Shown here: in pieces, positions 1 to 64,000 of the stretch
Layout: each line of letters opens with the position of its first letter
Numbering within the stretch: the first letter of the stretch is position 1
Source: a virus
Length of the DNA stretch: 64,000 bases
IMG/VR virus record: IMGVR_UViG_3300009314_000004
Location: 81,297-145,296 of that record
Reading direction: 5' to 3' (one strand)
Made by a program: the position numbers and the translations under genes
The notes under the pieces: model-generated
What the model saw: the letters and a program-made list of their open reading frames with translations, nothing else
The model's database searches: none
Told to the model about the DNA's origin: nothing

Positions 1-493
1 TGAAGTGCGACACCACCAGCAAGGGGCACCCCAATAACCGACGCAGAACCGAAAGGTCCCGATTAATGTCGTTGACGTCCAAGAACCTCCGGTGTATCCC
101 CCCAACCAACGGGGGCGCCCCCCCGTTGCCCCCTACTAAATGATCGCCGTCCCAGCTCATTTGGTACTTGTCCAGCACCTGCTCCTTGACACACCACCGG
201 TGCAGCACGTACCGTCCCAGTTCGGCCTGCCGGAAGGTGCTGATTTCCACTACCGCCACAGCCAATTTGGGAACGGGGACGGGCTCCTGGGGATGCTGCA
301 AGATGAGATCCCGCAACTCGCAGGGAATCCTAACCTCGCCGACGACGTAGCCGACGAGTTGGGCTGCCTCACCCGAAGTGTGGGTCAGACCGTACAGGTC
401 AGCGAAGCTATGCAATTTAGTTGGGCGGGGGAAACCCTCCCCTCCCCAAGCTAAGGGGGTGGCCACCCGGCAACTGCCAATGACCCCAATCAT
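1..493 (-). CDS. GSCFA/WcbI-like protein, partial
   Basis: The reading frame starts at ATG 493 and runs off the left edge (about 164 codons visible). Its N-terminus, MIGVIGSCRVATPLA, has the hydrophobic strand plus GSCR turn of GSCFA/SGNH-like proteins common in polysaccharide clusters, and YGLTHTSGEAAQ follows about 25 residues later. That family is generally associated with acyl transfer or esterase-type chemistry on glycans; this is inferred. The start overlaps the stop of the upstream methyltransferase by four bases (ATGA), so the two are translationally coupled. It is the last visible gene of the biosynthetic operon. The family call is moderate because the C-terminal half is missing. Confidence 0.5.
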   Translation of the reverse strand, partial: MIGVIGSCRVATPLAWGGEGFPRPTKLHSFADLYGLTHTSGEAAQLVGYVVGEVRIPCELRDLILQHPQEPVPVPKLAVAVVEISTFRQAELGRYVLHRWCVKEQVLDKYQMSWDGDHLVGGNGGAPPLVGGIHRRFLDVNDINRDLSVLRRLLGCPLLVVSHF

Positions 494-1500
494 GGTTTGT
501 CCCCACTAAGTTGCACCGACAAGGGGGAAAGCAAAGTACCTTCCGGATACAACGCAGCAACCGAGTCAGGGACAGCAACATGATTGGTCGTTGTCATCGC
601 CACATTGGCCAAGCCGACATCCCGGAACAACCTCTCCCATTCGTGCGCCCGCAACCGATTCTGTGGGTAACCTACGCAATTGTCCCCCACTGCTCGGCGA
701 TAGTCTTCTTCCGACCAGGTCAAGAAATCCAGCGGCCCTTCGCCTAAACCGTGCCCGTCGATACCGATAGTTGCCAAGAGCAGCGCTCCCGGACGAAGTA
801 AGTCGTACATACGTTGCACGCAAGCAGCTGGATTAGGGACGTGCTCCAACGTCACTACGGAATACACCAAGTCAAAACACGACTCCCCCGGAAAGTCCTC
901 TACTCGAGTAGCGTAACGAACGCACCCCAAAGCAGGCGATAGGTCGGGAACATCAACAAAACGAGTAAGTAGGGAAACCAACGCTTGCAAATTCGTCTGG
1001 GGGCCCTCGTCTAACGTGGCCCCACTGAAAACGGCCCCCCGCATACCGCACGCAAGCAATTGCCCGTGATGGTCCGGGCCGAACCCCATCTCGAACACGT
1101 CTCGAGGGTCGTGGCCCCGCAACTTTCGGTACCACCTGAATTGCTGAGCTACCCCCGCCATATTGTGGAGCGGGCTCCCGCTGGTGTCCGCCCCTCGCAG
1201 TACCGTTCGGGCAACAAGGCCCTCCACTGCTGCAATATCAGCGTACCACCCCCGAGCCTGGGCAACTCGCCGTACCAGGAAACGCCCCACACAGGGAGTG
1301 CACTCAAGAGGGGTACCCTTATCTGTTAGAACCACCGGAATTACTCGGTAAGTGCCTAACAATTCCTGCAAACTACGGGGGACCGCCGCCCACTCCTCTA
1401 CACTGGTGAGGAAGAGGGTACCGCCATAGGTCCGCTCGAACCACTGAGTGAACTGGTCCAACCCACAAGCCCCTGTTACACACTCTATAGGCGTATCCAT
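490..1500 (-). CDS. SAM-dependent methyltransferase (class I)
   Basis: A 336-residue protein with a class I methyltransferase core in its second half. FDLVYSVVTLEHVPNP is the motif IV-like strand, followed by LLRPGALLLATIGIDGHGLG and a C-terminal NRLRAHEWERLFRDVG helix typical of methyltransferases in surface-glycan clusters. The N-terminal 150 residues are family-specific; the MGFGPDHHGQLLACGM stretch is the likely SAM loop. It resembles the methyltransferase at 3071-4060 in the same operon (DGHG/LSGHG, FLT, HE(R)W-like features), so the two are probably ancient paralogs acting on related substrates. AGGAG lies about 10 bases before the ATG. Substrate unknown. Confidence 0.75.
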   Translation of the reverse strand: MDTPIECVTGACGLDQFTQWFERTYGGTLFLTSVEEWAAVPRSLQELLGTYRVIPVVLTDKGTPLECTPCVGRFLVRRVAQARGWYADIAAVEGLVARTVLRGADTSGSPLHNMAGVAQQFRWYRKLRGHDPRDVFEMGFGPDHHGQLLACGMRGAVFSGATLDEGPQTNLQALVSLLTRFVDVPDLSPALGCVRYATRVEDFPGESCFDLVYSVVTLEHVPNPAACVQRMYDLLRPGALLLATIGIDGHGLGEGPLDFLTWSEEDYRRAVGDNCVGYPQNRLRAHEWERLFRDVGLANVAMTTTNHVAVPDSVAALYPEGTLLSPLSVQLSGDKP

Positions 1501-1514
1501 CAGCCAAAAATCTC

Positions 1515-2126
1515 CTAATCGACCAACGTGTGCAGATAGGCAGCTCCTGACTCTCCGTACCTGGCCGAGTAGGGCCCGCCTGCCTGCTCCCAGGCAATAA
1601 CCTCAGCAGGGTCTGCAATCAAGTCAGCAACCGACTTCAGCCCTCGCGAAGCAAAGCCAAACAGGGGGTCGAAAAACACGTAGCCCCCCTTCAGTAAAAA
1701 CTCCACAACTGTGTGCTGCACTCCTGCCGCATTTGCAATGTGGACGTAGCGGGAAAAATACCCGATAGTTGCCCCCAGGTAACGCAGAGCCAAACAGTAC
1801 CCGGCACATGCGGCGACGTCCTCCCCCCGGAACAGCTTAGCCAGGTCGAAATGCTGATGCCAGTCGTCCTCCGGAATGCCAAGCTTAATGTTGTGCCGCA
1901 CGTACCCCATGATAAAGGCAAGGAAGGCGTATTGCGCTGAAGGCACCCACAAGTTATGCACTAGATTGTACACCGCCCCCCAAGGCTGACCTACCAGGTC
2001 GACCCCATAGTTGAACATACACCGGTCCATGTGCGTGCGTGCGCAAGCCAAATTGCGCCGAGCGAGCCTTACCCGAGGTTCTCCCACAACTTGTAGTACT
2101 CCGCATTGATAAAGTGGTGCGTCCAT
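1515..2126 (-). CDS. transglutaminase-like cysteine protease/transferase
   Basis: A 203-residue protein with an apparent Cys-His-Asp triad in transglutaminase order: Cys111 in ACAGYCLAL, His138 in GVQHTVVEF and Asp153 in YVFFDPLFG. The fold family includes bacterial transglutaminase-like peptidases and the lasso-peptide leader protease (McjB type). The start chosen is ATG 2126, preceded by GGGGGGAGTGGCA, an excellent ribosome site; this overlaps the end of the radical SAM gene by 58 bases. A GTG at 2153 would add nine residues. With a Cys-less asparagine-synthetase-like enzyme and a radical SAM enzyme next to it, a role in modifying a peptide or amino-sugar product is possible. Substrate unknown. 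Confidence 0.6.
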   Translation of the reverse strand: MDAPLYQCGVLQVVGEPRVRLARRNLACARTHMDRCMFNYGVDLVGQPWGAVYNLVHNLWVPSAQYAFLAFIMGYVRHNIKLGIPEDDWHQHFDLAKLFRGEDVAACAGYCLALRYLGATIGYFSRYVHIANAAGVQHTVVEFLLKGGYVFFDPLFGFASRGLKSVADLIADPAEVIAWEQAGGPYSARYGESGAAYLHTLVD

Positions 2127-3061
2127 TGCCACTCCCCCCTGGCAGCGTAGCACCGGTCACACTTGGCGCTCCTAGTATCGAAACGGTACCGTCCCTGCTT
2201 GACGATTTCCTCCCAGCTGCTCTCAGTCACGTTACCAATCGAGGCGTCGTACCTGTTGCAGCAGGGAAAAACATCCCCAGTGGGGCGCACGTACATGTAC
2301 TTCGGGAAGGAACACCCAGGCACAGCCCACACAGGGGAGGCGCCATACTCACCCCCAATCCCGTGGACTGCCCCGAAGGAGATGCCGTGGCCTTCGCAGT
2401 AAGCCTGGGTTTCTTCCAAGCATTGCTGGTACTCCTCGCGTAACCCGTACAGGCTCTCTCCGACCATCTCCTCAGTGCAGACATGCAACGTGTTGAGGAA
2501 AATCCACCGAATCCCCGGCAGCAACCGCAACAAGGGGATCACGTCCCCCATATTGCGGGCCGTAGCCATGTAGGAAAGCCCAACGTAGTTCCACCTACTC
2601 AGTGTGCTAATAGCCTCTCGGACGTTCTCCAAGACTACGTCGAACTTAGCCCCGGTACGCAGCCGCTCAAAGTTGTCCTTGAGCCCGTCCATTGAAAAGG
2701 ACAACGAGTAGGTGTTGCGATTCAACAACGGCCACAGTTCCTGAGCTGGGAAGCGCCACATCCCGTTGGTGTTCAACTTCAAGGCAAACTTCCCATTCAT
2801 ATTGAGGTAGTCCAGCATCTTCAAGAAGTCGGGGTGGGTAGTGTGCTCCCCCTCCGAATTGATCTCGATGGTCCGATAAGGCGGGAGCTGGTCAATCAGC
2901 GCCTGCCACACGGCAAAGGGCATCCACTCGAGCTTTTTTTTCTCCTTGGTGTGCTGAGACCCGCACATGCGGCAAGTGAGGTTGCACCCGGTAGTTAGCA
3001 CAACATTAACGGCCTCTTGCGCCAATTGCTCGGTGCGCAACATGTGCGGGTACTCGGCCAT
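2069..3061 (-). CDS. radical SAM enzyme with SPASM-type C-terminus
   Basis: A 330-residue protein. The radical SAM cluster motif CNLTCRMC (Cys26, Cys30, Cys33) sits in strand 1. The C-terminal quarter has further cysteines arranged like a SPASM/twitch domain: CSFPKY, VFPCCNRY and KCDRCY, which would hold auxiliary iron-sulphur clusters. Such enzymes do radical chemistry on peptides, sugars or cofactors in the cytoplasm. GAGGGG precedes ATG 3061. It lies between a methyltransferase and a transglutaminase-like gene in one operon. The family is clear; the substrate is not. Confidence 0.85.
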   Translation of the reverse strand: MAEYPHMLRTEQLAQEAVNVVLTTGCNLTCRMCGSQHTKEKKKLEWMPFAVWQALIDQLPPYRTIEINSEGEHTTHPDFLKMLDYLNMNGKFALKLNTNGMWRFPAQELWPLLNRNTYSLSFSMDGLKDNFERLRTGAKFDVVLENVREAISTLSRWNYVGLSYMATARNMGDVIPLLRLLPGIRWIFLNTLHVCTEEMVGESLYGLREEYQQCLEETQAYCEGHGISFGAVHGIGGEYGASPVWAVPGCSFPKYMYVRPTGDVFPCCNRYDASIGNVTESSWEEIVKQGRYRFDTRSAKCDRCYAARGEWQWTHHFINAEYYKLWENLG

Positions 3062-3070
3062 TTCGCCCCT

Positions 3071-4060
3071 CTACACAGAACCGTAGGTGATCAGCTCGGT
3101 TACGTCGGCGTCCTCCCCCGTTACCTGGGAGTTCTCCGGGAGCTCGGTACGGTTCCGCACCTCGAACTCGACCTGCATTCCGGCCTGCTTCACTTGTGCC
3201 ACGTACCAAGGCGCCCGCTCCCGGCGGCAGGGGAGGTACCCATGATGGTCCAAGTAGCCAACTTGCGCAGCCTCCCACTCTTCCTGCGTCATGGTCAAGA
3301 AGTGAAGCGGGTGCGGATCTCCGGAAATGCCATGACCGGACAAATCGGTGTAAGCAATGAACTGCCCACCCTTCTTGAGCAACCTCCGCACTTCACCCAG
3401 GAAGCCTTGCATGTTTTCCACGTGCTCCAGGACTACGTGCGCAAAGATGAGATCGTACTTCTTCCGCCGCAAGGGGAACTTCCCCCCTTCGCCCAAACGG
3501 TAGTCCCGAGCAACTCGCCGCTCGGCCTTCTCTATGAAAGAGGCAAGGTTGAGCTTGGCCAGTACCTCCCGCTCCACCTCACGGAGCTCAGGATCGACCT
3601 CCCTCACCGCGGTGACGCCGGCGTACTCCGCCCCCCACATGTTGCAAGCGAGCATTGACCCTACCGGGCTATCGCCGAAACCAAGCTCGAGAACGGTTTT
3701 GGGCAGTTTCCCCATCTTCGCCTCGTAAAGGTCCATATAGAAATTGAGGATGCCTAAGCTGTGAATCATGTTCGGCTGCGCATCGAAAAGGGCCGCCGTG
3801 ATGTCTCGAAAGCCCCGGTTGACCTTACGACTGTGCACAGTGAGCAGGTTCCGAGCGGCGGACCACAACGAATCGAAATTGTCAAGTGCTTCGGGGTCGG
3901 TGCTGGGCAGCAAGAAGGCTACCCCGTAGCGTTCCCCCAACAGGGTGGCCAGGGGCCCAGGCTCCTCAGTGACTGCGATGCAGGTGGTGCCTGCTCGCTT
4001 TTGCGTCATCTCAGCGAGAACCTCGGGGAGGTACTCAGGCATGTTGACTTTGATAACCAT
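3071..4060 (-). CDS. SAM-dependent methyltransferase (class I)
   Basis: A 329-residue protein. VLELGFGDSPVGSMLAC is the SAM-binding glycine loop (motif I), KYDLIFAHVVLEHVEN is motif IV, and LLKKGGQFIAYTDLSGHG follows. The start is ATG 4060, preceded by AAAGGAGAAAGAC, so the gene overlaps the 3' end of the upstream glycosyltransferase by 55 bases in another frame. It shares the VLEHV...GHG...FLT arrangement with the methyltransferase at 490-1500. Likely an O- or N-methyltransferase of the cluster's product; the substrate cannot be told from sequence. Confidence 0.78.
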   Translation of the reverse strand: MVIKVNMPEYLPEVLAEMTQKRAGTTCIAVTEEPGPLATLLGERYGVAFLLPSTDPEALDNFDSLWSAARNLLTVHSRKVNRGFRDITAALFDAQPNMIHSLGILNFYMDLYEAKMGKLPKTVLELGFGDSPVGSMLACNMWGAEYAGVTAVREVDPELREVEREVLAKLNLASFIEKAERRVARDYRLGEGGKFPLRRKKYDLIFAHVVLEHVENMQGFLGEVRRLLKKGGQFIAYTDLSGHGISGDPHPLHFLTMTQEEWEAAQVGYLDHHGYLPCRRERAPWYVAQVKQAGMQVEFEVRNRTELPENSQVTGEDADVTELITYGSV

Positions 4061-5130
4061 GTCTTTCTCCTTTTCGATTGGCACACGCTGCGAAGACAAG
4101 CGAGGAGAGCTTCTGCTGCCCCCATCGGGTCCACCTTACGATAGCGCAGCTGCTGCTTCTCAGCGAGTGCATGGGTGATTGCTGCTGCAAACGTCTCAAT
4201 TGACAAATCCGGGCAACACAACGGGGGAGGGTGCTTATCTATGTTCCCCACATTGGTTGAGACTACTACGTTGCACCCCAACTTGGCCGCCTCGGCGTAC
4301 AAATTGGGGGAAGGGTCGTACATGGAAGGGATGACTACTACTCGCGAGTTGCCCAAAAGCGTCAACATGGTAGCGTGGTCGACCAACCCGAAGTCAATGA
4401 CGTTGGGCAAGGGCAGGTTCAGCCGGTCACCGCATACGGCGATGCGCACTTGAGGAAACCGCCGAGCGACCGCCTCCAGCAGCCCCCGGTTTTTCATCCT
4501 CCGCCCCCAATCCGAGGCGGAGAAGCACAAACCGAACTGACGCTCCCGGTAGGGGCGGGCCCATTCACTGTTGATGGGAGGCACAGCAATATCCGGAGTG
4601 TAAATAACCGAGTCCCGGTGGATCTTGGCTACCAACTTCGCCGGGAAATATTTACGGTAGTAGGCCAAATCGATGGTGCTGTGAACAAGTACGTGGTCGG
4701 CACTCCCAAACGCTACGAAGTCGTTGTTGCCCTCAGGCGGGGGCTCCTGGACTTGGTGGTAGGGCTTGCCTGAGCGCGAGATGAAGTCTACTCCCGACGT
4801 CAGGTACACTTTGGGTACGTCGGTGCGTTTCCGCAGCACCCAAGGCGCATCGTAGTTCTTCCCTACCATCACATCGAAATCACCCGCAAGAAGGGCTGGG
4901 TCATCCCGTTGGCACCACCCTGTAGCCCGAATTCCCCCGATCCGGTCGGGGTCGCTCCAGTTGCCGGTGATGTCGTAAGGAAGGCCCAGATGCCGGCATT
5001 TGCCGCAGTGGTCAATAGCTACCCCCAGCACCCCGCACCCCAATTGCCGCAAACGCTTCACTGTCTCGTACGCCTCAGTAGAGGCGCCCCCGTAACCAGG
5101 CGGTTGGTTCCACACATAGCAAATCCGCAT
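4006..5130 (-). CDS. glycosyltransferase, GT-B fold (GT4-like)
   Basis: A 374-residue protein. The N-terminal Rossmann half opens with MRICYVWNQPPGYGGAS, where the Gly-rich loop is typical of GT4 transferases. The C-terminal half has VVIPSMYDPSPNLYAEAAKLGCNVV, matching the donor-binding E-x7-E region. Cytoplasmic transfer of an activated sugar is expected. The start ATG at 5130 shares one base with the stop of the asparagine-synthetase-like gene (TGATG), giving tight coupling. A start nine codons further upstream is possible but lacks support. Confidence 0.8.
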   Translation of the reverse strand: MRICYVWNQPPGYGGASTEAYETVKRLRQLGCGVLGVAIDHCGKCRHLGLPYDITGNWSDPDRIGGIRATGWCQRDDPALLAGDFDVMVGKNYDAPWVLRKRTDVPKVYLTSGVDFISRSGKPYHQVQEPPPEGNNDFVAFGSADHVLVHSTIDLAYYRKYFPAKLVAKIHRDSVIYTPDIAVPPINSEWARPYRERQFGLCFSASDWGRRMKNRGLLEAVARRFPQVRIAVCGDRLNLPLPNVIDFGLVDHATMLTLLGNSRVVVIPSMYDPSPNLYAEAAKLGCNVVVSTNVGNIDKHPPPLCCPDLSIETFAAAITHALAEKQQLRYRKVDPMGAAEALLACLRSVCQSKRRKTWLSKSTCLSTSPRFSLR

Positions 5131-6857
5131 CAGTCGATAAACTCCCGAAACCATAACTCCAGCGAAACCAACTTGTACAGCTGACGGTCGAATTCCCCCC
5201 GTCTCAATTTAGTGTGCACGTTAGGGTCGTGCGGGAGGCGCCTGCGCAAGCCTCGAACCAACTCGTCCGCCCACTCCGTAAGTGGCCCCTGAAGCCAACG
5301 AGTGGCCGGCACCACCAACCCTTTTTTGTCCGCCCGCTCCGTGACTGAGGAGGGGACCCCGATTCGCCGACCAACCTCGCGCAGAATCCACTTAGTCTGC
5401 CCCTCAACCAACTTCAAGTGCGGGACAGAGAAACAGAACTGCATGACGTTGGGGTCCAAGTAGGGGCAGAACGCCTCCAGCCCAAATGCGGTGGCGTCGC
5501 TCGCGCCCATGTGCATCTGCGCGGGGTAGGTAAGGTTAAACTCTACGTTGCCGAGTGAATTGGGGAGCTGCGGGAACTCATTGAAGTACCTAGTCACCTG
5601 CTCTCGCTGCTCCCGTCCACTAGTAGGGGAACGATCCGTAACTCGGAGGTGCTGCTCCAGCGGCGACGCTTCAGCCAACTCTGGAGTTGCCCATAAGTAC
5701 TCAGCCAACGGCCGGTAGGCATGGCAAGAAGTGGCACCAAGGAACTGCTCCGTCAAGTCCCCCTCACCCGCATGCTGCGCCCCGTACATGATAAGCAAAT
5801 GCCGAATGTACCCACTGAGGAGCTCATCCGGCCCATGGCCAAAAACGCAGGAAGAGAAGCCCAACTCCTGCGTCTTCTTTGCCATCATGAAATTGGAGAT
5901 AGGGGAGAAAGTGGCAACGATGCCCTCAAGGTTCCGAATGATTTCCGGGAAGTACTTCCTGAAATCATCTGCCGTGGGGCGGACGTAGTGAACTCCGGCC
6001 CCAATGGAGGCAGCCACCGCAAGGGCGTACTCAAGCTCGTCGAAGGCATCCCCGTACCCTTCGTAGGTGTTGACAATGACCTGTTCTGGGCGCATCAGCG
6101 CAGCCAAGACCGCCGAGTCCAGTCCCCCTGAAACGGTGAAGCCCTGGTTGTCCCGGCGGCAAGTCTCCGCCGACTGGCGCAGCAACTGCTCAAAAGCAAC
6201 CACACTTTGCGTGGGGGAGCCCTGCACAAGGGGGACACGCGGGTGCCAGTACCGGATAGCCGCCGGCGTCGTTGACCCCCAAGCGAAGTGAACAATGTGC
6301 TGCGCGGGGACCTGGTGGATACCTTCAAACATCGTTGCAGCAGCAACGGGGAATTCGAAAGTCCATAAATCCTGGGTAATATGGGGAACGGCGGGCACCA
6401 AAGTCAACAAGGAGCTAATCTTGTTGGCAAAGAGCACACCTCCCTTCTTGTCGACATGGTAATAGAGAACACTGCCCCACGCTGGGTCAACTGCCAACCA
6501 CAGCCCTTCGAAGGTTTGCACTACCAGGGCGAACAACCCACGCAACGCAGACACCGTCAGGTACACCCCCATTCCTTCAACCAACGCCCGCACTACTTCT
6601 GCGTCGCCGGCCCCCTTCTTGTGAGGAACGTGGGTGGCAATAAGGGCTTCCCGATTTTGTAAATAGCCGGAGAAGAAAACAGTAGCGTCGCCCAGGGACA
6701 AGGGCCCGCTGGAAACAGTGGGGGGGAGCGTAGCGGCCAAGGCCATCTCCGTACCCTCCTCATAAAGGAGCGGGGCCCCTCTTCCATACCGGTGACGACA
6801 AACCGACACCATCGCCCGAGGGTCACCCTCCCGACGATATACTCCGGCGTAAATCAC
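5130..6857 (-). CDS. asparagine-synthetase-like ATP-dependent amide ligase lacking N-terminal Cys
   Basis: A 575-residue protein in two parts. Residues 1-200 look like a class II glutamine amidotransferase domain, but the catalytic Cys at position 2 is absent (the chain begins MIYAGVYRREG). The synthetase half carries the PP-loop SGGLDSAV near residue 243 and GHGPDELLSGY further on, both hallmarks of AMP-forming asparagine-synthetase-like ligases. Loss of the Cys is typical of family members that use another amine, such as beta-lactam and lasso-peptide synthetases. GTG 6857 has GGGAGGA four bases before it; an alternative TTG at 6878 adds seven residues. The upstream glycosyltransferase overlaps its start. 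Confidence 0.75.
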   Translation of the reverse strand: MIYAGVYRREGDPRAMVSVCRHRYGRGAPLLYEEGTEMALAATLPPTVSSGPLSLGDATVFFSGYLQNREALIATHVPHKKGAGDAEVVRALVEGMGVYLTVSALRGLFALVVQTFEGLWLAVDPAWGSVLYYHVDKKGGVLFANKISSLLTLVPAVPHITQDLWTFEFPVAAATMFEGIHQVPAQHIVHFAWGSTTPAAIRYWHPRVPLVQGSPTQSVVAFEQLLRQSAETCRRDNQGFTVSGGLDSAVLAALMRPEQVIVNTYEGYGDAFDELEYALAVAASIGAGVHYVRPTADDFRKYFPEIIRNLEGIVATFSPISNFMMAKKTQELGFSSCVFGHGPDELLSGYIRHLLIMYGAQHAGEGDLTEQFLGATSCHAYRPLAEYLWATPELAEASPLEQHLRVTDRSPTSGREQREQVTRYFNEFPQLPNSLGNVEFNLTYPAQMHMGASDATAFGLEAFCPYLDPNVMQFCFSVPHLKLVEGQTKWILREVGRRIGVPSSVTERADKKGLVVPATRWLQGPLTEWADELVRGLRRRLPHDPNVHTKLRRGEFDRQLYKLVSLELWFREFID

Positions 6858-8088
6858 AAATCCTCCCAATGCGCTCAACGAGGCCGTGGAACCGGCTGGC
6901 CCAACTCCAGGACCGCTGCATTACTTCGCGGTTTTTCCGTCCCCACTTCCGGTGCAGGGCAGCGCACGCCTTGAATGTCTCCAAGGCCTCGACAATGCCC
7001 GCCACTGAATCCTCCAAAATGAGCACGCCCCCCTGGGAGCAGGCGTGGATCTCCGGGACTAAACCTACGGGAGTTGAAATGTAAGGCAGCCCCGAAGCCG
7101 CCCCCTCCATGATCGGGTTGGGGGTTCCTTCGCTGGTGGAAACACAGACAATGGCTGAAAGTCCTCGGTACCACTCAGGCATGGCTACGTAGGGAATCCT
7201 CTTTCGCGCGATGTCGGCGACGACTAGCTCCACCCCTGAAACTTGCGCTGCCGCCTCCTCTAATTTCTGTAAGTTCTTTACTCCTCGCGCCACTTTGGAG
7301 TTCCCTGCCCAACCAACCCGAAGAACGGGAGACTTCAGCCGATTAACTGAAGGGGTAAACATTCGTGCATCTACCCCATCAGACATGTACTCAATAGGCC
7401 GCCCCAACACCTCGCGCAATTCCTCCACCAGCAGCTGACTTGCCCCCGTGATGATGTCCGCCCGCTCAACTGCTGTGTCGAACTCAGTTCGGTGCCGCTT
7501 CCACAGATAATGGCTGTACACGCAAAGGACCAAAACGGCCTCTTTTGGGAGCAGGGGAAGGACGTTGCTTGCTGCCCGCCAACGGATTAACGTAACTACC
7601 TCGTACCCCCGCAAATCCGGAATTGCCGCCGACGGCACTATTTCCACATGCCATGAAGGGGGAAAGTTAGCCGCCATATGACGAGCAATATTGTGGAAGA
7701 CCTCTTCCGGCCTATGATAAACCAGTAGGGCCCTCCCCGTAGTACCCAAGCTCAGGGGGAGTGCCGAGAGTTCGCTCAGAGTAACTTCGACATCCGCAGC
7801 TGCCCGAGGTCTACCAGAACTTGTGTCCAAGGGCTTTTTCTGGGCCACTGCTGCTCCACCTGCAACGAACGGGGAGGGGGGGCTGCGCTTAACAACCCCC
7901 CCATGCCGTACCGGTGTCTTCGCTTCACAAGGGGAGGGGCCCCCCCGATGATTGGGCGAAACCAATGGGCGGCCCCCAGGCCCCCTCACAAGTACAGGGC
8001 CTTTCTTAGAGGGGCGACGTTTCCCCCTCTTTTTTGCCCGCTCCCCTACGAGTGTCCTAGTAATTTTCACGTTGTCGGACCGGGCCAT
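6823..8088 (-). CDS. glycosyltransferase (GT4-like) with basic N-terminal extension
   Basis: A 421-residue protein. The first 80 or so residues are Arg/Lys/Pro/Gly rich and low in complexity (KKRGKRRPSKKGPV), unlike any glycosyltransferase core. The rest has GT-B features: VLRVGWAGNSKVARGVKN starts the second Rossmann domain and VSTSEGTPNPIMEGAASGLP is the donor-site E-x7-E region. GGGGGAG sits two bases before ATG 8088. It is the first gene of the eight-gene cluster and lies behind a TTGCGC-N17-TAAAAC promoter candidate. The basic N-terminus could bind nucleic acid or the virion; this is inference. Confidence 0.75.
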   Translation of the reverse strand: MARSDNVKITRTLVGERAKKRGKRRPSKKGPVLVRGPGGRPLVSPNHRGGPSPCEAKTPVRHGGVVKRSPPSPFVAGGAAVAQKKPLDTSSGRPRAAADVEVTLSELSALPLSLGTTGRALLVYHRPEEVFHNIARHMAANFPPSWHVEIVPSAAIPDLRGYEVVTLIRWRAASNVLPLLPKEAVLVLCVYSHYLWKRHRTEFDTAVERADIITGASQLLVEELREVLGRPIEYMSDGVDARMFTPSVNRLKSPVLRVGWAGNSKVARGVKNLQKLEEAAAQVSGVELVVADIARKRIPYVAMPEWYRGLSAIVCVSTSEGTPNPIMEGAASGLPYISTPVGLVPEIHACSQGGVLILEDSVAGIVEALETFKACAALHRKWGRKNREVMQRSWSWASRFHGLVERIGRICDLRRSISSGG

Positions 8089-8108
8089 GACTCCCCCAAT
8101 TCATTTAA

Positions 8109-8137
8109 GTTTTACACTATTACTCCCCCGTGCGCAA
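8109..8137 (-). promoter_or_regulatory. candidate promoter of the biosynthetic operon
   Basis: On the minus strand TTGCGC (8132-8137) and TAAAAC (8109-8114) are spaced by 17 bases, upstream of ATG 8088. It sits back to back with a plus-strand promoter in the 138-base divergent gap. Confidence 0.4.
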
Positions 8138-8166
8138 CTCAAAACTTTCGCCCCATCTGCTATAAG
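8138..8166 (+). promoter_or_regulatory. TATAAG-class promoter
   Basis: CTCAAA (8138-8143), 17 bases, then TATAAG (8161-8166). It belongs to a repeated set at the head of plus-strand modules (22038, 37929, 39381, 54219). The first gene downstream starts at 8227. Confidence 0.5.
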
Positions 8167-8226
8167 AGAAATGGGAGGAGGGAATTGCCCTCACTCCCAA
8201 AATAGGCTATTTTTATGGAGGGTTAA

Positions 8227-8784
8227 ATGCGCAGCAACTACTGGTTCTTAGTGGAGGTAAGCGGGGTACCACAACGATACGTCCACGAGCAAGTCCGACT
8301 TCTGGCAGGCAAAGTCCAAGGCATAGAAGGGGAAAACTGGGACAAAGAAAGGCAGAAGAGCTCCTTTGAAACAACCTGCCTAGAACTCCTCGGCGACCCA
8401 AACGAGCTTGCTCAGGGCATCGCTACTGCCATTGTCGAGGAATTCTCCTACCTGCGGGTTTCGGTGACGACCTACCAAAGAGAAGAACGCCGGATCTCCG
8501 TGACAACCAAGGAGGGAGCACCCCCGAACTGCCCGCCGGGGGCATTCTACATGCGTCAGGTGGAGGGGGAGGACGGACCCTACATGGTTTACGGCGAGGT
8601 CTTCGAACTTCGGGGGTTGACTGGCGCCCCCGAATTACCGGACCCGGAGTTCCGGGTGGTGCAAACGTGGTCCCGGAACTGCCCAGCGGTAGGAATATGG
8701 GGTGTAGAGCACCCCGTAAATATGACTCGGGTAACCCGTACGCAGTTCCTCCGGGGGCTCCAAGAAGTTAGAAGGAAATCATGA
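8227..8784 (+). CDS. hypothetical protein
   Basis: A 185-residue acidic protein of unknown function and the first gene of the plus-strand block after the divergent promoter. GGAGGG lies four bases before ATG 8227. It shows mixed alpha/beta composition without membrane segments or cysteine clusters; only Cys51, Cys99 and Cys148 or so occur, widely separated. Codon use (GGG, CCC and GCC rich) matches its neighbours. No family was recognised. Confidence 0.75.
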   Translation: MRSNYWFLVEVSGVPQRYVHEQVRLLAGKVQGIEGENWDKERQKSSFETTCLELLGDPNELAQGIATAIVEEFSYLRVSVTTYQREERRISVTTKEGAPPNCPPGAFYMRQVEGEDGPYMVYGEVFELRGLTGAPELPDPEFRVVQTWSRNCPAVGIWGVEHPVNMTRVTRTQFLRGLQEVRRKS

Positions 8785-8880
8785 GATTCAGAGCCAATCA
8801 CCAACCTCACCGCAGACAACGCCAAGCCTGGGCAAGGTGCTCGTGTGGAGGAGTTGCTGCTTGCTTACTGGAGGGTGCCT

Positions 8881-9903
8881 ATGGCAAGCCGGAACATGGA
8901 GCTGTCTCAAAAGCAACTGCGTGAGCTGAACCGAGCCAAGGCTGGGGACTTCTCGGCTTACGACAAAGTCATCATCGCTTTTAGCGGTGGGAAGGACTCC
9001 CAAGCCAGCACGATGAAGTTGCTGGACCTCGGGTGCCCGCCAGAGCAAATGTACCTGTGGCACCACGACGTGGAGGGCGGGGCCACCCCCTTCTTTGATT
9101 GGCCCTGCACGTCCGACTACTGCTGCGCCGCCGCTGAGCAGCTGGAAATCGACCTCTACTTCTCGTGGAAGGAAGGGGGCTTTCGCAGGGAGCTACTACG
9201 AGACAATGAGCCCACTGCCCCCACCTCTTTGGAGTTGGTTGGGGGCGGCATCGCCCGCACAGGCGGGAAGGGCCCCAAGGGCACCAGGCGACGGTTCCCG
9301 GCCATCGCTGCCGACCTGACCCGGCGCTGGTGCTCAGCCTACCTCAAAATCGACGTGGGCGACAAAATCTTCGCCAACGACCCAACCTTCGCACGGGGGT
9401 TCTTCCTGTTCGTCACCGGAGAGAGGCGAGAGGAATCCCCTGGTCGGGCCAAGTACTTGGAAGCGGAAAACGATCGGGCCTCCACCAGGAAGCGAATCAT
9501 CACTCACTGGCGGCCGGTCATCGACTTTCCTGAGAAGCAAGTGTGGGACACCATCAAGAACTATGGGGTCAACCCCCATCCGGCGTACCACCTGGGCTTC
9601 GGCCGGCTGTCTTGCGCTGCCTGCATCTTCGGCAACCCAGACCAGTGGGCCACCGTACGGGAACTCTTCCCGGAACAGTTTGCTGAAATTGCCGAGTACG
9701 AAGTGGCATTGCGGCATACACTGCGCGACGGGACGACCCTTCCCGAACTCGCTGATAGGGGAACCAGCTACCTCAGGTGGCTCCCCCACTCGGCAGCCTG
9801 GGCCATAGAAGCCGGGCGCAGTCACCAGTACAATCACCCCATCACTACGGACCCATGGGAATGCCCAACGGGCGCCTTCAAGAAGGGCGGAGGACCAACA
9901 TAA
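8881..9903 (+). CDS. PAPS-reductase/CysH-family PP-loop protein
   Basis: A 340-residue protein. VIIAFSGGKDSQAS at residues 31-44 is the PP-loop that binds and splits ATP. Later RRWCSAYLKI, VTGERREESPGRAKY and SCAACIFGNPDQW match the phage branch of the phosphoadenosine phosphosulfate reductase superfamily (also related to DndC). Phage members have no settled role; nucleotide or tRNA thiolation and sulphur transfer have been proposed. ATG 8881 has GGAGGG five bases upstream, preferred over GTG 8845. The stop TAA shares a base with the next ATG (TAATG). Superfamily assignment is firm; function is not. Confidence 0.8.
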   Translation: MASRNMELSQKQLRELNRAKAGDFSAYDKVIIAFSGGKDSQASTMKLLDLGCPPEQMYLWHHDVEGGATPFFDWPCTSDYCCAAAEQLEIDLYFSWKEGGFRRELLRDNEPTAPTSLELVGGGIARTGGKGPKGTRRRFPAIAADLTRRWCSAYLKIDVGDKIFANDPTFARGFFLFVTGERREESPGRAKYLEAENDRASTRKRIITHWRPVIDFPEKQVWDTIKNYGVNPHPAYHLGFGRLSCAACIFGNPDQWATVRELFPEQFAEIAEYEVALRHTLRDGTTLPELADRGTSYLRWLPHSAAWAIEAGRSHQYNHPITTDPWECPTGAFKKGGGPT

Positions 9904-10226
9904 TGCCGAAAATCATCACCGAAACAGAGCTTGCCGCGCTGGTAGCGGACCTCATCTGCGACCCCGCCAGCCGAGGGGAGGGGATGGACCGCGACCGGTA
10001 CACTCGGTTCCTCCGGGACATTGCGCAGACCGTAGCCAATCACTGCGGCGGAGAAGTAACGTGCATCCGGCCGGGGGACGCTCACCCGGACCGAGTCACG
10101 GACGCTCGCCTGATTGGCATAGACAAAGGGAATCTGGATTACCACTGGCAACTCCACATCGCCCCCAACGAGTGCCTGCCTTCCCCCGGTGACGGGGTGT
10201 GGGGCAAGGCTCGACGACTCATTTGA
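9903..10226 (+). CDS. hypothetical protein
   Basis: A 107-residue protein coupled to the PP-loop gene by a one-base overlap. The N-terminal half is helical (ETELAALVADLI...YTRFLRDIAQTVAN) and the C-terminal half looks like a small beta domain. After its stop another frame continues as coding-like sequence (DDSFEATDGVRYDEEHPP) to a stop near 10304, which may be a lost C-terminus. No family was recognised. Confidence 0.65.
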   Translation: MPKIITETELAALVADLICDPASRGEGMDRDRYTRFLRDIAQTVANHCGGEVTCIRPGDAHPDRVTDARLIGIDKGNLDYHWQLHIAPNECLPSPGDGVWGKARRLI

Positions 10227-10333
10227 AGCTACAGACGGCGTTCGCTACGACGAGGAACACCCCCCCCTGGACAAGTTTGCTGAAGCCGAAAGTGTCCGCC
10301 GCTGATGGAATCTAGAACGGAGGTATTCCAGAC

Positions 10334-10720
10334 ATGAAGAAGCTAGTTGACGCATGCAAAGCCCTCGTTCAGGCGTACAAGAACGGGGAAAAGTCGGGGG
10401 GTTCTGTCGATTGGCAGGATCTCGACGACGCACACGTACTGGCCGTGGCAGCCTTGGGGGAAACGCCCCGGGTCCACGTGGCCGTCATCACCTATCTGGG
10501 GGACTCCCCCACCGTTTTCATCACTGCTACCGAAGATGGTATGACCAACCGTCTGCACGAGTATGCAATGGAGGACTGGGAAGACGTCATGGGGAGCCCC
10601 CGAGAGGAAGCCCCAAAAGACAAAGATGCGGCTATCTCCGCCTACTTCGAGCAGCAGGGGGAAGACGAACGGGAGTGGCTGGAGGAGTCCATCAAGTACC
10701 TGGAGGACCTCAATGATTGA
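10334..10720 (+). CDS. hypothetical acidic protein
   Basis: A 128-residue protein with a basic helical N-terminus (MKKLVDACKALVQAYKNG), a central beta-rich part (VHVAVITYLGDSPTVFITAT) and a very acidic C-terminal tail (GEDEREWLEESIKYLEDLND). CGGAGG is ten bases before the start. It overlaps the start of the next gene by eight bases. Function unknown. Confidence 0.75.
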   Translation: MKKLVDACKALVQAYKNGEKSGGSVDWQDLDDAHVLAVAALGETPRVHVAVITYLGDSPTVFITATEDGMTNRLHEYAMEDWEDVMGSPREEAPKDKDAAISAYFEQQGEDEREWLEESIKYLEDLND

Positions 10721-11219
10721 CGAAGACAAAAGCGAGGCACAGAAGATCGCCGAAGAGCAAAGCCTCATTCCCCGCTGCCCTTTCTGCGGGAGCACGGAAG
10801 TCTACCATAACACCAACGTCCCTCGTTCGGTGGGGATTGCTCTTGTAGCTACAGACGGACACGGCGACGTCCACACCATAACCGAGTGGACGGGAGTGGA
10901 CGGAACCTTCTACGAGGAGGAGGAAGCAGATCCTAAGGGGAAATACTACTGCGAAACCTGCGGGGCAAAGGGCAATTCCTTAGTCACTCGGCGGAAACGC
11001 CAGTGGCTCAAACAGCGGGGAGGCGCTCCCCCACTTCCCTCCCTGGTCGACACCCAAGGACTGAGGGACACCATCAGCGACCCAGACGAGCCTATTGACA
11101 AACGGGCACGAATAGCCCGAGAATTATCTATGGCCTACATGGCGTTCGCTAAGGTGCTGGTGCTCACTGACGACCCTCGGTGGGACGAACTCGATGAAGC
11201 GGCCAAGAAGAGGGGCTAG
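10713..11219 (+). CDS. zinc-ribbon protein
   Basis: A 168-residue protein. CPFCGS near residue 24 and CETCGAKG near residue 80 form a likely four-Cys zinc ribbon, with a long acidic loop between them. The C-terminal half is helical and charged (DKRARIARELSMAYMAFAKV). GGAGG precedes ATG 10713 inside the upstream gene. Similar zinc knuckles recur throughout this genome. A nucleic-acid or protein contact role is plausible; no specific function is claimed. Confidence 0.75.
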   Translation: MIDEDKSEAQKIAEEQSLIPRCPFCGSTEVYHNTNVPRSVGIALVATDGHGDVHTITEWTGVDGTFYEEEEADPKGKYYCETCGAKGNSLVTRRKRQWLKQRGGAPPLPSLVDTQGLRDTISDPDEPIDKRARIARELSMAYMAFAKVLVLTDDPRWDELDEAAKKRG

Positions 11220-11233
11220 CGAAGGGGGAAAGA

Positions 11234-11536
11234 ATGAAAGTCTGGGGGTTGTGGTACGGGGGGAGCAGCTATGCAACCCCTGAGAGGAGCGACCTTGAAG
11301 AGTTTCCCAGCATCACCGGCGCCCGGGAGATCTTCGAGTGTCGCGGAGACGGGTGGGACCCCGTCACGCGGAGTCGGTGCCCTTGCGTCGACGCCGGCGC
11401 AAGTGCTTATGAGTATGGGCACGGCGCTGAAATGCAGCTATTCTTCGACAAGCCTCATTTGGATGACCCCTACTGGTACCCAGACCGCATCATTCGTTTC
11501 GGGCCTCGGGGAGGGGTACAGGTAATCCCATGCTGA
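11234..11536 (+). CDS. hypothetical protein
   Basis: A 100-residue protein rich in Trp, Tyr, Gly and Asp (MKVWGLWYGGSSYA, PYWYPDRIIRFGPRGG). GGGGGAAAGA precedes ATG 11234. The C-terminus overlaps the next gene by seven bases. The small beta-rich composition is typical of phage accessory proteins; no family was recognised. Confidence 0.7.
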   Translation: MKVWGLWYGGSSYATPERSDLEEFPSITGAREIFECRGDGWDPVTRSRCPCVDAGASAYEYGHGAEMQLFFDKPHLDDPYWYPDRIIRFGPRGGVQVIPC

Positions 11537-11787
11537 AGAAAGATTTCCTGTGGTTGCTACACCACACCAAGAAGCCTGTACGGGTGTTCGTCACCAGCAC
11601 AGTCAAGGGAGCCCACTCGGTGTGCCTGCGGGGAACGAAATTCCCCGACCAGCTACCGGGAGGGCCCCGCCTCACCAAAGCTGGAACCAAGTGCCAACTC
11701 GAGTTGGTGGTTGGTTCCCGAACCAAGGCATACAGAATAAGAGACAAGTACGCCGGATGGATGGCGACGGCCTGCAAGGAGGAGTAA
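11530..11787 (+). CDS. hypothetical basic protein
   Basis: An 85-residue basic protein, likely a small beta barrel by composition (RVFVTSTVKG, CQLELVVGSRTKAYRI). It starts inside the end of the previous gene, and its stop TAA shares one base with the next ATG (GGAGTAATG). Function unknown. Confidence 0.7.
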   Translation: MLKKDFLWLLHHTKKPVRVFVTSTVKGAHSVCLRGTKFPDQLPGGPRLTKAGTKCQLELVVGSRTKAYRIRDKYAGWMATACKEE

Positions 11788-12119
11788 TGGCAAAACCAAC
11801 ACCGGAGCTGGACAAGCTCCTGGCGAACAAGGTGAAAAGAGACCTCGCTCAGGAGTTCTATGATTGGATAACGGAGGGGAAAGGGTGGGTTTTCTGCAAG
11901 TACGTCGAGGACGCTCCTGACCCGGAATACGCAGATGACCCCGACTGCGTCGACGAAGACGGGCTGTGGGTTGGGCCCACCATACCAACGTTCGTCCCCA
12001 TTCGCCTCAAGCCGGAAGAATTCATTGCTGATTTCCTCGGCATCGACTACGCCGGCTACTTGGCAGAAAGGGAGGCCATCTTCCAAGAAGTGCGGGAAGA
12101 GGCAAAGAAACGGGAGTAG
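11787..12119 (+). CDS. hypothetical acidic protein
   Basis: A 110-residue protein with helical ends and an acidic middle (EDAPDPEYADDPDCVDEDG). GGAGGAGTA runs into ATG 11787. The C-terminal helix is Glu/Arg rich. It belongs to the same operon as its neighbours; no family was recognised. Confidence 0.7.
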   Translation: MAKPTPELDKLLANKVKRDLAQEFYDWITEGKGWVFCKYVEDAPDPEYADDPDCVDEDGLWVGPTIPTFVPIRLKPEEFIADFLGIDYAGYLAEREAIFQEVREEAKKRE

Positions 12120-12122
12120 CCC

Positions 12123-12362
12123 ATGTGCTCGAAGTGCCCCCTGTGGGACTACGAACTGACCTGCGGGCACACAGTGGTGCGCGAAGACCCCCCGTACTCC
12201 GGGTTGACCGTGCACTGCAAAGTGTGCGGGGAGTACCGGGACTTCGTCACCGTCGCCTTCGGAAACCCAATGGCCTTCGTGCTCAAAAAAACACTGGGCA
12301 TCGAGGTCGAGCCCCTGTGGTGGTACCGCAGGGGCGACGAACCAACTGAGGAGGACCAATGA
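12123..12362 (+). CDS. zinc-knuckle protein
   Basis: A 79-residue protein with CSKC at the N-terminus, then CGH and CKVCGEY. The Cys/His pairs suggest one or two bound zinc ions, as in small treble-clef or rubredoxin-like knuckles. GGGAG lies six bases before the start. It overlaps the next gene by four bases (ATGA). Function unknown. Confidence 0.72.
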   Translation: MCSKCPLWDYELTCGHTVVREDPPYSGLTVHCKVCGEYRDFVTVAFGNPMAFVLKKTLGIEVEPLWWYRRGDEPTEEDQ

Positions 12363-12721
12363 ATACTGAATTCACCATCGCCATGCCATGGTACGACAGC
12401 ACCGGCAAGCTCCGTTGCTCCCTCGTAGTGGGCGGAGAGGAGTACGATTTCTTTGTGAGCAACCAGGACGACTGCGAGGGGGAGATCCCCCACGTTGTGG
12501 AGTTCCACCCCCAGGACCAGTTCTGCACCTTGCACGGGCCCGTCACCCGGGACGTGCAGACCGCACTGCGTAGAGTGGTCTCTCCTCCCCACAAGGAGCA
12601 CGGGGGTTTTTGGGGGCACTACCCCGACCACCCTGTTGGCGACTGGCAAGATGAGGTCGCGGCCGGCAACACCCGCCTGGGATACTGGGAGTGGGTAGGA
12701 GTCCAGCTGGAGCTCGCATGA
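12359..12721 (+). CDS. hypothetical protein
   Basis: A 120-residue protein, beta-rich with conserved-looking aromatic patches (FWGHYPDHPVGDW, LGYWEWVGVQLEL). GAGGAGG precedes ATG 12359. It is coupled to both neighbours by four-base overlaps. No family was recognised. Confidence 0.7.
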   Translation: MNTEFTIAMPWYDSTGKLRCSLVVGGEEYDFFVSNQDDCEGEIPHVVEFHPQDQFCTLHGPVTRDVQTALRRVVSPPHKEHGGFWGHYPDHPVGDWQDEVAAGNTRLGYWEWVGVQLELA

Positions 12722-12969
12722 GCAGCGCACTTGCGGAGTATCACAAGTTCCTCAAGGGCCCCATAGCAGCAAAAATCGTCCCCGGGACGAAGCTGTTTCT
12801 TCGTTACTATCACACCCAAGGTCGATTGCTGCACATCCGAGCGATAGTAGACATGGAGTACGTCGTCTTTCGCTATTGGGCAAGAGCCCGCTGGAACTAC
12901 GAGGTCCGGGATATGACCCTGTTCTTCGTGAGCCAGGAAAACATTGAATTCAGAGGTAAAAGCCAGTAA
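12718..12969 (+). CDS. hypothetical small beta protein
   Basis: An 83-residue protein beginning MSSALAEYHKFLKGP. The remainder alternates hydrophobic and charged residues (LLHIRAIVDMEYVVFRYWAR), suggesting a small beta barrel. The start overlaps the upstream stop (GCATGAG). Function unknown. Confidence 0.68.
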   Translation: MSSALAEYHKFLKGPIAAKIVPGTKLFLRYYHTQGRLLHIRAIVDMEYVVFRYWARARWNYEVRDMTLFFVSQENIEFRGKSQ

Positions 12970-12998
12970 ACGACCACTCCGCAAGCGAAGGAGGCCGC

Positions 12999-13970
12999 AT
13001 GGCGAAAATCTGCTACACCCCCAAACGATTCCGGGAGTCCTCCCGGGCGAAGATCGAGTGGGCCAACAGCATCATCGAGGAGTACTTAGCCAAGGGTTTT
13101 TCACTTACTCTCCGCCAACTTTTCTACCAGTTTGTGAGCCGCGACCTCATCCCCAACTCCCAACGGGAGTACTCCAACCTGGGGAACCTCATCTCGGACG
13201 CCCGCTTGGCCGGCTTGGTTGACTGGGACGCCATTGAAGACCGTCGCCGAGGACTGCGGGGTGCGGGCACCCCGCAGCGCCCCCACTGGAACAGCCCAAC
13301 GGAGATCATCGACGCCTGCGTCTACGGCTACCGTCGGGACAAGTGGGCCACCCAACCCCAACGCATCGAAGTCTGGGTTGAAAAAGAAAGTCTTATTGAA
13401 ATCGTCCAGCACGCCTGCGACCCCCTCGACGTGCCCTACTATGCCTGCCTGGGATACAACTCCCAGACCGGGATGTGGGTGGGCGCCCAACGCCTCATCA
13501 GGCACCTGCGCCGAGGGCAGACACCTACCATTATCCACCTGGGCGACCACGACCCTTCCGGGATCGACATGACCCGGGATACGGTGGACCGGCTGACTCT
13601 GTTCCTCACCCACCACGGGCACAACCCCCCGCGGGTGTTCAGGGCCGGCTTGAACATGGACCAAGTGGAAGAATACAACCCACCGCCCAACCCAGCCAAA
13701 GTGACCGACTCCCGCTTTGCTGAATATGTCGCTCTGTACGGGGAAGAATGCTGGGAGCTGGACGCTCTTCCCCCCGACGTCCTTTCAGGCATCATCCAAG
13801 AGGAAATCTTGAGGCGGATGGACCAAGCAAACTTCGACAAAGTACGAGCCCGGGAAGAACGAGAGAAACGGGACCTCGTTGGGATTCAGCGCAACTGGGA
13901 AGAAGTCTCCGAACTAGTCCGTGAACTGGACATGGAGGATGCAGATGACGAAGAAGACGACGAGTACTAG
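12999..13970 (+). CDS. TOPRIM-domain protein resembling Spo11/topoisomerase VI subunit A (Mini-A-like)
   Basis: A 323-residue protein. Residues 30-75 look like the winged-helix CAP domain of TopoVI-A/Spo11 (LTLRQLFYQFV, with Tyr in the position of the strand-cleaving tyrosine). The centre holds a TOPRIM-type site: the acidic residue of VEKESLIE, then LGDHDPSGIDMTRD with the D-x-D pair that binds metal. The tail is a charged coiled coil ending EDADDEEDDEY. Stand-alone Mini-A proteins of mobile elements have this layout. AAGGAGG precedes the start. It may cut or re-join DNA, or be a primase-like TOPRIM protein; no B subunit gene is nearby. Confidence 0.6.
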   Translation: MAKICYTPKRFRESSRAKIEWANSIIEEYLAKGFSLTLRQLFYQFVSRDLIPNSQREYSNLGNLISDARLAGLVDWDAIEDRRRGLRGAGTPQRPHWNSPTEIIDACVYGYRRDKWATQPQRIEVWVEKESLIEIVQHACDPLDVPYYACLGYNSQTGMWVGAQRLIRHLRRGQTPTIIHLGDHDPSGIDMTRDTVDRLTLFLTHHGHNPPRVFRAGLNMDQVEEYNPPPNPAKVTDSRFAEYVALYGEECWELDALPPDVLSGIIQEEILRRMDQANFDKVRAREEREKRDLVGIQRNWEEVSELVRELDMEDADDEEDDEY

Positions 13971-14160
13971 AGGCCTCACCATCACCGCCAAAATCGGTGA
14001 ACTGACGGTGCGCCTGTTCCCCAACGACAAGTTGGGACTACTCAACGAACAGAGCACCCTACGGGACATCGGCGAACTGAGGGCCCGGCTCGAAGAGGAA
14101 TGGGGCCCCCTGGAACTCACCAGCCAAGTCAAGCAGGTAGAGGAAGAGCATGCTCACTGA
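13945..14160 (+). CDS. hypothetical protein
   Basis: A 71-residue protein starting within the acidic tail of the TOPRIM gene in another frame. GGAGG lies five bases before ATG 13945. It has a short beta part (LTITAKIGELTVRLF) followed by an acidic helix (LRARLEEEWG). Overlapping translation suggests coupling to the TOPRIM protein. Function unknown. Confidence 0.6.
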   Translation: MTKKTTSTRGLTITAKIGELTVRLFPNDKLGLLNEQSTLRDIGELRARLEEEWGPLELTSQVKQVEEEHAH

Positions 14161-14611
14161 CCTCATCCACCGCCTGGAGGAGCTGGAGCAATCCCAACTC
14201 GGGGACACCGCCTTTGTTGAAAAAGTGGGTCCGGAGCAAAAGGCGAAATACCGACAACTCGAAGAGAGGCTTAGGGCCTTCTTTGAGAATGGTGACTGGT
14301 TCAACACCATCTCCGTCCCCGGCGTGGGGGTGGTCGGCGTATTCGCCCCCCATCATGGAGGCGAGGCCAATGCCAGAGCTATGCTGGAAGGGGCCAAACT
14401 GACAAGGGAAACCTCGGCGCGGCTGAAAGAGGTCCGTTCAATACTGACAGCTGTCAAGGACGACGCCTGCGACCTCATTGCCGAAATCAACGAGGCGGCC
14501 CCTGAGGGGGATGGGATGCTCCTGGAGGTTCGGGATGCCTGTGAGGCCATCATGCACAAATTGGAGAGTATCCTAATGCCCAACGACGGAGGAGTCGGAG
14601 GAAAACCATGA
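14150..14611 (+). CDS. hypothetical coiled-coil protein
   Basis: A 153-residue protein. Both ends are predicted helical and charged (LIHRLEELEQSQLGDTAF, EVRDACEAIMHKLESILM), with a glycine-rich beta segment between them (VPGVGVVGVFAPHHGG). It starts inside the preceding gene after GAGGAAGAGC and overlaps the next by four bases. No family was recognised. Confidence 0.7.
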   Translation: MLTDLIHRLEELEQSQLGDTAFVEKVGPEQKAKYRQLEERLRAFFENGDWFNTISVPGVGVVGVFAPHHGGEANARAMLEGAKLTRETSARLKEVRSILTAVKDDACDLIAEINEAAPEGDGMLLEVRDACEAIMHKLESILMPNDGGVGGKP

Positions 14612-15414
14612 AAAAAACACTGAACAGCATCATCAGCTGCATTCTTGAGCGGGAAAACCGACGCGGGCAGGCGGCAAAGGCCCGACTGCCGCAGCGTCCC
14701 CCCCGACACTCGTACATGGTGACGTACCCTAGTGTGTCGGGCCTGCCCATAAGCGAAGATGTGGGGGGACAAGAGATAGAAACGGTAGAGGTACGGGCTG
14801 AATTCCAGCTGCGTCTTGCTGATCGTTACATAGGAAAGGCCATGGCAGTCGCAGAGGCAGCAAGGCTGGCGAGAGAAACGCCCGAGTCCCGGCACGGGTT
14901 CCGCAAGGGACAAAGGGTGATGGTTGCCCATCAAGGACCGGGGACGGTGGTAGGCGGCATCGTGGGGTGTATCTACGTTGTCCTGGATAGTGGTCTAAGG
15001 GGCTGTGGGGCGCTCGGGGAGTGGATGTGTCCCCCCGCCGACCTCACGCCCTTGGAAGAAGAACAGCCCGAAAAGCCGACGCCGGAGTTCAAGGTGGGTG
15101 ATCGGGTCTGTCATCTCTTAGGCGAAAGGCCGTACACAGGCGTGATCATGCAGATTTCCGACCTACTTTCCATTCGTCGTGACGATAATGTCCCCGGTTC
15201 CGGAGAAAACGATCTTTGGACTATCCGTCCATACAGAGTTACCCCCTACGACCCCAAGAACCGACAGCATGCCGAGGCAAGGTGGCCAGGCGCCGAGGTA
15301 GGCAATTGCGGTCATTTCACCAAATGCAAACGTTGTGGTGGTGCGGCAAACAATCGGCACAAGTGGCCCACGCTGGACGGGCGCTACTACTGCCCGGAGT
15401 GTTGGGACAAGTGA
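14608..15414 (+). CDS. hypothetical protein with SH3-like repeats and C-terminal zinc ribbon
   Basis: A 268-residue protein. Two beta-barrel-like segments begin with similar strings, FRKGQRVMVAHQGPGTV and FKVGDRVCHLLGERPYTG, as in KOW or SH3-like folds. The C-terminus has CKRCGG and CPECWDK, a four-Cys zinc ribbon. GGAGGAAAACC precedes the start. The fold mix suggests a protein- or RNA-contacting role. Specific function unknown. Confidence 0.68.
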   Translation: MKKTLNSIISCILERENRRGQAAKARLPQRPPRHSYMVTYPSVSGLPISEDVGGQEIETVEVRAEFQLRLADRYIGKAMAVAEAARLARETPESRHGFRKGQRVMVAHQGPGTVVGGIVGCIYVVLDSGLRGCGALGEWMCPPADLTPLEEEQPEKPTPEFKVGDRVCHLLGERPYTGVIMQISDLLSIRRDDNVPGSGENDLWTIRPYRVTPYDPKNRQHAEARWPGAEVGNCGHFTKCKRCGGAANNRHKWPTLDGRYYCPECWDK

Positions 15415-15430
15415 GAAGAAGGGGCGAGTG

Positions 15431-15697
15431 ATGAAAACCACAGCGAAGCACCGGACAACAGCAAAAAAGACACTCCCTAGTGGACTTGCGGTAGGTCTGC
15501 TCAACCTAACAGCGGATGGCCTGTTCGACATCCTCGACGATTTAGATGACGCACTGACGTTGTTGAAAGAACATCGTGACGAGTTTGTCGCTCTGTGCTT
15601 AGTGCTTCCGGTACAAGATCCCCGTAGGCATGCTTTGAGGGAGTTGTTGCGGACTCTCAACGCCTTTCTGAAGGAGAAGGAAGATGACACGAAATAG
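15431..15697 (+). CDS. hypothetical helical protein
   Basis: An 88-residue protein with a basic N-terminal tail (MKTTAKHRTTAKKTLPSG) and amphipathic helices (DILDDLDDALTLLKEHRDEF). AGGGGCGAG precedes ATG 15431. Its last 14 bases overlap the next gene. Function unknown. Confidence 0.65.
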   Translation: MKTTAKHRTTAKKTLPSGLAVGLLNLTADGLFDILDDLDDALTLLKEHRDEFVALCLVLPVQDPRRHALRELLRTLNAFLKEKEDDTK

Positions 15698-15866
15698 ATA
15701 CTTTTTGCATTTGGCGGAAATAGGTACCTTTGCAGACTGGGCGCACTTAAAAGGGTGGATTCGGGAGGAGAGCTACGGGGATTATGAAGTATTGCGTCTG
15801 CGAAAGGGGAGTAGAAGGAAGACCGCAATAATAACAAACACAAAAACGGAGAGGGAACATGAGTAA
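15684..15866 (+). CDS. hypothetical small protein
   Basis: A 60-residue basic protein (MTRNRYFLHLAEIGTFADW...) with AAGGAGAAGGAAG directly before ATG 15684. It overlaps both neighbours. Slightly AT-richer than the genes around it. Function unknown. Confidence 0.6.
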   Translation: MTRNRYFLHLAEIGTFADWAHLKGWIREESYGDYEVLRLRKGSRRKTAIITNTKTEREHE

Positions 15867-16269
15867 CCAAACCATTGGAGCCAAAGACTTCGCTGAATTC
15901 TTGGGGCCCTGGACTCCTCAAGGTGTAGAGGCCAGTCCGGCCGTAGCCGAAGTCCTAAAGGAGGACATCGACCTCAGCAACGCCGCTGAGGACGCCACCG
16001 TTCTGCTCCTCAACGAACTGGTGCAAGACAAACGGGAAACAGGCATAATCGCCGGCCGGTGCTACCAAGCCACCCTGTCCAAGCCGTTGGACGACGGGGG
16101 GTTCAGGTACTGGCTATTGCTCGTCATCACCAACGCCGACCCGGAGGTCCCCAAAAGCCGGATGCTCATTTTGACCCCTCAAGAGGTCAAGGGCAACGCC
16201 GTCGTGTGGGACCTCATCGGTGAAGCTGCGCAGAAGACCGTTCAGTCCATGATCGAACTGGGGACCTGA
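15859..16269 (+). CDS. hypothetical protein
   Basis: A 136-residue acidic alpha/beta protein (FRYWLLLVITNADPEVPKSR in the centre). GGAGAGGGAAC precedes ATG 15859. The stop shares one base with the next start (TGATG). No recognisable family. Confidence 0.7.
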   Translation: MSNQTIGAKDFAEFLGPWTPQGVEASPAVAEVLKEDIDLSNAAEDATVLLLNELVQDKRETGIIAGRCYQATLSKPLDDGGFRYWLLLVITNADPEVPKSRMLILTPQEVKGNAVVWDLIGEAAQKTVQSMIELGT

Positions 16270-16718
16270 TGCGCCTCATTAGCGCCGCCAGCTTCGCCAA
16301 GGAGACGGTAGCAGGAGGAACAATCCAGTGCCCGCTCTGCCGCACCTACCTGCGGAAAGAGGATGAGTACGGCGCCCGTCTAAGTGCACGGTCAACATCT
16401 GAGCCAGGAAAGGTGAACATCCGCATCTCCTGGCACTGCCGACACTGCCACACCGACTGCGACGTGGGCCTCATGCCTGATGCGGACTGGTGGGAGGACT
16501 ACTTCGAAGAAGGTCACCCGTACCAGCTGTGGGACCCCAACGCCAAGAACGCTCGATGCCGGGACGCCGTGACTCTCAGGGCCCACCTGGCCATCACCAA
16601 GATCCTGAAAAGGGGGGAGAACAGGCCCCTCTTCCAAGAGCTGGTGGAGGCGGACAAACTGATCCTTGAGGACCTGGAAGACATCGTCGCCCGCCTTGAG
16701 CGGCTGGCGCCCACGTAG
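16269..16718 (+). CDS. zinc-knuckle protein
   Basis: A 149-residue protein with CPLCRTYL near residue 21 and CRHCHTDC near residue 56, a probable zinc ribbon with an inserted loop. The C-terminal half is a charged helix (LFQELVEADKLILEDLEDIV). It is coupled to the upstream gene. Last well-supported gene of this plus-strand block. Confidence 0.7.
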   Translation: MRLISAASFAKETVAGGTIQCPLCRTYLRKEDEYGARLSARSTSEPGKVNIRISWHCRHCHTDCDVGLMPDADWWEDYFEEGHPYQLWDPNAKNARCRDAVTLRAHLAITKILKRGENRPLFQELVEADKLILEDLEDIVARLERLAPT

Positions 16719-16755
16719 GAGTAGCAACGAAATTCAACGCATCTACCTCTGGCCT

Positions 16756-16932
16756 ATGGCCTCCGGTAGGCGCTTGACTCCACCTCCCAGTCCAGTAGTC
16801 TGGGGGTACCGCACTATCCCGTTCTACCAGGTATGGGGAGAGGGGGTCGAGCGGGGGGCAAGGGACGCAAGTCCCGTCACCCCCCGCTGGAAGGGGTATG
16901 CTCCAGAGAAGAGGTCAAAAAAGCGGAACTGA
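16756..16932 (+). CDS. possible small basic protein
   Basis: A 58-codon frame that reads like protein (PVVWGYRTIPFYQVWGEGVE, then a basic tail KRSKKRN), but ATG 16756 has no ribosome site. The frame stays open further upstream without a better start. It fills the 276-base space between the last clear gene and the convergent hairpin. It may be a remnant. Confidence 0.35.
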   Translation: MASGRRLTPPPSPVVWGYRTIPFYQVWGEGVERGARDASPVTPRWKGYAPEKRSKKRN

Positions 16933-16945
16933 AGACACCCAACTA

Positions 16946-16983
16946 GGGGAGGGGGTCCTTACTTAAGTAAGGCACCCCTCCCC
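16946..16983. terminator. bidirectional hairpin between convergent blocks
   Basis: GGGGAGGGG (16946-16954) pairs with CCCCTCCCC (16975-16983), and between them CCTTACTTAAGTAAGG (16957-16972) is a perfect palindrome that extends the stem. It lies where plus- and minus-strand genes converge. No T-run follows, so it may act as a processing or roadblock structure. Confidence 0.65.
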
Positions 16984-16994
16984 GACGTTGGCGG

Positions 16995-17540
16995 TCATTT
17001 CCACGCCATCGCCCCAATCCCCAATCCCAGAACAGCGCCCCCTACTGTCCCCACGATACCCCAGAACAAGGGGGACTGGTACCAGGAGGGCTTGGAGGGT
17101 TCCACCAGGCCGGTGACTTCTTTTAGCCTCCTCCCATAGGACTGGGAGACATCCTGCACCAAGGTATTGGTCTGGGCCACCAGGTTCTTCATCTGGTCGT
17201 CACAGGAAGTACGCAACCGGGACAGTTGGGTGTCGCACCACGTCCGGACGCCTTTGACTTCCAGCTCGTAGCTGCCCAGCAGGTGCTTCTCCCGGGCCGC
17301 TGCCGCCTCTTTGGAGGCAGCCAACGACAGCACACATGACTTGTACTTGAAGCTGGCAGTAGCGAGTCGTTCGCTAGTAACACACCAGCACTGGCTGCTC
17401 TTCAGCCACTTGGAGGGTTCGAGGACCTTGTCCTCAGGGGGAGCTGTCTCCGCTGGTTGGGCCCTCCCAATACTCGGGAGGAGTAGTCCAATTGTCAAAG
17501 TCAGCACCAACAGCCTCAGGGTTCTCGAGTAGGTGGTCAT
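16995..17540 (-). CDS. exported protein with C-terminal membrane segment, spanin-like
   Basis: A 181-residue protein with a signal peptide at residues 6-27 (LRLLVLTLTIGLLLPSIG, cleavage after GRA likely), a periplasmic helical domain with cysteine pairs, and a C-terminal membrane segment (FWGIVGTVGGAVLGLGIG). It begins inside the upstream coiled-coil gene in a different frame (107-base overlap), as Rz1 does within Rz. There is no lipobox, so it is not a standard o-spanin. GGAG precedes ATG 17540. A lysis or envelope role is inferred from position. Confidence 0.5.
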   Translation of the reverse strand: MTTYSRTLRLLVLTLTIGLLLPSIGRAQPAETAPPEDKVLEPSKWLKSSQCWCVTSERLATASFKYKSCVLSLAASKEAAAAREKHLLGSYELEVKGVRTWCDTQLSRLRTSCDDQMKNLVAQTNTLVQDVSQSYGRRLKEVTGLVEPSKPSWYQSPLFWGIVGTVGGAVLGLGIGAMAWK

Positions 17541-17919
17541 AGTATCTCCGCAGTTGAGTGTGTTCCTCCGCCAACTTCTCCCGGACGGCCGCTGTAAGCT
17601 CCTCCAAGTCCTGCTGCCGTTTCTTCTCCGCCTCAACCAGCCGCTCATCCAGCTCCGCCCAGGCGGCTGCCGCCTGCTCAGTCACCGTCCTTTGGTAATT
17701 GACGATGTTGGTGGTCATGGTCGCCAACTGTGTCGAGGTCGCTTGCAGGAGCCTGGTCGACTCGGCCTGCTGGCTCTGCATGGACTCCACCAGCTGATGG
17801 ACCTGGGCGTCGTGCGAACACCCTCGAATGGTCCACGACAACCAGAAAGCGATGAGGAGCAGGAGGGCCATGGCCGCCACCAGTACCCACTTCCAATACT
17901 TCTCAAGGAGCTTCAGCAT
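17434..17919 (-). CDS. i-spanin-like membrane coiled-coil protein
   Basis: A 161-residue protein with one N-terminal membrane segment (WVLVAAMALLLLIAFWLSWT), then a long coiled coil (Gln/Glu/Ala rich, residues 40-130) facing the periplasm. This is the layout of Rz-type inner-membrane spanins, which fuse the membranes at the end of lysis. It overlaps the exported protein downstream and the holin-like gene upstream. Confidence 0.55.
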   Translation of the reverse strand: MLKLLEKYWKWVLVAAMALLLLIAFWLSWTIRGCSHDAQVHQLVESMQSQQAESTRLLQATSTQLATMTTNIVNYQRTVTEQAAAAWAELDERLVEAEKKRQQDLEELTAAVREKLAEEHTQLRRYYDHLLENPEAVGADFDNWTTPPEYWEGPTSGDSSP

Positions 17920-18151
17920 TCGACTTCTCCTTCTGGTCCCTCCCCGCCAACAACTTCAGGAGGGGAACTCCCTTCTTGCCAAAGTTGTAAATGAGCATCC
18001 ACAGCACCAGGTTGTACTGCTGCTCCCCCACCGTTTGGCTGTTGTACCACATGTACAAAGTAAGGAAAAAGAGCGCCCAGAATGCCCATCTTCCCAGGCT
18101 GGCCTTCCCATTCTCTGACAACAACCCGCTGAGCCACTTTAAAATGTCCAT
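17903..18151 (-). CDS. putative holin
   Basis: An 82-residue protein with two predicted membrane segments (WAFWALFFLTLYMWYN and YNLVLWMLIYNFG) and a charged C-terminal tail (GRDQKEKSNAEAP), as in small class II holins. Its tail overlaps the coiled-coil gene, so the three genes form a likely lysis cassette. No endolysin is recognised in the window. Confidence 0.5.
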   Translation of the reverse strand: MDILKWLSGLLSENGKASLGRWAFWALFFLTLYMWYNSQTVGEQQYNLVLWMLIYNFGKKGVPLLKLLAGRDQKEKSNAEAP

Positions 18152-18210
18152 GTCACCCTCCAGGCACCCATTGTAGCACCCCGTACCGGTCCCGGCAAGC
18201 CCACTTGTAG

Positions 18211-18297
18211 TGGGAAGGGGAGGATTCGAACCCCCGTGTTTACCCGTTCGGGACCTGGTCTACAGCCAGGCGCCATCAACCACTCGGCCACCTTCCC
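18211..18297 (-). tRNA. tRNA-Tyr (GTA)
   Basis: Full cloverleaf read on the minus strand: acceptor GGGAAGG/CCTTCCC, anticodon stem CCTGG/CCAGG with loop CTGTAGA, a long class II variable arm and T-loop TTCGAAT. Discriminator A. CCA is not encoded. Confidence 0.92.
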
Positions 18298-18301
18298 ATG
18301 G

Positions 18302-18385
18302 TACGGGAGGGGGGACTCGAACCCCCACGAGCTTGCGCCCACTAGATCCTGAATCTAGCGCATCTGCCAGTTACGCCACTCCCGC
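18302..18385 (-). tRNA. tRNA-Leu (CAG)
   Basis: Acceptor GCGGGAG/CTCCCGT, anticodon arm CTAGA-TTCAGGA-TCTAG, long variable arm, T-loop TTCGAGT. Discriminator A followed by an encoded CCA. Reads CUG. Confidence 0.92.
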
Positions 18386-18389
18386 ATGG

Positions 18390-18473
18390 TACCGAGGGGG
18401 AGACTCGAACTCCCACGAGCTTTCGCCCACAGCGCCCTCAACGCTGCGCATCTGCCAATTACGCCACCTCGGT
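18390..18473 (-). tRNA. tRNA-Leu (GAG)
   Basis: Acceptor ACCGAGG/CCTCGGT, anticodon arm CAGCG-TTGAGGG-CGCTG, long variable arm, T-loop TTCGAGT, encoded CCA. Reads CUC/CUU. Confidence 0.92.
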
Positions 18474-18490
18474 ATCCTCTCAAAGAACAG

Positions 18491-18574
18491 TGCTCGGGGT
18501 GGGGGTCGAACCCACGTGGGCTTGCGCCCCAGGGATTTTAAGTCCCCTGCCTGAGCCAGCTCGGCAACCCGAGC
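18491..18574 (-). tRNA. tRNA-Leu (TAA)
   Basis: Acceptor GCTCGGG/CCCGAGC, anticodon arm GGGGA-CTTAAAA-TCCCT, long variable arm, T-loop TTCGACC. No encoded CCA. Reads UUA/UUG. Confidence 0.92.
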
Positions 18575-18578
18575 GCAG

Positions 18579-18662
18579 TACCGGGGGCGGGAATCGAACC
18601 CGCACGACCTTGCGGCCACCGACTTTTGAGGCCGGCGCATCTGCCAGTTACGCCACCCCGGC
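18579..18662 (-). tRNA. tRNA-Leu (CAA)
   Basis: Acceptor GCCGGGG/CCCCGGT, anticodon arm CCGGC-CTCAAAA-GTCGG, long variable arm, T-loop TTCGATT. No encoded CCA. Reads UUG. Confidence 0.92.
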
Positions 18663-18744
18663 AAAGCAACGATTGGAGCGGGGACCCTCCCCCTGTCTCC
18701 CAACTCGTTGAGAACGCACGTATCAAAGAAACAACCCAACCGCT

Positions 18745-18788
18745 GCGGGGATCTTCGGTCCCCGCTCTACCAGCTGAGCTACCTGAGC
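18745..18788 (-). pseudogene. 5' half of a tRNA-Phe (GAA)
   Basis: Acceptor 5' strand GCTCAGG, D-arm GCTCAGCTGGTAGAGC and an anticodon hairpin GCGGGGA-CCGAAGA-TCCCCGC (anticodon GAA) are intact. No T-arm (no TTCRA) or matching CCTGAGC acceptor strand follows before the next tRNA. It is a truncated gene, not an intron-bearing one as far as can be seen. Confidence 0.7.
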
Positions 18789-18815
18789 AACAGCTGCAAA
18801 TGATTTCCTGAAAAG

Positions 18816-18898
18816 TCGGGGCGACAGGATTCGAACCTGCGTATGCCTCTCGGCCCGGGCCCCAAACCCGGTGGGTAACCAGCCTACCCTACACCCCG
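18816..18898 (-). tRNA. tRNA-Pro (TGG), long variable arm
   Basis: Acceptor CGGGGTG/CGCCCCG with C1-G72 and A73 as in proline tRNAs, anticodon arm CCGGG-TTTGGGG-CCCGG, T-loop TTCGAAT. The variable region is 14 bases with a GCC/GGC mini-stem, where about five bases are usual. Confidence 0.88.
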
Positions 18899-18899
18899 G

Positions 18900-18973
18900 T
18901 CGCCGCAACTGGAATTGAACCAGCGGCCTCTTCCTTATCAGGGAAGTGCTCTAACCTGCTGAGCTATGCGGCG
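18900..18973 (-). tRNA. tRNA-Ile (GAT)
   Basis: Acceptor CGCCGCA/TGCGGCG, D-arm GCTCAGCAGGTTAGAGC, anticodon arm CTTCC-CTGATAA-GGAAG, T-loop TTCAATT. 74 bases, no encoded CCA. First gene of the minus-strand tRNA array. Confidence 0.92.
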
Positions 18974-19196
18974 TCTACTTGTGCGGCAATTTCCGGGAAA
19001 TCGTTACGGAATCAGGTTGTCACAGAGCGCACCACTCCCGAAGCCAGATAGGCTACTCGAAAGAGAATAAAACAAGTACAAGCTCTGTGGCATTTTGGCC
19101 TCCCAGCCAAGAAACGCAGGCTCATGCCGACGTTTGCCCCCGGCGTCAGCCAGTGGGGCGGTACAAAGGAAGCTTACCCAACCACAAGGAAGTCTG
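18974..19196. other. gap upstream of the tRNA array
   Basis: 223 bases without a convincing gene. A weak minus-strand candidate promoter (TTGTAC near 19080) could serve the tRNA array, but the -10 is poor. Nothing else is seen. Confidence 0.3.
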
Positions 19197-19703
19197 TCAA
19201 GGACTTTCTCGGGGGGTTTCCTTCAGCTGCTTCAAGTCGGTCTCCATGACGGCTTGACGAATGTCAAATTCATGGAGCTTTTTCGTAATGTCCCGTTGGT
19301 CCTGGGCCATACTATCGACATCTTTCCTGATTTCATCGAGGGCTCTGGCGGACTTCCGCTCGCTACCCTCGATCGTCCTACGAATGGCCTGCACCTCTTT
19401 CTTTGCGCTCGCACCCACAGCCGTAATCGACCTGGTAGCGCTTTCCTCCATTTGCTTCACAGAGTCAGCCGTGGCCTTCTCCAAAACCTCAACTCGGGTT
19501 ATCACGGGGGCAACGGCCTCCTCGCTTTCCTTTTCTGCTGTCTTCCCTACGTAAATGACGGCAGCGGTCCCAACCACCAACAAGGAGATCACTATCTGGA
19601 GAATCGTGTGCATCCACGAAATCCCAGGTCCTCGGGGCCTGCTTTTGAGTAAAAGGTAGATGTCCTCCACCGTGACTTCTTTTGGGGCTTCCTCTCCTGG
19701 CAT
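19197..19703 (-). CDS. single-pass membrane coiled-coil protein
   Basis: A 168-residue protein with a short cytoplasmic N-terminus, one membrane segment (ILQIVISLLVVGTAAVIYVG, near residues 33-52) and a long heptad-rich tail of about 110 residues. The layout resembles a second i-spanin-like or sensor-like protein. GGGAGGACGCTA precedes ATG 19703, and the start shares one base with the upstream stop (TAATG). Confidence 0.65.
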   Translation of the reverse strand: MPGEEAPKEVTVEDIYLLLKSRPRGPGISWMHTILQIVISLLVVGTAAVIYVGKTAEKESEEAVAPVITRVEVLEKATADSVKQMEESATRSITAVGASAKKEVQAIRRTIEGSERKSARALDEIRKDVDSMAQDQRDITKKLHEFDIRQAVMETDLKQLKETPRESP

Positions 19704-20011
19704 TAGCGTCCTCCCAGTAGGTAAGAAAGGATTACCGATAAATCCCAAAGTACCAAGGCAATGTACGCCCCCAAAACAACCTTAACCCATTTGCCGCGGG
19801 CATGCAACAAAACATAGGCCAAGACCGCCACAACGACCTTCACTGCGCCAAATACCCCCACCCCTACTGACAACAGCCAAGCGCATAACGGGTTAGCCTC
19901 GGGCGCACCGAACACTACGAATGCGACTACCGTGAGCACGGCGTCGAGGAGTATCAGGACGGGTAGTAGCTTCCTTCTGGAATTCTGCACGTATCCCTCG
20001 CCAAAAACCAA
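19703..20011 (-). CDS. three-helix membrane protein (DUF5658-like)
   Basis: About 102 residues with three or four hydrophobic stretches (LLPVLILLDAVLTVVAFVVFG, AVKVVVAVLAYVLLHA, VVLGAYIALVLWDLSVILSYLL). The layout resembles DUF5658 membrane proteins. The start is uncertain: TTG 20011 lies about 11 bases after GGAGGAG, and GTG 19990 has GAGGGA nearby. A TATACT box at about 20036 could be its promoter. Function unknown. Confidence 0.55.
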   Translation of the reverse strand: MVFGEGYVQNSRRKLLPVLILLDAVLTVVAFVVFGAPEANPLCAWLLSVGVGVFGAVKVVVAVLAYVLLHARGKWVKVVLGAYIALVLWDLSVILSYLLGGR

Positions 20012-20069
20012 GCATGGTTGCTCCTCCGTAGGGAGTATACGATAATCGAAGGGGAAATGGGAGGGGGAA

Positions 20070-21194
20070 CTACTCGCCGTCTTCAATACTCAACCAGCGC
20101 TTGACCTCTGCCAGGTGCTTCTCCCACCCCTTCTCGTCGCCCTTGAGCGTAAGGAACACCTTGAACATCTTCTGGAGGGTGTTGTGGAGGGCCGTAAGGG
20201 CGCCAAGCCGCTCGCTGATGATCTCCTCGAACTCCTCGAACGTGTACCTGGGGACCCTCACTCCGGACAGTATGTTCTTGTCGCAATCGAAGGTGAACTT
20301 CCACCGCCGGGGGAATTTATCCACCTCAGCCAGCATAGTCATCTTAGCCGCCACCGGCACTCGCTGCTCCTTAAGGGCGGTCATTCCTGTCGGGCAAGAG
20401 AACGGATCGTCGCACTGAATGGTAATCAACGATTGGTCGTACAAGCTGCCGAACACCGCCTTGTCTTCAAAGTATACCTCGATACCCACCCCCTCCACCT
20501 TGACGAACTCCTGGTCACGCAAGCAGTAGGCCGTCCACAGCAGGAACTGCGACCACCAGGGCCGGGAGGCCTCCACCTTGCTCGGGAAATCCCCGTCCGG
20601 GTCACCTCCTCCCGCCTCGATGAGCTCGTCGGCTTTCCCCTCCCCCAAACAATGCTGCGCTACCACGTAGGGGAACGTCTGCACCGGCGAAACCCCCACG
20701 ATGGGGGCGACCGCTTCAAGAAGTTCGTCCTGGGTCCCCCTCGCCGTGGAAAAGATGTAGAGGCGGTTGTACAACGTGTCCCACGCCACCTCCACTAACT
20801 TGATGACCGGGTAAGAGCCCCGGGCCATCTCGTCAATGACGTCCTCGTAGATGTCTCGCTTGGCCAATTTGGTCAACGGCCTTTCGTTCTCCCGGGCGGC
20901 GGCGGCAATGCGCTTTTGAGCCACCAACTTCGCCTGGGTCCTGCTCACTTTGACCTCGTCAATCCGGTACAGGAAGACAAGGAACTCCCCCGCCTCCAAG
21001 ACCAGGTTGTCAGTCCCATGGATGTCGTTGTAGTCCACCCACCCAGCCGAGCGGAGGTTCCCCGGCCCAGGGCGGACCAGCTCTGCAAACTTGCCTTCCT
21101 CCAATAGCTCCCGTACAGTGGTAAGGTTCACTGTTCGGTTGTCCTTCTCCAAGTGGTACGCAACGGCTGTCATTGCGCCAGTTCTCAGTCCCAT
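20070..21194 (-). CDS. RdgC-like recombination-associated protein
   Basis: A 374-residue protein. Layout and spacing match RdgC: an N-terminal strand with GWVDYNDIHG, EFLVFLYRIDEVKVSRTQAK, then a Lys/Arg-rich helix (KLAKRDIYEDVIDEMARGSY), WDTLYNRLYIFSTARGTQDEL and a C-terminal helical end. RdgC is a ring-forming double-strand DNA binder that modulates RecA; phage copies may protect ends or steer recombination. GAGGAGGAAGAT precedes ATG 21194. It is longer than E. coli RdgC (303), with extra sequence in the second half. Confidence 0.65.
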   Translation of the reverse strand: MGLRTGAMTAVAYHLEKDNRTVNLTTVRELLEEGKFAELVRPGPGNLRSAGWVDYNDIHGTDNLVLEAGEFLVFLYRIDEVKVSRTQAKLVAQKRIAAAARENERPLTKLAKRDIYEDVIDEMARGSYPVIKLVEVAWDTLYNRLYIFSTARGTQDELLEAVAPIVGVSPVQTFPYVVAQHCLGEGKADELIEAGGGDPDGDFPSKVEASRPWWSQFLLWTAYCLRDQEFVKVEGVGIEVYFEDKAVFGSLYDQSLITIQCDDPFSCPTGMTALKEQRVPVAAKMTMLAEVDKFPRRWKFTFDCDKNILSGVRVPRYTFEEFEEIISERLGALTALHNTLQKMFKVFLTLKGDEKGWEKHLAEVKRWLSIEDGE

Positions 21195-21256
21195 ATCTTC
21201 CTCCTCGAATTAGGGTTGTTGCCCACTCAAGGGCAGGGTTGGTATGTAGTGCTTGC

Positions 21257-21496
21257 TCATTTAAACTCCCTCACTTCGATCAAGTTCCCCTGCCGGTCTA
21301 CGGTGGCCAAGACTGTACGACTCTCATCACCAGCACCCCAGTCTATGCCGACCATGACGTCGTTGGTGCGGGCCTTATCGATGTAGCTGCGAACCAGAGC
21401 ACCCATGGACATATCTCGGCGAGCGGCCTCTTCCTGCAACCAGTGGTATTGCCTACGTGTAAGGAGGATGGGCAACTGAGCATCTTTCTTGGTCAA
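21257..21496 (-). CDS. ribbon-helix-helix DNA-binding protein
   Basis: About 79 residues from TTG 21496 (CAGGGG upstream; a TTG at 21520 is an alternative). Residues 6-40 fit a ribbon-helix-helix fold: a short strand (AQLPILLTRRQ), a helix and a second helix (MSMGALVRSYIDKA). The tail VMVGIDWGAGDESRTVL looks like the first strand of an RNase-H-like nuclease and then stops. A strong TTGACA/TATAAC promoter and the palindrome CCTATATAGG lie just upstream, suggesting self-regulation. Confidence 0.6.
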   Translation of the reverse strand: MTKKDAQLPILLTRRQYHWLQEEAARRDMSMGALVRSYIDKARTNDVMVGIDWGAGDESRTVLATVDRQGNLIEVREFK

Positions 21497-21520
21497 CGGG
21501 GGCCCCTGAATGTAAAACAA

Positions 21521-21530
21521 CCTATATAGG
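21521..21530. promoter_or_regulatory. CCTATATAGG palindrome, candidate operator
   Basis: A perfect 10-base palindrome between the TTGACA promoter at 21532-21559 and the ribbon-helix-helix gene. Related boxes occur at three other minus-strand promoters (26978-26993, 37867-37879, 54171-54183). Confidence 0.45.
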
Positions 21531-21531
21531 A

Positions 21532-21559
21532 GTTATACATCTATTCAGGGGGATGTCAA
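21532..21559 (-). promoter_or_regulatory. sigma70-type promoter
   Basis: Minus strand TTGACA (21554-21559), 16 bases, TATAAC (21532-21537), ahead of the ribbon-helix-helix gene. The -35 overlaps the last codons of the upstream gene. Confidence 0.65.
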
Positions 21560-21805
21560 GCACCTTTTTGCAACTGGGGGTACTTTTTGTAGACAGCGAT
21601 GCGAACGCGAATCTTTTCTTCGGGGGTGCCGTACTGCGCCACTCGAGAAAGCGCGTTCCTGCCATGACGGAGATCATGAATAGGATACCCCTTCTCGGCG
21701 GGGAAGACGAAGTTGTCTGCTTTGACCTGCCGTCGGCCCCCTGGCCGTCAACACCTTGGCAGTCTTCTCCAAGCGCAGGCGCCTGATGAACTCCCTCTCT
21801 TTCAT
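21556..21805 (-). pseudogene. small conserved phage protein, frame broken at a G-run
   Basis: ATG 21805 (GGAGGAATAGA upstream) opens MKEREFIRRLRLEKTAKVLT. The frame must shift by +1 at GGGGG near 21743-21747 to reach FVFPAEKGYPIHDLRHG and ARNALxRVAQxGTP-type sequence ending in KKYPQLQKGA at 21556. The second half is typical of a small phage protein family whose members carry 'GTP.EK..VR.AV..KYP'. Without the shift the first frame stops near 21674. Either a real pseudogene, programmed frameshifting or a homopolymer error. Confidence 0.6.
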
Positions 21806-21806
21806 T

Positions 21807-21983
21807 CTATTCCTCCGGCGGCATGGGAATCTCCCCACTGATGAGGCCGCGGATTACAGCAGCGTAGAGGAGGTGATTCACGGGCCCTCGGCGCCACTCC
21901 ACCCGGAAGTCCAGCACAACGGTTTCCACGTTGTTCCGGAAAGTGTCCAGCTTGGTGCCTCTTTCGGTGGTGTAGGTAGCCAT
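21807..21983 (-). CDS. hypothetical small protein
   Basis: A 58-residue protein (MATYTTERGTKLDTFRNNVE..., ending SGEIPMPPEE). GAGGGAGCG lies directly before ATG 21983. It ends two bases before the frameshifted gene's ribosome site, so the two are cotranscribed. Function unknown. Confidence 0.6.
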   Translation of the reverse strand: MATYTTERGTKLDTFRNNVETVVLDFRVEWRRGPVNHLLYAAVIRGLISGEIPMPPEE

Positions 21984-22037
21984 CGCTCCCTCGCTTCACC
22001 CCAGAGTATGCCCTAACTTCAGGCAGTTGTAAAGAAA

Positions 22038-22066
22038 CTCAATTCCCCCCCCAGTCGAGCTATAAG
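22038..22066 (+). promoter_or_regulatory. TATAAG-class promoter
   Basis: CTCAAT (22038-22043), 17 bases, TATAAG (22061-22066), then a GAGGACCAACAAC leader before the GGAGG of the gene at 22105. Confidence 0.55.
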
Positions 22067-22104
22067 AGCCACGAAGAGGACCAACAACTTTTACGGAGGA
22101 GCAA

Positions 22105-22548
22105 ATGGAGGACCCTACCAATCCCCCCTGCCAACGTTGCAGGGAGCCGGCGGCCTTCCCGGACGCCAAAAAGTGCACCCGATGCTGGGAGCTGGAAACC
22201 CGTATCGAGCACAGTCCCCAAATCGCTGCCAACATCCTGAACCAGGTGGGCGGCTACATCGTTGTGGGGCTGCTGCCGTGGACTGACCAAGTACCGGTGG
22301 AGCCAGGCAACTGGTGGTTCCACGGGTGGACCCACTACAACATGGCTGGCAGCCACGACCCCTACCTGCGCTTCGTGGAAGTGCATTGGGCGGGCAGCGG
22401 GCAGCACCGCCATCTCATCTTCGTCAGCGAGGGCGAATTCCTCTACTCGCACCAAGTCGCTGGGCTGTGGCTCGAAGCGGCCGTGCCGGATGAACCTGAC
22501 CTTGCCGACGTCATTGCGGGGCTCGCCCCCACCAACAAGGAGGAGTAG
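22105..22548 (+). CDS. zinc-ribbon protein
   Basis: A 147-residue protein with CQRC and CTRC within the first 27 residues, a zinc knuckle, then an aromatic-rich domain (NWWFHGWTHYNMAGSHD). CGGAGGAGCAA precedes ATG 22105. First gene of the operon ending in the RecD-like helicase. Function unknown. Confidence 0.72.
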   Translation: MEDPTNPPCQRCREPAAFPDAKKCTRCWELETRIEHSPQIAANILNQVGGYIVVGLLPWTDQVPVEPGNWWFHGWTHYNMAGSHDPYLRFVEVHWAGSGQHRHLIFVSEGEFLYSHQVAGLWLEAAVPDEPDLADVIAGLAPTNKEE

Positions 22549-22549
22549 A

Positions 22550-22939
22550 ATGAAAGCAGCAACACGAGGAAACGTAGCAGCGCTGGTGTTCGGGAGGGGG
22601 AAAGTTGTCTCCTTCACCGCCGGCGGCAAGAAGCGGTACGAAATCCAGCCCGGGTATGTTATCGTCAACGGCGAAATCCGCATGGCGGACGGGACCGAAG
22701 CCTTTGCCCTGCTGGAATTCGACGAGCTTTCCAGTGGAGAGCACAGCGGTACAGGAATCTTCATCCCGGACAAGGACGTCATCGTCTTCCTGGACGAGGA
22801 GGGCTCCCTGGACAAACTGGGGAAGACAACGGCGGAAGTGTTCCCGTACCGGTACCGGTACCACGTGCAGCTGAGCTGCTCCGACCACCACGTCGGGGAC
22901 GACGGTTGGTCGTTAGCCGGGTGGAAGTTAAGGAGGTAG
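22550..22939 (+). CDS. hypothetical protein
   Basis: A 129-residue beta-rich protein (VVSFTAGGKKRYEIQPGYVI in the first third) with an aromatic C-terminus (FPYRYRYHVQL). AGGAGTAG precedes ATG 22550. It lies one base past the previous stop and one base before the next gene. Function unknown. Confidence 0.68.
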   Translation: MKAATRGNVAALVFGRGKVVSFTAGGKKRYEIQPGYVIVNGEIRMADGTEAFALLEFDELSSGEHSGTGIFIPDKDVIVFLDEEGSLDKLGKTTAEVFPYRYRYHVQLSCSDHHVGDDGWSLAGWKLRR

Positions 22940-22940
22940 C

Positions 22941-23336
22941 ATGTTCGAGGTGAAGAGAGCAACCAAAGAGGAACTGGAAGCATTCCTCAAAGGGACGTTC
23001 GGTGACGTCCAATGGACCAGGTACGACAACTTCTGGTGCGCCGTGTCCCCAAAGGACTGGCCGCCAAACCTGCGCGCCGCCATAGAGACTGAGTTCGACC
23101 CCGCCAAGGAGCTGTGCAAGGGGGAAGACTGCCCCGCCTGCACATACCTGAGGGAGCACGGCTTCTTTGTTATGGCGGTACGGGTAGGTGTTTTCCTCGT
23201 CTTCGCTCCGTACCAGGACGACCTGTTCATCGGGAAGCTCGCCGGCCCCGGCGCCGGGAGGGTACATGAAGAGCTGCGACAGATGACTGCGGAGGACGTC
23301 ATGACCAACGCCCCGCCTAAGGCGGAGATGCACTGA
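22941..23336 (+). CDS. hypothetical protein
   Basis: A 131-residue protein with CKGEDCPACTYL in the middle, possibly metal-binding. AAGGAGG precedes ATG 22941. Its stop shares one base with the helicase start (TGATG), so translation is coupled to the helicase. Confidence 0.7.
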   Translation: MFEVKRATKEELEAFLKGTFGDVQWTRYDNFWCAVSPKDWPPNLRAAIETEFDPAKELCKGEDCPACTYLREHGFFVMAVRVGVFLVFAPYQDDLFIGKLAGPGAGRVHEELRQMTAEDVMTNAPPKAEMH

Positions 23337-25615
23337 TGAAAGAACCTGAGGAGTACACTGGGACCTTCGTCCGGGAAATCTTCCGCCGAGGGGATTTCTG
23401 CATAGGCATTGTCAAGCTCTCTCAAGCAGAGGAAGACGGGCCCAACAGCATGAAGATCATTGGCGAATTCGATCTCGTCCAGGAGGGGGAGCAAATTTCC
23501 TTCTCCGGGGAATGGGAGAAGGACCGCCGAGGGGACGGTGACATCTTTCGGGTCCACCTCCTTGCTCCCGCTCTCCCGCACGACCAGCAGGGGATGATAG
23601 AGTTCCTGCAACGGTTCACGGACCAGATCGGCCCTACCCTTGCGGAGCGCATCGTTGAGGCCTTCGGGTCCGACACCATTGACGTCTTGAATACCGCCCC
23701 CCTCCGCCTGCTGGAAGTTGAGGGGGTGGGGGAAGGGCGTGTCACCGCCATTGTCGACGCCTGGCGGGAGCACCAGTACCTCCACGAGTTGCTGACGTTT
23801 CTCTGCCGCATCGGGGTGCCGCCCCGGTTCCTGCGGCGCATCCACGACCGCTGGGGAGAGAAGGCGCAGGAGATCATCAAAGACAACCCGTACAGCCTCA
23901 TTGAGCTCGATGGGATCAGTTTCCGCACGGCTGACAAAGCCGGCCTGCGAGCAGGCATCGACCGGGAGAGCGTCGAACGCATGGCAGCGGCCTGCTGGCA
24001 CACCCTGAAGACCATCGAAAGGAACGGGCACACCTGCTTCCCCCTGACTGAGTTCGAGGACGAAGTCTACTCCACCCTCCAAGACGAAGAGGGGCTGGAA
24101 GACCTCCCCCTGCGGGGGCTGGAGAGGCTCGTCGAGCAGGGGAAGGTCTCCCTGGTCGAGGACGAAGAGGAGGGGGAGGCCTTCGTGTACCTCGCCAGGA
24201 CCTTGGAGAGGGAGCAGTACATCGGGAAACGGTTACGGGCACTCTCCCGAGACCGAGGGCACCCCCTCCACTTCAACAAAGCCGCTTGGCAAGAAGGGGT
24301 GGGTTCCCTTGAACTCTCCAAGGGGCAAGAGCAAGCCTTGCACCTGGCTTTGAACCACCATGCCCTAATCGTAACCGGCGGGCCAGGAACCGGGAAGACT
24401 ACCCTGCTGAAGGCCCTCCTGATGGCGTTCGAGAGTGCAGATGTGGAGGTCTTCCTGTGCTCCCCCACCGGCCGGGCGGCCAAGCGCATGGAGGAGGTCA
24501 CCGGCCAGCCGGCCATGACCATCCACCGGGCCCTCCACTTCTGCCCCAGCAACCGCAGCAAGAAGGGGGAGAAGACAGAGAAGGAGGACAACCAACTGCA
24601 GGGAGGGTGGGGGCTGAACCGGGATAACCCGCTGCCCCCCGGCGTGGTCATCGTGGATGAAGCGTCCATGTTGGACAACCACTTGACCTTCCGCATTATG
24701 GACGCCCTACCGGAAGACGGGAGCCTCATCTTGATCGGGGACGTCGACCAACTCCCCAGCGTGGGCAACGGCAACGTGCTCCGGGACATCCTCCTCAGTG
24801 GGGTCCTACCCACCATGCGACTAACGGAAGTCTTCCGCCAGGCACAATCCAGCATGATCATTAGGAACGCCCACCGCATCAACCAGGGAAGAATCCCCCG
24901 GAGCAAAGCGGACGAGGGGCGGCTCGACGACTTCCGCTGGGTCAAGTTTGACGACCCGGACGAGGCCAGAGAGGCCATAGTGAGCCGGATGATCAAGGAG
25001 CACCTGTCCGGAGTGTACAAAGGGGGGGTTCAAGTACTGGCCCCTACCTACGCCGGCCCGCTCGGGGTGGACCTCCTGAACGAGGAGATCCAGAAGCGGC
25101 TCAACCCCCACAACCCGGTCTTGCTGGAACAGCACGGCCACAAGATCAAGCTTCGGGACAAGGTCATCCACACCCGGAACAACTATGACTTGTCCATCTT
25201 CAACGGGGACATCGGCGTGGTTGTGCCGGAACCCTCCGACCTCGCCCCCCTGCAATGGGACATCGACCTGGCCGCCCGCATCAAGGTGCAGCTGCAGTCG
25301 AAGAAGGCCCTGGTGTGGGTGGAGTACCCGGACCGCCCCTTCCCGGTCCCCTACTTCGAGGGGGCTACCGACCAGCTCCGGCTGGCCTACTGCATTACCG
25401 TCCACAAGGCCCAAGGGTCGGAGTACGGCTGCGCAGTCATAGCCCTCCACTCCTCCCACAGCATCATGCGGGTGCGGAACTTGCTGTACACCGCCGTCAC
25501 TCGAGGGGCCGAGAGGGTCATCCTGGTAGGGGAGGAGTCCTCCGTCAGGTGGGCTGTCAACAACGCCCGAGTATCTCGGCGCTTCACCCTGCTGGACAAG
25601 TGGATCACTGCGTAA
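23336..25615 (+). CDS. RecD2-like ATP-dependent DNA helicase (SF1B)
   Basis: A 759-residue protein. The N-terminus has an OB-like domain and a helix-hairpin-helix (LLEVEGVGEGRVTAIVDAW). The motor has Walker A (VTGGPGTGKTT, near 348), Walker B (VVIVDEASMLD), motif III (LIGDVDQLPSVGNG), motif IV-like LTEVFRQAQSS and the C-terminal YCITVHKAQGSEY motif of RecD helicases. The length and HhH region fit RecD2, the 5'-3' helicase that works without RecBC. Expected role: phage DNA repair or replication-fork remodelling. Last large gene of the block. Confidence 0.9.
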   Translation: MKEPEEYTGTFVREIFRRGDFCIGIVKLSQAEEDGPNSMKIIGEFDLVQEGEQISFSGEWEKDRRGDGDIFRVHLLAPALPHDQQGMIEFLQRFTDQIGPTLAERIVEAFGSDTIDVLNTAPLRLLEVEGVGEGRVTAIVDAWREHQYLHELLTFLCRIGVPPRFLRRIHDRWGEKAQEIIKDNPYSLIELDGISFRTADKAGLRAGIDRESVERMAAACWHTLKTIERNGHTCFPLTEFEDEVYSTLQDEEGLEDLPLRGLERLVEQGKVSLVEDEEEGEAFVYLARTLEREQYIGKRLRALSRDRGHPLHFNKAAWQEGVGSLELSKGQEQALHLALNHHALIVTGGPGTGKTTLLKALLMAFESADVEVFLCSPTGRAAKRMEEVTGQPAMTIHRALHFCPSNRSKKGEKTEKEDNQLQGGWGLNRDNPLPPGVVIVDEASMLDNHLTFRIMDALPEDGSLILIGDVDQLPSVGNGNVLRDILLSGVLPTMRLTEVFRQAQSSMIIRNAHRINQGRIPRSKADEGRLDDFRWVKFDDPDEAREAIVSRMIKEHLSGVYKGGVQVLAPTYAGPLGVDLLNEEIQKRLNPHNPVLLEQHGHKIKLRDKVIHTRNNYDLSIFNGDIGVVVPEPSDLAPLQWDIDLAARIKVQLQSKKALVWVEYPDRPFPVPYFEGATDQLRLAYCITVHKAQGSEYGCAVIALHSSHSIMRVRNLLYTAVTRGAERVILVGEESSVRWAVNNARVSRRFTLLDKWITA

Positions 25616-25632
25616 TCTCTGCCTTTTCCTGT

Positions 25633-25638
25633 CATAAG
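25633..25638 (+). promoter_or_regulatory. CATAAG variant of the TATAAG element
   Basis: CATAAGAACAGTG resembles the start-site region of the TATAAG class and precedes the small gene at 25702. It lies within CCTGTCA...TGACAGG (25629-25651), an inverted repeat; GACAGG...CCTGTC (25645-25661) forms a second one. No clear -35. Confidence 0.3.
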
Positions 25639-25701
25639 AACAGTGACAGGGTGTACCTGTCCACCAAGCCGGGGGACACTCGGCGAAGGAGGGAATATAG
25701 A

Positions 25702-25869
25702 ATGGGTTGTGCAGAGAGTTACACAAGGAGCTCGGGGGAGTTGTGCTGCTCCATCAAGGAGCAAGACGTGGGTGGCTTCCCCGCCCCGCCCGATGAGGAT
25801 TGCTTGTGCACTGGAAACTGCCGGTTCTTCCTCCTCGAGGAGGACCCGGAAGACTCGGAAGAGGAGTAG
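25702..25869 (+). CDS. small Cys-rich acidic protein
   Basis: A 55-residue protein with paired cysteines (GELCCSIK, CLCTGNCRFF) and an acidic tail (EEDPEDSEEE). GGAGGGAATATAGA precedes ATG 25702. Likely a small metal-binding accessory protein. Function unknown. Confidence 0.6.
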   Translation: MGCAESYTRSSGELCCSIKEQDVGGFPAPPDEDCLCTGNCRFFLLEEDPEDSEEE

Positions 25870-25877
25870 TTGGTCCA

Positions 25878-25952
25878 CCCCCGCCCGTAGTTGGCCCGGC
25901 CAGCTGCGAGCGGGGGTAGTCCGCTGTCGACCTTCCCTTTAGCGTCGACGCT
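25878..25952. terminator. convergent hairpin region
   Basis: CCCCCGC (from 25878) pairs with GCGGGGG near 25910-25917, and GTCGAC (25926-25931) pairs with GTCGAC (25944-25949). It lies between the convergent genes at 25702 and 25939. Confidence 0.45.
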
Positions 25953-26253
25953 TGGGCGAACCACTACGCCTATGGCGAGTCTTGGCTTGTGCCTGCGCTC
26001 TCCTGAGGGCAAACCTGTGGAAGAGGAGGGCGGTAAGAGGGCCAGCGCTTTTCTCCATCCCCTCCAGGGCCGCTACGGCCCCCGCAGCCCCGGCGTTCTT
26101 GCTGATGGTCTCTACAGGATCTGACTTTGTCTTCTTGGCCGGGAGCTTCTTGATGCTTTGCCCTTTAGCCTTCATTTCGTCGGCCCACTTCCGCGCAAGT
26201 CGAGGTTTCCTGGCGAACAGGAACCTTTGCTGGGCACGGCTCTCAAATGGCAT
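25939..26253 (-). CDS. small basic phage protein
   Basis: A 104-residue protein. The N-terminus, PFESRAQQRFLFARKP then ARKWADEMKAKG, matches a widespread small phage protein with the string 'P(F/M).S.AQ.R(F/A)MFA..P..A..WA.E'. A basic KKLPAKKTKSDPVE linker follows, then a segment with GMEKSAG, and a very basic tail (RRSGSPKRRR). It may be a virion-associated or nucleic-acid-binding protein. Function unproven. Confidence 0.6.
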   Translation of the reverse strand: MPFESRAQQRFLFARKPRLARKWADEMKAKGQSIKKLPAKKTKSDPVETISKNAGAAGAVAALEGMEKSAGPLTALLFHRFALRRAQAQAKTRHRRSGSPKRRR

Positions 26254-26255
26254 AG

Positions 26256-26576
26256 CTACCTCGCTATTCTCCCTATTCCCTTGGCTGCCAACCCTCCCAG
26301 CTCACCACCGCCATAGCCCAGCATACCCCCCAACACAGTGGCCAACGGGGAGAGTTTACGGGCTACTCGCGTACGCCGGAAGATGCTTCCAGTGCGCTTG
26401 GCTACCAGCCGAGGATTCAGCAACGCCGCCAGGGCTGCGCCGGTACTTACATTTACTGCTGTGGCATGCTTGGCTCCGTGCCCCCGCTTGTACCCAACTA
26501 CAGCGGGGATGATGAATGACAGGCCGGCTTCCTTGGCCAAGGCGTCTGCAACTCCAAGGGCGAAGTGCTCGTCCAT
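26256..26576 (-). CDS. basic Ala/Gly-rich protein with N-terminal signature
   Basis: A 106-residue protein. It starts MDEHFALGVADALAKEAG, carrying the F..G....LEK.AG-type signature shared by other basic proteins here. A hydrophobic Ala/Gly segment and a basic stretch (KRTGSIFRRTRVARK) follow, ending GGELGGLAAKGIGRIAR. GGAGGTAGG precedes ATG 26576. A virion-internal role is inferred from the signature only. Confidence 0.6.
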   Translation of the reverse strand: MDEHFALGVADALAKEAGLSFIIPAVVGYKRGHGAKHATAVNVSTGAALAALLNPRLVAKRTGSIFRRTRVARKLSPLATVLGGMLGYGGGELGGLAAKGIGRIAR

Positions 26577-26711
26577 CCTACCTCCAGAGGGGAAGTGTAC
26601 CATTATCTTCGCGGACGGTCCAGAAAAGGCTGCTTCTTAAAAAAGGAACGGATCAGGAGGCACACCAACTGTATGGCCGCTTTGACCTCACGAACAAGGG
26701 ATATGCGCCGT

Positions 26712-26951
26712 TTATGCACCTGCCCTGTCCTCAACCCAAGCACTGAAGGAGTCTTCAGGAATGTCTAAGTAACTATTGAGGGGGGCGGGAGCTACCGCCC
26801 GATGCCACAACTCCGTGATGTTGACCTCAAGTAGATCGACCCGGCGCCTTGTGCTGCTCAGCTGCTCCTCCAAGAGCTCTTTGTGCTGCCTCAACTGAGC
26901 AACTTGCTCCCTCAAGGCCCGAACTACTTCTAAGGGATCTCCCCCACACAT
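26712..26951 (-). CDS. small coiled-coil protein
   Basis: A 79-residue protein whose residues 8-50 are a clear coiled coil (REQVAQLRQHKELLEEQLSS). GGAGGGCAGCGTC precedes ATG 26951. The TTGACA promoter at 26972-26999 reads into it. Function unknown. Confidence 0.65.
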   Translation of the reverse strand: MCGGDPLEVVRALREQVAQLRQHKELLEEQLSSTRRRVDLLEVNITELWHRAVAPAPLNSYLDIPEDSFSAWVEDRAGA

Positions 26952-26971
26952 GACGCTGCCCTCCTGGTTAC

Positions 26972-26999
26972 AGGATAGCAACCTGTATAGGTTTGTCAA
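26972..26999 (-). promoter_or_regulatory. sigma70-type promoter with operator-like box
   Basis: Minus strand TTGACA (26994-26999), 16 bases, TATCCT (26972-26977). AACCTATACAGGTT, a near-perfect palindrome, fills the spacer. Confidence 0.6.
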
Positions 27000-27067
27000 G
27001 ATTACTCGACTTTTCTGCTGAGGGAGCTCTCCTCCTCAGGGATGTACTTGGCCCAAGAGGCCCAGCA

Positions 27068-28828
27068 CTACAACTCTTTGGGGTACTCGTACTCCCACTC
27101 CCCCCGCATAATGTTCCACGTACGGGAGATGTACTTGTGCGGCCGAGTCAACAACCACATCTCCGGAGTGGGGTCCTCCCCCGGCTTCAGGGGGTGGGCG
27201 CCGGACAAAGAGATCCGCACGCCCTCATTGGTAAAGTGCTTTGCTTTAGCCACGTTGTACACCCACTCATCCGTAGTGTGGTGGGCAGTCCTCCCACTGC
27301 GCAGCTTCCGCCAGGCTTTCACCAGGAAGCCGGGGTTGGGCTCCACCGAGACATACCGCTTCACGATCACTCGACGGTCCTCCGGAGCGAACTGGGCCTG
27401 CCCCTCCAAACGGCGTACCCGGGCTTGGGCCTGACGGATGATCTCGGGGTTGAAGTGCCCCTCCATGGCCTGAAACATGTTGGCGTTCTTGAGGTCCAAC
27501 CCTTCAGCCCCTGCGCCTGAAAGCACCAATACTCGAGTCTTGCCTGCTTTGAAGTCCTTGACCGCTTGTTGGCGCCCTTCTTTGCTGATTTCGTGCTCCC
27601 CAACCTCCCGGCCGGCGCCGATAAAAATGGAGTGGGGTATCCCCCGCTGCGTCAACGCATAGTGGACTGCCTCCACACCCCCCTTGATGAAGTTGGAATA
27701 GATGACCGTCTTGTTGCGGGGGTCTGCCGCCAAATGTTCCTCGGCATCACTTGCTACTCGCTCGAGCTTGGTGGAGGTCTCCAGCATCTTGTCGTTCAGC
27801 CCAAAACGATTCTGCGTGGACTGCGCTGCCTGGCGGGCCTTGGTTACCCGAGCGAAGACGTGGTGCCGTTCCTTCCTCTTTGGGACAATGCCGGCAATGA
27901 TTCGCCGAACAATGGACGACGGAACTCCCCGGAGTTCCTCCTGGTAAAAATCCCACTGCTGGGAGGACATCTCCACCGGAATATACTCCGTAGTCACAGG
28001 GGGCAGGGACTTCCCCAGGTCCTCAGTGGAGACGAAGTCTATCCACTGCTCTCCCAACTTCATAAGGGTCTCGGGTTCAGTGACCGCCTTTTGCCCCCGC
28101 TCCCGGCCAAACAGCCCCTCAAACGTCCCCACCTGGGTAGTCACCTGTCGAGACAACCGCCCCTTGGCCGAAATCTCCCCGTCCGACACCGCCGACAATA
28201 GCGGCATCATGTCGTTGGGGGTGTTGGAAACTATCGAGCCAGTCAACAGGAGGCAATGGGGCACCCCCCTCCGCAGCTCCATGAAGGAGCGAAAGTTCTG
28301 GGAGTTTGGGTCCTTCATCCTCTGAGCTTCGTCCGCTATCACCAAGCCCGGGGACAGGGCACTCAGTGCCGCCGCATGACGGCGGACCATGGCCCACCCC
28401 AACACGATGTAGTCAGGGAGGTTGTTCTGCACTTGGAGTTTCTTCAGGAAGGCAACGTCCTTCCCGGTCTGGATAACGAAGCCGTCTCGGTTGGTGAACT
28501 TCTCAATGCCCTGCTCATCAAACTGGGTCTTCAGCCCATCGGGGGTGATCACTACGATCGGCCCCCCACCTTGCTTCAGCACGTCCTCAGCAAGAGCTAC
28601 CGACACAAAGGACTTCCCCGTGCCCACGCCATGGGCAAGGATGAGGCGGCCCCCATTCCGCCGGGCTTTCTCCAGCGCCCGCTTCTGGTGAGGGTAGGGA
28701 GTGAACCCCACCCGCAACCCTGGCCGCGAGGGGCGCCCCTCCGCCCACTTCGGGTGGGCCTGGCGAGCCTCGGCTAACTTCCCCAAGCCAGGGTGGTCGA
28801 GTATGCTGTTGAGTACTGAAGAAGCCAC
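27068..28828 (-). CDS. SNF2-family (SF2) helicase
   Basis: A 586-residue protein. FTPYPHQKRALEKARRNGG is the Q-like motif, LAHGVGTGKSF motif I (near residue 70), VIADEAQRMKD motif II (DEAQ), LLTGSIVSNTPND motif III, and the second RecA half has VLSGAGAEGLDLKNAN and RQAQARVRRLEGQ (motifs V and VI). Such translocases remodel DNA-protein complexes. GTG 28828 has GGGAGG eight bases upstream; ATG 28873 would add 15 residues but has no ribosome site. Confidence 0.88.
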   Translation of the reverse strand: MASSVLNSILDHPGLGKLAEARQAHPKWAEGRPSRPGLRVGFTPYPHQKRALEKARRNGGRLILAHGVGTGKSFVSVALAEDVLKQGGGPIVVITPDGLKTQFDEQGIEKFTNRDGFVIQTGKDVAFLKKLQVQNNLPDYIVLGWAMVRRHAAALSALSPGLVIADEAQRMKDPNSQNFRSFMELRRGVPHCLLLTGSIVSNTPNDMMPLLSAVSDGEISAKGRLSRQVTTQVGTFEGLFGRERGQKAVTEPETLMKLGEQWIDFVSTEDLGKSLPPVTTEYIPVEMSSQQWDFYQEELRGVPSSIVRRIIAGIVPKRKERHHVFARVTKARQAAQSTQNRFGLNDKMLETSTKLERVASDAEEHLAADPRNKTVIYSNFIKGGVEAVHYALTQRGIPHSIFIGAGREVGEHEISKEGRQQAVKDFKAGKTRVLVLSGAGAEGLDLKNANMFQAMEGHFNPEIIRQAQARVRRLEGQAQFAPEDRRVIVKRYVSVEPNPGFLVKAWRKLRSGRTAHHTTDEWVYNVAKAKHFTNEGVRISLSGAHPLKPGEDPTPEMWLLTRPHKYISRTWNIMRGEWEYEYPKEL

Positions 28829-28880
28829 TGAGCGCACCTCCCGGGGCCATTCTACAGCCCCTACCTGGCACATGCAAGGA

Positions 28881-29342
28881 TCAGGGAACCCAATCAGTAC
28901 GGGCGTCGACGTCGAAGTCGGGGTACGCCCAGGAAACAGCGAGGTCGGCAGCGAAGGTGACCTTCTCCATCCCCGTATGCGTAGCGGAAGCTATCTCAAC
29001 CAACCGAGCGTAGGGGAAGAACAAGCCTTCTTTGTAGTCAGGAGTACTTATGGCGGGGATCTTACCGTGCATCTCCACCCCGTCCCCGAACGGCACCCGC
29101 AGGTGCAATAACAAGCGCCCCTCGGAGAACTCGTAGTCCAGGCGGTCGTACGTGGCCGGCTCTATCCCCATCGCCGCTTTAATGACCGGGCCAGGGTCAA
29201 TGTCCTCCTGGAAGTGGCTGAGCGCCAGCTTCCTCCGGAGCTGCAACGGCAGCAGCTCATCCCCCACCAGCTTGATGACGGCCTCGTAACTCCTGATAAG
29301 CCGCACCAGCACCCGGACGTGGTCGGTAGTAACGACAAACAT
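28881..29342 (-). CDS. hypothetical protein
   Basis: A 153-residue protein with a helical N-terminus (VRVLVRLIRSYEAVIKLVG) and a beta-rich C-terminal part (LLLHLRVPFGDGVEMHGKI). The start ATG shares two bases with the upstream stop (TGATG). Directly upstream of the SNF2 helicase in the same operon. Function unknown. Confidence 0.7.
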   Translation of the reverse strand: MFVVTTDHVRVLVRLIRSYEAVIKLVGDELLPLQLRRKLALSHFQEDIDPGPVIKAAMGIEPATYDRLDYEFSEGRLLLHLRVPFGDGVEMHGKIPAISTPDYKEGLFFPYARLVEIASATHTGMEKVTFAADLAVSWAYPDFDVDARTDWVP

Positions 29343-29626
29343 CAGCCGCCCTTCCGCCGGCGCTCGATCTCCTCTCCCACTTCCCGAGCGGCGGTCAGCG
29401 CCGCTTCCTGCCGCTCCCTCGCCGACGTACAAGCCAACCCCTCAGCCTGTGCCGCCATGAACAGGAATCCCATCGGCTGGTAATCGCCGGCAGCAACGCA
29501 CTTCCCCGTCCTGATGTCCTGCACGTACACTGCCTTGCCCGAATCGTACTTCGTAAAACCGGGGGCGATGGGCACCCACTTGTGCTCTGGAATCATTCCG
29601 GGGTCAGCTACAATTGATAAATCCAT
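29342..29626 (-). CDS. hypothetical protein
   Basis: A 94-residue protein. A beta part (HKWVPIAPGFTKYDSG) is followed by a helical Ala/Arg-rich end (ERQEAALTAAREVGEEIERR). AGGAGAGTGGG precedes ATG 29626. Coupled to the downstream gene. Function unknown. Confidence 0.68.
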   Translation of the reverse strand: MDLSIVADPGMIPEHKWVPIAPGFTKYDSGKAVYVQDIRTGKCVAAGDYQPMGFLFMAAQAEGLACTSARERQEAALTAAREVGEEIERRRKGG

Positions 29627-29796
29627 CCCACTCTCCTATTTTTTACGGTTGAGGCAGCGACAAACAACAACACCACCAAGAGCCCTACTGAGAGCAACAA
29701 CCAACCCGAAACCGCCCAAGCCCAAACCTCTTCCCAGGCCTCGCTACACGAGGGGGGGAGCTCCATCCCAAGCATTTTGCTGAGCTGCGTAATCAT
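29608..29796 (-). CDS. small single-pass membrane protein
   Basis: A 62-residue protein with one membrane segment (WLLLSVGLLVVLLFVAAST) after a short acidic N-terminus. It overlaps both neighbours and has a weak ribosome site, so the exact start is unsure. Function unknown. Confidence 0.5.
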   Translation of the reverse strand: MITQLSKMLGMELPPSCSEAWEEVWAWAVSGWLLLSVGLLVVLLFVAASTVKNRRVGWIYQL

Positions 29797-30202
29797 CGGC
29801 GAGCTTCTTCGCCTCCTTTTGTGACTGCACTTCCAGGATTCCCCGTACCGGGTGCTGAATGACGTACACGGGCGCCTCCTCGCGCTCCTCTCCCGCGAAC
29901 GGAAGGGGCATAATGTGAAAGCCGGAGAGGATTGTCCCGGCGTGCTTTCGGTACCACGTGTACGGAATTACGTAACCCTTGATGCACAAGTTGGTATAGA
30001 AGTCTCCTTTCCCCTCCACAACCAATTGATTGTGGAACAGCGCAATGCCGATTCTCAACTTGTCGACTGGGATGTGGACGCCCAGCGCCTTCCCACGAGC
30101 CTCTACCCACCGCCTCACTTCCCACACGATATCGTCAGCGGTGGGGCTCCTCTTGGCCAGGGCGTTCCTCACTACCTCAGCAAGCCCCTCTGACCACCTC
30201 AT
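29744..30202 (-). CDS. hypothetical protein
   Basis: A 152-residue protein with an N-terminal helical part and a central beta region (LRIGIALFHNQLVVEGKGD, VIPYTWYRKHAGTI). It is coupled to the methyltransferase upstream by a four-base overlap. Function unknown. Confidence 0.7.
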   Translation of the reverse strand: MRWSEGLAEVVRNALAKRSPTADDIVWEVRRWVEARGKALGVHIPVDKLRIGIALFHNQLVVEGKGDFYTNLCIKGYVIPYTWYRKHAGTILSGFHIMPLPFAGEEREEAPVYVIQHPVRGILEVQSQKEAKKLADDYAAQQNAWDGAPPLV

Positions 30203-32064
30203 GTTCTGGCTTCTCTTTGAAATAGCAAGATCGCCTCTTCCTGAATGATCCTATCCTGCCACGGCACCTGCGAATTGCTATTGTTCGTCTTCAGCTTGTG
30301 TCTTATTGCGCCCGTCGTCCGCAAACCAACAGATGCGAACACCTCGCAGATAATCTCATCGGTAGGAATCACCCTATCACCGAGCCTCTTGTTTCCAACG
30401 ACGAAAGCTACTTGCCCACCATCGTCCAGCCACTCAGACATCCGCTCTCCAACGGACAGCATGTCCTGGAAAAACTGCATCATCGCTCGCCGGCGGGCTT
30501 CCATCTTGGGGGCGACTTCTTCAGCGCCAAAGAACTCATGGAATGTGGGAGAGACCTTTCGCACGCCAGGCCTATCCCCCACGGCGAGTGGTTCTACATA
30601 CTCGGATCCAATCGTCTTGTCCCGAGTCTCGTAGGGGTCGTGCTTGAGTTCAGCCACAAGGGCCCGATAGGAGAGCAAGTGCGTTCGGAGGTAGCTCAAT
30701 GCCTCTACGCCATATGGTGGGGACGTGATGACGTGAGTAAGAGAGCGGGCACCAAGATCGACGTCAAGGACCGAAGCCTCATGCACGGTGACAGCATTTG
30801 GGGGGCCAACAAGATCGCCGTGCGAATGAACCGATGCGTCAATGCTATTCGCCATTCTGTTGATGTGCTTGGCCACAATTTCACCTACGTTTACGTCCGT
30901 TCTGGGAGTGGCTCTGTATTCCGCTCGAACGACATCGACGTCAACATTGCCGATGCTCCTCATCCTCGCCGAGAGTGCAACGAGGAGAGCATCCCTTGCA
31001 AACCCGGACTCCTTCAAGGCGAGTTCAACAGCGATCGAGACACCAAGCAAGGCTTCTTGAGTGAACCAACGCTCCACATTGGAGAAGGCAGGCACGGGAT
31101 TGCCGGGGCGTGCGAGTATCGCCGAGTGGTCCAGAGAATGAACATCCCTGCCGCCAAGGAACGAATTCCAGCCCCTCCAATAGTCCCGCACGAACTGCTT
31201 GGCGCCCTGACGCAGCAACTGAGGGTCAAGTGGAAACGCAGCCTTGGTCCAAGACAGGAGGGCGGAAAGCGGACAGACCTCGATTCCCACGAAAGGAATT
31301 CCGAGCAGGCGGCATTCGACGGCCGTAGTCCCGCTACCGAGAAACGGATCGCACACGACGTCCGATTTGCCTGCTCCGAAGTAGTTCAGCAAGGTGCGAA
31401 CGACATGTGGGGGGAAACGCCCTACGTAGCGATGCCATCCATGCGAGCCGTAGTTCGAATTCCAGGACACAGCGGTGGGTTTTGGCTTCTCAAGTTGGAA
31501 TTGAGCAGTGAACTCTCGTTCTCCAATCTTCTCGACGAGGGAAAGCCTCCGTACTGCGGTTCTCCGAGGGAACGGGCGGAGCCCCTCAACCTGCATGCTG
31601 AGTAGAGTTTGGTGGAACTCCAACTGGTCCGGCGGTCCATTTCGCATCCAAGGCATGGGAACGGCTTGAGCAGTTCCCCATGGGAATTGCAGTGGTAACA
31701 GCGATTCAGCTTTGAGGGCAGCCGCCCTCTGGAGGGCAGTGGGCCCCGTACGTTCGGTGAGCCGAGGAATGGAGGGATCACGCAGCCCTTCGGCAAGGTC
31801 TCTCTCGGAGGATCCTGGCAGAGGGAAAAGCATGCCTCCGGAGAAAGAATTACTGGGTGCTTTGGCCTGCCGGACATCCTGCAACTTCTTGTCGGGAGGC
31901 GAATGTGAAGTCAGCTCGCGCATCGGAGTTCTGACTGAGCGTACTCCCTTCTGCGCCTCTTCTAATTCCTTCAGCGTGATCTTCTTGACGTCCAAATCTA
32001 CTCCTTCGTATCGTGCCCGTTCTCTTCGGGATTTGTTCGACCGGCTGCATCGCCCGAGCGTCAT
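30199..32064 (-). CDS. DNA methyltransferase (N4-cytosine/N6-adenine class)
   Basis: A 621-residue protein. CDPFLGSGTTAVE (motif I, residues 238-250) precedes TSPPYG (motif IV, 447-452), so the motif order is SAM-binding first, with an insert of about 200 residues between, where a target-recognition domain could sit. This is the alpha- rather than the common beta-type order for a TSPPY enzyme. The first 200 residues are unassigned. No partner restriction enzyme is nearby, so host-restriction evasion or phage DNA marking is likely. Codon use is less GC-extreme than its neighbours', hinting at transfer. Confidence 0.8.
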   Translation of the reverse strand: MTLGRCSRSNKSRRERARYEGVDLDVKKITLKELEEAQKGVRSVRTPMRELTSHSPPDKKLQDVRQAKAPSNSFSGGMLFPLPGSSERDLAEGLRDPSIPRLTERTGPTALQRAAALKAESLLPLQFPWGTAQAVPMPWMRNGPPDQLEFHQTLLSMQVEGLRPFPRRTAVRRLSLVEKIGEREFTAQFQLEKPKPTAVSWNSNYGSHGWHRYVGRFPPHVVRTLLNYFGAGKSDVVCDPFLGSGTTAVECRLLGIPFVGIEVCPLSALLSWTKAAFPLDPQLLRQGAKQFVRDYWRGWNSFLGGRDVHSLDHSAILARPGNPVPAFSNVERWFTQEALLGVSIAVELALKESGFARDALLVALSARMRSIGNVDVDVVRAEYRATPRTDVNVGEIVAKHINRMANSIDASVHSHGDLVGPPNAVTVHEASVLDVDLGARSLTHVITSPPYGVEALSYLRTHLLSYRALVAELKHDPYETRDKTIGSEYVEPLAVGDRPGVRKVSPTFHEFFGAEEVAPKMEARRRAMMQFFQDMLSVGERMSEWLDDGGQVAFVVGNKRLGDRVIPTDEIICEVFASVGLRTTGAIRHKLKTNNSNSQVPWQDRIIQEEAILLFQREART

Positions 32065-32091
32065 GCACGCCCGAGAGCCGATCCCCCGGAG

Positions 32092-32280
32092 TCAGCACCC
32101 CTTAACTTTGCCAGACTGTCCTCCCGGCATCAAGGATTGTTTCCGAGTTTTCTTTGTCCCATCCCTTTGGCGAGCGGCATCTTGGCCCAGTGAGGCCAAC
32201 GGAAATGTCTCCACCCCCGGGAGGGTACCCCGGTCCCCGATGGCAGCGTCCCCTACGGGGGGTTTGGCCTTCTTACCCAT
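32092..32280 (-). CDS. small basic protein
   Basis: A 62-residue, Lys/Arg/Gly-rich protein (TKKTRKQSLMPGGQSGKVKG at its end). GGGGGAGG lies just before ATG 32280, inside the 3' end of the XRE regulator gene, with which it overlaps by eight bases. Function unknown. Confidence 0.5.
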   Translation of the reverse strand: MGKKAKPPVGDAAIGDRGTLPGVETFPLASLGQDAARQRDGTKKTRKQSLMPGGQSGKVKGC

Positions 32281-32656
32281 TGGCCTCCCCCATCGTCAGC
32301 AGTACCTGCAACATCTGGGGCTTGTTGAGTTCCTTCACCGACTCATAGGCCCTACGCCGCTTCTTAGGGGGCATTTGCTTGACGCCTTGCACGGCCAGGT
32401 CCCACACCGCCGCAGCACTCGTCAGCAAGTCAATCGCAGGGACATCCAGCGCTTCAGCGTGGCGAACCAAGGTGAGCAGTCGAATATCCTGATTGTCGTG
32501 CCGCTCCATCTTGGACACTGCGACCGGGTGCACCCCCATCCGCTCCGCCACCTCCACCTGGGTCATCCCTTGCTGCTCCCGGAGCAGCCGCATGGTGTAG
32601 TACACAGCGGTGCACAACGACAAGCCCAGTTTTTCTATTACCTCGTCAGCTTTCAT
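32273..32656 (-). CDS. XRE-family helix-turn-helix regulator
   Basis: A 127-residue protein. Residues 20-70 form a Cro/CI-type helix-turn-helix (LLREQQGMTQVEVAERMGVH, then VSKMERHDNQDIRLLTLVRH). The C-terminal part is helical and basic. A DNA-binding regulator, possibly of early genes. GGAGG lies nine bases before ATG 32656. Confidence 0.8.
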   Translation of the reverse strand: MKADEVIEKLGLSLCTAVYYTMRLLREQQGMTQVEVAERMGVHPVAVSKMERHDNQDIRLLTLVRHAEALDVPAIDLLTSAAAVWDLAVQGVKQMPPKKRRRAYESVKELNKPQMLQVLLTMGEANG

Positions 32657-32825
32657 CAAGGAGGTCCTCCGTTATCGTCTCCGCCTCTACCTTGTCCCCC
32701 GGCCCCAACGTGATGCTGATCGTCACCTTCTTCTTAGGTACGGGGAAGACCCCGTCGAAGCCAGGAGCAACCCTGAAAGGGACGGTCCCTCCCAAATCCA
32801 CGTGGTCGTCACTCCGGTAGCACAT
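32646..32825 (-). CDS. hypothetical small protein
   Basis: A 59-residue beta-rich protein (KKKVTISITLGPGDKVE) starting MCYRSDDHVDLGG. ATG 32825 overlaps the previous stop (GTGATG). The end overlaps the start of the XRE gene. Function unknown. Confidence 0.6.
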   Translation of the reverse strand: MCYRSDDHVDLGGTVPFRVAPGFDGVFPVPKKKVTISITLGPGDKVEAETITEDLLDES

Positions 32826-33919
32826 CACGCCCCTTCGTTTTTTTGCCCCAACAGGGGGGCAACGACCCGCACAAGCATACCCTTGTCCACAACGAGCACG
32901 GGCACATCCTCCAACTCCCCGTCTTCCCGAATGAGCGCTACTCCCCGCAGCAGCACGACGTCCTCCTCCTCTGCAACTTCCTCCACGGAGACGATGGTCT
33001 TTGCCAAAGGCGGGGGTTCCTCCCCCGACGGGGACGCCGTTTTGCAGCGCTCCCCCACGCCCTCTGTTGTGGAGGGTTCAGGCTCCATCCCCGGCAAATA
33101 GGGCTCTTCATCCTCTTCTCCCAACTCGGAGCGGGAGTGTTTCCCCGCTATATCCCTCAAAGTTTTGGACACGTCATCGTGAGTGCCCTTGCACCGCCAC
33201 ACCAACTCTCCTTCCAGGGTGAGGGAACCGATCATGTCGCCCGGGTCTGTGGACTCCGGGTCGGACATGATGACCGCAGTGTATATTCTCTCCCCCGTGC
33301 CTATATCCTCAGCCAACTCCAGTCGTGTGACGGTGGTGGTGACCGGGGACACTTGCCCTGCCTCCCCCACTACGCCCACCTCCCCCTCGAATTCTTCGCA
33401 GTCCAACAAGCGATTGTACCTGTAGCCTACCTGGCGGATCAACGCCACCGTGATGTGCTCTAGCAATTCAAGGACAGGGAAGGCGTACACCACCTTCTTC
33501 AAGGAGGTTTCCTCAAACAACGGGTCCCGCTTGGGGGGGCGCTGCCCCACGGAGCGGCAGCGGTCGAGTGCATCAGTTACCACCTCCTCCAGGGCCTCCA
33601 ACCCCCGCTCCTCGGCGCCCTCGGCGTCGGACTCGCTGCGAATAGCAGTGTTACGCGAAAAGCTCAGGATGGCTGCGCCTTGCAAAGCATCCACCACTCG
33701 GCAAAGGATGAGATCCTGCACTCGAGAAGCCTCCTCCTTCGTAAACGTCCTCCCCTTCACCTTCTCGGCGATGCCCGCCACCCCTTTCAGCTCGTCCGCT
33801 ACCGCCAACAACAGGGGCGAAACTGCCCCCTGCCGACGAATAAGCTCATCCTCGAAGGCCACTTTTCCCGCCAACGCTGACAACAACTCAGCTTTCTTCT
33901 TCATCACCTGTTCCTCCAT
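32825..33919 (-). CDS. hypothetical protein
   Basis: A 364-residue protein. The first 180 residues are helical, the centre is beta-rich (LELAEDIGTGERIYTAVIMS) and an acidic linker (GEEDEEPYLPGMEPEPS) separates a final beta domain (VVLLRGVALIREDGELEDV). No catalytic motif was recognised. It starts just after the Dam-like gene's downstream space and is cotranscribed with it. Confidence 0.72.
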   Translation of the reverse strand: MEEQVMKKKAELLSALAGKVAFEDELIRRQGAVSPLLLAVADELKGVAGIAEKVKGRTFTKEEASRVQDLILCRVVDALQGAAILSFSRNTAIRSESDAEGAEERGLEALEEVVTDALDRCRSVGQRPPKRDPLFEETSLKKVVYAFPVLELLEHITVALIRQVGYRYNRLLDCEEFEGEVGVVGEAGQVSPVTTTVTRLELAEDIGTGERIYTAVIMSDPESTDPGDMIGSLTLEGELVWRCKGTHDDVSKTLRDIAGKHSRSELGEEDEEPYLPGMEPEPSTTEGVGERCKTASPSGEEPPPLAKTIVSVEEVAEEEDVVLLRGVALIREDGELEDVPVLVVDKGMLVRVVAPLLGQKNEGA

Positions 33920-33922
33920 TAG

Positions 33923-34417
33923 TTACTCAGTCCATGTCACCGGCCGGTACATTGGCGGCCCCTCACTCCAGGGGGTGAACAGCACCCCCGAGTTCGGGAC
34001 CTGGGCCGTGTGCTTCGCTCCGTCAAACTTCACCCTTGGGTCGAGGGGGAACACCGTATCCGACATCGGTACCGCACAACGCCACCACTCCGTCTCGTGC
34101 CTGGAGTAGCATAGCACGAACACGAGAGTGTTGGGCCACCGGCTCTCCTCGTACGCCCTTCGCACCCACAGCCCGTTCGTTCCCCGGCTGTAGGGGAAGT
34201 TGAGGAAGATACGAGTCCCCAGCTCGTGCCAGGGCAACGCCAACGCATCCTCTCCCAACGGGGACCCCGGCCCCAACCACCGCTCGCACTTGTGGTTCCC
34301 AGCATGGGCGGCGGCGTCCAGGTCGAACCTGAACACATGGTCGAAATAGTCGTACAGCTCCTGAGGAGTACCATAGTCCTCCTTGCCGCCGCCCGAAGGC
34401 TCTAAAGGGAAACCCAT
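33923..34417 (-). CDS. phage Dam-family N6-adenine methyltransferase
   Basis: A 164-residue protein matching the small phage Dam family: YGTPQELYDYFDHVFRFDLD at the N-terminus and FLNFPYSRGTNG (residues 71-82), where NFPYS replaces the usual NPPYS catalytic motif. The Pro-to-Phe change in the second position is unusual. Likely methylates adenine in phage DNA against restriction; motif I is cryptic in this family. Confidence 0.72.
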   Translation of the reverse strand: MGFPLEPSGGGKEDYGTPQELYDYFDHVFRFDLDAAAHAGNHKCERWLGPGSPLGEDALALPWHELGTRIFLNFPYSRGTNGLWVRRAYEESRWPNTLVFVLCYSRHETEWWRCAVPMSDTVFPLDPRVKFDGAKHTAQVPNSGVLFTPWSEGPPMYRPVTWTE

Positions 34418-34418
34418 A

Positions 34419-34577
34419 CTAGAACTCTTCGTTGTCGTTGAGGGTATCCAACATGACGTCGATGCGGCCGGCGATCTCCTCCAGTGAGTCCCGGGTTTGC
34501 CTTTGGCTCACCGACGTGTCTCCGAACACCTCCTCAATGGCGGCTTTGGCCGCTTCCACTTTGTCTGCGTGTTCCAT
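34419..34577 (-). CDS. hypothetical small acidic protein
   Basis: A 52-residue helical protein (MEHADKVEAAKAAIEEVFGD..., ending LDTLNDNEEF). AGGAGGGAGTTTGGCA precedes ATG 34577. Its stop lies two bases before the Dam-like gene. Function unknown. Confidence 0.65.
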   Translation of the reverse strand: MEHADKVEAAKAAIEEVFGDTSVSQRQTRDSLEEIAGRIDVMLDTLNDNEEF

Positions 34578-34625
34578 TGCCAAACTCCCTCCTAAGTAAT
34601 AAGCACCCCCCGAACTACTTCTCTG

Positions 34626-35363
34626 CTAAAGGGCATCTTCCGCCTCTCCTACTTCATCTTCGTCAAGGAAAAACCCCCTCCTGGTAGCTTCCTCCTCCTG
34701 CGCCTCGGAGATGTCGAACCCCTCCAACACTCCGTCGTTCACCCACGCCCATCCATTTGACTTGAGCTCCCAGGAGGAACTCTCGAGAACCCACATAGCG
34801 TATTGGTCCTTCTCAGTGCCCAGGCACCCCTGGAACTCCCCCTTTGGGTCCATCCACCCATGCTGGGAATCGGGGACCTTCAAGTGGTCCCAAGACAGGT
34901 CCGAGAAGAACTCCGCCTCCATGCGTTGCAAGACCACGTGGTCCGAGCACTTGGGCATGTACCCGCCGACATCGTTCACCCAGGCTTTCTCAGACTCTAG
35001 GAACCATGACGTGATCGGAATCCCTCGAGCTGCTGCGTAGGTCACTAGGGCAAACACCTTCATGTTAACGTTCTTCTTCCCCCTTTTGATGCCTCGCATT
35101 ACCCGATTCACTGTGGCAAGTCCATCCCCGCCGAGGGCTCTCTTCATACCCCGCAACAGCTCATCCAATTGCCGCACCAGGCCCTCCACCCCCAGGGGGT
35201 CCCTTTGGGACATCTTCGCCACTTCCTCAGCCAACTCAGCCAGCCGCCCCACCAAAGCGTCCCGCTCCTTGCGCCAATCCTTGGGGGGAATGCGCTGCTT
35301 CAACCCCTTCACAACGATGCGCAGCTTCCGGTTCTCCCGGCGCAGGTCTTCAAGCTCTCCCAT
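34626..35363 (-). CDS. hypothetical coiled-coil protein
   Basis: A 245-residue protein. The N-terminal third is a coiled coil (ENRKLRIVVKGLKQRI, LVGRLAELAEEVAKMSQ), a basic helix follows (MRGIKRGKKNVNMKVF) and the C-terminal half is Trp/Asp rich. Function unknown. Coupled closely to the small gene upstream. Confidence 0.7.
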   Translation of the reverse strand: MGELEDLRRENRKLRIVVKGLKQRIPPKDWRKERDALVGRLAELAEEVAKMSQRDPLGVEGLVRQLDELLRGMKRALGGDGLATVNRVMRGIKRGKKNVNMKVFALVTYAAARGIPITSWFLESEKAWVNDVGGYMPKCSDHVVLQRMEAEFFSDLSWDHLKVPDSQHGWMDPKGEFQGCLGTEKDQYAMWVLESSSWELKSNGWAWVNDGVLEGFDISEAQEEEATRRGFFLDEDEVGEAEDAL

Positions 35364-35528
35364 CTACTCAAACTCCTGGTCGTAGTGCTCATCGGCGGCC
35401 TGAATGACCGCCTCGGCCGCAGTGCTCCCCTTGCTGATCACGCCGCCAGTGACGTGGCAGTACACCTCTCCAACGTTCTGCATCACTCCAGCCCCAGGAC
35501 AGCCCAGAATCTTCTGCTCACTCCCCAT
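35364..35528 (-). CDS. hypothetical small protein
   Basis: A 54-residue protein (MGSEQKILGCPGAGVMQNVG..., ending DEHYDQEFE) starting at ATG 35528 after GGGGAGAACG. It overlaps the end of the preceding gene by 11 bases and ends at the base before the next gene. Function unknown. Confidence 0.65.
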   Translation of the reverse strand: MGSEQKILGCPGAGVMQNVGEVYCHVTGGVISKGSTAAEAVIQAADEHYDQEFE

Positions 35529-35925
35529 CGTTCTCCCCGCTCAGCACCGAGCACTCGTGGAAGTTCATTTCGTCGATGACCGTGACGTCCCCCTCCTGGT
35601 GGGACTTCTTTATGGCGCCCCCGAGCCCCATAGGTAGTGTGCCCATCGGCAGCACTCTCGAGTGGTCGGGGGACTCACGCATCTTGCGGAATTCCTCCCG
35701 CATCACCCCCAGTTGGTCCTTGGTGTACGCCCGCCCATCATGGGTGAATATCCTGTTCCCGCCGAAAGAATGCACCCGCACCTTCAGGGGGTCCAAGAGG
35801 CGGTACATGGTCCCCTCCGGCGTCTCCACCTCCAAGGAGAGGGCGTTCCCGTAGAACAGCAACTCCAGCTCCATGAGGGCGTCGAGCTCTACCTTGGTGT
35901 GGAGCTTCGTGTACTTGTCAGCCAT
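35518..35925 (-). CDS. hypothetical protein
   Basis: A 135-residue protein with a beta-rich centre (YRLLDPLKVRVHSFGGNRIF) and a charged helix. Starts at ATG 35925, sharing one base with the previous stop. Function unknown. Confidence 0.7.
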   Translation of the reverse strand: MADKYTKLHTKVELDALMELELLFYGNALSLEVETPEGTMYRLLDPLKVRVHSFGGNRIFTHDGRAYTKDQLGVMREEFRKMRESPDHSRVLPMGTLPMGLGGAIKKSHQEGDVTVIDEMNFHECSVLSGENDGE

Positions 35926-36446
35926 CAGTTGTCCAGCTTTTCCGGCTTGGCCTGCTTGGCCTGCTCCAAGACGGCCATGAGGAAAGTACGTATCCCGTGC
36001 CCCACATGGCTAGGTGGAAGCAGGGAGCACACCTTCGTGATGAAGGAAGTCTGCTTGCTCAACCGGGGGAGCGCTACCTTGAGCTCCAGTGTTACCTGAC
36101 GAGAATCGCTCACCGCCTCTTTCCGGGCCGTCTCCGCCGCTGCCAACTCGTTGATGAGGGCCTCCATCCCCTCCGGGACATCCTGCACCGCCAAGTCGAC
36201 GTACTTGTAGAGGCAAACGGCCATCGCCATCCCCTGATAGAACCCGATGGCCCGCTCACTGGCGCCCCGCGCCCCACCCCCAACAAGAGCCTCTCCCAGG
36301 TAGTCCTTGATTTTCCCTACCACCCCCGGGGGTATCCGGTAGTCCTTGACGAACTGCCAGTTCAACGTGCGCAGCTTGTCAATACCACTCTCCTCGTCGA
36401 CGATGGCCAGTACCCGCTCTACGAACTCCATCAGCTCAAATGACAT
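35925..36446 (-). CDS. hypothetical helical protein
   Basis: A 173-residue, mostly helical protein (MEFVERVLAIVDEESG, then AAETARKEAVSDSRQ). It overlaps its neighbours by one base on each side, so the three genes are translated as a unit. Function unknown. Confidence 0.7.
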   Translation of the reverse strand: MSFELMEFVERVLAIVDEESGIDKLRTLNWQFVKDYRIPPGVVGKIKDYLGEALVGGGARGASERAIGFYQGMAMAVCLYKYVDLAVQDVPEGMEALINELAAAETARKEAVSDSRQVTLELKVALPRLSKQTSFITKVCSLLPPSHVGHGIRTFLMAVLEQAKQAKPEKLDN

Positions 36447-36802
36447 TACGATTCCCCCTTAGGGCAATTGCCCTCCGGTAGCAGATCCGCACAGAGTCGG
36501 GCTAGTCGGACACCCTCTTCTGTCGGTTCGAATCTGGCCAGCACTGGATGCCCACCCCCTAAGAAGTGGGGGTCCAACTTTCCATTGTCCTTGTAGACGC
36601 CTCGGGTGAGGAGGAGCTTTCGGCCATCGAAGGTGGTACATCCTTCGTAGTCCACCACCAGAATCGAATGGCCGTTCCGGTCCTCTTGGGCTACTATCGT
36701 GTACTTGAAAGGATTGGGGTTCGGCGGCTCGGGGGGAGGGCAACTGCACTGGGTTTGGCAGGTACAGCTACTCCCTCCGCTGAATAACGTTATCGCTCCC
36801 AT
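36446..36802 (-). CDS. Cys/Pro-rich protein
   Basis: A 118-residue protein. The N-terminus has five cysteines in a Pro-rich context (CTCQTQCSCPPPEPPNPNP), then a beta domain (YTIVAQEDRNGHSILVVDYE). GGGAGGGTCCTG precedes ATG 36802. The Cys cluster may bind a metal. Function unknown. Confidence 0.65.
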   Translation of the reverse strand: MGAITLFSGGSSCTCQTQCSCPPPEPPNPNPFKYTIVAQEDRNGHSILVVDYEGCTTFDGRKLLLTRGVYKDNGKLDPHFLGGGHPVLARFEPTEEGVRLARLCADLLPEGNCPKGES

Positions 36803-36884
36803 CAGGACCCTCCCATTTGTTGGTGAGCTAATGATACCCACCCGATAAGGTCTGATCCCGGGAACTCCACGTAGAATTCGTTCG

Positions 36885-37544
36885 TCATTCCTCCTCCGAC
36901 CCCTTGGTGGGCATGTCCAACAACGCCTCCAAGGACCTGGTCCCATGCAAGGAAATATGGGAGTCGTAGTCCTCCATAGTCTGCAACAAGTGCCTCAAGC
37001 AGTCCCGCACTTTGTCCTGAGTGTTGCAATTCGGGCACGGCGCCCCCAACCGTCTCGCTTCCTCCCGAGTGAGTGGGCAGCCCTGGATGAATTCGTCACT
37101 TTCCGCCAACGCCCGCAGCTGGGCCTTCCGGCCAGCTCGGTCCACCACTGCCTCCGGCAACTTTTGCTGCAGGCGCTCCGCCAAATCCGTAGGGGTCTGG
37201 AAATACTCCCCCGGCAATGGGGGAGGCAGCACCACCCCGACGCCCTCAAGGATGTCCCCCGCCTCGAGCGTCATCCCCCGCTCCCAAACGGCCTTCAGGG
37301 CGTCCCATCGCTTGCGGCACTCCTTGCAGCCAGGGGGTTTGTCCGTGTAGCGCACCCTGTGCGGCTCAGCCGGAAGGCCGTACCTACCGAATAGGGCGCC
37401 CTCCTTGCAATCCAAACGAACGAACCTCGCCAACGGGGGAGCCGAGTTATTCAGGCGCTCCTTGAGACTCATCCCATAGTAGGAGGTCACCAGGTGCCAA
37501 GTGGCGTCCCTGCGGGGGTGCCATTGCAAAGTCAGGAACTTCAT
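36885..37544 (-). CDS. zinc-knuckle protein
   Basis: A 219-residue protein with CKECRKRW near residue 75 and CPNCNTQDKVRDC near residue 170, a possible split zinc site. The N-terminal 70 residues are beta-rich. The start overlaps the upstream stop (ATGA). Function unknown. Confidence 0.7.
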   Translation of the reverse strand: MKFLTLQWHPRRDATWHLVTSYYGMSLKERLNNSAPPLARFVRLDCKEGALFGRYGLPAEPHRVRYTDKPPGCKECRKRWDALKAVWERGMTLEAGDILEGVGVVLPPPLPGEYFQTPTDLAERLQQKLPEAVVDRAGRKAQLRALAESDEFIQGCPLTREEARRLGAPCPNCNTQDKVRDCLRHLLQTMEDYDSHISLHGTRSLEALLDMPTKGSEEE

Positions 37545-37771
37545 AGCACCCCCTCCCGTTCCAGCAGCCACCTGGTCACGCTGAGGTCCACTACCTCCCC
37601 TTCGGTGTAGCCCTCGTCCCCGTGCTCCAACTGAGAATGAGGTATCCACACCTCCGTGTCAACCTGGGTGATGCCGTCGGCTACCTCGATGTCAACCAGG
37701 ACGGCGGCGTCGCTGGGCGCCACCACTACTCCCCGAACTGCTACATACTTGTCTTCGTCAAACCCGCTCAT
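37541..37771 (-). CDS. hypothetical small beta protein
   Basis: A 76-residue acidic beta-rich protein (YVAVRGVVVAPSDAAVLVDI). First gene of the long minus-strand block, downstream of the TTGACA promoter at 37880-37908. Function unknown. Confidence 0.68.
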   Translation of the reverse strand: MSGFDEDKYVAVRGVVVAPSDAAVLVDIEVADGITQVDTEVWIPHSQLEHGDEGYTEGEVVDLSVTRWLLEREGVL

Positions 37772-37879
37772 GTCTCATTCCCTCGGCAGCACAGGCACCC
37801 TGAACTCCAGAGTGCCGAAACCACTTCTGCTTCTGCCAGCATCAAGTAACCCTCCGGTGCTGCACTAACCCTACAGGCT

Positions 37880-37908
37880 ACTCTACGTCGAAGGGGGAAC
37901 CCTGTCAA
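37880..37908 (-). promoter_or_regulatory. sigma70-type promoter with operator-like box
   Basis: Minus strand TTGACA (37903-37908), 17 bases, TAGAGT (37880-37885), then GCCTGTAGGGTT (37867-37878). Nearly the same box and flank occur at the 54166-54194 promoter. Drives the block from 37771. Confidence 0.55.
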
Positions 37909-37928
37909 GCTTTTTTTGTTTAACATCA

Positions 37929-37957
37929 TTCAATTCCTCGCCCGTATGTGCTATAAG
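37929..37957 (+). promoter_or_regulatory. TATAAG-class promoter
   Basis: TTCAAT (37929-37934), 17 bases, TATAAG (37952-37957), followed by a GGACCAACA leader and GGAGG. Best copy of the class. Confidence 0.6.
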
Positions 37958-37985
37958 GACCATGGACCAACATACGGAGGGAAGA

Positions 37986-38321
37986 ATGACAAAGACACCG
38001 AGGGTAATCCTGGGGGACTCAACCCCGAAACCATGCAAATACCACCTCTCATTCGAAGGGGGGGTATTCTGTTGTACCTTCGCCCCGAGACATAAGGGGG
38101 AAGCCCCACAAGCGCTGGCGTCCTGGAACCGTAAGGGGGGAGGGTCCTACACACTACGACCCTACGGGGTAAGTATCACCCAGACAGCCCCTGGCGCCGT
38201 CCTGGACTGGGAAAAAGTACCGGGGGTGTCGCTCTGGCTCACCGAAGCAACGCCCAAGATCGGGGGGGCCTGCAAAACGGGCTTCCCGCAAAAAAGAAAG
38301 GGGGAGACAAGTGAAGAATAA
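37986..38321 (+). CDS. hypothetical protein, tandem paralog A
   Basis: A 111-residue protein. It shares with the next gene the strings CTFAPRHKGEAPQ/SFAPRHEG, LRPYGVS and DWEKVPGVSLWLT, so the two arose by duplication. GGAGGGAAGA precedes ATG 37986; an ATG at 37962 lies too close to the promoter. Function unknown. Confidence 0.7.
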   Translation: MTKTPRVILGDSTPKPCKYHLSFEGGVFCCTFAPRHKGEAPQALASWNRKGGGSYTLRPYGVSITQTAPGAVLDWEKVPGVSLWLTEATPKIGGACKTGFPQKRKGETSEE

Positions 38322-38640
38322 CTTCCAAGAGTGGCCCCGGGAAAATGGGAGCCCAAAAGGCGTTGGCTACCACCTGGAGGATGCCGGGTGGACCTTCTAT
38401 GCCTCCTTCGCCCCCAGACATGAGGGGTCGGCCAAGGAGACAGAGGGGAACCTCAATGGAACTGAAGGGAGGACCTTCGAGTTGCGTCCCTACGGGGTCA
38501 ACTTCACCGGCCCAAGTGACGAATTCGGCGCCATTGCGGAAACGGACTGGGAGAAAGTCCCCGGTTTTTCGCTGTGGTTCACCCGGGACTTGGCAGTAGC
38601 CAAAGGTATAGCGACCTTGGCAGGGAAGGGCGATGCCTGA
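38311..38640 (+). CDS. hypothetical protein, tandem paralog B
   Basis: A 109-residue protein starting at GTG 38311 (GGGGGAGACAA upstream), overlapping paralog A by 11 bases. Shared core: YHLEDAGWTFYASFAPRHEG, LRPYGVNFTG and DWEKVPGFSLWFT. Function unknown. Confidence 0.7.
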   Translation: MKNNFQEWPRENGSPKGVGYHLEDAGWTFYASFAPRHEGSAKETEGNLNGTEGRTFELRPYGVNFTGPSDEFGAIAETDWEKVPGFSLWFTRDLAVAKGIATLAGKGDA

Positions 38641-38971
38641 AAAGATTGAATTCCACCCCGGATTCGGGGATGAACTGTGGGAGAACCTCCCCAAGGTAGT
38701 TCAGGGGGCCTTCATGGCCTCCGGACTGAGCCGCAAAGACTTCATCCGGGGCTGGGCGCAGTCGCTGTCCTGGCCCCGCAGGGAGCGGGAGCACGCCATT
38801 ATGGCCGTCACCTCCGCCGGCCAACTCTGGGTCGCTGCCATGAGCTCCGGCCTGTGGAAGGGCGCAGCGCTGGTCAAGGACGTCCCCGTCAAGCTCTCAC
38901 CGGGCAGTAGCTTGGAGAGCGGGGTTCGGGCGTTCCTGGAGGCCGCCCACGCCACCATGAAAGGCACTTAG
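38633..38971 (+). CDS. hypothetical protein
   Basis: A 112-residue helical protein (WENLPKVVQGAFMASGLS, LESGVRAFLEAAHATMKG). It overlaps paralog B by eight bases. Function unknown. Confidence 0.7.
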   Translation: MPEKIEFHPGFGDELWENLPKVVQGAFMASGLSRKDFIRGWAQSLSWPRREREHAIMAVTSAGQLWVAAMSSGLWKGAALVKDVPVKLSPGSSLESGVRAFLEAAHATMKGT

Positions 38972-38993
38972 CAAGGGGGGATAGGAGAAACCA

Positions 38994-39353
38994 ATGCAAA
39001 AAATACTAGTAGTAGGCAGACCCATGACAGGAAAGACCTCGTTCGCCCGGGGTCTCAAGGGGACAATTGAGAGTACCAGCCATGCCTCTGGTAGAGAATT
39101 GCGGGTCGCTACCTACGACCCAGACGTCTACCCCAACCGGGGGGACATCGAGGCCTGGCTCAAGATGGTGGAGGGGCAAGGATTCGACGCTGCCATCGTC
39201 ACCGCCCAGCTCTCCGCCAGGGAACCTCCTACGATGCACCACGAAGGGGAGCACTACGAGTGCCATGCGTGGCCGCTCATCGACCAGTTCAGCTCAGTGT
39301 ACCGAGTGGAGCGGGTGCGCCTGAAGAAGGCCGCCGTGGACGACCGCCTGTAG
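38994..39353 (+). CDS. small P-loop NTPase-like protein
   Basis: A 119-residue protein beginning MQKILVVGRPMTGKTSFARG, a Walker A motif after the first strand. The next strand VATYDPDVY could supply a Walker B-like Asp. Much shorter than known kinases, so it may be a nucleotide-binding remnant or a minimal NTPase. GGGGGGATAGGAG precedes ATG 38994. Confidence 0.65.
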   Translation: MQKILVVGRPMTGKTSFARGLKGTIESTSHASGRELRVATYDPDVYPNRGDIEAWLKMVEGQGFDAAIVTAQLSAREPPTMHHEGEHYECHAWPLIDQFSSVYRVERVRLKKAAVDDRL

Positions 39354-39380
39354 TCCGCGCACATCCCCGCAATTTCCAGC

Positions 39381-39386
39381 TATAAG
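39381..39386 (+). promoter_or_regulatory. TATAAG-class promoter element
   Basis: TATAAGAGTAGTGAGGAGG matches the -10 and start region of the class. No clear -35 box. The gene at 39462 follows after a leader with a CCCCTACGGGG hairpin. Confidence 0.45.
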
Positions 39387-39461
39387 AGTAGTGAGGAGGA
39401 ACGCCGAAGGAAACATAGCGTTCCTAGCGACTCCCCTACGGGGGAAAGGAGGTAAAGCGAA

Positions 39462-39770
39462 ATGCTTACCCTGGTCATGCTGACCTTGCAGCTGAATTTG
39501 CCAGTCCAGCTGCCTGTGTCAGTGCATGTCCCCGCCACCATCTCCCAAGCCTGCATTGTGGTTGTGGAGCCACTCGCCGGCCCGGAAGACGAGAGCATTC
39601 CCCGGGAGCATCCCAGGGATCTCGGTGACGGAAGCGAGGGGACTGGCATCATTCCCAATGCGCAGGCTTGCGGCGCCTGTCTGCAACTGGGTATGGCTAG
39701 CCGGGACCCCACAACCCCGCGGCCGGTCCAGGCCGGTGTCCCTATGGCACGGGGCAAGGCAAACATGTAA
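39462..39770 (+). CDS. hypothetical protein
   Basis: A 102-residue protein behind a near-perfect ribosome site (AAGGAGGT, eight bases before ATG). The hydrophobic N-terminus (LTLVMLTLQLNLPVQL) might be an export or membrane signal. A later CGACLQLG holds two cysteines. Function unknown. Confidence 0.6.
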   Translation: MLTLVMLTLQLNLPVQLPVSVHVPATISQACIVVVEPLAGPEDESIPREHPRDLGDGSEGTGIIPNAQACGACLQLGMASRDPTTPRPVQAGVPMARGKANM

Positions 39771-39782
39771 GAGCACACAAGA

Positions 39783-39836
39783 CGAAGGGGGGGGTCCGGC
39801 GTTAGTCGGAGGCCCCCCTTCGCGCTCCTCCTTTTT
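39783..39836 (+). terminator. rho-independent-like terminator
   Basis: CGAAGGGGGG pairs with CCCCCCTTCG with an inner TCCG/CGGA stem (39783-39822), followed by CTTTTT at 39831-39836. Ends the plus-strand block. Confidence 0.6.
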
Positions 39837-39850
39837 AGCTGCGAGGACAC

Positions 39851-39887
39851 ACCAACCCGGGGAGGGAACTGGTCTCCCCGGGTTGGT
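39851..39887. terminator. perfect 13-bp hairpin
   Basis: ACCAACCCGGGGA (39851-39863) pairs with TCCCCGGGTTGGT (39875-39887). It sits in the 241-base convergent gap 39771-40011, which holds no gene. Confidence 0.5.
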
Positions 39888-39971
39888 ACAAGGAAGAAAC
39901 AAGAACGGCACACCCACTGAAGGGGGTGTAGGGGGCTGAGTGGACCTGTGCGAGAGAGGCCCCAACCCCCG

Positions 39972-39989
39972 CTCCACTTAGAAGTGGAG
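39972..39989. terminator. hairpin at end of minus-strand block
   Basis: CTCCACTT pairs with AAGTGGAG across a two-base turn, followed by GACTTTT. Just after the stop of the minus-strand gene at 40012. Confidence 0.45.
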
Positions 39990-40011
39990 GACTTTTATCA
40001 ACGTGCTCCCC

Positions 40012-40767
40012 CTAACTGAGAGCCGCTCCGCCCACCAGGCCGGCGCCGGCGCCGACAGCGGCAGGAACGAAGTACGGGTGCTGTGTTACTTTACGAGCTC
40101 TGCCCATGAACCCGGCCAGCATCCCCCGCTGCATGGGGGAGTAAACCGGGCCTCGAGTATAAGAGCGCACCGGCGCACCGGCGCCGGCCCGAGTAGTGGT
40201 CACCGCTGTCGGCGCTCCTGGGAGCGCTGCGGTGGGCCTGGTGGCGGCTAAGTGCTGCTGGTAAGCGGGAGCCCGGCCCCGGTACAGCCCCACCTGCCGG
40301 CCGGTAGCGAAACCTTCGCTCTGGCGGAAAGCCGTCCGCTGCTGCTTTGCCGCTCGTTGAGTCAGCTGCCCAGTACGGGCGCTGGCCACCGGCCTGAGCC
40401 GCTGCGCCCCGGCGGCTGCCGCCGCCTGCTCCACCCGGACGGCCTTCTGGGTACCTACGGCACGGGCCGTGGTGCCCTTGATGCGCCGAGCGCCGGCGCC
40501 TCCGGCCTTACCGGTCCCCTTGAGGGCAGCAACGCCGGATTTGTTGAACTTGGCCATGCCCCCCTTGCCGATCTTACTGATCATCTGAGCTTCCAGGGCA
40601 GCGAGGCGCTTGGCCTCCATGCCCGCCAAGGTGCCGGCCTGGCCCAAGGAGCGAAGCTTCAGGATGGCCCGGCCGAGGGATTGGAGGCCCCCCGCTTCCT
40701 TCTCCAGGCCCTCCCCCATTGCCGCCAACATTCCCTGCCGAAATTCCTGCAACAGGCTGCTGCTCAT
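40012..40767 (-). CDS. basic Ala/Gly/Arg-rich protein with N-terminal signature
   Basis: A 251-residue protein. FRQGMLAAMGEGLEKEAGG near residues 9-27 is the shared signature. The body is Ala/Gly/Arg/Gln rich (ARRIKGTTARAVGTQKAVRV), very basic, and it ends in a hydrophobic segment (YFVPAAVGAGAGLVGGAAL). The composition suits a DNA-contacting or internal virion protein; this is inferred. It overlaps the next upstream gene by four bases. Confidence 0.65.
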   Translation of the reverse strand: MSSSLLQEFRQGMLAAMGEGLEKEAGGLQSLGRAILKLRSLGQAGTLAGMEAKRLAALEAQMISKIGKGGMAKFNKSGVAALKGTGKAGGAGARRIKGTTARAVGTQKAVRVEQAAAAAGAQRLRPVASARTGQLTQRAAKQQRTAFRQSEGFATGRQVGLYRGRAPAYQQHLAATRPTAALPGAPTAVTTTRAGAGAPVRSYTRGPVYSPMQRGMLAGFMGRARKVTQHPYFVPAAVGAGAGLVGGAALS

Positions 40768-41087
40768 CGCGCCTCCCCAGTCAGCATCTTCTTACCTTTC
40801 ACCCCCAACCAAGCGAGGGCTGCTCCTGCTGCCGCCCCGCCGCCGAGCATTCGCCTGTGGCCTACGGCCTTCAAGGTCTTGGGGTTCTTGAGGAGGTCCC
40901 CCAGCCTTCTGGTCCAACGGGACTGCCTGCGGTACCGGCGGTTCATAAGTAAGGCCTTGCCCGCCCCGTAGACGGCGCCGGCGGCGCCGCCTCGGGCCAT
41001 CCACTTGGCCTCGTCGCTGACGCCTCTTTTTTCCAGGGCCTTCTCCCGCAGGTACCCCCGAAGGGTGTCGGTATTTACCGTCTTCAT
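40764..41087 (-). CDS. basic Ala/Gly-rich protein
   Basis: A 107-residue protein starting MKTVNTDTLRGYLREKALEK, a relaxed form of the signature, then an Ala/Gly hydrophobic segment, a basic run (NRRYRRQSRWTRRLGD) and a second Ala/Gly segment. ATG 41087 lies only six bases after a TATACT box and has no ribosome site, so the mRNA may be leaderless. Confidence 0.6.
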   Translation of the reverse strand: MKTVNTDTLRGYLREKALEKRGVSDEAKWMARGGAAGAVYGAGKALLMNRRYRRQSRWTRRLGDLLKNPKTLKAVGHRRMLGGGAAAGAALAWLGVKGKKMLTGEAR

Positions 41088-41093
41088 GTCGTC

Positions 41094-41121
41094 AGTATAC
41101 ACTATGAAACGGGGTTGTCCA
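41094..41121 (-). promoter_or_regulatory. promoter placing transcription start at the ATG
   Basis: Minus strand TGGACA (41116-41121), 16 bases, TATACT (41094-41099). The expected start point is at or next to ATG 41087. Confidence 0.5.
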
Positions 41122-41162
41122 GTACTTCAAAACAAGGCAGGGCGGGTGTTCAGCCTCAGCGG

Positions 41163-41777
41163 CTACCCAGCGCTTACCGCCACCTCTATACGCCCCGGCA
41201 ACTTCTCCCACCAGGACACCCACCCTTTCTTTCCTTTCCATAACTTACTTGCAACGCAAATACGCCTCTCCCCCCGCATCCCTATGTCAGATGAGCAGTA
41301 GACGCCGGGGATGTCTGCAAGCTGCTGCACAATGCCGCTGTGATTTCTTTGCCCGCCGGGAAGACGGAACACTACTGCCGCCGGCCGCAAGGCGTTCTTC
41401 CCGGCCTCCGTAGACCTGATCTCCACGGGGAGGGCGTTGATGCTCTCCAGCCACTCGTCCTTAAGGTCCTTGTCCACGGAGAGACCCCGCCACAGCTTCT
41501 TAGGGGCGTTCGTACGCCCACGCAGAAGCCCGGGAGGGTCCTTTTTATAGACAGTCCTATAAGCAAGAGTGGGAGAGTTTACCTTTCCTTCCAAGAGCAT
41601 CCGCAAGCCCAATCCCCGGCCTATCCGGCCGATCAAGCCACGGGGGCGCCTCTCCCGGTCCCCCCGCCAGTACCCTTTCACCTGCGATTGTTCTCGCTGA
41701 TGAGGGCGGACGTAACCGGCAGTTTTCTCAAAGGCGGCAAAAAAACCTCGTTGGAATGGGCCAAACTGGTTTCTCAT
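41163..41777 (-). CDS. basic protein with N-terminal signature, possible ADP-ribosyltransferase fold
   Basis: A 204-residue protein. It starts MRNQFGPFQRGFFAAFEKTA, the shared signature. The C-terminal 120 residues have LWRGLSV, EIRSTEAGKNAL, AAVVFRLPGG and MRGERRICVAS in an order and spacing like the R-S-E motifs of mono-ADP-ribosyltransferases. GGAGGAAGCC precedes ATG 41777. T4 Alt is a precedent for an injected enzyme of this type. The enzyme call is weak. Confidence 0.55.
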   Translation of the reverse strand: MRNQFGPFQRGFFAAFEKTAGYVRPHQREQSQVKGYWRGDRERRPRGLIGRIGRGLGLRMLLEGKVNSPTLAYRTVYKKDPPGLLRGRTNAPKKLWRGLSVDKDLKDEWLESINALPVEIRSTEAGKNALRPAAVVFRLPGGQRNHSGIVQQLADIPGVYCSSDIGMRGERRICVASKLWKGKKGWVSWWEKLPGRIEVAVSAG

Positions 41778-41865
41778 GGCTTCCTCCACCTGGAAGCAGG
41801 ATACCACTACTGCGGAAAATGTCCAGCAGCGGGCAACGCACTAAGAGACAGCCACCCACCGAGCA

Positions 41866-42633
41866 CTAGACTCCCCGTTGTCTCGCTGAAGGTCGATGCG
41901 TCTGCCAAGCAGAGATTCGCTTCTCCACCCTCCTGTCTCTCACTCGGGCTCCTGAGCATCCTACAATCGCTGCTACTTTGGCATCCGACATGGTTCCCAA
42001 CAGATGATCATATTTGGCCCAATCAAAGCGAGAAAAGTGCCACTTGCGGTAGGGGGCAATCCCAAGACGGCTCCGCCGGGCCGTTACGGTTCGGGTCGCG
42101 CAGCCTACCTTTTGCGCTACTCTGGCATCCGACGTTGTGCCCAGGAGGCAGTCGTAGGTGGCCCAGTCATAGCGCTCGGGGCGCGTACAAGGGGGTATGC
42201 CCTTCTGCTTGCGGTGGCTGTAAACCGTCGACGCAGAACAACCTAGAATTTGGGCAATTACTGTGTCAACCTCTTTGCCCAGGAGGTGCTGCACTCTATA
42301 CCACTCATACTGAGGCTTTCGCCCAATTTCCCGCATTGAAAGCGGCGCCATCGGGATGCCGAGTAGCGCACGTTCTTGCCTGATTCGTTCTCGACTGCAC
42401 CCGAATCTCTTCGCAAGCTGGTTGTCCGGAACCTTCCCCAGGAGAGGCGTGATCTTTGCCCAGTCGAGTTTGGGTTTTCCCCCTCTGTAGGGTGCCCGCC
42501 CTCCAGTGTAACTGGGGGATATTCCCCGCTTCTGCCGCTGGTATGTTACTACGCTTTGAGGTACTCCAAGGCGCTCAGCGATGAATCGATCAGTGTACTC
42601 GCCGAGCGGGATCTGGTCCCAAGTTACGTTCAA
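41866..42633 (-). CDS. protein with five tandem helix-turn-helix repeats
   Basis: A 255-residue protein made almost wholly of five repeats of about 45 residues. Each has the form (D/E)W..(i)..LLG...D...A...GCs...V..rr...GI. Repeats 4 and 5 are closest (YDWATYDCLLGTTSDARVAQ, FDWAKYDHLLGTMSDAKVAA). Each unit looks like a homeodomain-type helix-turn-helix, so the protein could read an extended DNA site. It starts at TTG 42633 with GGAGGT six bases upstream. Confidence 0.7.
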   Translation of the reverse strand: MNVTWDQIPLGEYTDRFIAERLGVPQSVVTYQRQKRGISPSYTGGRAPYRGGKPKLDWAKITPLLGKVPDNQLAKRFGCSRERIRQERALLGIPMAPLSMREIGRKPQYEWYRVQHLLGKEVDTVIAQILGCSASTVYSHRKQKGIPPCTRPERYDWATYDCLLGTTSDARVAQKVGCATRTVTARRSRLGIAPYRKWHFSRFDWAKYDHLLGTMSDAKVAAIVGCSGARVRDRRVEKRISAWQTHRPSARQRGV

Positions 42634-42678
42634 GGTGCACCTCCAGTGCCTCTCGGAGGCGGAATGTCGGTTCGGACT

Positions 42679-43062
42679 CTATCCACCATCTTCGTTCTCC
42701 CCGAGGGCCTCCCGTACCGTCTCGAAGGTCAGTTCGCAGCACCGCTCTTCCCCGCACTTGGGGCAGATGTTGTCAACTCCAGGGAAGTAATTCCCGGCGT
42801 CGTCCCATTCTTCGGGGATGTTGCCTAACTCCCCCCATGGGAAGTACGCCAGGCACCGCCAGCATTGAACGGCGAAGTCCTTGACGTACTCGAAAAAGTA
42901 GGAGGGCTGCCCCTTACTGCCGATCTCGTAAAAGGGGACTTGTTGGATTACCCTGGCGCCCTCCTCCTCCGTAGCCCTCCCAGGCACGTAGTAGGGCTCC
43001 CCCGCATGGGGGTTTTTCCGGAGCGTGCCCTTGTCTATCCTAATGTAGAAGTTACCCTTCAC
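42679..43062 (-). CDS. zinc-knuckle protein
   Basis: A 127-residue protein with CWRC near residue 76 and CPKCGEERCC near residue 103. GTG 43062 follows GGAGGGAGA and overlaps the previous gene's end by 11 bases. Basic N-terminus. Function unknown. Confidence 0.68.
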   Translation of the reverse strand: MKGNFYIRIDKGTLRKNPHAGEPYYVPGRATEEEGARVIQQVPFYEIGSKGQPSYFFEYVKDFAVQCWRCLAYFPWGELGNIPEEWDDAGNYFPGVDNICPKCGEERCCELTFETVREALGENEDGG

Positions 43063-43933
43063 TCTCTCCCTCCTCTTCCTCAAACTCCCGATTCTGTCCA
43101 TCCCCCCCTCCGTCAGTAGCATCCGACTTCTGTGGTAGCCCAAACAGGTAGCGGAGCTTGGCCTCCAAGTTCTCCTTGAGCTCCACATGTTCGGCAAGTA
43201 CTTTCTGCAACCGCTCATCGTTGAGGGCCTCCCGCGCCTTGTCGAGCCTCTCTTCCACCTCCAGGCAGCGGGCTTTCCAGCCCGTCGCCCCTCCGTCGTA
43301 CACCGACTGGGTGCGGACCTCCCAGGGTTTCGCCGTACGGTCCAGCATGGCCTCGCAAGCCCGGAGCCGCAGCTGGTCGGCGTAGAACTGCGCCAGCTGT
43401 CCCACCCAGCCGTTGAAATAGTGGACTCGCTTCGCCGTAGGGGAGGAGTACTTGAGGGTGAGGTTGCTCCAGGCGTTGGCCGAGAGTTCCCCCTGCACCC
43501 GGTCCAGGAAGCTGGACACGGTACACCTGTACGTGCAGTCGTGTTTGTGCCAGTGAGTGACGTCGCAGAAGATCTCGAACACCCGACCGGTGGGGAGGTA
43601 GCCCACCATCAAGCCGTAGAGAAACTCCGCCAGGTAGTCACGGGGCAGACTGATTCCCCCCGAGCTCTCCTTGAGGGCCTGATTCATCGCCATGATGTGC
43701 TCCGACGGGGTAACCATCTTCTGGCCAATCTCGTCCGCCGCCTCTTCGGCCGGCGTCCCGCCTTGGAGCGCCTTCAGGAGGGAATGCAGGTCTTCCATAG
43801 GCAACTGAATTGCCCCGGGAGCCTCCTGCCCCTCCGGAAACTCGAGGGCGACATCCCTGAGGATGACCACGCTCCCCCGCTTTTCTATGCCGCCGATGTG
43901 AGTCACAACGATGTTCGGTTTGCTCGTCTTCAT
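43052..43933 (-). CDS. hypothetical protein
   Basis: A 293-residue protein. The first 50 residues form a beta part (NIVVTHIGGIEKRGSVVILR), a helical region with ADEIGQKMVTPSEH follows, and it ends in an acidic tail. GGAGGAGCAA precedes ATG 43933. The frame is open upstream back to the stop of the preceding gene and there encodes a second DEIGQKMVAQ copy. Function unknown. Confidence 0.7.
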   Translation of the reverse strand: MKTSKPNIVVTHIGGIEKRGSVVILRDVALEFPEGQEAPGAIQLPMEDLHSLLKALQGGTPAEEAADEIGQKMVTPSEHIMAMNQALKESSGGISLPRDYLAEFLYGLMVGYLPTGRVFEIFCDVTHWHKHDCTYRCTVSSFLDRVQGELSANAWSNLTLKYSSPTAKRVHYFNGWVGQLAQFYADQLRLRACEAMLDRTAKPWEVRTQSVYDGGATGWKARCLEVEERLDKAREALNDERLQKVLAEHVELKENLEAKLRYLFGLPQKSDATDGGGDGQNREFEEEEGESEG

Positions 43934-44008
43934 TTGCTCCTCCTTTTCTTTAGCCAGGCGTACCACCGCCTGGGCAACCATCTTTTGGCCAATCTCGTCC
44001 GCCAGTTC

Positions 44009-44479
44009 CTAAGTGTCACTTACGTCGTTTGACTTCTCTCGCATCTCTTCCTCCTGCGCCTGCGTGGTATCCGGTACGTGGATCTCAGTAAACGGCACCA
44101 TCGGACCTGGGGGGTCTATCAGCCGAGTAATCTCAAACGTCTCCCCCAGCTGATCCAGAACGTGTTGCTGGTACATCTCCTCTGGTGAGGGTAGGTCGTT
44201 CCCAATCGTAATGAGGCGGTCCATTGGGTACTCCCGGGCAGTCTCCCGGTGGAACAAAGAAGACAAGCAGGCGACTACCTTGAGGCGGTTTTCGTCCTCC
44301 TCCTCCGGCGGTTCATCGGGGAGGGCCGCTAGCATGAGTGCAGCGAAGTCATGCTGCGTCACTTTCATCACTGGGAGTTTCTTCCCCTCCTCCCTTATGT
44401 ACTTCGCAGCCGCCTGGAGATCCTCAATGCTCTTCGCCCCCCATACCCCGAACACTACTTCCTGTTTCCCTTCTACCAT
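44009..44479 (-). CDS. hypothetical protein
   Basis: A 156-residue acidic protein (GAKSIEDLQAAAKYIREEGK, then MYQQHVLDQLGETFEITRLI). AAAGGAGAAGGGAAG precedes ATG 44479. Its TAG stop is in frame with the gene at 43052. Function unknown. Confidence 0.7.
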   Translation of the reverse strand: MVEGKQEVVFGVWGAKSIEDLQAAAKYIREEGKKLPVMKVTQHDFAALMLAALPDEPPEEEDENRLKVVACLSSLFHRETAREYPMDRLITIGNDLPSPEEMYQQHVLDQLGETFEITRLIDPPGPMVPFTEIHVPDTTQAQEEEMREKSNDVSDT

Positions 44480-44492
44480 CTTCCCTTCTCCT

Positions 44493-44963
44493 TTACTCTT
44501 CTTTGCTAGACAGTTCGAGTTTCTTGATTCCCGCCAGGTTCCCGCCGAACAGAACAGCCCAAAATTTCGTCGGCTTGCGGGGCCAGCCCATGAAGGAGTC
44601 GACATACTCCAGGAACCACCCAGTTCCCTCAAGTGACCCAGCCATTCCTTTCTTCCCGTCGATGCTGATAACCGACGCAATCGCCAAGTGACCAGAAGAG
44701 GTGACTACTACCACACGGTCCCCCACCTTCAGGTCGTCTTGCTCCAAAATGGCCCACAAGTGGCGCTCCCGCCACATTGAGTGGAGGGTCGTTGCGTCCT
44801 CCCCGGTCACTTTCCCGTCCTTGATGAGCTCGGGGGGCACCTTGAGGATGGGGGAGTACTTGTTCTCCCAACAGAAGAGCTCAACTTTGGACTTCCCGCC
44901 TTCCGTTGTCGTAACGTGCACTGTTCTTCCTTGGGTAGGTTGCCCTACTTTACTCTTCTGCAT
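44493..44963 (-). CDS. hypothetical protein
   Basis: A 156-residue protein of beta type in its centre (VGDRVVVVTSSGHLAIASVI) with an aromatic C-terminus. GGGGGAAGACG precedes ATG 44963. Overlaps the previous gene by 14 bases. Function unknown. Confidence 0.7.
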   Translation of the reverse strand: MQKSKVGQPTQGRTVHVTTTEGGKSKVELFCWENKYSPILKVPPELIKDGKVTGEDATTLHSMWRERHLWAILEQDDLKVGDRVVVVTSSGHLAIASVISIDGKKGMAGSLEGTGWFLEYVDSFMGWPRKPTKFWAVLFGGNLAGIKKLELSSKEE

Positions 44964-45354
44964 CGTCTTCCCCCTTGGGCGCATCTGCCTCAAAGCCGGA
45001 ATGGGAGATAGTGAACTCCAGTTGAGTATTGTCTGAAAGCTTGACGTCGAAGAGAGCTTCGGCGCAAGGCTCGTGGTCTCTGTCGTCCTCCGGCGTGGGA
45101 GGCTCAAAGCCCTCTGGGAACTCGAATCCCTCCTCGACCAGCTCCAAGTACTGCCGATAGGGGCCGATGGACATCCTCGGCTCCATAAAGGGGGTGATTG
45201 TCCCCTTGCGGCCGTCCAGGAGCTCAATCTCCTGCCCAAACGGCATTCTTGCCCAAATGTCCTGGAGGATCTCCAACGCCGACTTCCCCGCCTTCGCTTT
45301 CTCCCTCACGTACGCCTCAAGGACCTTTTCGAATGGTGGCTCTTTATTCCTCAT
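44950..45354 (-). CDS. hypothetical acidic protein
   Basis: A 134-residue protein: an N-terminal helix (FEKVLEAYVREKAKAGKS), then a beta part and an acidic end. It starts at ATG 45354 inside the zinc-finger gene upstream. Function unknown. Confidence 0.68.
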   Translation of the reverse strand: MRNKEPPFEKVLEAYVREKAKAGKSALEILQDIWARMPFGQEIELLDGRKGTITPFMEPRMSIGPYRQYLELVEEGFEFPEGFEPPTPEDDRDHEPCAEALFDVKLSDNTQLEFTISHSGFEADAPKGEDDAEE

Positions 45355-45619
45355 CGCGCTCCCCCTTGCACGTGTCCAAGTGGCGGCGGAAGTTGTTCCA
45401 CGCCGCCAACTTGAAGTACTGCTCCCCCCTGCGAGACCTGCTGGAGTTCTTCGTGGTCCGCACATATTGATCGGGGAACCGGCGCCCGCACTTCTTGCAT
45501 TCGAATACGCCCCTGCCGTGGGCAGGGCAGTAACAAATATACCGAGGGAATTCTTCTCGGTGCCACCTGGCGACACCCACTTCCTGTGCCCACTCTTTTC
45601 TAAATTGTCTTTCCTGCAT
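45344..45619 (-). CDS. Cys/His zinc-finger protein
   Basis: A 91-residue protein with CYCPAHGRG, FECKKCGRRF and RRHLDTCKG, enough Cys/His for two zinc sites. Basic C-terminus. Could be a small nucleic-acid binder. It starts one base away from the previous stop. Confidence 0.68.
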   Translation of the reverse strand: MQERQFRKEWAQEVGVARWHREEFPRYICYCPAHGRGVFECKKCGRRFPDQYVRTTKNSSRSRRGEQYFKLAAWNNFRRHLDTCKGERDEE

Positions 45620-46075
45620 TCAGTTTTCCTCATTAATCTTGATTAGTGCACTGCAGCCTTCCTCGCGGTCCTCCATTAGCAAGAACAAGTTTTTGTCGAT
45701 CCCCCAGCCCGTACCGGGTAGCCTCCTTTCCAACGTCGCCTTGACCCAATTCAAGAGCTTCTCCTTATTGGCCAGGTTGGCCCCGAACAACGCTAAGTTC
45801 CATTGCAAGACCCACGCCTCCTTAAAACACAGGAGGTCACCCATCCAGTTGATGGTGGTGAGAATGCGGAATTCCTCCTGCCACCGCAGCAGAAATTCAG
45901 CAACCTTGAACACGTTTGTGCCCCGCATCATCCGCTCCGAACCAACAATGGGGGTTCCTCCCTGCGGGCAGCTAGCCAAGGCATACCGAATCTCCAAATC
46001 CACTATGTCCGAGTTCTTGAGGGGGTTACTCCGCAAACGGTAGAACCAACGTGTCTGCCCGATCTGTGTCTCCAT
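45620..46075 (-). CDS. hypothetical protein
   Basis: A 151-residue protein, Trp and Leu rich (WQEEFRILTTINWMGDLL). Slightly AT-richer than its neighbours. No motif recognised. Confidence 0.68.
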   Translation of the reverse strand: METQIGQTRWFYRLRSNPLKNSDIVDLEIRYALASCPQGGTPIVGSERMMRGTNVFKVAEFLLRWQEEFRILTTINWMGDLLCFKEAWVLQWNLALFGANLANKEKLLNWVKATLERRLPGTGWGIDKNLFLLMEDREEGCSALIKINEEN

Positions 46076-46078
46076 TGC

Positions 46079-46690
46079 TCAGTCCTCCTCTCCTAGAATC
46101 TCCCGTTTGTGGTTCATCACCACCCGAGCGACATACTCCACCATGTATGGCTCACGAGGCGGCGCCGGCGGCGAATACGCTGAACGGTCGGGATAGTGGG
46201 GGTACATCTCAAGCAACGCCCGCCCGTCCGGCGGCCCCAGCAAGGAAGGCCTCTCCGACTGGGAGATGATGAATGCAGCATTGAGCATCCCTATCTTCAT
46301 CCTCCCCGAGAAGTCTTGCAACAAGCGGTCTATCAGTTCGCTCTCCTTGGCCGCCAAAGCCTCCTCCTTCCGCTTCTTCTTCCACGCCTCCGGCGGCCAC
46401 AAGGCAGGGTCGGGGGAGGGCTCGGCGAACCGCTGCATCACAGCGTCATACGGTTCGTCCGCCGGCAGGACAGTCTCCAACACGCCGTCCCGAATGACTA
46501 CCCAAAACTCTTCCCTGTCCTGGCCAGTTCCGCTGTAGATGCCGTCCAGGAGATACCCCCTCCCTGCTCCCTCGAACACCCGTACGGGGAGTTTCTCCCC
46601 CTCCTTGAAGCTCTCACAGCAGTCCCCCCTGCCGGTATTGAACTGGACCTTCGCCCCTTCCTCAGTGATTACCGTAGTGAACATCCCCAT
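46079..46690 (-). CDS. hypothetical protein
   Basis: A 203-residue protein: a beta N-terminal domain with DCCESF and a helical C-terminal half rich in Pro, Glu and Lys (WPPEAWKKKRKEEALAAKES). No motif recognised. Three bases separate its end from the upstream stop of the next gene. Confidence 0.7.
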   Translation of the reverse strand: MGMFTTVITEEGAKVQFNTGRGDCCESFKEGEKLPVRVFEGAGRGYLLDGIYSGTGQDREEFWVVIRDGVLETVLPADEPYDAVMQRFAEPSPDPALWPPEAWKKKRKEEALAAKESELIDRLLQDFSGRMKIGMLNAAFIISQSERPSLLGPPDGRALLEMYPHYPDRSAYSPPAPPREPYMVEYVARVVMNHKREILGEED

Positions 46691-46693
46691 TCG

Positions 46694-47038
46694 CTAGTCC
46701 TCCTCTTCCGGCGGGGCAGCTTCCAATGGCTGCACCTCGTTGTCAGTCTCCTCCCAACCCGCCCAAGGCACCAATATACACATATCCCCGCTGGGAGAAT
46801 CCACCACGGCGCTGTTGGCCATGTGCTGTTGAAGGGAGAAACGGGACACCAGCATCTGGTAGTCGTCTGTGCAGCTGCGGACAGCCCCTTCCTTCAGCAA
46901 CGTACAGTGCCGGCAGGAGAAACGCCACAGCCCCTTGCAGTACTCCAACTGGTACTCCCGGTTCTCGTGGGTATCTACGACGTGGTAGCTCCCCTCTCCC
47001 GACACTCTCATCTTCTGCACAATCTCCAACAGGGTCAC
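46694..47038 (-). CDS. hypothetical Cys-containing protein
   Basis: A 114-residue protein starting at GTG 47038 (GAGGAGGAATAGC upstream). CRHC in the middle with flanking Cys suggests one zinc knuckle. Acidic C-terminus. Function unknown. Confidence 0.66.
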   Translation of the reverse strand: MTLLEIVQKMRVSGEGSYHVVDTHENREYQLEYCKGLWRFSCRHCTLLKEGAVRSCTDDYQMLVSRFSLQQHMANSAVVDSPSGDMCILVPWAGWEETDNEVQPLEAAPPEEED

Positions 47039-47039
47039 G

Positions 47040-48527
47040 CTATTCCTCCTCGATGAAGTAACTGTCCCTATGTTCCACTTCCCGCCAGTTCTGGGTAGCG
47101 TCCTCCGAACCCATATCCACCGGTACCAGGTTGTCTTTTTCGCTACTTTCCCCTACTCCCGTGCGGCCGTAGAGGAGGGTGTCGACCTCACCGACGATAC
47201 GCATATGCTCCCCATTGAGGTGGCGGTAGGTCTTGCCCACCTCAAACTTGAAACCGCCGGCCTTGTGCTCGTCCTTGTGCTCGTCTTTGATGACAACCAC
47301 GGTAGTTGGGCCCAACGCCAACGGGGAGCTCTCCCCCCTCTCATCAAGCGTCCAGGGGTGCTCCTGCACCTCGTCCGCCAACTTCTGGGGGATGCGGCCC
47401 TCTTCGGCCCTGAGCTTGCGCTCCTCCCCCTTGTGAACGACAAACGAGCCGGCTGCGTTGCGTAAGAGCACAAGCCCCGACTGCAACAGGTAAATGACCC
47501 GGTCTACCGTCCACTCCTCGAGCTCGTCCACACAGACGTGGTCATAGGACTCCCCCCGTATCTGCCCAAGCTCCCAGCTCACGAGGTCCTTCCGCAACGC
47601 CTCCAGGCGAGCCTTGCGGGCAACGGGCGGGGCGGAACGCAACCACTCCTTGACAATGCCCATGATACCGGAACGGGTGTGCAAGGCGGCACACAACTGC
47701 GCCAGTAAGGGGGAACCCTTGCAGCCCGCCCCCCGGCCGAGCTTGTGGAGTTCGTCCCAGGGGCGCTTCTCTGCTCCCTGAGAGACGCCCTCCCTAGCGG
47801 CCACAAAGAAGCGCTCCAGTTCCTCGTACACCGACTTGGGCACAGTGTACCTAATTTCTCCCGTGCACGGGTTCTCCGTCTTCCCTACCCCTGGCCAGGG
47901 AGGTATCCCCATAGCCTTGTACAGGCTCTCCCGGACTAGGTCGCCGGGGATGGCTAAATTGACCCCCTCGGTTCGGCCACAATGAGAGGCGGGAGCCTCC
48001 TCCACCGTCATCACCACGTTCCCGTCCTTGTCCCTGTGATCCCCCAACGCCAGTCCCCTGTGCCCCACCACCCGGGCGTCCTTGAAGACGGCCCGATTGC
48101 CGTCCTCGGTGTCGATGTGGAGGTCCGCCCCATGCCAAGTCATCTCCCTCACCTTGCCGAAGAAAGTGCCCTCCGTTGGAATTGGAACCTCCGGAGCGGG
48201 TATTCTCAACCCTTCCTCCGACCCCTCCTCAATCCCCCCAGGGGCCAGAGGAACTAGGTAGGTTCGCAACGCCTTGCCATAGTGGGTGAACCCCTCCCTC
48301 GCCTTCTCGAGGTCTTCTACTACCTGCGCCTCGAAGTCGTTGAGTTCGTCCGAGTGCTTGTGCCACCACGACCCACCCTGGACGAACATCCCCCAGGTGG
48401 TGACGATGAGCCCAAGCCCATCCGCCGATAGGCCCAACGGGTAATGGACGTCCTTACCGGGGTTATTCTGATCCAGCACTCTACGGGCGACCGCCGCCCG
48501 GACTTCTTGTTCTGCTGTCAACTGCAT
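47040..48527 (-). CDS. hypothetical protein, large
   Basis: A 495-residue protein, the largest in this block. Helical N-terminus, beta-rich middle (VREMTWHGADLHIDTEDGNR), helical region and a further beta end. A GSFVVHKGEERKLRAE segment follows a long amphipathic helix. AAAGGAGGAAAAG precedes ATG 48527. No family was recognised despite its size. Confidence 0.75.
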   Translation of the reverse strand: MQLTAEQEVRAAVARRVLDQNNPGKDVHYPLGLSADGLGLIVTTWGMFVQGGSWWHKHSDELNDFEAQVVEDLEKAREGFTHYGKALRTYLVPLAPGGIEEGSEEGLRIPAPEVPIPTEGTFFGKVREMTWHGADLHIDTEDGNRAVFKDARVVGHRGLALGDHRDKDGNVVMTVEEAPASHCGRTEGVNLAIPGDLVRESLYKAMGIPPWPGVGKTENPCTGEIRYTVPKSVYEELERFFVAAREGVSQGAEKRPWDELHKLGRGAGCKGSPLLAQLCAALHTRSGIMGIVKEWLRSAPPVARKARLEALRKDLVSWELGQIRGESYDHVCVDELEEWTVDRVIYLLQSGLVLLRNAAGSFVVHKGEERKLRAEEGRIPQKLADEVQEHPWTLDERGESSPLALGPTTVVVIKDEHKDEHKAGGFKFEVGKTYRHLNGEHMRIVGEVDTLLYGRTGVGESSEKDNLVPVDMGSEDATQNWREVEHRDSYFIEEE

Positions 48528-48622
48528 CTTTTCCTCCTTTATGCTGCCTCAATTTCCCAAGTAGGCTCTGCTCCGCCGAGGGCCGGTGCCCGCCCCTTCG
48601 CTCCTCACCGGGACACCTAAAG

Positions 48623-48736
48623 TCACCCCCCCGCCAAGAAGACGTGCCCCTTGTGGTGCAACAAATACCTCAAACATGCACAAAACCGGCACATCGGGCA
48701 GCTGCCCTCGCAGCCGCAAAGCTCGTCGTTGCTCAT
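48623..48736 (-). CDS. Cys-rich micro-protein
   Basis: A 37-residue protein with CGCEGSCPMCRFCAC, six Cys within 15 residues, then HHKGH. A compact metal-binding knuckle. ATG 48736 overlaps the previous stop (ATGA). Confidence 0.6.
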   Translation of the reverse strand: MSNDELCGCEGSCPMCRFCACLRYLLHHKGHVFLAGG

Positions 48737-49284
48737 GTTATCTCCACGTAGTCGTCCGTCACAGTCACACAAACGTCGATAGTTGCCAAGTCGTCGGGGT
48801 CGAACCGCTCATTGCGCACGTCTATTGTAAAAATAGCAAGGCCGTTTCCCCCTCCCTGCTCCGCGATTCTCGCATCCACGTACGCCTTGAACTCCCCCCA
48901 GGTCAGGGAGCGGTAGTTAGAGTAGTCCTTCTCCGACGGCCGAATGGGGTAGTTCCCGGCCACGCTGACCCCCCTCAGGTAGCCGATGCACCCGTCGTTT
49001 TTGCACTGCCACGAGGAAGCGTCGAACGGGAACATGAGATGGTTGCAGTACTTGCAAGGGGGGATGGGGGGATCTGTCTTCCGCTGCCTCCCCGAGGCCC
49101 TCCTCACACAGTCGGGACAGACATCAGTCGTAGCGTTGAAAAGCCATCCCGCAAGCAGCGCCTGATTGCGCAAAGTCCCGGGGAGGCCGCAGGGCTCCTC
49201 GGCGCAGTAAACGGAGTTGCATCCTATGATGTCGCACAGCACCATCTCGAACCGCTCTCCTCCCCGTTCTCTTTGAACAGCCAT
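48733..49284 (-). CDS. multi-zinc-knuckle protein
   Basis: A 183-residue protein with CDIIGCNSVYC, CPDC, CKYC and CKNDGC in its first 100 residues, up to two or three zinc sites. The C-terminal part is an alpha/beta domain (LAIFTIDVRNERFDPDDLAT). Function unknown. Confidence 0.7.
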   Translation of the reverse strand: MAVQRERGGERFEMVLCDIIGCNSVYCAEEPCGLPGTLRNQALLAGWLFNATTDVCPDCVRRASGRQRKTDPPIPPCKYCNHLMFPFDASSWQCKNDGCIGYLRGVSVAGNYPIRPSEKDYSNYRSLTWGEFKAYVDARIAEQGGGNGLAIFTIDVRNERFDPDDLATIDVCVTVTDDYVEIT

Positions 49285-49287
49285 TGG

Positions 49288-49617
49288 TTACCCCCTCCCT
49301 ATCCCAATGAACGGGTCCAGGACGTACTTCCCCCCCGGGCAGTGCTCATTGAGCAACCGAGCAAGAACGTCAATGATGGGGGGTGGGAACGCCGCCGGGT
49401 GGGACGCCATCAGCTCGCCTCCGCCGCCGGGGGCAGGGTAACCGTCACCACCACCCCATGCTCCGCTTCGTACGCCGTGCTGCGTCCCCTCGTCCTCGTC
49501 CGGGCGCTCAGTGTGCAGGTAGAAATTCACCCTGCCCGGAAGATTGGGGTGCCAATCAGAGGTTATCTTCACTCCCCCCAAGCGGCAAGCAAGAGAGAGG
49601 AACTCCTCCTTGGTCAT
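49288..49617 (-). pseudogene. truncated DNA-methyltransferase-like protein
   Basis: A 109-residue protein ending HPAAFPPPIIDVLARLLNEH then YVLDPFIGIGRG and stop. The last part matches the helix plus motif I (DPFxGxG) of DNA methyltransferases, but everything after the SAM loop is missing. The other frames downstream do not restore it. ATG 49617 overlaps the upstream stop, so it is still translated. Confidence 0.5.
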
Positions 49618-49976
49618 TCTCCCCCTCTTAGACCGAGTTCGGTCGGTCCTTCCTTTTTCTGTGGCCACGTTTGGGCATCACTTCTCCGTATATTCTCAAT
49701 CCGGGAGCCCACCGGCAGCTCCGCATCCTTTCCTGCACACTCCTCCATCTCCCCGTCCTTGTCGAAGACTATGTCGAGCCGGAAATACAGTGCTGGTACC
49801 ACCAACTCGGCGAAGTGCTGAAGGGCCTGACCGCACCGGGGGCAGTTGCATAGCAAAGTAAGAGCCACCTCCTCATGCGCACAGGCGGGGCACATACCCC
49901 GCATGGTCCCACCCACATGGTTAATAGTGAAACGGATAGTATGCTCTCCCCCAACCTCCCCTTCTAGCCAAATCAT
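49614..49976 (-). CDS. zinc-ribbon protein
   Basis: A 120-residue protein with CPAC and CNCPRCGQ, a zinc ribbon near residues 28-50, then a beta domain (ALYFRLDIVFDKDGEME). Coupled to both neighbours by four-base overlaps. Function unknown. Confidence 0.7.
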   Translation of the reverse strand: MIWLEGEVGGEHTIRFTINHVGGTMRGMCPACAHEEVALTLLCNCPRCGQALQHFAELVVPALYFRLDIVFDKDGEMEECAGKDAELPVGSRIENIRRSDAQTWPQKKEGPTELGLRGGE

Positions 49977-50488
49977 GGACCCTCCGGTATCGCAATGTCA
50001 TCCGGTATTGCCTCAGTTGCATTTGTTGCCTCTGTGGGCTCAAGGGCCTCTGTGGCCACCATTGCCTCTGCGGCGCCCCCTTCCTCAGCCTCATACAAGG
50101 CCGCCATCTCCCGAGCAGGGCCTTCGAATTCCAACCGCACCTCCTCCCCGCCCAGCTCCTCCCACTCCGCAATTACCGCTTGCAACGGGGCCACCAAGTC
50201 TGGGTCCAGGACCGTAATGTGTCCGAACGGGTTAATGACCGCCGACATCTCCTTCCGAGGAATGCGCATCATCTGGCTACTCCCCAGAGACATCTGGTAA
50301 AGGCGGTTTTTCACCCTCGCCCCGAACGTCCACTTCCTCCGGGCGTAGAGGACTGGGCAGTCCATATCGCCGGCGTTGCAGTAATACCCGTGCAGCATCA
50401 CCCAACCAGGGTAGCTCGGGAGGAAGTTGTCCTTGAGGAACTGCACCAAGTGGTCCGAACAGTCTAGGGTTGCCTGCTGTGCTTTCAT
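49973..50488 (-). CDS. hypothetical protein with Ala/Glu/Thr repeat tail
   Basis: A 171-residue protein. A folded N-terminal part (HGYYCNAGDMDCPVLYARRK) is followed by a short imperfect repeat, TEALEPTEATNATEAIP, near the end. Function unknown. Confidence 0.68.
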   Translation of the reverse strand: MKAQQATLDCSDHLVQFLKDNFLPSYPGWVMLHGYYCNAGDMDCPVLYARRKWTFGARVKNRLYQMSLGSSQMMRIPRKEMSAVINPFGHITVLDPDLVAPLQAVIAEWEELGGEEVRLEFEGPAREMAALYEAEEGGAAEAMVATEALEPTEATNATEAIPDDIAIPEGP

Positions 50489-50724
50489 CCCTTCGTCTCC
50501 TCGGTGCTGTCCCGCGAGAAGGGGGAGGGGGTCCCCATTGTGTCGCCGTTATCCATCTCCCTACGCAACGGGCAGTCGTTTGGGGGGGAATAATGGTACA
50601 CCCATCTCTTGGTCAGCAGTATCTTCCTTCTTGGGACTTGCGGATGGCGGCATTCGCACACCTTCGAGGGAGGACCAGCCCGATCAATGTGGGCACACTC
50701 GCTACAGTGACGGGGGATTCTCAT
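50485..50724 (-). CDS. zinc-knuckle protein
   Basis: A 79-residue protein with CSEC and CECRH in the first 27 residues and another Cys later. Basic middle (PRRKILLTKRWVYHY). ATG 50724 overlaps the upstream stop. Function unknown. Confidence 0.66.
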   Translation of the reverse strand: MRIPRHCSECAHIDRAGPPSKVCECRHPQVPRRKILLTKRWVYHYSPPNDCPLRREMDNGDTMGTPSPFSRDSTEETKG

Positions 50725-51185
50725 GACCACTCCTCGGTGAGGTGGTACACCGTCGTCACCTCGGTTCGCTTCTCCTGCCGCACTACCCCTTTCCGGACCA
50801 AGGCGTTGACAGTGCGCCAGCCCACCCGGATGCCACTGATACGCTCCTCTTTGGCTGCGTACAGGTAGGCCCCAAAGAAGTCCGTTATGAATTCCCCACC
50901 ATTGCGGAGGATTTCCACCACCTTCCGCTGAACCCGGGTGAGCTTGGCGTAGCTGATATCTATTCCGGCAGCTTCCAACTCTTTCAGACACCTCTCGCAT
51001 CCCGGGAAGGTCCTGTTCGGAACCTCCCTGGCTCGGGACTTGGTGTAGTCGGTGACGATAATCACCTTCCTGCACGCAGTCGTATAGTCCTTCCGTATAG
51101 TGAACAAGTCCTGCTCCGTAACCACGAATGACACGACGTGGCACCACCTTCGGCCCGGGGCCTTTTGCACCTGAACCCCCCTCAT
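50721..51185 (-). CDS. protein with winged-helix-like C-terminus
   Basis: A 154-residue protein with CERC in the centre and a C-terminal part (VQRKVVEILRNGGEF, TVNALVRKGVVRQ, TVYHLTEEW) that fits a winged helix with a beta wing. Possibly a small regulator. It starts by overlapping the previous stop. Confidence 0.6.
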   Translation of the reverse strand: MRGVQVQKAPGRRWCHVVSFVVTEQDLFTIRKDYTTACRKVIIVTDYTKSRAREVPNRTFPGCERCLKELEAAGIDISYAKLTRVQRKVVEILRNGGEFITDFFGAYLYAAKEERISGIRVGWRTVNALVRKGVVRQEKRTEVTTVYHLTEEWS

Positions 51186-51415
51186 CGTTTCTCTCCTAAG
51201 GCTTCAAACACCTCCTTCCGAGCTTGGCGTGCGCACTTAGCCACCCCCACTGGACTGAGGGAATATGTCATAGTAATGAGGGTAATCGTGCTCTCCGCTA
51301 TCTCTGCCTCCGTCCGCCAGTAGCACACGTCACAGAGGGCCTCATGCTTCCCCTTCTCCCGCCCGTGGGCGTGTAGATTGATTGCCGCACTGTGGCACCT
51401 GGTGCAATTATTCAT
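51182..51415 (-). CDS. zinc-knuckle protein
   Basis: A 77-residue protein with CTRCHSAA and CDVCYWR, a four-Cys zinc site, then a helical end. Overlaps its neighbours by four and eight bases. Function unknown. Confidence 0.68.
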   Translation of the reverse strand: MNNCTRCHSAAINLHAHGREKGKHEALCDVCYWRTEAEIAESTITLITMTYSLSPVGVAKCARQARKEVFEALGEKR

Positions 51416-52316
51416 TTTCCCTCCCCAGTCGTATCTTCAGCCCGAACCCCAAACAGCAAAGGTAGAGGTTCTTCTTCTCCGCGTCGTAGTAGGCCCCCAC
51501 CCACAGGTCGTACCAGCGGTAAAAAGGGGTGACTCGAGGGGCCTTCTCCGGCGCTTCTGCGCCCAGGTAGTAGGGCTTGCCCACCCGGGGGATGTACTGC
51601 TTGGTGTAGGTCACCCCATTGTAGCCGAAGTCACAGGTCGACCCATCCGGCCGGGGGATCTGCACCCGAAACCGGCCATGGCGCCTCAGGGCATCGCTAA
51701 GCTTATCGCACACCCAGTCCACGTCGGCGTTGGCCTCAATGCTCACGTACCCTTCCCACCTAGACTGGACGCCGGAGCGGCGCTCATCGGACGGGCCACA
51801 GGTGAGATCCACTACGCAGTTCCTCAAGTCGTACTGCACCCGCTCGAACAGGCCGTCCTCCACCTCGTAGACGTCAAGGAGGTAAAAGAAAATCTTCCGG
51901 CGAATAGGTCCCCCCTCCCCCGCCTTGATCTCGTGCTGGTTACGTACACCCCCTGCACAGGGCTCAGGGATCAACAAGTCCGTCTTCTCCGTCTTCTCCC
52001 ACACCTTCATCTCCCCCACCTTGGATACGGGAGACGCAGCAAACTTGACGACAACTTGGGGGCGGTCTGTCGCCACTACCCCCTCGACACCTACCCCCAA
52101 CATGCGAGTCCAGATGTCCAACCACTCCAGCCATTGCGGGATCTGGTCATCGCCCTCCAACTCAAGTTGCCCAAACCAGCTATTGCTGGAGTTGACACAA
52201 GCCTCCCGTATTGGCCAAGGAGAACCCTCCACATACTTCAGAACTTCGAGTTCCCGCCCAACCGGGACAAACCCAAGGAGAGTAAAGGTGAACGGGCGCG
52301 AGTGGCAGCAGCTCAC
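51408..52316 (-). CDS. hypothetical protein
   Basis: A 302-residue protein starting at GTG 52316 (GAGGGGGAAATC upstream; GTGA overlap with the previous stop). Beta-rich, with aromatic clusters in the last third (YLGAEAPEKAPR, FYRWYDLWVGAYYD). No motif recognised. Confidence 0.72.
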   Translation of the reverse strand: MSCCHSRPFTFTLLGFVPVGRELEVLKYVEGSPWPIREACVNSSNSWFGQLELEGDDQIPQWLEWLDIWTRMLGVGVEGVVATDRPQVVVKFAASPVSKVGEMKVWEKTEKTDLLIPEPCAGGVRNQHEIKAGEGGPIRRKIFFYLLDVYEVEDGLFERVQYDLRNCVVDLTCGPSDERRSGVQSRWEGYVSIEANADVDWVCDKLSDALRRHGRFRVQIPRPDGSTCDFGYNGVTYTKQYIPRVGKPYYLGAEAPEKAPRVTPFYRWYDLWVGAYYDAEKKNLYLCCLGFGLKIRLGRENE

Positions 52317-52567
52317 GATTTCCCCCTCGGCCACACTTTGAGCCTCCCCCGGTGCAACAACGGCGCCTTCAGGTCGTCCCCGCCCCACACTGTTACCTCC
52401 CCATGCCCAAGGTACAGGAGGAACGCCAAGAGCGCCCCCATTTTCGCACACCACCGCCACCTGAAGGGGCCAACGGCGTAAGCGGTCCGCCACCTGATGG
52501 GGGAAGGCTCTACAACTACCAGGTAGTACCTGGCCTTCTGCCCCTGTTTGTTCGTCTGCCAACTCAT
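52313..52567 (-). CDS. small basic protein with possible membrane segment
   Basis: An 84-residue basic protein. CAKMGALLAFLLYLGHG is moderately hydrophobic. GGAGGTACAGACG precedes ATG 52567. Function unknown. Confidence 0.62.
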   Translation of the reverse strand: MSWQTNKQGQKARYYLVVVEPSPIRWRTAYAVGPFRWRWCAKMGALLAFLLYLGHGEVTVWGGDDLKAPLLHRGRLKVWPRGKS

Positions 52568-53283
52568 CGTCTGTACCTCCTCCCTTTCTGCCGGTCCATT
52601 ATCTTCTCATGGCAAGGCGGGCAGCGGTTGCTCTCCCACCCCTCCGGCGGCTTGAACAGCTCTCCGCAACTCTTGCACCGGGGGAGGGGCTCCACAATGA
52701 CGTTCAAGTACTCCTGCCTGAACATGTCGGGACCGCAACGCATGGACTCAAATAGTTCCTGCGTTGTAACGCCCTCCATGGGCTCTGGTGACGGCCCCTC
52801 AAACGTGGGCCATATCGTTTGGTCTTGCTTCAACCAGTCCCGCCCCCAAGCCTGCTCAACAGTGCACACCAGGATCAATTCTCCTTTACGTACGTACGCC
52901 TGGGAGACCTCCCCCACTACCTGGTCGCCCCGGCGGATCTCGCTGCCCCGCAGCCGCGCCGCCAGTTCCTGGTAGTCCACCTCGAACCGGTCACTGGGAA
53001 AAGTGGCGGTGAAGTGCCCCCACTGGGAGGCCTGGGTGAGGTGCTCCCTCACTTTCTCCTCCGCTTTCAACAACGCCCCCTCCTTGCGGAGCTCCTCGTA
53101 GTCGTGCCTTGTCATCATCGCCCGGGTTGCGCCGGTGTCCCTGTCAACCAGGTGGACCACCCCGCTCTCATCCTCGTGGGCCTCCAGGTCCCCCGTCAAC
53201 TGGAGCTGCTCACCCTCCCGAGACGAGAAGGCGCTACGCAGAACTTCCATATCGAGGGGGTCGTCTTTGCTGGGCTTCTTCAT
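52564..53283 (-). CDS. hypothetical protein with C-terminal zinc ribbon
   Basis: A 239-residue protein: helical N-terminal two-thirds, then CKSCGEL and CPPCHEK at the C-terminus with a basic tail (RQKGRRYRR). GGGGGAGAGAGGC precedes ATG 53283. Coupled to both neighbours. A nucleic-acid-binding role is possible. Confidence 0.7.
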   Translation of the reverse strand: MKKPSKDDPLDMEVLRSAFSSREGEQLQLTGDLEAHEDESGVVHLVDRDTGATRAMMTRHDYEELRKEGALLKAEEKVREHLTQASQWGHFTATFPSDRFEVDYQELAARLRGSEIRRGDQVVGEVSQAYVRKGELILVCTVEQAWGRDWLKQDQTIWPTFEGPSPEPMEGVTTQELFESMRCGPDMFRQEYLNVIVEPLPRCKSCGELFKPPEGWESNRCPPCHEKIMDRQKGRRYRR

Positions 53284-53816
53284 GCCTCTCTCCCCCACTT
53301 CTCCAGGTAGGTGCGCCCCAACAGCTTGAAGCGGCGGTACATCTTCGCCTGCTCCTCGTCCCCCTCCGCCGTAGCATCGACCAGCTCCCGCAAGAATACC
53401 AGCCCCTCACGGAGCTTGTCCATCACGTTGCGGGCCCGTTTCTCAGTACCAGCACACTCCTGCTCCAAGGACGCCTCCGGCCGGGGGATGGCGCCGAGAA
53501 TGGCCTGCACTCGGTAGAAGGCACTCCCCACCTCTACGTCTGCGCCCCACTTGCCCGGCTTGCAAGGGAGGGAGAAGACCTGGCCGGTGGCCCTGCTTAT
53601 CTCCAACAGCTCCCGGGAGATGTCGTCGACGTTGAGCTTGAGGTTGGCCAACCGCACCCGGGACTTATCTCGGCACTCCATCTCCACCTGCTGGAACACT
53701 AGACAACGCCCCCTTGGCTCAATGGAGGCGAACTCGGCCACCCCCGCCTCCGTCACGTAAAGCTCCAATGGAGGGACAACCAGTCTCTCCGGCTTCGTCG
53801 GGAACGTATCCTTCAA
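53280..53816 (-). CDS. hypothetical protein
   Basis: A 178-residue protein. TTG 53816 has GGAGGCGGAAGG just before it; an upstream ATG-less extension to 53849 is less likely. Beta-rich first half, helical second half (KRARNVMDKLREGLVFLREL). Function unknown. Confidence 0.66.
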   Translation of the reverse strand: MKDTFPTKPERLVVPPLELYVTEAGVAEFASIEPRGRCLVFQQVEMECRDKSRVRLANLKLNVDDISRELLEISRATGQVFSLPCKPGKWGADVEVGSAFYRVQAILGAIPRPEASLEQECAGTEKRARNVMDKLREGLVFLRELVDATAEGDEEQAKMYRRFKLLGRTYLEKWGREA

Positions 53817-53882
53817 CCTTCCGCCTCCACGTAGCAGTGCCGGGGGCACTCCCCTGCCCAGATGGGGGAGTGCCTTCGTAGT

Positions 53883-54089
53883 TCACTTCGCCCCCATATG
53901 CTGCCTCCAAAACTCCGGGTGGAAGTCGCAGACATCATCGGCACTTACCAGGTCGTACCAAATAGGCATCGACTTCCTACCGGGCAATCTGAGCAGACAC
54001 CGCAACTTCTGCGGGTCCCCCGTACCTCGGTCAACCGAGGATGGGCAGCTAGCGCACGTGGGTGGGGTTTTTTTCTTTTCTTTCGACAT
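53883..54089 (-). CDS. Cys-containing small protein
   Basis: A 68-residue protein with CASCPSS near residue 12 and later Cys and His. AAGGAGGCACCT precedes ATG 54089. First gene of the minus-strand block behind the 54166-54194 promoter. Function unknown. Confidence 0.65.
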   Translation of the reverse strand: MSKEKKKTPPTCASCPSSVDRGTGDPQKLRCLLRLPGRKSMPIWYDLVSADDVCDFHPEFWRQHMGAK

Positions 54090-54165
54090 AGGTGCCTCCT
54101 TGTCTTTATCCTTCTCCAAGCAGGAAAGGGCCTCAACAGCCCATTCCGGCCGCCCTGCACTCCGA

Positions 54166-54194
54166 ATACTAACCCTACAGGTTTTGCCTGTCAA
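54166..54194 (-). promoter_or_regulatory. sigma70-type promoter with operator-like box
   Basis: Minus strand TTGACA (54189-54194), 17 bases, TAGTAT (54166-54171); the spacer carries AACCTGTAGGGTT. Drives the block running left from 54089. Confidence 0.65.
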
Positions 54195-54218
54195 GCACTT
54201 TGTTTAACGTTTTTTCTT

Positions 54219-54247
54219 GCACGATTGGGGACGTTCTCTGTTATAAG
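54219..54247 (+). promoter_or_regulatory. TATAAG-class promoter
   Basis: TATAAG (54242-54247) with TTGCAC at 54217-54222, followed by AGTGGACCAACAAC and GGAGG. Divergent to the minus-strand promoter at 54166. Confidence 0.55.
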
Positions 54248-54277
54248 AATAGTGGACCAACAACATGGAGGCTTGTC

Positions 54278-54562
54278 ATGCTTGTAACCTACGTGTCACA
54301 CAAGACCCAGGTAGGGTGGGGAGACTACGAGCTGGACGAGCTCGACGCCGTCCGCATCGAAGTAGCCAACCAGGGCGACCCCCTCCTCGGGGCCGTTCTC
54401 CTACTTGACAAGGCCGAAGCAATCCAGCTACTGGGGGACCTGGTAGTGACGCTGCTGAGGGACGAAGCAGGGACGCTCCCCCCGGCGCAGAACCTGCGGG
54501 AACTCGCCCACCACAGCCAGCTGTTCCGGGACCTCCTCGCAATGCTGCGGGGGCACCGATGA
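54278..54562 (+). CDS. hypothetical protein
   Basis: A 94-residue protein: beta N-terminus (LVTYVSHKTQVGWGDYEL), helical C-terminus (EAIQLLGDLVVTLLRDEAG). GGAGG precedes ATG 54278. Related in layout to the next gene (both end in a helix after a 'LPEATQL'/'AEAIQLL' string), so possibly a diverged pair. Confidence 0.68.
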   Translation: MLVTYVSHKTQVGWGDYELDELDAVRIEVANQGDPLLGAVLLLDKAEAIQLLGDLVVTLLRDEAGTLPPAQNLRELAHHSQLFRDLLAMLRGHR

Positions 54563-54771
54563 AGCTCATACAGAGCCACCGCCCACTGGACACGCACGCC
54601 ACGATCTACGCCGCCCCCACTGAAGTAGACGAAGGAAGACTGCCTCCCGAGATCTGCCTTGTGGTGAGCAACCCCCACTCGCAACTCACGAAGGTCATGA
54701 TCTATCTGACTCTACCGGAGGCTACCCAACTGCACAGGGAAATAACCGACGCTCTGGAGGCGGCGCAATGA
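54559..54771 (+). CDS. hypothetical protein
   Basis: A 70-residue protein (VMIYLTLPEATQLHREITDA near the end) coupled to the previous gene by four bases and to the next by four. Function unknown. Confidence 0.66.
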   Translation: MKLIQSHRPLDTHATIYAAPTEVDEGRLPPEICLVVSNPHSQLTKVMIYLTLPEATQLHREITDALEAAQ

Positions 54772-55154
54772 AGACCAACGACGTCAGCTGCACCAAGCGG
54801 AGCATCCGCAAGCACTGGGACACCGGCGCCGGCCACCTGCTGTTCCGGGTGGACCGGGAGGACCAACACGTCTCCCTGCGGGTGGACTACCACAGCGTCA
54901 CGGACCCCTACCAGGACTCCCGGCCTCGGGACTACCCCACCATGCCCCTGCTGGCCATGGACGCCCACTTCGCCCTCTGCCTGAACGGCACCCCGATAGG
55001 GTTCATCGGGCAATCGTGCTCCGTGCAGCAGTGGCGGGACGGGAAGAAGCCAACCTACTACCCACTCTGCAACGAGCACGTCGCCGTGTTGCTCCACCGT
55101 CCGCCGGAGCACATACTGAACTTCCTGGCGGGCAAACTGAGAAAGGAGGAATAG
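54768..55154 (+). CDS. hypothetical protein
   Basis: A 128-residue beta-rich protein (HLLFRVDREDQHVSLRVDYH, then FIGQSCSVQQWRDG) with scattered Cys/His. GGAGGCGGCGCA precedes ATG 54768. Function unknown. Confidence 0.68.
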   Translation: MKTNDVSCTKRSIRKHWDTGAGHLLFRVDREDQHVSLRVDYHSVTDPYQDSRPRDYPTMPLLAMDAHFALCLNGTPIGFIGQSCSVQQWRDGKKPTYYPLCNEHVAVLLHRPPEHILNFLAGKLRKEE

Positions 55155-55157
55155 CCA

Positions 55158-55343
55158 ATGGCTACGATCTACAACTACTTCGTTCAGCGGCGCTTCGGCA
55201 GGTACTGGGGCTATCCGGCTCTGGTCAAGCCTTCGGAGTTCATGCACCAACTGACGGAGAAGGAACAGGGGCAACTCCGATCCGGCGAAGCCGTAGAGAA
55301 GGAAAACAACCGCTTCACCGCCGAGCCAGGGGGAATGTTGTGA
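55158..55343 (+). CDS. hypothetical small protein
   Basis: A 61-residue protein (MATIYNYFVQRRFGRYWG...) behind GGAGGAATAGCCA. Its TGA stop overlaps the next ATG (TGATG). Function unknown. Confidence 0.63.
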   Translation: MATIYNYFVQRRFGRYWGYPALVKPSEFMHQLTEKEQGQLRSGEAVEKENNRFTAEPGGML

Positions 55344-55837
55344 TGAGCAACGACATCCACCGTAAGACGGCCGCCGAACTCTTCGGGATTCCGGAAGAGG
55401 AAGTCACCGAAAAGCAACGCCAGCTGGCAAAGACCCTTAGCTGCTGGAGGCTCTATGGAGCCCGCAGCAAATTCGGAGTAAAGGCGGGCAGAGAGCCGAT
55501 GTCCCGCAAAAGCGCCCGCCGCTGCCCACTCTGCGAAGCGGAGGTAACCCCCGAAGAGGGCAAACCAGCAGCACGGCTCCTTTCCAGCATCCCCCTCAGG
55601 GACACCGAAGTACTCGAGAGTCTACCTGACGTCCCCCTTAGCGAAACGGGGGAAACGCTCAGGATGTCCCTTACCGGGCGTCCACGCGCCTCGGAACCAG
55701 CTCTCCAGAACATCCCCATCCGGACGGAGGAGGGCAGGAGGATACGGGAAGCCTTCGTGCCCGGCACCCCCGACCAGGGGCGGGAGGAGGAAGGCCCAAA
55801 TGACTCCAAGCCGGGAAAGAAAAAGGGAGGGGGGTAA
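55343..55837 (+). CDS. DNA polymerase I (family A)-derived permuted fragment protein
   Basis: A 164-residue protein. Residues 4-45 match the PolA stretch leading into and through motif B (O-helix): DIHRKTAAELFGIPEEEVTE, then RQLAKT..., YGARSKFG. Residues 109-140 match the PolA stretch just before motif A: LTGRPRASEPALQNIPIRTE and GRRIREAFVP. In PolA the second stretch comes first, so order is swapped. Motif A's catalytic Asp (DYS) is absent and the NFG of the O-helix is SCW. A CPLC linker joins the parts. It cannot be an active polymerase; it may be a remnant, a decoy or a binding domain. Confidence 0.65.
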   Translation: MSNDIHRKTAAELFGIPEEEVTEKQRQLAKTLSCWRLYGARSKFGVKAGREPMSRKSARRCPLCEAEVTPEEGKPAARLLSSIPLRDTEVLESLPDVPLSETGETLRMSLTGRPRASEPALQNIPIRTEEGRRIREAFVPGTPDQGREEEGPNDSKPGKKKGGG

Positions 55838-55840
55838 GAC

Positions 55841-56026
55841 ATGGCGATGTACAAGATGTACTGGTGCACCAACCAGGACGGACAAATCCGCACCTTGTTG
55901 GTGCACGCAGAGTGCAAAGATGCCCCTGAGAGTTTCTTGGTCTACCCTGACGAATGGGATGTTGAACTTCGGAGGGAAGTAGAAATAGACCCGGACCCTC
56001 AAGTTGAGGGGCTATTCGAGGTTTGA
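55841..56026 (+). CDS. hypothetical small protein
   Basis: A 61-residue acidic protein (MAMYKMYWCTNQDGQIRTLL...) behind GGGAGGGGGGTAAGAC. Function unknown. Confidence 0.62.
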   Translation: MAMYKMYWCTNQDGQIRTLLVHAECKDAPESFLVYPDEWDVELRREVEIDPDPQVEGLFEV

Positions 56027-56035
56027 ACTACAAGC

Positions 56036-56070
56036 GCCGGCCGGGGCCTTGTGCCGGCAGGAGGGAGACG
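56036..56070 (+). repeat. hairpin leader repeat, copy 1
   Basis: GCCGGCCGGGGCCTTGTGCC continues to GGCAGGAGGGAGACG and ends at the start codon 56071. GCCGGC pairs with GCCGGC around the loop. Copies 2 and 3 precede 57611 and 57855. Confidence 0.7.
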
Positions 56071-56465
56071 ATGAAGATTTTGAATCTAACGCAACATCCG
56101 GCTTCATCTGAACAGAGACAGGCGGGAGTCATTGACTTACCGCCTGAGTTGAAGCGGAAGCTGGCAGAGTTCCTGACTTTCGAGGAGCTCCCGAGAAGAA
56201 ATGAAATCCGCCTTCGGGCGGAAAAGATCGCCGACTTGGCCTATGGATATATCATGGGTCAAGGGGGATGGGGCGACGCCATTATAGGTCGGGCCATGAT
56301 AGGAGGAGCCCCCTATTTAATGGCCCCCTTGAGGACGTGTTACTAAGTCTCTCAATTCGTCCTCTCTACGCGTTCTCCCGTCGGGAGAGCGTAGAAGAGA
56401 CACTTCCAGATGGAAGCGTCAAAAAGGTCCAGGTGTTTCGGCACCTGGGCTTTGTGGATGCGTAA
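56071..56465 (+). pseudogene. conserved protein, frame broken at a C-run
   Basis: ATG 56071 opens MKILNLTQHPASSEQRQAG and continues to MIGGAPYLMAPL, then stops at 56344. A one-base insertion at CCCCC (56321-56325) would join it to LEDVLLSLSIRPLYAFSRRE and VEETLPDGSVKKV, ending at 56465 (about 131 residues). Both halves read as one conserved alpha/beta protein family. The break may be a natural frameshift, programmed slippage or an assembly error. Specific function unknown. Confidence 0.6.
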
Positions 56466-56551
56466 AACCGGGATTATCCTACCCGCACCCGGCGATCACG
56501 CTCAAAGGGTGCGGGCCACGGGGCAGGGTGCCCCAGAGGAGGAAGACATGA

Positions 56552-56950
56552 ATGAGTAGATATCGTAAGTGCGCTATCGACATCGACACCGACATTGACG
56601 TCGGCGACGCTGTATACGTCTCGACGTGGGAGGATGTGGGGCCAAGTCCACGTCGTCGTTTTGGTGGACGACCGACGCACAAAGGGACGGAGTGCTCCCA
56701 CACGCCATACTGCACCAACATGAGCCACGAGGCTCGGCTGCATGGCTGGCTTGGAACCACGTGCGACATCTCCCGATATGCAATCGGGGTTGGTGTTGTC
56801 GTGGCCTGTTGGCTGTCGTTTGACGGTGAGGAAATCGCCACCGTGAGGATGGCAGCGGAAGGTAGCCGTACCGAGAAGACGCTGCTGGTGAAATTGGGAG
56901 CGTATTCACGGCGCCAGTCGGGGGCTCGTGCCAACGGAGGGGACCATTGA
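56552..56950 (+). CDS. hypothetical protein
   Basis: A 132-residue protein (MSRYRKCAIDIDTDIDVGDA...). GGAGGAAG precedes it, with a competing ATG at 56548 that meets TAG after two codons, so the upstream micro-ORF may tune translation. A GGGGCA..TGCCCC hairpin sits before the ribosome site. Function unknown. Confidence 0.58.
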   Translation: MSRYRKCAIDIDTDIDVGDAVYVSTWEDVGPSPRRRFGGRPTHKGTECSHTPYCTNMSHEARLHGWLGTTCDISRYAIGVGVVVACWLSFDGEEIATVRMAAEGSRTEKTLLVKLGAYSRRQSGARANGGDH

Positions 56951-57459
56951 AGTACAAGCTAGAGCTCGCAGACCAAAGCGGCACAGAGGAAACCATCCTC
57001 ACTGCCGAGAATCTGGGCGAAGCTGTTGTCCTGGCCCGTAAATGGGCCCGGGCACTCTACGCCCACGTAGAAACAGATGTAGGCGAAACGGTGTGCTTGA
57101 CAGTCCAGGGGCTTGCTGTAACAGGAGAGCCTACCACCGGCTTTGCCGACTATTGGACCGGGCGAATTGACGTTGGGAGTCCGGATGAAGCCTACGTCGC
57201 AGCCGATTGGGAGGCCACCTTGGAAGTAGAGGGTGGCCTTGTTGAGAATCCGGGTGTGTGGTGTCTCGGTGGGACAAAAATGACCTTTGCGACCCACCAT
57301 ATTCGGGACTCGGCATACCGGCGTAAGGAGACATCTGAGTTGGGGGCGGACAACCGGGTGTGGTACTGGCACACCACTGACGGTGTGGATGTGGAATACC
57401 CCACGGCCCGAGAGCTGTTCGAGGCGCATGGGGACCTAGTGGAATCTGCGGACGAATAA
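56947..57459 (+). CDS. hypothetical protein
   Basis: A 170-residue beta-rich acidic protein (MKYKLELADQSGTEETIL...) starting at TTG 56947 after CGGAGGGGACCA and overlapping the previous stop. Function unknown. Confidence 0.66.
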   Translation: MKYKLELADQSGTEETILTAENLGEAVVLARKWARALYAHVETDVGETVCLTVQGLAVTGEPTTGFADYWTGRIDVGSPDEAYVAADWEATLEVEGGLVENPGVWCLGGTKMTFATHHIRDSAYRRKETSELGADNRVWYWHTTDGVDVEYPTARELFEAHGDLVESADE

Positions 57460-57575
57460 GCCGGTAAGGTACGGGCCCGACCCCCGAATCAGCAAGCTCT
57501 TTCCATCGACGCCATTGCGTCGGTATCTAGTCTAGGTGCTTGCTGGGGCACCCAGGCGCTCGGGTAAGAAAGAGT

Positions 57576-57610
57576 GCCAGCCGGGGCCTTGTACCGGCAG
57601 GAGGGAAAAC
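57576..57610 (+). repeat. hairpin leader repeat, copy 2
   Basis: GCCAGCCGGGGCCTTGTACC then GGCAGGAGGGAAAAC, ending at ATG 57611. Three base changes from copy 1 in the first 25 bases. Confidence 0.65.
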
Positions 57611-57811
57611 ATGATCACAGAGAAAATAGAGCAAATCCGGGCGGATGCCCAAGAGATTTTCAACCTTCCCGGTGCGGACGGTCGCTTTGCCTTCGATAGC
57701 GACCGGTGGACGGCTTCCATCGAAGCCGCCCTGTATCAGGGCGGGTATTGTCGCGGTAAGGCATTTGAGCGCCTGTTTTGGACGCTCAAGAAAGAGTACC
57801 CGAATACCTAA
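57611..57811 (+). CDS. hypothetical small protein
   Basis: A 66-residue alpha-helical protein (MITEKIEQIRADAQEIFNL...) behind leader repeat copy 2. Function unknown. Confidence 0.62.
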   Translation: MITEKIEQIRADAQEIFNLPGADGRFAFDSDRWTASIEAALYQGGYCRGKAFERLFWTLKKEYPNT

Positions 57812-57820
57812 CCAACCAGA

Positions 57821-57854
57821 GCCGGCCGGGGCCTCGTGCCGGCAAGGAGAAAGT
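57821..57854 (+). repeat. hairpin leader repeat, copy 3
   Basis: GCCGGCCGGGGCCTCGTGCC then GGCAAGGAGAAAGT, ending at ATG 57855. The GCCGGC/GCCGGC stem is kept. Confidence 0.65.
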
Positions 57855-58334
57855 ATGAGTAACCACACGAAAGGGCCCTGGAAGGCCCGAGATGGTATCG
57901 TCCAGGTAGTCGGGGGCGGCCCTGACTACACCTTCTACGCCCCCGGCGAATCGGCCGGAGAAATGAGAGCCAACGCTCACTTGATAGCGGTGGCACCCGA
58001 GATGTATGAGGCAGCGTCCATGGCCGCCCGATACCTGCGGCAAGCGCCGCAACCGCCCGACCGGAGGTACGAAGCGGTACTCATGGCGCTCGATAGAGCG
58101 CTCAAGAAGGCCGCAGGCAGGACGTTGCCCTCTGCTCCGTTGGGCAAGCTTCTTTGCTCCAGTGCCGGGGAACCCGGGTGCTTCTCTGAGTGTGAGCACG
58201 CTGAGGTCCACACTGAACTCCCGGCCTACCCCTGCCGAGGGGCCTACTCTTGCCCCAGCGTAGGGAGGGAAGTTCTCTGCATGCCCGTAGCAGAGACGCC
58301 TCCTGCGGATACCCCGCTCAGCCAGGAAAAGTAA
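57855..58334 (+). CDS. phage protein of the 'HT.GPW...ANA.LIA.APE' family
   Basis: A 159-residue protein. NHTKGPWKARDG at the N-terminus and ANAHLIAVAPEMYEAASMAA later match a widespread small phage protein family of unknown role. The tail is Pro/Cys rich (CRGAYSCPSVGREVLC). Behind leader repeat copy 3. Confidence 0.65.
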   Translation: MSNHTKGPWKARDGIVQVVGGGPDYTFYAPGESAGEMRANAHLIAVAPEMYEAASMAARYLRQAPQPPDRRYEAVLMALDRALKKAAGRTLPSAPLGKLLCSSAGEPGCFSECEHAEVHTELPAYPCRGAYSCPSVGREVLCMPVAETPPADTPLSQEK

Positions 58335-58345
58335 CTGGGGGTTAC

Positions 58346-58402
58346 ATGACAAACAAGCGCAAGCCGCAACGAAGGAAAAAACAAAGGAGATGTGCCCCCT
58401 GA
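58346..58402 (+). CDS. possible basic micro-peptide
   Basis: An 18-codon frame, MTNKRKPQRRKKQRRCAP, that runs into the terminator hairpin. Weak ribosome site (GGGG). May be chance. Confidence 0.25.
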   Translation: MTNKRKPQRRKKQRRCAP

Positions 58403-58431
58403 ACGGGGGGCAAGGGGAGGAAACTCCCCTT
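58394..58431. terminator. double hairpin between convergent blocks
   Basis: GCCCCC pairs with GGGGGC (58394-58411) and AAGGGGAG-GAAA-CTCCCCTT is a perfect 8-bp hairpin (58412-58431). It separates the plus-str block from the minus-strand gene ending at 58431. Confidence 0.6.
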
Positions 58432-58742
58432 TAGGTTCGGGGGCTCTCCTCCGGCTCTTCGGGGACCATCATCTCTGTCTCCCCAATCTGCGCCAGCATT
58501 CGCTGGTCCTCCCTCCCCCGTTTGTACCACTGGTACTCCCCGGGCGGTATCACCCCGCCGCACTCGGCGCAGCGGTACTTGGTATCCATCGGCCGCGTCC
58601 CCTCCCTCTTCTCGAAGCGGTGAAGGGGGCAGTCGCGCAAGGCGTCAAGGTTGGCCTTGACTTCATCGTAGATCTTGCGGGCCTCCCCCGGCGGGAGGCC
58701 GGAGATGTCCTCCAGGATATCAAGGAGGGACTTCTTGCTCAT
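58431..58742 (-). CDS. zinc-knuckle protein
   Basis: A 103-residue protein with a helical N-terminus (KKSLLDILEDISGLPPGE) and CAECGG, one half of a zinc site. Overlaps the next gene by four bases. Function unknown. Confidence 0.67.
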   Translation of the reverse strand: MSKKSLLDILEDISGLPPGEARKIYDEVKANLDALRDCPLHRFEKREGTRPMDTKYRCAECGGVIPPGEYQWYKRGREDQRMLAQIGETEMMVPEEPEESPRT

Positions 58743-59191
58743 TCGCCCAAACGGGAAAGGAGCTCCGCCCGCCTCTCGGGGGGGCTAGTGCCGATTCGCT
58801 CCGCCTCGAAGAAGAGTTGCGCCGGATTGTGCACCCGGTGCTCAGGGGCCTCAACGTAGATCCCCATGACGTAGGGAACGCCTGGGCGCCTTGACAGCTC
58901 ATCAGTGAACAGGAGTTTCTTGGCCCACTCCACCTCATAAGCCATCTCCACACCGTCTTCCTCCCAGGTGAAGAAAAGGTAGGTGCCGCCGTTGTAAGGC
59001 GGCGCCACCAAGACATAGTTTAGGGCCCCCTCATCGGCAAGCGTGAGCGCCTTCACCTCCTCCGCCGGCTTGGCGGTGAAAGTGGGGAAGGACGCCACGT
59101 ACCCATCCAAGACCAGGGCGGCCAACTCCCGCTCCTCGTTCGAGTGGTGTTCATGGCTGAGTAGAATCGCCCGTGCTTCTGTTGTGTTCAT
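58739..59191 (-). CDS. hypothetical protein
   Basis: A 150-residue mixed alpha/beta protein (LNYVLVAPPYNGGTYLFFTW in the centre). No motif recognised. Start ATG 59191. Confidence 0.68.
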   Translation of the reverse strand: MNTTEARAILLSHEHHSNEERELAALVLDGYVASFPTFTAKPAEEVKALTLADEGALNYVLVAPPYNGGTYLFFTWEEDGVEMAYEVEWAKKLLFTDELSRRPGVPYVMGIYVEAPEHRVHNPAQLFFEAERIGTSPPERRAELLSRLGE

Positions 59192-59260
59192 GTCCGTAAT
59201 GCCTCCATGTTAGATGCGCTCTCGTCGACGGGCGCCTCTCAAGGGGAAACGCCTCTCTCT

Positions 59261-59557
59261 TCAGGCTCCCTCCTCGGGAGGCGGTTCCCACGACCTCACA
59301 CGGGTGAAGGCTTCCCTGGGAAGCTCTCGCCACGTCGCCCCATCCTTAGCCAAGGTGGCGGAGAAGAAGTTTGTCGGTCCCGCCTCCGCCCGGCGGCCCC
59401 CCTCCCAGTCGAAACGCTCGATCACCGACCGGGACTGCCTGACCACCAGGTCCCACCCCGGCTCGCTGATGTATCTCTTCCGGAAACTACTCAGGATGGC
59501 TACTACCGTATCGAAGTGCTCCGCCCGTTCTTTCGGCGTAAGTTCGTGCTCGCTCAT
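59261..59557 (-). CDS. hypothetical protein
   Basis: A 98-residue helical protein (LTPKERAEHFDTVVAILSSF). GGAGGAGTAATC precedes ATG 59557. Function unknown. Confidence 0.66.
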   Translation of the reverse strand: MSEHELTPKERAEHFDTVVAILSSFRKRYISEPGWDLVVRQSRSVIERFDWEGGRRAEAGPTNFFSATLAKDGATWRELPREAFTRVRSWEPPPEEGA

Positions 59558-59559
59558 GA

Positions 59560-60549
59560 TTACTCCTCCAGGTTGGGCGGCGCCAGGCAATCCCAATGCA
59601 AGATGTCGCCGGGAGGCCGCTTGGGGCTATCCGTGTAAGGAGGACCTACCCGGCCTTCGGCCAGCTCGGGAGGGCCGTAATTGAGGTAGTACTCAAGGCG
59701 GGTGGCGGCAGCCTGCCGCTCAACCTCCTGCACGTCCACATCCGGGGGGAGTGGTCGACACCGGCTGCGTTGGACGTCTATGATGGAGTAGTGCCGAAGG
59801 ACGTCCACCATCACCCGGGCTCGGGCTTCTGTGGCCTCCCAGCACTCCTTGTAGTCCGGGTACTCCGTCTTCACCGTGCCCAATATCTCCCGCAGACGGA
59901 CGTAGGCTTGGGAGAGCTCGGCCTCCGCATCCCGCATCCTGTCGAACTCCCCCTGCAAGACCCGGAGCTCCTTCTCCTTTGAACGCAAAGCGTCGGCCAA
60001 GGAGGGCTCAGTGATAACGGCAGGCACTCTCCCCTCGCCGAGGAGGTTGGCTTCGCTGATCAGCTTCGCACACACAGAGCCCCAAAACTCCATCACCCGC
60101 ATGGCGGGAAGGAAGACCTTTTTCTGCGTACACCCCCCCGGTAACTCGTGGATCACCCCCAAGTGAGGGAGTTGCGGCGTCCTGGTCAACTCCTCCAGGT
60201 AGAGGAAGTGATTTTTCCATGTGACCTCGTAGACGTCGCACTCCCCGTCCTGCACGTTGCGGGCGATCTGCGTCACCAAAACGTTGTAGAGGGAGGAGCG
60301 GTAGTTGCGGTAGTGAGTGTCGGTGTGCGGCTCGTACCGCCACTGCGGGTGCTCCTCAAGTTCGCTGAGCGTCGCCTTCGCCTCCTTGAACTGGGGGACG
60401 GGGACCACGTAAAGATCCAGCAGTTTCACTGCTTGCGCCGCCGCTCCGCCCTCTTCCAGGGAACCCAGAAGCAGCTCCCGCAAGTCCCGGGAGGAGGGGG
60501 ACTTCCCCAACGTCTTCCGTCCGCCTCTGCCTTCTCTCTGTTCCTCCAC
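59560..60549 (-). CDS. hypothetical coiled-coil protein
   Basis: A 329-residue protein. The middle 60 residues are a coiled coil (LRSKEKELRVLQGEFDRMRD). Starts at GTG 60549 after GGAGGGAGTC. C-terminus Pro/Gly rich. No family was recognised. Confidence 0.7.
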   Translation of the reverse strand: MEEQREGRGGRKTLGKSPSSRDLRELLLGSLEEGGAAAQAVKLLDLYVVPVPQFKEAKATLSELEEHPQWRYEPHTDTHYRNYRSSLYNVLVTQIARNVQDGECDVYEVTWKNHFLYLEELTRTPQLPHLGVIHELPGGCTQKKVFLPAMRVMEFWGSVCAKLISEANLLGEGRVPAVITEPSLADALRSKEKELRVLQGEFDRMRDAEAELSQAYVRLREILGTVKTEYPDYKECWEATEARARVMVDVLRHYSIIDVQRSRCRPLPPDVDVQEVERQAAATRLEYYLNYGPPELAEGRVGPPYTDSPKRPPGDILHWDCLAPPNLEE

Positions 60550-60617
60550 GACTCCCTCCTATGGTCTACTGCAATGACACACACCCATATACGACGCACC
60601 GCCACGTGCCCCGAAAG

Positions 60618-60665
60618 GGGGAGCCCCTGTAGGGAGAGCGGAATCACCCCCTGCAGGGGCTCCCC
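60618..60665. terminator. 17-bp terminator-like hairpin
   Basis: GGGGAGCCCCTG (60618-60629) pairs with CAGGGGCTCCCC (60654-60665), with further AGGG/CCC pairing inside. It lies in the 179-base gap 60550-60728, which holds no gene. Confidence 0.6.
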
Positions 60666-60728
60666 ACTAGCGCACAACTACTTTCTACCGCACATGCCCC
60701 GACGTGTAAAGGGAAATGTTAAACAAAG

Positions 60729-61286
60729 TTACTGCAACGACGCCATCAGTCCCTCGCGGGCCTTCAGCCAGCCTTTGCGGGCCTTGCCCCCGACAGCAAA
60801 GTCGCCGCTGCCGGACATCCAGATGACAGCGTCCCGGAGCTCGTGAAGCAGCGCCTCCCGGCACACACTGTCCTCGAGCCCCCGCTCCCAAGCCCGGACG
60901 TTGGCCGAATCCAGGTCCAACCCCCGGGCCTGGGCGAACTTCCGGAGGAGGGTCACCAAGATGGAGGGGGAGTGCTTCTTCCCCACTTTGATGGTCTTGC
61001 CCCCGCTCAAGTAGGCAGCGAAGTCGAAGAGGGCGCCGGCGACGTCCGCGTCCCTGGTTTCCTTGGTGGTGGGGAAGAGCTTCAGGGCAGCCATAAGGGC
61101 CCCCCTGTCAATGAAGATGCGGGTTTTCCTGCTCAAAGTGCGAATGTCCACGTACCTGTCGGTGGGGGACTTGGAGGCCTCCAGGTCCCCGCCAATGTGG
61201 GACCAGCGCCGCTTCCTGGCCGCCGCCAGGCGGTCCCGGAGCTTGTCCTGGAGGATGTCCGCTACAGCGCCGAGGTTGTAGCCCAT
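60729..61286 (-). CDS. hypothetical basic protein
   Basis: A 185-residue basic, helical protein (LRDRLAAARKRRWSHIGG). GAGGGTGGA precedes ATG 61286. It overlaps the next gene upstream by 25 bases. Function unknown. Confidence 0.68.
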   Translation of the reverse strand: MGYNLGAVADILQDKLRDRLAAARKRRWSHIGGDLEASKSPTDRYVDIRTLSRKTRIFIDRGALMAALKLFPTTKETRDADVAGALFDFAAYLSGGKTIKVGKKHSPSILVTLLRKFAQARGLDLDSANVRAWERGLEDSVCREALLHELRDAVIWMSGSGDFAVGGKARKGWLKAREGLMASLQ

Positions 61287-61495
61287 TCCACCCTCGCTAC
61301 CAATGGCGCCCAGATAACCTGGGCGACGAAGTCGATGAAGGCCCACATCTCCGGGCTCATCCTCCCTGAGGCGTAGTCTACCTCAACCTCCAGGGGATGT
61401 CCGGAATGGGCAAGGTTACTGCCGTGCAGGCGGTCGTACTCCCGCACAAAGTCCTTGTTGCCAAAGCAGTGCTGGACACACTCGGGGAAGGTCAT
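61262..61495 (-). CDS. hypothetical small protein
   Basis: A 77-residue protein (MTFPECVQHCFGNKDFVREY...) coupled to the gene upstream by an ATGA overlap at 61492-61495. Function unknown. Confidence 0.64.
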   Translation of the reverse strand: MTFPECVQHCFGNKDFVREYDRLHGSNLAHSGHPLEVEVDYASGRMSPEMWAFIDFVAQVIWAPLVARVEWATTSAL

Positions 61496-61983
61496 GCCCG
61501 CCCCTTCTTGCGCCGTTTCTTCGGCTGCAACCATGGTGCCGGAGCAACTACGGACAACGGGGGGTTCGTTACCAAGGAGGCGCAGAAGACAGAGCCCAGC
61601 TCCCCCTCTCCCCGCTCCTCCCTAGTCTCCCCGCCGACAAAAGGGAAGCGCAACTGCGCCATGAGGCCCTTCCCCGCCTCTTGACACACAAGAAGTGCGC
61701 TCGCAAACCCCAATGTCTCCTGCAAGGACGGGCCGCTATACTGAACCTGCCGAAGCTCCAACTCGCACCTCGTCGGCCCGTTCTTCACGGAGAACTCCCG
61801 GCACAAGCCGAGGGGGTAGTACTTCTTTCCCTTGTAGGAGGGCTCCCCCTTCATGAATGGGGGATGGGCGTTACCTTCATACTCCACCGCCACCAAGAGG
61901 GTGGTGAGGGGCGAATCCCGCGAACTCCACTCCAGGCTCCCTTGAATCTCTTCGAAAAGGGTGCATGTGCCTGCTTGCGTCAT
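61492..61983 (-). CDS. hypothetical protein
   Basis: A 163-residue beta-rich protein (TTLLVAVEYEGNAHPPFMKG) with a basic tail (QPKKRRKKGRA). Its start faces no clear promoter; GGAGGTAGG lies upstream. Confidence 0.66.
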   Translation of the reverse strand: MTQAGTCTLFEEIQGSLEWSSRDSPLTTLLVAVEYEGNAHPPFMKGEPSYKGKKYYPLGLCREFSVKNGPTRCELELRQVQYSGPSLQETLGFASALLVCQEAGKGLMAQLRFPFVGGETREERGEGELGSVFCASLVTNPPLSVVAPAPWLQPKKRRKKGRA

Positions 61984-62063
61984 AACCTACCTCCATCGAC
62001 TTCCTATCCTGCTCCTTGAGCCACAATGGCTACGTCTACAGGTACGTCTTCCTTGTTGAAGGT

Positions 62064-62621
62064 TCAAGCTTTGCCTCCATTTTTTCGCATTCTCTTGTAC
62101 GCCCGGTACGCCCCGTACCCCAAGCCTCCCTCCAACGCGAACCGCCCTGGACGGGACACCGGGCCGAGGGCGTTGACGAGGACGCCCTTCCCGCTGCCTG
62201 TAGCTACCCCCACCCCGGCGCCGTAAAGGTGGGCCAGGACCTCCGACGTGCCCACAACGGGAAGAAGATGGAAACGCTCGTGCTCACGCAAACTGGCGGC
62301 TACTTTCTTGCCTTTAAGGCCTCGATGCAAATAGATACCCCTCCCCTTCCCACGACGTACTACAGTACCAAGCACACCCCGAGAAAACTTATCGGTGACG
62401 GCCCGCAACTGCCGCTTACTCCGCCAGAGCCGCACACGGCCAGCAAGCCCGTCCGACTTGTGTCTCTTGAGCAGCAGGCGAGCTATACGCCCCTGCAACA
62501 CCTGCCGCTGCACCGCCTTGCTCAACCCTTTTCGCCCCACGTAACGCACCTTGGGGTTGGCTGCATGCTTAATTCCGGCAAGCATCCCCTGAAAGACGGC
62601 CTCTTTGGCTAAGTCTCCCAA
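62064..62621 (-). CDS. basic protein with N-terminal signature and HExxH zinc motif
   Basis: A 185-residue protein. It starts MGDLAKEAVFQGMLAGIKHA, a version of the shared signature, followed by a strongly basic body. REHERFHLLPVVGTSEVLAH (from residue 112) contains HERFH, a zincin-type HExxH, with a further Glu and His downstream. A tiny injected or maturation protease is possible. TTG 62621 follows AGGTAGGTGA. Protease function is inference. Confidence 0.55.
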   Translation of the reverse strand: MGDLAKEAVFQGMLAGIKHAANPKVRYVGRKGLSKAVQRQVLQGRIARLLLKRHKSDGLAGRVRLWRSKRQLRAVTDKFSRGVLGTVVRRGKGRGIYLHRGLKGKKVAASLREHERFHLLPVVGTSEVLAHLYGAGVGVATGSGKGVLVNALGPVSRPGRFALEGGLGYGAYRAYKRMRKNGGKA

Positions 62622-62625
62622 TCAC

Positions 62626-63144
62626 CTACCTACGCACTAAAGCAAACCCTGACCGGCTCCGTTCCGCTTCCTTTCGAGCCTTCTCCGCCAACGCCGTATC
62701 CGCTTTGCCGAAAACCTTCCCCCCCGCCCGCAACGCAGACACCCCCGGGATGCCCCCAAGGAAGTTGGAAAGGATCGGGTGCCGGGGGGTGAAGGACCCG
62801 GGCTTGCCCCTGATTTTCTCCTTCCACCCCTTCCCGTGCTTCGCTGCGGCGGCCTGACGCAACCTCACCGTGGCGCCGATGCCGCTCAGAAGGGAGAGCA
62901 CCCCCGCTGCCGCAAGGGCCTTGTACGGCGCCCCCCCTTTCAGTTTCTTGAGGGCCCTCACGTAGCCCTTACGGGTCAAGTGCTTCTTCCGCTTGAGCCG
63001 CTGTACCATACGCAGCTGCCCAACTCCGGCGGGGAGTCCCAGGAGAGCGCCTACGCCCAACGCCTTCGTCGTAGCATCGCTCTCCCCCACTTTCTCAAGG
63101 TCTTCCTGCGCTGCCAGGAAACCTCGCATGAATTCATTACTCAT
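62626..63144 (-). CDS. basic protein with N-terminal signature
   Basis: A 172-residue protein beginning MSNEFMRGFLAAQEDLEKVG. Two Ala/Gly hydrophobic segments flank a Lys/Arg-rich stretch (VQRLKRKKHLTRKGYVRALK), and the C-terminus is basic. GGAGGAATA precedes ATG 63144. Probably of the same class as 26256, 40012, 41163 and 62064. Confidence 0.62.
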   Translation of the reverse strand: MSNEFMRGFLAAQEDLEKVGESDATTKALGVGALLGLPAGVGQLRMVQRLKRKKHLTRKGYVRALKKLKGGAPYKALAAAGVLSLLSGIGATVRLRQAAAAKHGKGWKEKIRGKPGSFTPRHPILSNFLGGIPGVSALRAGGKVFGKADTALAEKARKEAERSRSGFALVRR

Positions 63145-63221
63145 TATTCCTCCTGTAACTTCTCCACTTTCTCCGCACAAGGAGAATACACCGCCGGCGG
63201 GGGGTAGTCAACTTCGGGGGG

Positions 63222-63413
63222 CTACTTTTTCTTGAGTTGAGCAGCCAGCTTCCTCCTCAACGCCAACAACTTGAGCCTCAACGGCACCCCAATCGGCCCC
63301 GTGCCCTTGCCTCGGGCGAGGCCTCTACCTTGCCCCCAGCTGCGAAGCTTTTCGCCGGGGGTGGGGCACCCCGCCAGTTTCTCCAACTCCACCATAAACA
63401 GCTTGTCTTCCAT
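63222..63413 (-). CDS. small basic protein with signature-like start
   Basis: A 63-residue protein starting MEDKLFMVELEKLAGCPTPG, then a Lys/Arg/Gly-rich body. GGGAGGTTGGTC precedes ATG 63413. Function unknown. Confidence 0.58.
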   Translation of the reverse strand: MEDKLFMVELEKLAGCPTPGEKLRSWGQGRGLARGKGTGPIGVPLRLKLLALRRKLAAQLKKK

Positions 63414-63426
63414 GACCAACCTCCCT

Positions 63427-63696
63427 TTACTTGAGTTTTAACCCCTTCCACAAGCTCATCCACCCAGCACGGGTCCAGAACTCTATCCTGTCGAGGGCCG
63501 CTTCTGAGCGTACCGTGTCCACGATGCGCACAACGGGGGCGTCTTCCGTTTGCTCCACCTGGTGCTTGAAGCGTAGCTTCTCCAACGCAATCTGGCTCTG
63601 CACCAACCTCAACCGGCGTTCCGCCCAGGTGCGTGAAAACAGCAACCCCAACACTATTACGGCCAAAATGACTACGGTTACCGCCATGACTTCCAT
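63427..63696 (-). CDS. small single-pass membrane protein
   Basis: An 89-residue protein with an N-terminal membrane segment (VMAVTVVILAVIVLGLLFS) and a coiled, charged cytoplasmic or periplasmic tail. GGAGGGATTC precedes ATG 63696. Function unknown. Confidence 0.65.
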   Translation of the reverse strand: MEVMAVTVVILAVIVLGLLFSRTWAERRLRLVQSQIALEKLRFKHQVEQTEDAPVVRIVDTVRSEAALDRIEFWTRAGWMSLWKGLKLK

Positions 63697-63724
63697 GAAT
63701 CCCTCCGCAAATTAACCATTCTGA

Positions 63725-63758
63725 GGTCCCCTTAAGGGGACCCCAGACCCTAGTCTGG
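63725..63758. terminator. palindromic hairpins
   Basis: GGTCCCCTTAAGGGGACC (63725-63742) is a perfect palindrome and CCAGAC/GTCTGG (63743-63758) follows. The string TTCTGAGGTCCCC occurs twice (near 63719 and 63788). Confidence 0.5.
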
Positions 63759-63800
63759 CGAAACAGCCCGGGGTCTGATTCCGCCAATTCTGAGGTCCCC

Positions 63801-63833
63801 GGCGCTTTAACGGCCCCTACGGGGCCTAGCGCC
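63801..63833. terminator. nested terminator hairpin
   Basis: GGCGCT/AGCGCC (63801-63806, 63828-63833) encloses GGCCCC-TAC-GGGGCC (63812-63826). On the plus strand a T6 run follows near 63851-63856; on the minus strand it lies just after the stop at 63845. Confidence 0.55.
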
Positions 63834-63844
63834 TTAAGGGGCCC

Positions 63845-63997
63845 TCAGGCCTTTTTTCTGGGGGCCATCTTCCCCGTAGCGCAGGTTTCGGCTTCCCCCT
63901 CCGTGTCGAACGGGCCGTACGTCCCGTCGCCACAGACCACTTGACGGGCGTGAATAAGCAGCCACTCCTCCCCGTTCCTCACTGCCCACCACGCCAT
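63845..63997 (-). CDS. hypothetical small protein, possibly partial
   Basis: A 50-residue protein, MAWWAVRNGEEWLLIHARQV then GDGTYGPFDTEGEAETCATG, read from ATG 63997. The frame is open to the right edge, so the true start may lie outside the window. Basic C-terminal tail (KMAPRKKA). Function unknown. Confidence 0.5.
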   Translation of the reverse strand: MAWWAVRNGEEWLLIHARQVVCGDGTYGPFDTEGEAETCATGKMAPRKKA

Positions 63998-64000
63998 CTT

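Follow-up and report, generated by a model that had tools for sequence, protein, structure and literature searches.

What does a tailed phage make with genes for glycosyltransferases, methyltransferases, an AsnB-like ligase, a radical SAM enzyme and a transglutaminase-like protein set side by side? The question arises at the left end of the window, i.e., the 64,000 nucleotides analyzed here (positions 81,297 to 145,296 of IMG/VR record IMGVR_UViG_3300009314_000004). From the window alone, the original prediction had taken the ligase and transglutaminase pair as reminiscent of lasso-peptide biosynthesis and, more broadly, had proposed a glycopeptide, amino-sugar or hypermodified surface molecule made by the phage.

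Organization and extent of the cluster

Eight minus-strand ORFs lie at the left of the window (Table 1), with neighbors overlapping or separated by gaps of at most 14 bases, and their coordinates bear out the expected one-strand, overlapping or near-overlapping arrangement. All eight genes are present, but the window holds an incomplete set, as another 3.6 kb lie to its left, where a coupled 79-codon ORF, a nucleotide-sugar dehydrogenase gene and an ATP-grasp/QueC-like fusion gene come in this order, followed by the terminase gene. In total, the cluster comprises 11 unidirectional genes, ends just upstream of the terminase gene, and lies on the same strand as this gene and the genes after it. 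Glycosyltransferases and a sugar-nucleotide enzyme thus occur in one unit, the combination by which phage surface-glycan clusters are recognized. The single promoter proposed in front of the eight genes was not recovered: a sigma-70-type scan found no minus-strand site in 8089-8226. The scan did find a promoter-like site (10/12, with an extended -10) between the cluster and the terminase gene, with 4 sites found versus 3.2 expected by chance.

Table 1. Cluster genes within the window (window coordinates unless stated otherwise)
Feature	Position	Strand	Evidence
Group-1 glycosyltransferase, 421 aa	6823..8088	-	Pfam PF13692 1.9e-9, PF00534 5.7e-8
AsnB-like ligase without Cys2	5130..6857 (GTG) or ..6878 (TTG)	-	Pfam Asn_synthase 2.9e-36, GATase_7 5.7e-7
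Second, divergent group-1 glycosyltransferase, 382 aa	4006..5154	-	Pfam PF13692 6.7e-6
Class-I SAM methyltransferase 1	3071..4066, or TTG start 4099	-	Pfam Methyltransf_11 2.1e-10
Radical SAM/SPASM enzyme	2069..3061	-	Pfam Radical_SAM 8.9e-10, SPASM 1.4e-8
Transglutaminase-like protein (putative)	1515..2126 or ..2153	-	Cys/His/Asp motif; weak Transglut_core profile match
Class-I SAM methyltransferase 2	490..1500	-	Pfam Methyltransf_11 1.6e-6
GSCFA/TviD-like protein (putative), 243 aa	2..493, cut by window edge; record 81058-81789	-	Partial NCBIfam TviD match

Most of the predicted gene families were recovered by Pfam (two glycosyltransferases, two methyltransferases, radical SAM with SPASM, and Asn_synthase with GATase_7), whereas the GSCFA-like assignment is weak: the protein has a GSC motif at residue 6, no Pfam match, and a partial match to the NCBIfam model of the Vi-polysaccharide protein TviD (23 bits, E 1.8e-5). 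The first glycosyltransferase carries a Lys/Arg-rich N-terminal tail (16 Lys and Arg versus 3 Asp and Glu in the first 60 residues), and its true start may lie further in, because the first 110 codons score weakly in codon use; the second reaches 26.9 bits in PF13692, just below the cut-off of 27. Methyltransferase 2 is a paralogue of methyltransferase 1 (27% identity over 219 columns, E 1e-15), which has no relative at 1e-4 in 50,697 phage records, and the radical SAM/SPASM enzyme has CxxxCxxC at residues 26-33. To the left of the window, the dehydrogenase scores 430 bits versus 189.8 for the nucleotide-sugar dehydrogenase subfamily, and its substrate is a guess, because its score of 465 against the UDP-glucose-specific model TuaD is below the cut-off of 700. 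The 79-residue ORF is joined to the GSCFA-like gene by an overlap at the stop of the latter (TGATG); the codon-use score of the ORF (0.093) is low though the best of six frames, compared with 0.195 to 0.347 in five of the six cluster genes scored and 0.085 in the sixth, the first glycosyltransferase, all six having belonged to the training set. No convincing transmembrane segment was found in the 11 proteins, and their Pfam matches include no epimerase, sugar nucleotidyltransferase, flippase or polymerase, and no transporter, exporter or resistance family.

An AsnB-like ligase without the glutaminase nucleophile

Neither plausible start of the ligase places a Cys at position 2: the TTG at 6878 gives MSALGGF..., and the GTG at 6857, behind GGGAGGA, gives M-IYAGVYRREG. 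An alternative start restoring the catalytic Cys, which would have undone the Cys2-less claim, was thus sought at both and found at neither. Its PP-loop ATP site is intact (SGGLDS). Whether it is an ordinary AsnB received a divided answer: the nearest profiles are those of AsnB/EPS amidotransferases (TIGR01536, 143.8 bits; TIGR03108, 81.4 bits; versus 42.1 bits for the lasso model NF033535), yet the scores stay under the curated cut-offs, which for TIGR01536 is 267.1 bits. With EPS/O-antigen amidotransferases the ligase shares the ATP site and the C-terminal motifs, but, unlike them, it is without Cys2. The AsnB motifs GxGxDELxxGY and RxDKKGxxxPxxxWL are retained, and both are absent from four probable lasso cyclases.

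Beta-lactam synthetase (1jgt) was the only PDB match of the ligase at E 0.001 (E 8.2e-9). This enzyme is an AsnB-fold protein whose glutaminase part is inactive; it makes its amide from an internal amine and uses a catalytic Tyr/Glu dyad. The ligase loop (GHGPDEL), however, is close to that of a Cys2-bearing AsnB from another phage (L029, GHGGDEL), and because that Cys-bearing protein also has the His, we dropped the idea of this residue as a special catalytic base. An AlphaFold model of the ligase, with 2 relatives in the alignment, was unusable (pLDDT 33.8).

The transglutaminase-like protein and the lasso-peptide question

The predicted Cys/His/Asp triad is present, in order, as C107, H138 and D153 of the 203-residue form (codons at about 1808-1806, 1715-1713 and 1670-1668), but its placement in the core fold was matched only weakly. 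The same pattern appeared in 398 of 100,000 shuffles and in one other of the 431 six-frame ORFs of at least 100 residues in the DNA examined. Compared by hhalign alongside 21 window proteins chosen by length, a subset of all phage proteins, it ranked 1st of 22 against a Transglut_core profile (29 of 30 PF01841 loci), with a weak score and a probability of 25%, and 11th of 22 against a Transglut_core3 (lasso B2 type) profile (12 of the 30 PF13471 loci returned, the best-scoring single-domain ones). Pfam PF01841 gave no match up to E 10, and the AlphaFold model of the protein alone was unusable (pLDDT 41.4). No relative was found in the PDB or in phage, plasmid or genome collections: none occurred among 24 stretches from the genome_contigs scan or in 395 genomes of one phylum, and 4 genomes yielded a single, chance-level match. 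These empty scans are no proof of absence, because a single-sequence query is insensitive. The transglutaminase-like assignment, read from sequence, is a weak one.

Lasso systems likewise place a Cys-less AsnB homologue (C) near a transglutaminase-like protein (B2). Under a RiPP reading, lasso-like or otherwise, the ligase would close an isopeptide ring, the transglutaminase-like protein would cut the leader from the 79-residue ORF as precursor, the radical SAM enzyme and methyltransferases would modify the peptide, and the glycosyltransferases would glycosylate it. Like the four probable lasso cyclases, the ligase is without Cys2; peptides are frequent substrates of SPASM proteins; and the candidate precursor is coupled to the GSCFA-like gene and lies in its best coding frame, albeit at a low score. 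In addition, although the four cyclases grouped together (support 100/99) to the exclusion of the phage ligase, whose branch is long, a tree joining ligase and cyclases was not rejected (p-AU 0.295); a second tree omitted L032 (long branch) and L044 (a near-duplicate of L042). Six PP-loop ORFs had been found in 12 regions that surround PF13471 genes; the four AsnB-like ones are these cyclases, and two were NAD synthase-like by eye.

Unlike lasso systems, however, the phage record shows no core3 or PqqD match, and no clear precursor signature stands out near the cluster. Transglut_core3 (PF13471) was unmatched in the whole 145,296-base record at E ≤ 10, a search in which 7 of 14 controls were detected and 1 exceeded the cut-off, as was PqqD (PF05402, B1/RRE) at E ≤ 10, with 14 of 14 controls detected and 3 over the cut-off. 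The original prediction had found no precursor gene and pointed to the left flank; the coupled 79-residue ORF lies there, but it lacks Cys and YxxPxL, the leader motif of lasso precursors. Across the 14.5 kb spanning the cluster, there are 184 ORFs of 20 to 90 residues, and the single one with that motif runs antisense within the fusion gene. Furthermore, no transporter is among the Pfam matches of the cluster, and the sugar dehydrogenase would be left without explanation. Given the unmatched PF13471 and PF05402, the closer resemblance of the transglutaminase-like protein to Transglut_core than to core3, and the AsnB motifs of the ligase, we rejected membership in a lasso pathway, and a RiPP pathway of any kind appears distinctly improbable.

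Related genes in other genomes

The neighbors of such genes elsewhere, like the dehydrogenase and QueC-like genes beyond the window, support the broader expectation of a sugar-based, hypermodified surface molecule made by the phage. Three of the four bacterial loci with QueC-like relatives (L031, L032, and L033) lie among glycosyltransferase/EPS genes, and the fourth (L030) lies in a prophage. Ligase matches at E ≤ 1e-20 were obtained in 6 of 297 genomes sampled within the phylum to which the L032 genome (labeled "Proteobacteria") belongs; all six start with MCG, as AsnB does, and polysaccharide loci, judged by eye, house two of them (L043 and L045). L032 also has a Cys-less AsnB-like protein beside the QueC-like gene, a poor precedent because it is without an exact PP-loop. 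AsnB homologues were found in nine other viral contigs, with the Cys kept in all eight readable ones. In four of the nine (L130, L133, L134, and L135), AsnB is no more than 5 kb from a terminase, portal or capsid gene, counted without a position control for other accessory genes, and in L127 it lies ∼7 kb from the portal gene. The ORFs picked beside these nine genes (non-overlapping, at least 80 residues, longest first, such that a longer antisense ORF can hide a gene) showed no radical SAM or transglutaminase motif.

The only phage-collection match of the ligase, LT985590.1, was rejected as a phage precedent, as it carries an ordinary MCG AsnB with neighbors that look bacterial by eye. Scans of viral_contigs for close relatives of the ligase, radical SAM enzyme, transglutaminase-like protein and fusion yielded no confirmed match beyond copies of this phage itself, one of them identical in DNA over 3,000 bases. 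The fusion and the transglutaminase-like protein had no match in the plasmid collection, and no relative of the whole 11-gene set was found.

A proposed glycan pathway and its alternatives

We lean, with slightly better than even confidence, toward a pathway that acts in the cytosol and makes a modified glycan containing uronic acid, and the best reading of its product is a methylated, amide-bearing uronate glycan, probably displayed on the virion or the host envelope. The nucleotide-sugar dehydrogenase would make UDP-uronate, most likely UDP-glucuronate, and the two GT-B glycosyltransferases would build a short glycan. The ligase would adenylate a carboxylate, plausibly that of the uronate, for attack by an amine other than glutamine-derived ammonia, while the ATP-grasp/QueC-like fusion would activate a second carboxylate. 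The two methyltransferases, the GSCFA/TviD-like protein and the radical SAM enzyme would trim the product, and amide transfer or cleavage may fall to the transglutaminase-like protein. Of all this, the sequence shows the gene content and order, the intact ATP site and the missing Cys2, whereas the chemistry and the product are inferred. We favor the glycan because of the dehydrogenase score, the best match of the ligase to TIGR01536 and then to the XrtA/EPS amidotransferase model, the polysaccharide and EPS surroundings of bacterial ligase and QueC-like relatives, the proximity of AsnB to a terminase, portal or capsid gene in some viral contigs, and the lack of convincing transmembrane segments. 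Activated sugar and export would be host supplied, because the Pfam matches hold no epimerase, nucleotidyltransferase, flippase or polymerase. These absences, the sub-cut-off TuaD score, the poor L032 precedent, the weak transglutaminase and GSCFA assignments, and the motif-free ORFs picked beside the nine viral AsnB genes count against the glycan. In a bolder version, which we regard as a long shot, three ATP-dependent carboxylate activators (the Cys-less ligase, the ATP-grasp and the QueC-like PP-loop) and the radical SAM enzyme would yield an amide- or nitrile-bearing uronate glycan fixed to the virion by the transglutaminase-like enzyme; if true, virion-glycan chemistry would include a kind without earlier description in the open-licence literature searched.

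Alternatively, a modified base in DNA might be what UDP-uronate, glycosyltransferases and amide ligases decorate, following the example of Bacillus phage SP-15, whose DNA bears glucuronate. The UDP-glucose dehydrogenase of SP-15 is 42% identical to that of the cluster and likewise lies beside glycosyltransferases, its neighborhood holding the dehydrogenase, a UTP-glucose-1-P uridylyltransferase and two glycosyltransferases, and all cluster enzymes appear soluble. However, no AsnB, radical SAM, transglutaminase or QueC-like gene is annotated in the 16 kb of SP-15 viewed, and thymidylate-synthase/hydroxymethylase (PF00303) was unmatched in our record at E ≤ 1, where 9 of 14 controls were detected. 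Moreover, no base-hypermodification family occurred in 21 Pfam families (55 of 116 called window ORFs) or among 25 of 29 PHROGs, and most QueC-like relatives sit in glycan loci, making DNA hypermodification improbable. Modification of the host envelope alone (superinfection exclusion), with the terminase-side position as a mere insertion hot spot, is the usual interpretation of phage LPS clusters in the available text of PMC7824862, and the promoter-like site before the terminase gene would separate the units, if it exceeds chance. The shared strand of cluster, terminase and following genes and the uncontrolled 4 of 9 count speak against the envelope-only explanation, which we consider rather unlikely. 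A freely diffusing amino-sugar or glycopeptide acting on rivals or host signaling would suit the beta-lactam synthetase match, and the available text of PMC7824862 already proposes a sugar/amino-acid metabolite cluster in cyanophages; nonetheless, the absence of exporter and resistance families from the Pfam matches and of any relative of the whole set makes such a metabolite very improbable.

Comparison with known clusters and implications

Clusters of this kind are already known in viruses, and it is the enzyme mix that is unusual. According to the available text of PMC7824862, cyanophage P-SSM2-type "LPS" and S-SSM6a 10-gene clusters likewise carry phage-borne glycosyltransferases, sugar-nucleotide enzymes and methyltransferases, with surface-polysaccharide decoration or metabolite synthesis as their proposed role, and published phage clusters of glycosyltransferases and sugar enzymes are interpreted likewise. 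Unlike the present cluster, they have epimerases, kinases and nucleotidyltransferases, or carbamoyltransferases and a halogenase, and the epimerase/dehydratase set of complete cyanophage clusters is absent from the Pfam matches of our proteins. A term search of the main text of PMC7824862 returned no asparagine synthase, transglutaminase, radical SAM or QueC. AsnB-family genes have been reported before in environmental phages, with asparagine synthase among the auxiliary genes of viruses from groundwater and from the rumen (PMC10980836 and PMC10465536), but the available portions treat it as amino-acid metabolism, with no such cluster. The gene arrangement found here is described neither among the matches listed in the open-licence literature nor in the available portions of PMC10980836, PMC10465536, PMC5067487, PMC3448643 and PMC7824862.

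An unusual sugar coating is most likely, in preference to a lasso-type peptide, and a ligase and transglutaminase pair in a phage is by itself no lasso-peptide signature. The pattern of AsnB lying 5 kb or less from a terminase, portal or capsid gene lends itself to testing across many genomes. If the glycan reading is right, the sugar chemistry of phages would gain glutaminase-less amide ligases, a transglutaminase-like enzyme and an ATP-grasp/QueC-like fusion.

Gene content and extent of the cluster

Within the virus record (145,296 bases, of which the window covers bases 81297 to 145296), the original prediction of eight minus-strand genes in the first 8.1 kb of the window was borne out, with gaps of at most 14 bases or overlaps. 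Profile searches backed the asparagine-synthase-like ligase, two methyltransferases, the radical SAM/SPASM enzyme, and two group-1 glycosyltransferases, one of which scored just below its cutoff. Results revealed that the cluster extends beyond the left window edge. The dehydrogenase scored 465 against the UDP-glucose-specific TuaD model, not reaching the cutoff of 700. In the fusion protein, the QueC match covers the last 50 residues and is preceded by the PP-loop motif WTGGWDSTFR.

The gene set is real and above chance. Those cluster proteins used as queries had 100% identical copies in contigs from two further metagenome ids, one copy being DNA-identical to the cluster across 3,000 bases. 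Codon scores supported the frame called for each of the six genes given a score, all of them also part of the training set. Support for the 79-aa open reading frame (ORF) as coding is weak (frame best of six, codon score 0.093). The first glycosyltransferase and the fusion carry basic N-terminal tails (K+R/D+E of 16/3 and 15/1, respectively, in the first 60 residues), and their start sites are uncertain because codon scores are weak in these tails.

Reading left, the fusion is followed by a terminase and then by more minus-strand genes. The terminase matched 17 phage records (tblastn), and when 46 proteins from the left half of the record were compared with PHROGs, it matched a terminase family at 9.4e-41; its Pfam GpA_ATPase score of 24.5 bits lay slightly below the cutoff of 25.6. 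Among the 25 of 44 families listed for the same 46 proteins were DNA polymerase, UvsX-like, DnaB-like, baseplate-wedge, and GroEL families. The terminase, baseplate-wedge, and other PHROG families indicate that the source of the cluster is a tailed phage. A promoter-like site between cluster and terminase argues for separate units, the total of such sites being near chance.

The GroEL homologue (phrog_5725, E = 7e-94) is encoded in the left half of the record. A divergent PAPS-reductase/DndC-like protein, a further PP-loop enzyme (phrog_424, E = 1.7e-35), adjoins the cluster, and four of seven clustered tRNA genes are tRNA-Leu.

Coordinates of cluster genes, neighboring features, and comparison loci
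Feature	Position	Strand	Remark
Fusion (ATP-grasp/QueC-like)	record 77671-79476	-	601 aa; ATP-grasp (RimK) 17.9 bits, subthreshold; QueC 31 bits, over cutoff
Nucleotide-sugar dehydrogenase	record 79487-80818	-	430 bits; subfamily cutoff 189.8
79-codon ORF	left of window	-	overlaps stop of GSCFA/TviD-like gene as TGATG
GSCFA/TviD-like gene	end at record base 81058	-	
Transglutaminase-like protein	window 1515-2126	-	
Methyltransferase 1	window 3071-4066	-	
Glycosyltransferase ORF	window 4006-5154	-	
Ligase	window 5130-6857 or 6878	-	
First glycosyltransferase	window 6823-8088	-	
PAPS-reductase/DndC-like gene	window 8845-9903	+	
Seven tRNA genes	window 18210-18973	-	
Stand-alone QueC-like gene, L020	5241-5981		
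Stand-alone QueC-like gene, L030	9932-10729		
AsnB gene, L130	523-2040		
AsnB gene, L133	7974-9335		
AsnB gene, L134	3009-4568		
AsnB gene, L135	4855-6420		

The Cys-less ligase and its relatives

The predicted absence of Cys2 held from either plausible ligase start, TTG 6878 (MSALGGFVIYAGVY) or GTG 6857, the latter preceded by GGGAGGA; the PP-loop SGGLDS is intact. NCBIfam scores were 143.8 bits for asparagine synthase, 81.4 for exopolysaccharide (EPS) amidotransferase, and 42.1 for lasso cyclase, each under its cutoff, and beta-lactam synthetase was the sole PDB match at an E value of 0.001. Four AsnB-like proteins (loci L114, L120, L122, and L123) are probable lasso cyclases, since they lie near Transglut_core3 genes, and all four also lack Cys2. 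The motifs GxGxDELxxGY and RxDKKGxxxPxxxWL, slightly altered, are common to the phage ligase and EPS-type AsnB; they are missing from all four probable lasso cyclases and likewise from a Cys-less EPS protein in L032, a Proteobacteria metagenome-assembled genome (MAG). The four formed a 100/99 clade with the phage ligase outside, and forcing the ligase into this group cost just 2.5 log units (p-AU 0.295), too little to reject that placement. When 297 genomes from the phylum of the L032 genome were scanned with the ligase, six carried relatives at an E value of ≤1e-20, all with an AsnB start reading MCG.

Relatives of the QueC-like domain were found in L020 (a viral_contigs record, isolate) and an Oceanobacillus prophage (L030), as well as in glycan loci of Tetragenococcus (L031), the L032 MAG, and an Oscillospiraceae MAG (L033), the contexts being read by eye. 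The four relatives with complete sequences read (L020, L030, L031, and L032) are 246 to 277 aa, a length leaving no room for the ATP-grasp part. The QueC-like gene of L032 has a Cys-less AsnB-like gene ∼2.3 kb away. The stand-alone proteins of L020 and L030, with WTGGWDSTFR, lie in prophage-like tail regions with an M14-peptidase-like gene adjacent (by eye).

The transglutaminase-like protein

The original prediction likened a ligase-transglutaminase pair to lasso-peptide proteins. The putative transglutaminase contains a single Cys-His-Asp pattern with the residues in the right order; this pattern appeared in 398 of 100,000 shuffles and, among 431 six-frame ORFs of at least 100 aa in the stretches examined, only in this protein and the glycosyltransferase ORF. 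Searching viral_contigs with the DNA pattern of the His-Asp stretch matched four stretches: two copies of the cluster-bearing phage, a transglutaminase-like protein in locus L049 (by eye), and a fourth stretch that runs antisense to a different long ORF. The sole Pfam match was a subthreshold Peptidase_C58 (E = 0.016 to 0.017). When 22 phage proteins were compared with a custom Transglut_core profile built from 29 domains, this protein came out on top, its His and Asp in register with the profile and its probability 25%; with the lasso B2-type Transglut_core3 profile (12 domains), it came 11th of 22. By motif and profile ranks, the protein is therefore likely transglutaminase-like, and a lasso B2 identity is not supported.

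Proposed pathway and alternative products

AsnB relatives whose glutaminase does not work, beta-lactam synthetase and lasso cyclases among them, build amides with some other amine in place of ammonia released from glutamine, and because of this behavior we infer similar chemistry for the phage ligase. The pathway would begin with the supply of UDP-uronate; the two glycosyltransferases would then act on the sugar, the ligase would form an amide, the fusion may activate a second carboxylate, and methylation and other trimming would complete the product. A 19-residue hydropathy scan found no convincing transmembrane segment in the 11 cluster proteins (the highest values were 1.99, at the dehydrogenase's Rossmann N terminus, and 1.67, within the ligase), which suggests either export via the host or a cytosolic target such as virion proteins. 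The product may thus serve either the virion or the host envelope.

The cluster products might instead decorate DNA: the dehydrogenase has a precedent in phage SP-15 (42% identity), where it lies beside glycosyltransferases, but a PF00303 match is absent from the whole record. A peptide pathway, modification of the envelope only, and a free metabolite are the other alternatives to the proposed sugar-based pathway.

Known and new features among phages

Phages are already known to carry sets of glycosyltransferases and sugar enzymes. A sugar/amino-acid cluster is on record for cyanophages (PMC7824862), and asparagine synthase has been reported from the gene lists of groundwater and rumen viruses (PMC10980836, PMC10465536). 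Searches of a collection of 50,697 phage records with six cluster proteins (ligase, transglutaminase-like protein, fusion, methyltransferase 1, radical SAM enzyme, and dehydrogenase) did not recover the enzyme mix of the cluster. There were no matches for the transglutaminase-like protein or the fusion at 0.01 or for methyltransferase 1 at 1e-4, eight for the radical SAM enzyme at 1e-3 (every one <30% identity), 32 for the dehydrogenase at 1e-20, and one for the ligase at 1e-5, LT985590.1. This record ("Bacteriophage sp."; L016) was rejected as a phage precedent: by eye, it resembles a piece of bacterial chromosome, with an MCG AsnB among housekeeping-like genes.

A profile scan of viral_contigs for AsnB yielded 11 loci, two of them from the phage that carries the cluster. 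Cys follows the AsnB Met in all eight readable cases among the nine others (six MCG, one MCA, and one MCC; L132 was unreadable). The ORFs picked beside these nine genes, with short flanks in some contigs, included none with CxxxCxxC or the transglutaminase motif. Pfam placed a methyltransferase beside AsnB in L131, L133, and L135 and a glycosyltransferase beside it in L129 and L133; neighbors searched in L128, L130, and L134 had no Pfam match, and the single L128 neighbor searched had no PHROG match. Counting AsnB genes alone, four of the nine (L130, L133, L134, and L135) lie <5 kb from terminase, portal, or capsid/major head protein genes, and that of L127 lies ∼7 kb from a portal gene. Judging from these neighborhoods, AsnB genes in phages, often next to structural genes, are already familiar; the unusual features of the present cluster are the loss of Cys and the extra enzymes. 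Location of AsnB near terminase, portal, or major head genes appears to be a recurrent placement in viral contigs.
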